15,208 nt of DNA from Candidatus Dormiibacterota bacterium (GTDB lineage Bacteria; Chloroflexota; Dormibacteria; UBA8260): assembly GCA_955652455.1 (NCBI GenBank), contig CATPBU010000041.1:1-15208 (forward strand). Reading direction: 5' to 3'. The translations under genes and the position numbers were made by a program. Positions 1 to 15,208 of this stretch are shown in pieces (position 1 is the first letter of the stretch; each line of letters starts with the position of its first letter). Below the pieces are notes generated by a model. That model was not told the DNA's origin, did no database searches, and saw nothing but the letters and a program-made list of their open reading frames with translations.

Positions 1-227
1 AGATACGTGAGATCGATGACCTCCTGAACCAGTTCGAGATGCTCAACCTTGCCGACGAGCAGACCATTCCCGCGGAGCTTCGCTTCCGCGTCGCCGCATT
101 TATTCGCGCAGAGGAGCACCCGCTGTCGCAGCGGAGCCCGGCGACAGTCGCCATCCAGGACTGGATGGAGGCCCTCTACGACGTCCAGGACGGGCTGATG
201 ATCCGCTTCCCCGACGACATCGACTGA
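1..227 (+). CDS. 3' end of an unrecognised protein gene
   Basis: The reading frame is open from the left edge (codons from base 3) and ends at TGA 225-227. About 74 residues are visible. An ATG at 39 could be an internal start, but the frame continues upstream without a stop (IREIDDLLNQFE before it), so the gene probably begins outside the window. The visible part looks like a soluble, mostly helical domain with an acidic end (RFPDDID). It has no membrane segment and no motif I recognise. Third codon positions are strongly G/C, as in its neighbours, which supports real coding. The function is unknown. An imperfect GC-rich inverted repeat (about 234-259) follows, but it lacks a T-run and is not a convincing terminator. 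Confidence 0.6.
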   Translation, partial: IREIDDLLNQFEMLNLADEQTIPAELRFRVAAFIRAEEHPLSQRSPATVAIQDWMEALYDVQDGLMIRFPDDID

Positions 228-280
228 GCGTTCGCCGGCCGCCTCGTTGGGGCCCGGCCTTCTATAGTTCCCAGTCAAGC

Positions 281-499
281 ATGAGCGAGCCGCCGCGTCG
301 CGGATTCTGGGAGGCCCCGGTGCCACCTGCGTGGGCGCTGCGTGCCCTCGCCAAAGGGATCATCGGACCGGAGCGCTTCGAAGCTTTGGTGGCCTACACC
401 GCCGACCCGGCCGCGGTGCGCCGTCGCCGCACGCGGATGCGGGCACCCTGCTCATGCCGGGTCCACGCCCGCCGCGGCTGCACCAGCTGGCGGTTTTAG
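281..499 (+). CDS. Doubtful small ORF, 72 residues
   Basis: This ATG-started ORF lies in the otherwise gene-free stretch 228-558. Residues 1-50 look like protein (GFWEAPVPPAWALRALAKG, then IIGPERFEALVAYTADPAAV) with G/C-rich third positions. From about residue 48 the sequence turns into an Arg/Cys-rich tail that looks like out-of-frame translation, so the reading frame may be broken near 430-440. TATAGT at 263-268 is a possible -10 box, 12 nt before the ATG, and there is no clear Shine-Dalgarno sequence. I recognise no family. It could be a small protein, a decayed gene or chance in GC-rich DNA. Apart from the tRNA promoter I see nothing else in this stretch. Confidence 0.3.
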   Translation: MSEPPRRGFWEAPVPPAWALRALAKGIIGPERFEALVAYTADPAAVRRRRTRMRAPCSCRVHARRGCTSWRF

Positions 500-534
500 G
501 CTCGGCCCTTGCGGCCCGGGCGAGGTCGCGGGCT

Positions 535-540
535 TATACT
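535..540 (+). promoter_or_regulatory. -10 box of the tRNA-Arg promoter
   Basis: TATACT (5 of 6 matches to TATAAT) lies 18 nt before the tRNA 5' end, which suits a short 5' leader removed by RNase P. A TTGCGG at 509-514 is the only -35-like sequence, and its 20-nt spacing is longer than ideal. Confidence 0.5.
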
Positions 541-558
541 CGTGCCTCGATCCCGCGG

Positions 559-631
<73 letters not shown>

Positions 632-637
632 CGCCCT

Positions 638-1522
638 TCACCACCACTCGAAGGGGCGGCCGTCCCAGGGGTCCAGATGCGGGTAGACGGGGTTGGCGGC
701 GAGGGCGTCCAGGCGCTCGCTGAACGCTGTGACCTCATCAGCCTCGAGGAGGCGGGCGAGCTCCACTGCGAGCCGCACGCGGCGCTCGGTATCGGCCGCC
801 AGCGATTGCACACGTGCGGCAACAGGTGGCGGGAACGGGTCCCCGCCGAGCTGGATGAGGACTGTGCGCTGCCGCGGGTAGGGGAGGAAGCTCAGGGCGT
901 TGTCGATGCCGCGGAGGTGGCCGTCGTCTGCGAGCAGGAGGTGGGCGCGCTTGCGGTCGGCGTTGTTGATCAGCGCGTCGAGGGCGGCCAGGCCCCGCAC
1001 CTGCTCTTCGAGCGCCTCGGGCGGTGCTGCATCGCCCTCCGGGGCTGCATGCATGAACAGCTGCACTGAGCCGGGGCCGTGCGGACCGTCACGCAGGGTG
1101 GTCGGTGGCACCAGGCCGTCGTCAAGGGCCGCACTGACGACATACGCGGCGGTCTCGCGCATGTGCAGCGTCTGGCGCGGGAAGTCCCACAGGGGCCTCT
1201 CGCCACGAGCGGGTTTGTAGATCGCTCGCAGCGGCTGGTCGGGATGGGTGGGGTCGGGACCGTCGAATTCGAGGAGGAAGACGGCGTTCGACGAGTAGAC
1301 GACGCGTCCGATTCCGCGGATGGGCTCGCTGCGGAGCCGGCGCAGAACCGCGGCGTGCGCGGGCGCGCCCGCCGTGGCTGCGTCATCGAGGACGGCCGCC
1401 TCGAAACGACGGCCCACGCGTCGGACCGACAGCGCCTCGATGCGGAGCTCTGCGCTGAGCACCAGCGGCACGTTGCCGGCCTCCCGGCGACGGCGTGGAC
1501 GCTCGTGCCCGTGCTTGCTCAC
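638..1522 (-). CDS. SCO1664 (TIGR03843) family protein, kinase-fold
   Basis: A 294-residue protein that I recognise as the SCO1664/TIGR03843 family, a distant PI3/PI4-kinase-like group of unknown substrate. Visible family hallmarks are AIYKPARGERPLWDFP (about 100-115), where Lys103 would be the ATP-binding lysine; VPPTTLRDGPHGPGSVQLF (138-156); LDALINNADRKRAHLL (181-196), a catalytic-loop-like segment; and GIDNALSF (205-212), where Asp207 is the likely metal-binding residue. The start is GTG at 1522, 16 nt behind the stop of the upstream membrane protein, so the two are probably co-transcribed. In Actinobacteria this family usually sits near mshC, a phosphomutase-family gene and a DUF3090 gene. 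None of those is present here. The biochemical role is not established. Confidence 0.85.
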   Translation of the reverse strand: MSKHGHERPRRRREAGNVPLVLSAELRIEALSVRRVGRRFEAAVLDDAATAGAPAHAAVLRRLRSEPIRGIGRVVYSSNAVFLLEFDGPDPTHPDQPLRAIYKPARGERPLWDFPRQTLHMRETAAYVVSAALDDGLVPPTTLRDGPHGPGSVQLFMHAAPEGDAAPPEALEEQVRGLAALDALINNADRKRAHLLLADDGHLRGIDNALSFLPYPRQRTVLIQLGGDPFPPPVAARVQSLAADTERRVRLAVELARLLEADEVTAFSERLDALAANPVYPHLDPWDGRPFEWW

Positions 1523-1538
1523 CGACCGTCCGGTGGGG

Positions 1539-1907
1539 TCAGCGTGATCGCCGCGCGACCACCACCGCGGTGAGGGCGGCGAGGACCAGTGGGACGCCGA
1601 ACAGGAGCCCGACCGTGAGGAACATCTTGAACGACACCACCCCGACGCCGATGCAGATGATCAGCACCGCGAGTGCGAGCACGGCGGAGTTGAGCACCCA
1701 GGCGGTCCAGCGCCGTGGTCGGTGGCTCGTGGCTGCGCGCCGGCCTCGACTGTGCGCCGGCGGAGCCATCCGAATCGGCGCTGGAGAGTCGTCGCCGTCA
1801 AGCGGCAGGTCGGGGCGGCCCAGCGCACCCCACCATGGCGGAGCGCCCGCCGCGGGACGCGGGTCGGACTGCTGGCCGGAGGGTGAGCGCGGTGGGTCGT
1901 CGGGCAT
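1539..1907 (-). CDS. Small membrane protein, two C-terminal helices
   Basis: Predicted 122 residues from ATG 1907, chosen because AGGA lies 5 nt upstream; the frame also allows GTG at 1961, adding 18 residues. The N-terminal half is rich in Pro, Gly and Arg and probably disordered. The C-terminal half has two hydrophobic stretches, WVLNSAVLALAVLIICIGVG (about 68-87) and MFLTVGLLFGVPLVLAALTA (about 94-113), with a basic tail ARRSR. This suggests a hairpin inner-membrane protein. I recognise no family. It heads the unit containing the SCO1664-family gene (16-nt gap) and is likely driven by the promoter at 1980-2008. It may anchor or regulate its partner, but that is only inference. Confidence 0.55.
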   Translation of the reverse strand: MPDDPPRSPSGQQSDPRPAAGAPPWWGALGRPDLPLDGDDSPAPIRMAPPAHSRGRRAATSHRPRRWTAWVLNSAVLALAVLIICIGVGVVSFKMFLTVGLLFGVPLVLAALTAVVVARRSR

Positions 1908-1979
1908 TGCGATCCTGTGCTGGTCGTGCTGGACGATGCCGCCGGGTGAGGACGAGAGCACGGCGCTGGCGGAGGATTG

Positions 1980-2008
1980 ATCATAGCGCCGCCCCGTGCG
2001 GGGGTCGA
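1980..2008 (-). promoter_or_regulatory. Promoter of the membrane protein/SCO1664 unit
   Basis: On the minus strand, TCGACC (2008-2003) and TATGAT (1985-1980) are separated by exactly 17 nt, a good sigma-70-type match (4 of 6 and 5 of 6). Transcription would start near 1973, upstream of both possible start codons. Confidence 0.5.
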
Positions 2009-2011
2009 TCC

Positions 2012-2017
2012 TAGAAT
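2012..2017 (+). promoter_or_regulatory. -10 box for a leaderless glycosylase transcript
   Basis: TAGAAT lies 6 nt before the GTG start at 2024, so transcription would begin at the start codon itself. No Shine-Dalgarno sequence and no clear -35 box is visible. Confidence 0.45.
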
Positions 2018-2023
2018 CGCGCC

Positions 2024-2676
2024 GTGGTCCCAGCCCTCAGCGGCGCAATCGAAGCGATCCAGCGCGAGCATCGCGGCTGTGTGCGCTGCGTGGAGTCAGG
2101 TCATCTCCAGCGCGCCCATCCCGTCTTCAGCGGCAGAGACGGTCAGCGCATCATGCTCGTCGGCCAGGCCCCCGGACCGGTCGAGGACGACGTCACCCGG
2201 CCGTTCGCGGGCCGCGCCGGCGCACATCTCATGCGCTGGTTTGCAAGCGCCGGATTCGCGACTGAGGCCGAGGTCCGCGACCGCGTGTTCATGACGTCGA
2301 TGACCACATGTTTCCCCGGCCGGCTGTCCTCACGGGGAGGCGACCGCAGGCCGAGCACACGCGAGGTCGCGCAGTGCAGCGGCTGGTTGGACGCGTACCT
2401 CGAACTGCTGGCACCGGCCCTGGTCATCTGCATTGGCACGCTCGCGCACGCCCGCTTCCTCCCCGGGCATCGTCTCGAGCAGCTCGTCGGCCGTTCGTGG
2501 TCACCCGACGGCGAGATCATCGAAGGGGTGCCGGCGGGCCGATCCGTGCTTCTGCCGCTGCCCATCCATCCGGCCAGAGCCGCTGGCTCAACGACCCCGG
2601 CCACCTGCAGTTGCTCGCCACCGCGCTGCGGCGGTTGCACGACCTCGCGATCTGGGCAGAATCGACGACGGCCTGA
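2024..2676 (+). pseudogene. Fe-S uracil-DNA glycosylase, frameshifted
   Basis: The first 179 codons from GTG 2024 encode a family-4-like uracil-DNA glycosylase, which removes uracil from DNA in base-excision repair. Visible features are four cysteines placed for an Fe-S cluster (C18, C21, C95, C117), the active-site motif GQAPGPVEDD (46-55), PFAGRAG (59-65) and the core strand ALVICIG (131-137). The expected second motif, LPHPSGQSRWLN, is present but split between two frames: LLPLP is in the starting frame, and HPSGQSRWLNDPGHLQLL continues in the other frame to TGA 2674-2676. Adding one C to the CCC at 2561-2563 restores a full protein of about 217 residues. The cause is a recent single-base deletion or a sequencing error. 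The intact reading beyond the break favours an error or a very recent loss. Confidence 0.75.
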
Positions 2677-2719
2677 CACCGCCGAGAATCCCCGGGCGGC
2701 CCGGCGCCCGCGAGGCCGG

Positions 2720-2728
2720 TGTTATGAT
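2720..2728 (+). promoter_or_regulatory. Extended -10 promoter element
   Basis: TGT followed by TATGAT forms an extended -10 (TGn-TATAAT type). It includes the ATG at 2724, which argues against that ATG as the start of the next gene. A perfect 6-bp hairpin, CAGCCG-TTT-CGGCTG (2733-2747), lies at or near the predicted 5' end of the transcript. Confidence 0.5.
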
Positions 2729-2768
2729 CCGGCAGCCGTTTCGGCTGTTCCAGAAAGGTATTTCAGCC

Positions 2769-3242
2769 GTGCCCGATGTCAGCTCCGCACCGCTGTCCAC
2801 GCCCTCGCCGGCGGTGAAGGACGCCGAGGACATCCTCGAGCGCATTTTCACGCCGCGTCCCAAGGCCAGCCCTGCAGAACAGGCGGAGCGTGCGCTGCGA
2901 CGGCCCAAGCAGCTCATCTACTGCGCCATCAGCAACCGCAACTTCTACTGGCGCCAGCACATCACCAAGTTCGTCCTCGACGAGGGCGGAGTGCCGATCT
3001 CACCCTTCATGCTCTTCGACTATTACCTTCTGCACACTGTTCCCAAGGAGACGGTGCGCGAGGCGTTCAACAACCTGATCGTGCGTTGCGATCAGATGTG
3101 GGTGTTCGGCAACCTGTCCCTCGGCGTCAAGGTGCAGATCGGCATTGCCAAGCGGCTGCGCAAACCGCTCCGCTTCTACGACATCACGGACATGCCCTAC
3201 CGCGTGGTCAGCGTGCCCGAGGCGATGCTTCGCGAGGAGTGA
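2769..3242 (+). CDS. Deoxyribosyltransferase-fold-like protein
   Basis: Predicted 157 residues from GTG 2769, chosen because AGAAAGG lies about 10 nt upstream and the in-frame ATG 2724 sits inside a promoter box. After a Pro/Ala-rich N terminus (1-45) comes a compact alpha/beta domain: LIYCAISNRN (49-58), a long helix, GGVPISPFMLFDYYLL (73-88), NNLIVRCDQMWVFGNLSLGV (101-120), then KVQIGIAKRLRKPLRFYDI (121-139). The order resembles DUF4406/DUF7768-type relatives of nucleoside 2-deoxyribosyltransferase: an N-terminal strand, G..P..P, a D-x-WVFG strand, SxG..xEI..A, then KP.RFY. Where most members have Glu after SxGV, this one has Gln123 (VQIGIAK). The fold assignment is inference and the substrate is unknown. 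The stop is 2 nt from the convergent thrC stop. Confidence 0.65.
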   Translation: MPDVSSAPLSTPSPAVKDAEDILERIFTPRPKASPAEQAERALRRPKQLIYCAISNRNFYWRQHITKFVLDEGGVPISPFMLFDYYLLHTVPKETVREAFNNLIVRCDQMWVFGNLSLGVKVQIGIAKRLRKPLRFYDITDMPYRVVSVPEAMLREE

Positions 3243-3244
3243 GC

Positions 3245-4543
3245 TCAGCTCACCCCCAACTCCTCGAGCCTGCGATAGACGCTGCGGCGCTGCGGGGCTA
3301 CGGGCTCGCCGACGGGATGACGCCCGGTAACCGCGTCGAGGGTCTTCAGGCCGTGGCCCGTGATGTACGCGACGACGGTCTCGCCGCCCGTCCATCGGCC
3401 CTGGCGAGCCAGCTTGCGCAGCACCGCCACGGTCACCCCGCCGGCGGTCTCGGTGAAGATCCCCTCGGTGCGTGCGAGCAGGTCGATCCCCTCAAGGATC
3501 TCGTCCTCGGACACGCTGGCAACGACGCCGCCACTGCGGCGGGCGATGCGCAGCACGTCGGCGCCGTCGGACGGGTTGCCGATGGCGATGGAGCGCGCGA
3601 TGGTGTCGGGCCGCACCGGCTGGACGACGTCGCTGCCGCGCTCGAAAGCGTCGGCGACCGGTGAGCATCCGAACGCCTGGGCCCCGGTGAACCTCGGCAA
3701 CCGCCGGTCATCGACGAGCCCGAGATTGATCAGTTCGGCGGCCGCCTTGCGGTGCTTGACGAACTGACAGCCAGACGCAACTGGGATGACAATCTCGTCC
3801 GGGAGTTGCCAGCCGAGCTGCTCCGCGGTCTCGAAGGTGAGCGTCTTGCTCCCCTCACTGTAGTAGGGGCGAAGATTGATGTTGCAGAAACCCCAATCGA
3901 GATCGTCGGCGAGCTCGGCACAGAGCCGGTTGACGTCATCGTAGTTGCCCGCGATCGGGATAACGTTGGCGCCGAAGACCGAGGTCGCCGCGATCTTCTG
4001 CGGCTCGAGGTCGGCGGGGATGAACACCACGGCCCGGATGCCGGCTCGTGCCGCGTACGCAGCCACCGAGTTGGCGAGGTTGCCGGTTGACGCGCAGGCG
4101 ATGGTGTGGAACCCGTTCTGCAGCGCCCAGTTGAGCGCGACAGCGACCACCCGGTCCTTGAACGAGTTGGTGGGGTTGACGGTGTCATTCTTGAGATGAA
4201 GGCTGCGCAGCCCGAGTTCGCTCCCAAGGTTGCGGGCGTGCACCAGCGGTGTGAAGCCTTCGCCGAGAGTGACCGGCTCGCGTTGCCCCACGGGCAGAAG
4301 GTCGCGATACCGCCACAGGGTCGGTGGACCGGTCTCGATGCGTGCGCGCGAGATACGCTCCGCGACCCTGTCGTAATCGTACGCCACCTCGAGCGGACCG
4401 AAGCAGAGGTCGCACAGATGTGTCGCCGTGGCGGGACGCTGGTGTCCGCACGCCCGGCAGCGCAGGCCGGTCACGTGGCTCGCCTCCGCAGTCGCGAGAG
4501 CGGTGGGCGGCCCGACGTGGTCAGCGGCATCGATCGTGGACAT
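3245..4543 (-). CDS. thrC: Threonine synthase (PLP enzyme)
   Basis: A 432-residue fold-type-II PLP enzyme. The family turns O-phosphohomoserine into threonine and phosphate. An N-terminal zinc ribbon has CxxC pairs at C29/C32 and C44/C47 (CDLCFGPLEVAYDYD). Other features are LGEGFTPLVHA (93-103), the PLP-lysine motif NPTNSFKDR with Lys129, the phosphate-binding ASTGNLANS (151-159) and VASGCQFVKHRKA further on. The length and zinc-ribbon form match threonine synthases of Actinobacteria and Chloroflexi. ATG 4543 is preceded by GGGAGG with a 7-nt all-T spacer. These bases are also the 3' arm and U-run of a terminator, so expression must depend on the upstream attenuator. No other threonine-pathway gene is in the window. 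A different reaction on phosphohomoserine cannot be excluded. Confidence 0.9.
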   Translation of the reverse strand: MSTIDAADHVGPPTALATAEASHVTGLRCRACGHQRPATATHLCDLCFGPLEVAYDYDRVAERISRARIETGPPTLWRYRDLLPVGQREPVTLGEGFTPLVHARNLGSELGLRSLHLKNDTVNPTNSFKDRVVAVALNWALQNGFHTIACASTGNLANSVAAYAARAGIRAVVFIPADLEPQKIAATSVFGANVIPIAGNYDDVNRLCAELADDLDWGFCNINLRPYYSEGSKTLTFETAEQLGWQLPDEIVIPVASGCQFVKHRKAAAELINLGLVDDRRLPRFTGAQAFGCSPVADAFERGSDVVQPVRPDTIARSIAIGNPSDGADVLRIARRSGGVVASVSEDEILEGIDLLARTEGIFTETAGGVTVAVLRKLARQGRWTGGETVVAYITGHGLKTLDAVTGRHPVGEPVAPQRRSVYRRLEELGVS

Positions 4544-4575
4544 AAAAAAACCTCCCGGGTGGTTCCGGGAGGTCT
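4544..4575 (-). terminator. Attenuator terminator abutting the thrC start
   Basis: On the minus strand ACCTCCCGG (4573-4565), loop AACCAC (4564-4559) and CCGGGAGGT (4558-4550) form a perfect 9-bp stem, extendable by a G-U and an A-U pair to 4575. Seven T residues (4550-4544) run directly into the thrC ATG at 4543. GGGAGG in the 3' arm is also the thrC ribosome-binding site, so the folded hairpin would both stop transcription and hide the start. Confidence 0.85.
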
Positions 4576-4617
4576 CCTGACGGAGGGCGCGATGCGCCGC
4601 TACGTTCGGAAACCTCC
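4568..4617 (-). promoter_or_regulatory. Antiterminator of the thrC leader
   Basis: GGAGGTTTCC (4617-4608), which spans the Gly-Gly-Phe codons of the leader peptide, can pair over 10 consecutive positions (one G-U) with GGAGACCTCC (4577-4568). The second arm includes most of the 5' arm of the terminator, so the two structures exclude each other. Confidence 0.7.
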
Positions 4618-4627
4618 GCGGCGCATC
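4591..4627 (-). promoter_or_regulatory. Upstream hairpin of the thrC attenuator
   Basis: GATGCGCCGC (4627-4618) and GCGGCGCATC (4600-4591) are perfect 10-base reverse complements around a 17-nt loop. The 5' arm covers part of the Met triplet and both Arg codons of the leader peptide. The 3' arm starts in its TAG stop codon. The loop contains the 5' arm of the antiterminator, so this hairpin is placed to serve as a pause or anti-antiterminator element. Confidence 0.7.
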
Positions 4628-4665
4628 ATCATCGAGCCGGTGCCGACCACCGCTTTCACATGCAT
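4600..4665 (-). CDS. thrC leader peptide with Met triplet
   Basis: A 21-residue ORF from ATG 4665 to TAG 4602-4600, ending in SMMMRRGGFRT. The ATG lies 7 nt behind a TAGCAT -10 box and has no Shine-Dalgarno sequence, so it is probably translated from a leaderless mRNA. Codons 12-14 are three consecutive ATGs (4632-4624). The following Arg-Arg codons form one hairpin arm and the Gly-Gly-Phe codons form the antiterminator arm. Thr codons occur only at positions 9 and 21, one each, so this is not a classical Thr/Ile-rich thr leader. It is a regulatory ORF. Its product probably has no role of its own. I know of no named equivalent. Confidence 0.65.
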   Translation of the reverse strand: MHVKAVVGTGSMMMRRGGFRT

Positions 4666-4672
4666 CGCGGCG

Positions 4673-4678
4673 ATGCTA
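4673..4678 (-). promoter_or_regulatory. -10 box of the thrC leader transcript
   Basis: TAGCAT on the minus strand (4678-4673) ends 7 nt before the leader-peptide ATG, which places the transcription start at or next to the ATG. No good -35 box is visible upstream, where the sequence is the end of the helicase gene and a short spacer. Confidence 0.5.
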
Positions 4679-4704
4679 CCAGACCCGGACGCCGATGCCG
4701 CACG

Positions 4705-7137
4705 TCACACCCGGCGGATCAGGTCACGCTCCATCGCCTCCCGCGCCTGCCGCACCCTGGCCAGCAAGGGGTGGTCGCGCAGCGCCTGCTCCATCTGGCG
4801 CAGCATCGAGTAGAGATTCTTCATCGCCTTGACGACGTCCCCGATGTCATTGGCTGCGGGTGTCTCGATATCGACGAGAGGGGTGCCCGACGCCCACTGG
4901 TGGGCGGCATTGATGTAGTCGAGCGAAAGCGGGCGCAATGTCTGGAGGCCGTGCTCGCGCTCGAGGGCGACCAGGCGGTGCAGCGAGCCTCGCAGCCGCC
5001 GGTACGCGACCTCGACCCGCGCGGTGGGGAAGTGGCGACGCGACGGCTGCGGCCGGTCGCGTCCCCGATCCTCGGCGACCAGGCTGACCAGCGCGGCGGC
5101 GAGTTCGGCGGGTTCGAGCGCCTCGAGGTGTCCGGAAACGATGGCGTCAGCGACCAGCAGCGCATTCTCGCCGAACAGCGATGCCGCCAGCAGCCCGAGC
5201 TGGTTGGGGGCATCTGCCTCGAGAAAGCCGGCGTCGTGGAGGACGTTGCGCAGGGCGTGGAACTCACGCCGGTAGCGATGGCGCGCCCACTCGAGCTCGG
5301 CCTCGCCGCCGTCGAGCGTCTCCTCGAGCCCGCGCATCTCGAACCTGTGGGCGCGATGCTCTCCCAGGAACGGACAGCTGCGGCAGGGTGAGTTGTTGAG
5401 GCGCTGCTGTTTCTCGCGCAGCTCACGCCGCATCGCCTCGAAGCGTTGGCCCGGGTCAGCGCCCCGCCCGCTCGGCCGACCGCGCCGGGAATCGCGCCAG
5501 TGCTCGCGCTTGGCGCGGCGAACCGACGTCTGGAGCTCCTCGACCGAGTCGGTGAGGGCGAGGTGCGTCGTCAGCGTGCGCTCGGTGCAGGCAACCTTGG
5601 GGTGGCGGAACACCCGGCGGCGCAGGTCGGCAAGTTGTTCCTCGAGGTTCTTGCGCTTCTCGCTCCAGTGATCGGCGCGCTGCACGTTCTGATACTGGCC
5701 GAACGACTTGTCGAGCAGCTCCTCGGCTCGCTCCACCGTGCGTGTGCGGAGCAGGCTCAGCACCATCGTGTACGTGGGCGCGAACTTGCTGTCGACGCTC
5801 ATCTCGCCACCGATGGCGGCGTCGTAGATGTCACGGACGTCGACGTCCGGTTCCTTGAGGATGACGCCGTGGCCGACGGTGTCGATGCCGCGCCGCCCGG
5901 CCCGCCCCATCAGCTGGGTCAGCTCGCCCGCGGTAAGGGAGTGGAACCCGGTGCCGTCGAACTTGGTAAAGGACGACACCACGCACGCGCGCGCAGGCAT
6001 GTTGAGCCCCAGCGACAGCGTCTCAGTGGCGAACACCACCTTGACCAGCCCTTCGATGAACAGCCGCTCAACCGCCTCCTTCGCCGACGGCAGCATCCCC
6101 GCGTGGTGCATGGCGACCCCGTTGCGGAGAGCGTGGACGTCGATGGCCTGGCGGAAGACGCGGCGTTCGTCGCCGTCCTCGATGCGCTGCATCAACCGGC
6201 CGTAGCGGGCGTCGATCGCCTCCTTCTCGCGATCGCCGGTGAGGTCCAGACCGTGCACCACGCAGCGACTCAGCGCCTCCGCGCAGCCGCGTCGCGAGAA
6301 GATGAAATAGATGGCGGGGAGCATGGCGCGCCCGCGCAACTCCTCGATGACCCGGAAGAGGTCATTGTCAGGAGCGCGGCGCATGTAGCGGAACCGAGCC
6401 TCATGCATCGACTCGTTCTGAGCCATCTCGAGGGTACGGCGCGCGACCCTGCCGCGCGCGTCGAACAGCGGCTCCAGCCGGTTGCTGATGGCCAGCCACA
6501 TCTCCAGCGGCACCGGCCGTTCCGTCCGCACCACCGTGCCGATGTCGCCGCGCAGGCCGCACATCCAAGCTGCCACCTCCTCGACGTTGCTGATCGTTGC
6601 CGAGAGCCCGATCAGGCGGACGTGGGCGGGGGCCTCAATGATGATCTCCTCCCACACCGTGCCGCGAGGATGGTCGTCGATGTAATGCACCTCGTCGAGC
6701 ACGACGTCGGAGACGAGGTCGAGCCGGGCCGGCTCGTCGTAGAGGACGTTGCGCAGGATCTCGGTGGTCATGACCACCACGGTTGCGCCGTCGTTGATGG
6801 TGTGCTCGCCGGTGACCAGCCCGATGTTGGCAGCCCCGTAGCGTTGCGAGAGGTCGTGGAACTTCTGATTGCTGAGTGCCTTCAGGGGGGAGGTGTAGAT
6901 GACTCGCGCGTGCGCACGTCGCAGCTCCGGCGGCGCCAGAAGGCAACGCCACATCGGGTATTCGGCGACGAGCGTCTTGCCGCTGCTGGTCGGCGCGGCG
7001 ACGAGGACCCCTCTCGACCGCTCGAGCTTGTCGATCGCTTCACGTTGGAAGTGGTCGAGGGCGAACGGAAGCGAGGCCTCGAAGGCGCCGATCGCAGCCT
7101 CGATCTCATCGTCCGCCGCCTGCTGAGCTTGGGCCAT
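4705..7137 (-). CDS. helY: Ski2/Mtr4-like helicase of HelY type
   Basis: An 810-residue superfamily-2 RNA/DNA helicase. In order: FQREAI (30-35, Q-motif-like); Walker A APTSSGKT (48-55); motif Ia TSPLKALSNQ (82-91); DEVH box (148-151); SAT (179-181); YFIFSRRGC (277-285); HHAGMLP (344-350); FATETLSLGLNMPA (369-382); motif VI QLMGRAGRRG (408-417). A charged coiled-coil-like stretch (about 490-580) leads to CRSCPFLGEHRAH (585-597), a Cys/His segment typical of HelY proteins, and a C-terminal helical DSHCT-like region. Mycobacterial HelY is the nearest named group. Relatives unwind structured RNA for decay or processing. ATG 7137 has no Shine-Dalgarno sequence, but GATGAT lies 6 nt upstream. The gene lies 39 nt behind the DUF503 gene, so an operon is also possible. 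Confidence 0.9.
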   Translation of the reverse strand: MAQAQQAADDEIEAAIGAFEASLPFALDHFQREAIDKLERSRGVLVAAPTSSGKTLVAEYPMWRCLLAPPELRRAHARVIYTSPLKALSNQKFHDLSQRYGAANIGLVTGEHTINDGATVVVMTTEILRNVLYDEPARLDLVSDVVLDEVHYIDDHPRGTVWEEIIIEAPAHVRLIGLSATISNVEEVAAWMCGLRGDIGTVVRTERPVPLEMWLAISNRLEPLFDARGRVARRTLEMAQNESMHEARFRYMRRAPDNDLFRVIEELRGRAMLPAIYFIFSRRGCAEALSRCVVHGLDLTGDREKEAIDARYGRLMQRIEDGDERRVFRQAIDVHALRNGVAMHHAGMLPSAKEAVERLFIEGLVKVVFATETLSLGLNMPARACVVSSFTKFDGTGFHSLTAGELTQLMGRAGRRGIDTVGHGVILKEPDVDVRDIYDAAIGGEMSVDSKFAPTYTMVLSLLRTRTVERAEELLDKSFGQYQNVQRADHWSEKRKNLEEQLADLRRRVFRHPKVACTERTLTTHLALTDSVEELQTSVRRAKREHWRDSRRGRPSGRGADPGQRFEAMRRELREKQQRLNNSPCRSCPFLGEHRAHRFEMRGLEETLDGGEAELEWARHRYRREFHALRNVLHDAGFLEADAPNQLGLLAASLFGENALLVADAIVSGHLEALEPAELAAALVSLVAEDRGRDRPQPSRRHFPTARVEVAYRRLRGSLHRLVALEREHGLQTLRPLSLDYINAAHQWASGTPLVDIETPAANDIGDVVKAMKNLYSMLRQMEQALRDHPLLARVRQAREAMERDLIRRV

Positions 7138-7176
7138 GCGTCAATCATCGGCGAGCAGCCCTCCGGCCGCGTCCTC

Positions 7177-7464
7177 CTAGAGGTGGACCAGCTCGAAGCG
7201 CGAGTTGCTGACCAGGCCGTCAGCGTCGTTCTCGACGTAGGCGAGCACCTTCTGGCACACCTCGTCGGCGTGCCGGGCGTTGTTGCTGACGCACGCCACC
7301 CCGATCACGGCGCTCTGCCACGCGTCCTGGTGACCCACCTCGGCGACGGCGACGGCGAAGGTCTGGCGCACGCGGCTGGTGATTGAGCGGACCACCATTC
7401 GCTTGTCCTTGAGCGACTGGCTGTCCGGGACCATGACCGTGATCTGCAGCGTGCCAATAACCAT
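7177..7464 (-). CDS. DUF503 (YlxP-like) family protein
   Basis: A 95-residue small alpha/beta protein. MVIGTLQITVMVPDSQSLKDKR at the N terminus, followed by VVRSITSRVRQTFAVAVAEV and a final SRFELVHL-type strand, is the DUF503 signature. The family is widespread, and in Bacillus ylxP lies in the nusA-infB-rbfA region, but its molecular function is not settled. I chose ATG 7464 because the domain begins there and AGAGG lies about 6 nt upstream. The frame extends further 5', but that extension lacks family similarity. It is co-directional with the helicase (39-nt gap) and divergent from the acyl-CoA synthetase gene. Confidence 0.8.
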   Translation of the reverse strand: MVIGTLQITVMVPDSQSLKDKRMVVRSITSRVRQTFAVAVAEVGHQDAWQSAVIGVACVSNNARHADEVCQKVLAYVENDADGLVSNSRFELVHL

Positions 7465-7547
7465 GTCGACCTCTGTGCTGAGCGACCCGGCGGCGAGCTC
7501 GGCTCCGACCGACCCTCTTCGCGAGGTTGTGTCATTCTGTCGCGTCG

Positions 7548-9392
7548 ATGACCAGCGAAGCGACAGAAGTGCTCGATGCACCCACGCCGAGCGCAGAGCC
7601 GCAGACGCTCGTCCATCACCTGCTCTCACAGATCCGTCGCCGCGCCGATGCGCCAGCCATCTACACGCGCAGCGGCGGGCGCTGGTTGCCGATCACGTGG
7701 AGCCAGTTCGGTGAGGGTGCGCGCCGGATCGCCTCGTACCTGATCGAGGAGGGCGGCAGACCCGGCGACCACGTCGGCATCTGGGCCGGCAACAGGGCCG
7801 AGTGGCACACAGCCGATGCCGCGATCCTGCTCATCCGTGGCTGCCCGGTGCCCGTCTACCAGACGTTGAGCGCCGCGCAGGCTCAGTACGTGCTCAACCA
7901 TTCAGAGACGCGCGTCGTGTTCGTGGAGAACGAGGCGATCCTCGCGCGCGTGCTCGAGGAGCGAGATCAACTCCGGCACCTCCGCAGAGTGGTGGTGATG
8001 GAGGGCGTCGACGAACCATCGCCCGACGGATTCGTGGTGCCCTGGCGGCAGGCGCTGGCCACCGGCCAGGAGTCACTGGCGCGGAACGGGTCCGAGATCG
8101 ACGTGCGCGCCTCCCAGACGCAGATGGATGACGTGGTCACCCTCATCTACACCAGCGGGACGACGGGTCCACCGAAGGCGGTGATGCTGACCCACCACAA
8201 CATCGCCGCGTCGGCGCGGGGTCTGGCTGAGTTCGTCGACGTTGGTCCGGAGGATCGGGTGCTCAGCTATCTGCCGCTGGCTCACATCGCCGAGCGCATG
8301 GTCAGCGAGTTCCGCTCCTACCGCTACGGCAACGCGACGTGGTTCCTCGACGGGCTCACCAACCTCGGCGCCCGGCTTCGCGAGGTGCGTCCCACCCACT
8401 TCTTCGGCGTCCCGCGGGTGTGGGAGAAGATGGCCGCCCAGGTCAAGAAGCAGATCGCCGCCAGCCCGCCGCACAAACGTGCGCTGGCGCAGTGGGCGAT
8501 CAGCACCGGGCGGCGCGCTTCCGACCGCAGGGAGCGGGGTGAGCGCGTCCCGGCCGGCCTGCAGCGCCGGCTCAACCTCGCCGACAGGCTCGTCCTCGCC
8601 AAGCTCCGCGCCGCCCTGGGATTCGACGACGTCCGCATCCTCGCCTCCGGTGCGGCCCCGATCGACCCAGAGGTGCTGCGTTTCTTCCGTTCGGTGGGCC
8701 TCGAGATCTGCGAGGTCTACGGGCAGAGCGAGAACACGGGCTCGACGAGCGTCAACCGCCCCGGGCGCTCGCGGATCGGCACCGTCGGCGAGGTCTACCC
8801 GGGGAACGAGGTCCGCATCGCCGAGGATGGCGAGATCCTGGTCCGGGGCGGGGTTGTCTTCCCCGGCTACCTGCACAACCCCGAGGCGACCGCGGCCACG
8901 CTCGTCGATGGGTGGCTGCAGACGGGGGACGTCGGCGAGTTCGATACCGACGGTTACCTGCGCATCACAGACCGCAAGAAGGACCTGATCATCACCGCCG
9001 GGGGCAAGAACATCTCGCCCGGGAACATCGAGAACGCGCTCGTGTCTCATTCCCTGGTCAGCCATGCCGTTGCGATCGGCGATCGCCGCCCCTACATGAC
9101 GGCGCTGGTGACCCTCGACCCCGAGGAGGCACCGGCGATCGCCGCCCAGCGCGGCTGGCCGACCGACATGCGAGCGCTGGCCGAGAATCCCGCATGCCGG
9201 GCGGAGCTGCAGAGCCACGTCGACGCCGTCAACGCCAGGCTGAGCACCGTCGAGCAGGTGAAGCGGTTCGCCATCATCCCCAATGACTTCACCATCGACG
9301 AGGAGCTGACCCCGACGATGAAGGTGAAGCGCAAGGTCGTCACCGAGAAGTACGCCGACGACATCGACGCCCTCTACAGCCGCCGCGACTGA
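7548..9392 (+). CDS. Long-chain acyl-CoA synthetase (AMP-forming)
   Basis: A 614-residue member of the ANL adenylating superfamily. It activates fatty acids with ATP and transfers them to CoA, at the cytoplasmic face of the membrane. Motifs: P-loop-like YTSGTTGPPKAVMLTH (about 201-216), YLPLAHIAER (about 242-251), VYGQSENTG (about 388-396), GWLQTGD (about 456-462) followed by DRKKDLIITAGGKNISP, and the C-terminal catalytic-lysine region ELTPTMKVKRK (about 585-595). Length and motifs fit FadD15/FACS-type long-chain ligases. ATG 7548 is preferred to the in-frame TTG 7527, which abuts its only upstream GAGG. No other fatty-acid gene is adjacent, so the substrate cannot be refined. The stop is 12 nt from the convergent transporter stop, with no terminator between. 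Confidence 0.9.
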   Translation: MTSEATEVLDAPTPSAEPQTLVHHLLSQIRRRADAPAIYTRSGGRWLPITWSQFGEGARRIASYLIEEGGRPGDHVGIWAGNRAEWHTADAAILLIRGCPVPVYQTLSAAQAQYVLNHSETRVVFVENEAILARVLEERDQLRHLRRVVVMEGVDEPSPDGFVVPWRQALATGQESLARNGSEIDVRASQTQMDDVVTLIYTSGTTGPPKAVMLTHHNIAASARGLAEFVDVGPEDRVLSYLPLAHIAERMVSEFRSYRYGNATWFLDGLTNLGARLREVRPTHFFGVPRVWEKMAAQVKKQIAASPPHKRALAQWAISTGRRASDRRERGERVPAGLQRRLNLADRLVLAKLRAALGFDDVRILASGAAPIDPEVLRFFRSVGLEICEVYGQSENTGSTSVNRPGRSRIGTVGEVYPGNEVRIAEDGEILVRGGVVFPGYLHNPEATAATLVDGWLQTGDVGEFDTDGYLRITDRKKDLIITAGGKNISPGNIENALVSHSLVSHAVAIGDRRPYMTALVTLDPEEAPAIAAQRGWPTDMRALAENPACRAELQSHVDAVNARLSTVEQVKRFAIIPNDFTIDEELTPTMKVKRKVVTEKYADDIDALYSRRD

Positions 9393-9404
9393 TCGATCTC
9401 CGGG

Positions 9405-10832
9405 TCAAGCGGCGTTGGGCACCGGCTCGGCCCTCGCCGAGGTGTCCTCCACCGCAGCCATCCGCCGCCGGCGCATGCCCGGCACCGCCAGGGCCGCGAT
9501 CGCGCCCGCGCCCAGCACCGCCGCCCCGACGACGACGGCGGGCCGCAGTCCGGCTACGAAGGTTGCCGGGGTGGCGTAGCCACCGGCTGCAGTGAAAACC
9601 GAGGCGAGCACGGCGATCCCGAGCACCCCACCGAGCTCGCGGATTGCGTTGGTTGCGCCCGAGGCCTGGCCTGCCTCACTCGGTCGAACCGCCGACAGCA
9701 CGGCGTTCGCCGCGGGGGCGAACACCATGGCCATGCCCGCACCGGCAAGGATGAAGGGGCCGATCACCGAGGTGTAAGGGGTCCCTGGCGCCAGCACCGT
9801 CACCAGCCAGGCCAGCGCTCCGGACTGCAGCGCGAGTCCGGAGAACATGAACGGCCGGCTGCCGATGCGATCGGAGAGAATGCCCGCGATCGGCGCCACG
9901 ACGATCGGCATCGCGGTCCAGGGTAGGGTGCGCAACCCGGCCTGCAGTGGCGAGTAGTGCTGCACGATCTGGAAGAACTGCGCCAGCAGGAAGATCGACC
10001 CGAACATCCCGAAGTACATGGCCAGCGAGACGGCGTTGGTTGCGCTGAACGCGCGGCTGCGGAAGAACCGCAGGGGCAGCATCGGCGAGGACGCGCGTGT
10101 CTCCCAGGCTCCGAACGCAGCCAGCAGCACGGCGCCGCCGAGGAGTGCGGTGAGAACCGTCGTGCTGGTCCAGCCGAGCGCGTTCGCGCGCACCAGCCCG
10201 AACACCACGCCGAAGAGGCCGCCGCTGGCGAGGAGAAGGCCGGGAAGATCGACCCGGCCGGCCGGGCCGAAGCTCTCCGAGAGGCGGAGGCGGGCCAGCG
10301 GGGCCACGGCCAGGCCGATGGGCACGTTGAGCCAGAAGATCCAGTGCCAGGAGATGCCGTCGACGACCGCTCCGCCGATCACCGGCCCCAGGGCGACGCC
10401 CAGCCCGCTGATGCCCGACCAGATGCCGAGCGCCACGCCACGGCGTCCCGCCGGGAAGGCTTCGGACAGCAGGGTCAATGTCAGGGGGGTCACCAGCGCG
10501 CCACCAGCGCCCTGGAGCGCTCGCGCCCCGATCAGGGCGCCGATGCTCGGGGCCAGGGCCGCGGCGGCCGAGCCGAGGGTGAAGACCGCCAGTCCAAGGC
10601 TGAACATGCGCCGCCGGCCGAATCGGTCCCCCAGGGCTGCACCGGTGAGCAGCAGCACCGCAAAGCTCAATGTGTACGCGTTCACGGTCCACTCGAGGCT
10701 GTCGATACCGCCGCCGAGGTCACGATGGATGCTCGGCAACGCGGTGGTGACCACTAGATTGTCGAGGGTCACCATGAACAGCGCCGCCGAGACGAGCGCC
10801 AGTGTCCAGCCGGTGCGACGTGCGGTGGTCAT
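9405..10832 (-). CDS. DHA2-type MFS multidrug efflux transporter
   Basis: A 475-residue integral membrane protein with about 14 hydrophobic segments, typical of the EmrB/QacA (DHA2) group of proton-driven drug exporters. TM1 carries motif D1-like LDNLVVTTALPSI (about 23-35). The TM2-3 loop has motif A GDRFGRRRMF (about 68-77). TM5 has motif C-like GLGVALGPVIGG, followed by WIFWLNVPIGL. The C terminus is a cytosolic charged tail (RRRRMAAVED and beyond). The start is ATG 10832, with AAGGAG 6 nt upstream. It lies 48 nt downstream of its tetR-type neighbour, with an operator copy in the gap at 10843-10860, so induction by a TetR ligand is likely. The natural substrate is unknown. Confidence 0.9.
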   Translation of the reverse strand: MTTARRTGWTLALVSAALFMVTLDNLVVTTALPSIHRDLGGGIDSLEWTVNAYTLSFAVLLLTGAALGDRFGRRRMFSLGLAVFTLGSAAAALAPSIGALIGARALQGAGGALVTPLTLTLLSEAFPAGRRGVALGIWSGISGLGVALGPVIGGAVVDGISWHWIFWLNVPIGLAVAPLARLRLSESFGPAGRVDLPGLLLASGGLFGVVFGLVRANALGWTSTTVLTALLGGAVLLAAFGAWETRASSPMLPLRFFRSRAFSATNAVSLAMYFGMFGSIFLLAQFFQIVQHYSPLQAGLRTLPWTAMPIVVAPIAGILSDRIGSRPFMFSGLALQSGALAWLVTVLAPGTPYTSVIGPFILAGAGMAMVFAPAANAVLSAVRPSEAGQASGATNAIRELGGVLGIAVLASVFTAAGGYATPATFVAGLRPAVVVGAAVLGAGAIAALAVPGMRRRRMAAVEDTSARAEPVPNAA

Positions 10833-10842
10833 CGCATTCTCC

Positions 10843-10860
10843 TTATTGATGAACCGATCA
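10843..10860 (-). promoter_or_regulatory. TetR operator copy 2, before the transporter
   Basis: TTATTGATGAACCGATCA (plus-strand reading) matches 16 of 18 positions of the copy at 11455-11472, differing only in the two central bases. The core TGAT-N6-ATCA is an inverted repeat, as expected for a dimeric regulator. It lies 10 nt before the transporter ATG and overlaps its Shine-Dalgarno region, where a bound repressor would block transcription. Confidence 0.7.
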
Positions 10861-10880
10861 GTTGTTGCGACAAAAATTTT

Positions 10881-11444
10881 TTACGCCGGAGGCGGGGGAA
10901 CGGCGTGAACCGACGCCTCAAAGAGTGGCGCGCAGATCTCCTGCAGCCCGAGAGAGGTGGTGACATTGGCCAGCATGCCGCAGGCAAAGAAGAGCGAGAC
11001 CTGCAGCGGCGCCGCGCCCGACATTCGCACCACCTCGTCGTACAGGTGGCGGTAGCCGCGCGCCGCGTGGGCCTGGATAACCGGGTCTCCGGTTGCGTAC
11101 GTCTGCAGCTGGACCAGGAGCGCATACCGATCGGCGATCAGCGTCGGGTAGACCCCACCCATGCGCGCGAGCTTCACGTCGGGCGTGCCGCCGGCCCGTG
11201 CGGCCGCCTCGAAGGCGCGATGGATGCGGTCGACCACGTGGTCGTGGACTGCGATGAAGAGATCCTGTTTGCTGGGGAAGAGCGCGTAGATGTAGGGCTG
11301 CGAGATGCCGGCGCGGCGGGCGATCGCAGCCGTGCTTGCGGCTTGGTAGCCCTGCTCCGCGAACTCGTGGACTGCGGCTGCGATCACCTGATCGCGCCGC
11401 TCGTCGGCGGTCATCCGGGTGCGAGGGGCGATGGCTGTGTTCAT
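10881..11444 (-). CDS. TetR/AcrR-family regulator of the efflux pump
   Basis: A 187-residue one-component repressor. The N-terminal helix-turn-helix domain is clear: RRDQVIAAAVHEFAEQGYQA (about 15-34), STAAIARRAGISQPYIYALF (about 36-55), PSKQDLF. The remaining roughly 125 residues form the ligand-binding and dimerisation region, with a Pro-rich end (PPPPA). I chose ATG 11444 because the upstream extension of the frame runs through the promoter and operator. The promoter TTGACA-N18-AATAAT ends 9 nt before the ATG, so the mRNA is almost leaderless. Operator copies before both this gene and the transporter suggest autorepression and pump control. The ligand is unknown. Confidence 0.88.
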   Translation of the reverse strand: MNTAIAPRTRMTADERRDQVIAAAVHEFAEQGYQAASTAAIARRAGISQPYIYALFPSKQDLFIAVHDHVVDRIHRAFEAAARAGGTPDVKLARMGGVYPTLIADRYALLVQLQTYATGDPVIQAHAARGYRHLYDEVVRMSGAAPLQVSLFFACGMLANVTTSLGLQEICAPLFEASVHAVPPPPA

Positions 11445-11453
11445 GCTGCCTAG

Positions 11454-11483
11454 ATTATTGATTGACCGATCACAACATGTCAA
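11454..11483 (-). promoter_or_regulatory. Strong tetR promoter TTGACA-N18-AATAAT
   Basis: On the minus strand TTGACA (11483-11478, perfect) and AATAAT (11459-11454, 5 of 6) are 18 nt apart. The -35 box overlaps the TGA stop of the upstream YdeI-like gene, and the operator fills the spacer. Confidence 0.7.
11455..11472 (-). promoter_or_regulatory. TetR operator copy 1, inside the tetR promoter
   Basis: TTATTGATTGACCGATCA (plus-strand reading) contains the inverted repeat TGAT-N6-ATCA. It lies between and over the -35 and -10 boxes of the tetR promoter, and a near-identical copy is at 10843-10860. This is the arrangement expected for autorepression. Confidence 0.75.
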
Positions 11484-11845
11484 GCTGGTCCTGCGCCAAG
11501 CTCGGCGCGCAGGTCAGGCGGCAGCGCCGCCATGCCGGCCACGGTCATCCGCGACGACCTGAACAGACGGCGGGCGCGCTCGCGATTGCCCTCGGTCCAG
11601 TTGCTCTTGGGTCGTCGCGGCGTCCAGCGGACCAGGTAATGGGCATCGTCGAGCCGCCGCACCAGTCCATCGATCCAGCCGAAGCATGTCGCCTCGTCGA
11701 GCGCGTCGTTGTAGTCGAGGGTCCCGTGAGCCGGACCCTTGCGGTCGTTGACCACCCAGATCTCACGACGGTCGGCGTGGTGGTTGGCGAGCCACTCGCG
11801 CCACTGGGCGGCCGACTCGACCCTGATGGTCTCGCCGACATCCAC
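11480..11845 (-). CDS. Short YdeI/OmpD-associated family protein
   Basis: A 121-residue protein with the N-terminal YdeI-type domain: SAAQWREWLANHH (about 11-23), EIWVVNDRKG (about 28-37), YNDALDEATCFGWIDGLVRR (about 45-64), and RWTPRRPKSNWTEGNRERAR (about 73-92). The family's function is not firmly known; some members are linked to stress or peptide resistance. Full-length relatives are about 190 residues with a C-terminal domain. This one stops shortly after the helix RMTVAGMAALP, so it is a short form. The only start in frame is GTG 11845, and its upstream GAAGG abuts it, so the start is weakly supported. It follows the parA partner gene by 31 nt, and its stop overlaps the tetR -35 box. 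Confidence 0.75.
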   Translation of the reverse strand: MDVGETIRVESAAQWREWLANHHADRREIWVVNDRKGPAHGTLDYNDALDEATCFGWIDGLVRRLDDAHYLVRWTPRRPKSNWTEGNRERARRLFRSSRMTVAGMAALPPDLRAELGAGPA

Positions 11846-11876
11846 CTTCGAGCAGCGCCCGCTACCGGCGCCGACG

Positions 11877-12170
11877 TCACAGGTTGTTGAGCAGCTTGGC
11901 GCGGAGCGCCTCGAGTTGCTCGAACCGTTCCATGGACGGTCGTCCGCTCTGCTGATGGGGGAATTTGAGGTGCTGGACCGCGTCGGCCAGCAGCTCGATC
12001 TCCTCGTTGCTGAGCCGGACAGAACGCTGGTCGTGTCCCGGCGACGAGGGCACCGGTCGGGGTTCGGCAGGCACGTCGACCGCCATGACCTCCTGGTTGG
12101 CCGGCGCTGCGTCGGTGGTCCGGAAGAGTTCCTCCGACCCGCGCAGCTGGGCGCGGCGGAACCCCTTCAT
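11877..12170 (-). CDS. Small ParA-coupled protein, possible adapter
   Basis: Predicted 97 residues from ATG 12170 (TGATG overlap with the parA stop); GTG 12173 would add one residue and give a GTGA overlap. Either way translation is coupled to parA. The N terminus is basic (MKGFRRAQLRGSEELFRT), residues about 20-50 are Pro/Ala-rich and probably disordered, and the C-terminal 45 residues look like two amphipathic helices (LSNEEIELLADAVQHLKF and RFEQLEALRAKLLNNL). It is not a ParB: there is no HTH and no CTPase motif. The layout recalls ParA partners, where a short basic N-terminal peptide stimulates ParA ATPase and a C-terminal region dimerises or binds cargo. That role is inference, and I recognise no named family. 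Confidence 0.7.
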   Translation of the reverse strand: MKGFRRAQLRGSEELFRTTDAAPANQEVMAVDVPAEPRPVPSSPGHDQRSVRLSNEEIELLADAVQHLKFPHQQSGRPSMERFEQLEALRAKLLNNL

Positions 12171-12994
12171 CACGCCCGGCCCGCCTTCACCCGTGTGCTG
12201 GTGCCGCGCACCTCGCCAACAGCCTCCTTCTCCTGCGCCATGACCGCTGTGGCCAGGGCGCGGTAAGCGCGCGCTCCTGGTGACGCCGTGGCGTACTGCA
12301 GGATCGACTGGCCGGCCAGCGGCGTCTCCGCGAAGCGGATCGACGAATCGACGGTGATGTTGAAGACCTCGTCGCCGTAACGCTCACGCACTAGTTCGAG
12401 AACCTCCTGGCTGTGCAGGGTGCGCGACTTGTAGATGGTCGGCAGGATGCCGGCGATGCGTAACGTTGGGTTCAGCTTGGCGCGCACGCGATCGATGGTG
12501 CGCTGCAACTGCTGCATACCTTTCATGCCGAAGTACTCGCACTGCAGCGGGATGATCACATCGGTCGAGGCCACCAACGCGTTGACGCAGAGCAGTCCCA
12601 GTGAGGGTGGGCAGTCGATGACCACGTAGTCGTATTCGTCGAGCACCGGTTCGAGCTTGTCCTTGAGAACCGATTCACGGCCGAACTCGGTCACCAACTG
12701 CAGTTCGGCACCGCTCAACTCGATGTTGGCTGGAAGGAAATCAAGCTTCATGGCGTCCGAGCGCAGACGCACCTCGGTCACGTCCACGCGGTGGTCGGTG
12801 AGCACGTTGTACACCGACAATTCGAGGTCGTCGGGGCGCCGGCAACCCATGTTGATGGTGAGGTGTCCTTGCGGGTCGAGGTCCACAGCGAGTACGCGCG
12901 GACCCTTCTCAGCGAGCGCAGCGGCCAGGTTGACCGCGGTCGTCGTTTTGCCGACGCCGCCCTTCTGGTTCGCGATCGAGATGACGCGCGTCAC
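12170..12994 (-). CDS. parA: ParA/Soj-family ATPase
   Basis: A 274-residue ParA-type deviant-Walker ATPase. The deviant Walker A is QKGGVGKTTT (10-19) with signature Lys11 and catalytic Lys16. Switch I is VDLDPQGHLT (37-46, Asp38/Asp40). Walker B is YVVIDCPPSLG (123-133). Further features are PLQCEYFGMKG (149-159) and IAGILPTIYKSRTLHSQEVL in the second half. The length and lack of an N-terminal HTH resemble chromosomal Soj or orphan cargo-positioning ParAs. GTG 12994 begins the canonical N terminus, but no Shine-Dalgarno sequence is seen. The partner is not parB but a small coupled protein, and no parS-like site is visible here. It is divergent from the TPR gene, with a shared symmetric -10 at 13032-13038. 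It may position a cargo other than the chromosome origin. Confidence 0.9.
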   Translation of the reverse strand: MTRVISIANQKGGVGKTTTAVNLAAALAEKGPRVLAVDLDPQGHLTINMGCRRPDDLELSVYNVLTDHRVDVTEVRLRSDAMKLDFLPANIELSGAELQLVTEFGRESVLKDKLEPVLDEYDYVVIDCPPSLGLLCVNALVASTDVIIPLQCEYFGMKGMQQLQRTIDRVRAKLNPTLRIAGILPTIYKSRTLHSQEVLELVRERYGDEVFNITVDSSIRFAETPLAGQSILQYATASPGARAYRALATAVMAQEKEAVGEVRGTSTRVKAGRA

Positions 12995-13031
12995 AGGGAT
13001 TGGAACAAACGAGAGCGCCGCACTGAGCCGG

Positions 13032-13038
13032 TATCATA
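13032..13038. promoter_or_regulatory. Symmetric -10 shared by parA and the TPR gene
   Basis: TATCATA reads as TATCAT on the plus strand (towards the TPR gene at 13073) and TATGAT on the minus strand (towards parA at 12994). The predicted 5' leaders are about 30 nt in both directions. One element may therefore fire both ways. No convincing -35 box is visible on either side. Confidence 0.45.
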
Positions 13039-13072
13039 GCGAACCCGTCTGGGGATCTTTGGGGGGTGACTG

Positions 13073-13969
13073 TTGGCGGACACAGAGCACGTCAAGCCTC
13101 GCGGGCTGTACGTGGAAGAGTCGATAGCAGCGGCGCTGGAGAGTCGGTGGGCGGACGCCGTCGCCATCAACGAGGCTCTGATCGAGCGTCATGGCGCCGA
13201 CGAGGAGGCGTACAACCGGCTTGGCAAGGCAAAGAGCGAGCTCGGCAACCTCCAGGAGGCTCTGGCCGCGTATCAGTCGTCGCTCGACCTCAACGCGCTC
13301 AACCTGATCGCTCAGAAGCAGGCGCGCCGGATTGGGGTGCTGCTCGACGCACGCGCCCGCCCCGCCGCCGCAGCGGGGGTGATTGACGTCGACCTGTTCA
13401 CCGAGGAGCCGGGCAAGAGCGGGCGCAGCGTGCTGTCGCGGCCGCCCAGCGGCGCAGTGGTCGGCGTTGCGGTCACACCCGGCGACACCGTCGAGCTGAT
13501 CGCCTCGGGCACGCAGCTGCTCGCGGAGACCTCTCGGGGCGTCGCACTAGGTGCCGTCGAGCCCAAGCTCAGTGGACGGCTGCGCCCTCTCATCGAGAGC
13601 GGCAACCGCTACTCGGCTGCCGTGTCGCGCATCGAGGAGGACGAGATCGAGCTGATCGTCCGGGAGATCTACCAGGCGCCTGAGAACTCCCGCAAGTCCT
13701 CCTTTCCGATCTCCCGCAACGCCCGGCGAGACGAATTCCGCCCGTACGCCAAGGAGTCCTTGCTGTCCGAGCGGGGAATCGACGACGAGGGCTTCGGCGA
13801 CGCCGACGACGACCTGGTCAGCGACTCCCGGTCTTCGATCTCGGACGGCGATGAGCTGGCCGGTATGCAGGAGCTCGACGACGAGTTCGAGCCGGCGGTC
13901 GTGGCCGGTGCCGCCGACGACGAGGCTGACGCCGACGACGACGAGAGCCGACCCGAAGACCAGTACTAG
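13073..13969 (+). CDS. TPR-like protein with acidic C-terminal tail
   Basis: Predicted 298 residues from TTG 13073, chosen because GGGGGG (13061-13066) lies 6 nt upstream. Residues about 10-85 form TPR-like helical hairpins (SRWADAVAINEALIERHG, DEEAYNRLGKAKSELGNLQE, ALAAYQSSLDLN). A beta-rich middle domain follows (about 125-205; VAVTPGDTVELIASGTQLLA, then YSAAVSRIEEDEIELIVREI). Residues about 215-298 are charged, and the last 75 are dominated by Asp and Glu, probably disordered. There is no signal peptide or membrane segment, so it is cytosolic. I recognise no named family beyond the TPR. The acidic tail could bind basic proteins or nucleic-acid-binding partners. It is divergent from parA and convergent with the GGDEF-EAL gene (13-nt gap). 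Confidence 0.75.
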   Translation: MADTEHVKPRGLYVEESIAAALESRWADAVAINEALIERHGADEEAYNRLGKAKSELGNLQEALAAYQSSLDLNALNLIAQKQARRIGVLLDARARPAAAAGVIDVDLFTEEPGKSGRSVLSRPPSGAVVGVAVTPGDTVELIASGTQLLAETSRGVALGAVEPKLSGRLRPLIESGNRYSAAVSRIEEDEIELIVREIYQAPENSRKSSFPISRNARRDEFRPYAKESLLSERGIDDEGFGDADDDLVSDSRSSISDGDELAGMQELDDEFEPAVVAGAADDEADADDDESRPEDQY

Positions 13970-13982
13970 TCGGTCTCTGAGG

Positions 13983-15208
13983 TCACGCCGGCAGTGACTT
14001 GGCGCTGGCGGCCGGGCTGTCGCCGACGCTGAGCAGGCGCAGCGGAACCACCCCTCCAACCGACTTTTGGCCGCGCAGCATCTCGACGATCTGGGTGCCG
14101 GCCACCGCGCTCGAGAAGAGAAACCCCTGGGCCAGCGTGCAACCAAGCGCGAGCAGGGTGCTTCGCTGCTCCTCACGCTCCACACCCTCGGCGATCATCT
14201 GCAGGCCGAGCGTCTCGCCGAGTCCGAAAATTGCCGCCGTGAACGCACGCCGGCGCCCGTCTCCGTCAAGGTCGTCGATGAATGCGCGGTCCACCTTGAG
14301 GATGTCGAACGGCATGTCCTGAAGGATCGCCAGTGAGGAATAGCCGGTGCCGAAGTCATCGATGGCCAGGCCGACGCCGAGTGCTTTGAGCTCGCGCATG
14401 CGCTCTCGCGCCACGTCGCCATGTTCGCCAACGAAACTCTCGGTCATCTCGATGACCAGGCGGCGCGGCGCCAGCCCCGTCTCAACAAGGACGGCGCGAA
14501 CGGCATCGATGACGTGGTCGGTCCGCAGCTGCCGCTGGGAGACATTGACATGCAGCTGGAAATCGTCGTGCAACGGCAGGGTGCTCTCCCAGCCCTGCAG
14601 CTGGGCGCATGCCTCGCGCAGCACGAACGCCCCGAGGTCGGCGATCAGTCCGGTCTCCTCCGCGATGCCGATGAACTCACCGGGAAGGACCCAGCCACGT
14701 TCGGGGTGTTCCCACCGCACCAACGCCTCGACGCCGCGGACCTCCGCACTCCGGAGATCGACGATCGGCTGATAATGGACGCGCAGGTCGCCGTCACTGA
14801 GCGCGCGCTCGAGCTCTGTTCGCACCTGGAGCCGGCGTCCGCTGCCCTCGAGCATCCTCCCGGCGTCGTAGACCTCGTATCCGCCCTTGCCCTGCACTTT
14901 GGCCCTGTACATGGCTGCGTCGGCGCGGCGAAGCAGTTCCTCGGCGCTGATCGTCGACGCCGTGGCCAGTGCGACGCCGATGCTGGCGTGCACAGCCACC
15001 TCCTGACGTTCGACGACGAAGTGCGGCTTGAGAGTCGCTACGACGCGCTCGGCGACCGCGGCGATGTCGTCTGGGTTGAGAGCGTCCTCGAGGAGGATGG
15101 CGAACTCGTCGCCGCCGAAGCGCGCCGCGGTGTCGGCGACACGCAGCACGGAGCGGAGGCGCTCGGCCACGTTGCGGAGCAGGTCATCGCCGGCGGCGTG
15201 GCCAAAGG
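13983..15208 (-). CDS. GGDEF-EAL cyclic-di-GMP protein, 5' end missing
   Basis: The reading frame runs off the right edge (FGHAAGDDLLRNMAERL is in frame up to base 15206), so this is the C-terminal part of a longer protein. The GGDEF diguanylate cyclase domain shows ARFGGDEFAILL (GGDEF near 15102-15116) with an intact RVAD inhibitory-site motif 5 residues before it. The EAL phosphodiesterase domain follows: YQPIVDL, GVEALVRW (EAL at 14721-14729), HVNVS, IEMTES, IDDFGTGYSSL, LKVDRAFI and AEGVE are all present, so the key catalytic residues appear intact. It probably makes and/or degrades cyclic-di-GMP. Sensor domains would lie upstream, outside the window. After EAL there is a tail of about 30 residues rich in Ala and Ser. 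Confidence 0.92.
   Translation of the reverse strand, partial: FGHAAGDDLLRNVAERLRSVLRVADTAARFGGDEFAILLEDALNPDDIAAVAERVVATLKPHFVVERQEVAVHASIGVALATASTISAEELLRRADAAMYRAKVQGKGGYEVYDAGRMLEGSGRRLQVRTELERALSDGDLRVHYQPIVDLRSAEVRGVEALVRWEHPERGWVLPGEFIGIAEETGLIADLGAFVLREACAQLQGWESTLPLHDDFQLHVNVSQRQLRTDHVIDAVRAVLVETGLAPRRLVIEMTESFVGEHGDVARERMRELKALGVGLAIDDFGTGYSSLAILQDMPFDILKVDRAFIDDLDGDGRRRAFTAAIFGLGETLGLQMIAEGVEREEQRSTLLALGCTLAQGFLFSSAVAGTQIVEMLRGQKSVGGVVPLRLLSVGDSPAASAKSLPA

Follow-up and report, generated by a model that had tools for sequence, protein, structure and literature searches.

The window analyzed here (the whole stretch of 15,208 nucleotides) contains a gene annotated as threonine synthase with an attenuator-like leader directly upstream, which raises the question of which amino acid this leader senses and which pathway its gene serves. 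Attenuators of amino acid operons of the trp, his, thr and ilv type have codons for the product of the operon in a leader open reading frame (ORF), mutually exclusive antiterminator and terminator helices, and a U tract. From its sequence, pairing, codon positions and gene clade, we regard it as likely that the leader is a ribosome-mediated attenuator with charged methionyl-tRNA as its signal, and that the gene under its control encodes a MetM-type homocysteine synthase.

Organization of the leader

An earlier sequence-only reading had placed a -10 box, a 21-residue leader ORF, three stems and a run of seven T residues upstream of the gene, and each of these was found at its claimed place on the minus strand (Table 1). 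The antiterminator and the terminator are mutually exclusive as it had stated, although the bases they share are 4574-4568 and not 4572-4568. It had also proposed to fold the leader and to look for covariation in relatives. The fold of 4540-4690 beats 200 of 200 dinucleotide shuffles (z -3.35), and the comparison with relatives is given below.

Table 1. Features of the leader and the genes on either side of it.
Feature	Position	Strand	Remarks
Helicase gene	stop at 4705		just upstream of leader
-10 box TAGCAT	4678-4673	minus	ends 7 nt before leader start codon
Leader ORF, 21 codons	4665-4600	minus	MHVKAVVGTGSMMMRRGGFRT, then stop
Sensor codons ATG ATG ATG	4632-4624	minus	A-site positions -15, -12, -9 before segment 2
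Segment 1, protector hairpin 5' arm	4627-4618	minus	pairs with 4600-4591
Segment 2, antiterminator outer 5' arm	4617-4608	minus	GGAGGTTTCC
Antiterminator inner helix	4605-4580	minus	10 more pairs inward; spans leader stop codon
Protector hairpin 3' arm	4600-4591	minus	10 perfect pairs with segment 1
Segment 3, antiterminator outer 3' arm	4577-4568	minus	GGAGACCTCC; 10 pairs with segment 2, one G-U
Terminator 5' arm	4574-4565	minus	pairs with 4558-4549
Terminator 3' arm	4558-4549	minus	holds Shine-Dalgarno-like GGGAGG, 4556-4551
T7 tract	4550-4544	minus	touches ATG of the gene at 4543
Controlled gene, annotated threonine synthase	4543-3245	minus	assigned to MetM-type clade

No good -35 hexamer was found 15-19 bp before the -10 box. 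A scan of the window with Rfam at gathering score gave no family over the leader, the single match being a tRNA at 559-631. Neither the SAM riboswitch (RF00162, gathering score) nor the T-box (RF00230) gave a match in the window.

Distribution of the leader in Dormibacteria

Among the matches listed, the relatives of the window protein that carry an organism name are mostly from Dormibacteraeota or Chloroflexi, with one from Aeolococcus and one from Angelobacter, which makes the window Dormibacteria-like. As class sample we used 110 genomes of the class of G002, which was taken as Dormibacteria. The gene or a paralogue is found at E ≤ 1e-40 in 106 of them, and 88 have at least two gene matches, a few of which are pieces of one gene.

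Thirteen further loci have the same anatomy upstream of a close relative of the window gene. A sequence model (R1) built from these and the window (14 leaders) gave 14 strong matches before the same gene in the 110 class genomes (E 1.7e-33 to 2.6e-22), of which 13 are the loci that built the model and one (G010:C74, L191) was added, its gene being cut by the contig end. The metM leader set used below thus holds 15 leaders (14 class loci and the window). In one locus (L156 of G006) the controlled gene is in two pieces in different frames.

The codons for M[M/I]M, the GGF and the position of the stop are kept in all 15 leaders. A -10 box lies 7-9 nt before the ATG or GTG in 14/14 leaders, for which the motif itself was a search criterion, and 8 nt before it in L191. 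Because of this short distance, the leader mRNA is probably leaderless, its transcription starting on the start codon of the leader ORF or right beside it.

The pattern GGAGGTTTTTTTATG occurs in exactly one copy in each of 37 of the 110 class genomes and is absent from a reversed control. A joint model run against 400 evenly drawn genomes of the phylum matched 26 at E ≤ 0.001, 20 of which are members of the class. The six weak matches outside the class look unrelated; by eye they resemble ordinary terminators, chance matches or, before a trpE-like gene, a T-box. Such a T-box-like leader before a trpE-like gene was noted by eye in L315 and L316, from other genomes of the phylum. Seven weak matches of the model within the class were examined as well; one is a third scaffold (G008:C16, see below), and the others (G033:C31, G031:C125, G028:C105, G062:C131, G085:C122 and G053:C218) are probably chance matches. 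The attenuator is thus genuine, and it has been conserved in a part of the class.

Sister scaffolds before cimA and an acetolactate synthase gene

R1 also gave 29 further class matches (2e-8 to 1.6e-4), one of them in G008. A set of 22 distinct segments was compiled from the weaker R1 matches and the matches to the GGAGGTTTTTTTATG pattern, with L210 left out. All 22 precede a gene that starts with a DTTLRDGAQG signature, and the one such gene tested (L225) encodes a citramalate synthase (TIGR00977, 617 bits). The leaders of this cimA set are rich in Ile, e.g. MRNRRAIAIEIIRGGPPT before the stop; L224 and L228 have no listed leader start. Most cimA leaders end with GGPPT, where the two prolines ahead of the stop might delay release and so keep the ribosome on segment 2. 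In 14 genomes without the cimA attenuator (23 searched), cimA directly follows an apparent leuB (by eye).

The third copy of the scaffold, in G008:C16 (L266:72-180), has the leader MCSTRIRGIVGPGGSRT, ended by a stop and followed by an 85-aa ORF, which gave no significant family match, and then by an acetolactate synthase gene (TIGR00118, 628 bits).

The scaffolds of the metM and cimA sets are likely homologous, although the GGAGG-CCTCC-GGAGG skeleton they share could have had an independent double origin.

Covariation and pairing

Covariation was assessed on an alignment (A3) of 33 of the 37 sequences (12 metM, L191 and 20 cimA), in which L095, L097, L213 and L217 are omitted as near-copies. 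RNAalifold, given alignment A2 in full, settled on the terminator together with small helices, and pairs were therefore counted on the named structures. The outer helix of the antiterminator has 87.3% of its cells paired and 22 doubly changed, against shuffled means of 84.1% and 9.1, and the terminator has 94.2% paired and 10 doubly changed, against 90.0% and 2.9. None of these four values was reached by any of 500 shuffles, in a test that kinship among the sequences inflates. When the partners are slid by 1-3 columns the pairing falls to ≤ 67.5%.

Other counts are less distinctive. Doubly changed pairs number 4 in the antiterminator and 3 in the terminator, which is unexceptional, as 80 and 89 of the 500 shuffles are as high, and the terminator slid by -1 has 4 such pairs, one above the true structure. 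The antiterminator has no more further pair types than the shuffles (399/500 as high). All 33 sequences fold with an outer helix of 9-10 pairs and an inner helix of 7-11 pairs. Both the antiterminator and the terminator helices covary in relatives, and the claim that the pairings are unlikely by chance has been borne out, with conservation and covariation as the decisive evidence.

The protector stem behaves differently from set to set. In the metM leaders it has 6-11 bp and keeps its place, with shuffle p values from 0 to 0.62. It is strong in the window (matched by 0 of 300 shuffles), whereas the cimA leaders show no evident stem of this kind. Since it is weak in some metM leaders and not evident before cimA, it looks accessory.

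A tract of six to eight T follows directly after the G+C-rich stem in 33/33 aligned sequences. This bears on the alternative that control is chiefly translational, with the hairpin hiding the Shine-Dalgarno sequence and termination playing a minor part. The terminator 3' arm does double as the Shine-Dalgarno sequence of the gene, its GGGAGG lying 7 nt from the ATG, just as such control would have it, but translational control alone has no need of a T tract that every aligned sequence has kept, and we find this alternative improbable.

Identity of the controlled gene

The window protein scores 302.6 bits against PRK08197 (cut-off 303) and 284 against TIGR00260 (cut-off 167.1), and among its six relatives of solved structure (best 212.9 bits) five are threonine synthases. 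Many class genomes have a second paralogue that is about 40% identical. In a tree of 94 rows, 14 second paralogues are split from the 80 others with an SH-aLRT of 100, and the window is among the 80. The MetM of Streptomyces albulus itself is outside this tree, in which it is represented by Streptomyces loci with a SAM riboswitch.

The second ThrC was checked in ten class loci, of which G009 is the sole attenuator genome (its two paralogues are 38% identical). It is flanked by hom before and thrB after in five of the ten, called by motif in G016, G027, G003 and G009, while in G103 hom was called by motif and thrB by eye. In G002 the locus is short and has hom alone, and in G035, G039, G041 and G052 neither a hom nor a thrB motif was found alongside. 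G035, a distant class member, has a gene of the window's clade that adjoins an apparent thrB, which counts against the MetM reading but fits a phosphohomoserine-using enzyme whether this is MetM-type or an ordinary ThrC. The metM-type gene, the thrB-like gene and the second ThrC paralogue of G035 all lie within 8 kb (L163).

MetM of S. albulus is marked by a SAM riboswitch upstream and by the carrier gene metO, according to the accessible part of PMC12172450. In an Rfam scan, a SAM riboswitch was found upstream of the clade gene in 30/74 loci (15/16, 0/20, 6/20 and 9/18 in the subsets scanned). Within the class, one clade (L141, L142, L143, L145, L147 and L149) has a SAM riboswitch in place of the attenuator upstream of its metM-type gene. 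The Streptomyces lividans operon that has a SAM riboswitch in front and is assigned to threonine biosynthesis in the accessible part of PMC8079986 fits the MetM reading too.

As for the carrier, a MoaD-like gene ending in GG directly follows the clade gene in 46/150 loci, counted after six duplicate loci and weak rows were dropped. No MoaD-like gene is adjacent in the 12 attenuator loci checked, which speaks against the MetM reading, though an unlinked one is present in 14/14 attenuator genomes, in 13 of them at E ≤ 1.4e-28. G087 has a NIL-domain gene after the MoaD-like gene. By eye, the unlinked MetO-like carrier gene precedes an apparent mnmA-type tRNA thiolation gene in L288, L289, L279 and L233.

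We also searched for metA and metX. No metA was found in 26 genomes, with 8/14 control genomes positive. Full-length metX was found in none of the 26, of which 24 give pieces of about 40-105 of 351 positions at E ≤ 0.001, and this negative is weak, as the cut-off was passed by 0/14 control genomes too. Both attenuator genomes tested encode a protein above the cystathionine gamma-synthase cut-off, so another route to homocysteine is possible. Caution also comes from a cyanobacterial MetM-like ThrC, which is reported to have threonine synthase and deaminase activity and for which the full MetM role is doubted (PMC12172450, accessible part). With these points in mind, the controlled gene probably encodes a MetM-type homocysteine synthase of the methionine pathway and not an ordinary thrC product.

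Sensor codons

Codon positions were counted from the first G of GGAGG in the 15 metM and 22 cimA leaders. The metM leaders have Met at -15 in 15/15, Met at -9 in 15/15, and Met (7/15) or Ile (8/15) at -12, which gives 37 Met, 8 Ile and no Thr among the 45 decision-point codons. The cimA leaders have Ile at -15 in 21/22 and at -9 in 22/22. The leader of G008 has Ile at -21 and -12, Val at -9 and Gly at -15. A stop codon is found at +15 in 37/37 leaders, placed so that a terminating ribosome would cover segment 2, and Thr is found at +12 in 36/37.

Compared in this way, the residues that differ between the two leader sets follow the pathway and those that are shared follow the scaffold. The leader codons appear to name the product, since Met stands before metM and Ile before cimA at the same two positions. 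Ile at -12 in 8/15 metM leaders leaves room for an isoleucine input as well. Conservation, covariation and sensor codons at the geometric decision point together give good support to the translation-coupled attenuation put forward in the sequence-only reading.

That reading had implied a classical attenuator of the thr type, in which a shortage of threonine would stall the leader ribosome and switch on a threonine synthase. The annotation of the gene and its score above the TIGR00260 cut-off speak for this, as do a Thr codon at +12 in 14/15 metM leaders and another at -18 in 9/15. But the cimA leaders have the +12 Thr just as invariably (22/22), and hence it belongs to the scaffold, the decision-point codons are never Thr (0/45), and it is the second ThrC, in a clade apart from that of the controlled gene, that is found beside hom and thrB in half of the ten class loci, G009 being the sole attenuator genome among them. 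On the codon tally and the tree we dropped the thr-type reading, which is distinctly unlikely.

A leader peptide that arrests the ribosome on sensing a metabolite such as SAM, and not through codon starvation, could account for the C-terminal GG-x-x-T before the stop that is common to nearly all leaders of both sets. The pairing of the antiterminator dictates the GG, however, and where the two sets part (Met and Ile) the residues follow the pathway, which makes arrest of this kind very unlikely. That the terminator belongs to the helicase gene, which ends just upstream at 4705, and that the remainder is chance is hardly credible, even with no good -35 hexamer for the leader, given that two helices covary, that 15 leaders have their codons fixed and that the scaffold recurs before cimA and before an ilv gene.

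Proposed mechanism

Under the methionine attenuator that we favor, a ribosome supplied with ample methionine would pass the Met codons and reach the stop, where it would cover segment 2 and allow the terminator to form. The terminator would also hide the Shine-Dalgarno sequence of the gene, so that transcription and translation would be shut together. Once the ribosome has been released, the first stem probably reinforces termination in the lineage to which the window belongs. When methionine is short, the ribosome is predicted to stall when one of the Met codons (-15, -12 or -9) occupies its A site. This would leave segment 2 free, and the long antiterminator would form before the last arm of the terminator is made, so that metM would be transcribed with its Shine-Dalgarno sequence free.

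We modeled the ribosome as a mask on a leader transcribed just as far as the end of segment 3. With the A site at -15 the mean antiterminator probability was 1.00; it fell to 0.93 at -12, to 0.57 at -9, and to 0 from -6 onward, including the stop. These zeros arise because segment 2 is masked, and the separation is thus partly by construction. Without a ribosome the mask model predicts the antiterminator. When the full leader was folded at equilibrium with the ribosome masked, no clean switch resulted, as the terminator often wins even with the ribosome at the Met codons, and a switch would therefore have to be kinetic.

The start of the leader poses a further question, namely how a leader initiated with methionine can report a shortage of methionine, which should slow initiation of the leader too. 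Since the leader starts with methionine, the attenuator would work only if the initiator Met-tRNA stays charged while charged elongator Met-tRNA is low. If this is true, the element offers a natural readout of the way in which scarce methionine is split between initiator and elongator tRNAs. More broadly, we incline, if only by a little, to the view that one scaffold, in this analysis found only in Dormibacteria, has been re-aimed by its sensor codons (Ile for cimA, Ile/Val for ilv, Met for metM), with the Met attenuator serving the metM lineage as the SAM riboswitch serves this gene elsewhere and dependent on an initiator Met-tRNA that stays charged.

Comparison with known systems

The leader resembles the attenuators of the trp, his, thr and ilv type in its product codons, exclusive helices, U tract and a stop placed over segment 2. 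Unlike them, it has a methionine signal, a probably leaderless ORF, a Shine-Dalgarno sequence inside the terminator and a protector stem that is weak or missing in relatives, and its host belongs to the Dormibacteria.

A parallel in its codons is the metL leader before metNIQ in S. lividans, for which a leaderless ORF with Met codons has been proposed (PMC8079986, accessible part). Both have such an ORF with a methionine gene downstream, but the Met codons of metL are scattered, its gene is a transporter gene and, in the same part of that paper, no typical terminator was found. The SAM (S-box) riboswitch RF00162 controls the same gene clade, including the six loci of the same class, but senses SAM through an aptamer. 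The ilvBNC attenuator of Corynebacterium (accessible parts of PMC11857589 and PMC10272879) is likewise a leader attenuation system of an amino acid operon in a high-GC bacterium, with a different amino acid, gene and phylum. The MetM of S. albulus is, in the accessible part of PMC12172450, a threonine-synthase-like homocysteine synthase that uses O-phosphohomoserine, as we propose here, but the window gene is under the control of Met codons and lies away from the carrier gene. The accessible parts of PMC2965389 and PMC1262725 describe no Met leader.

Leader-peptide attenuation is already known, as is the proposal of a Met leader without a clear terminator before metNIQ of S. lividans. Among the literature matches listed, nothing was found on this leader or on attenuation in Dormibacteria. 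Judged against these matches, four things appear to be new: a complete Met-codon attenuator with a terminator, its position before a metM-type gene that in relatives is under a SAM riboswitch, a single scaffold serving both Ile and Met, and Dormibacteria as host. Methionine and Dormibacteria would thereby be added to ribosome-mediated attenuation with a complete terminator, and the same scaffold would read different amino acids before different genes. The leader codons would also provide an independent clue to a role in methionine synthesis for a large family that is annotated as threonine synthase.

A different Met-containing leader was seen by eye upstream of the metM-type gene in four loci of a neighboring clade (L109-L112), ending in GMRMRRGGLTAPHA before the stop in L109. 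It sits over a GGGGCGG/CCGCCCC hairpin without a T tract and is perhaps a version that acts at the level of translation.
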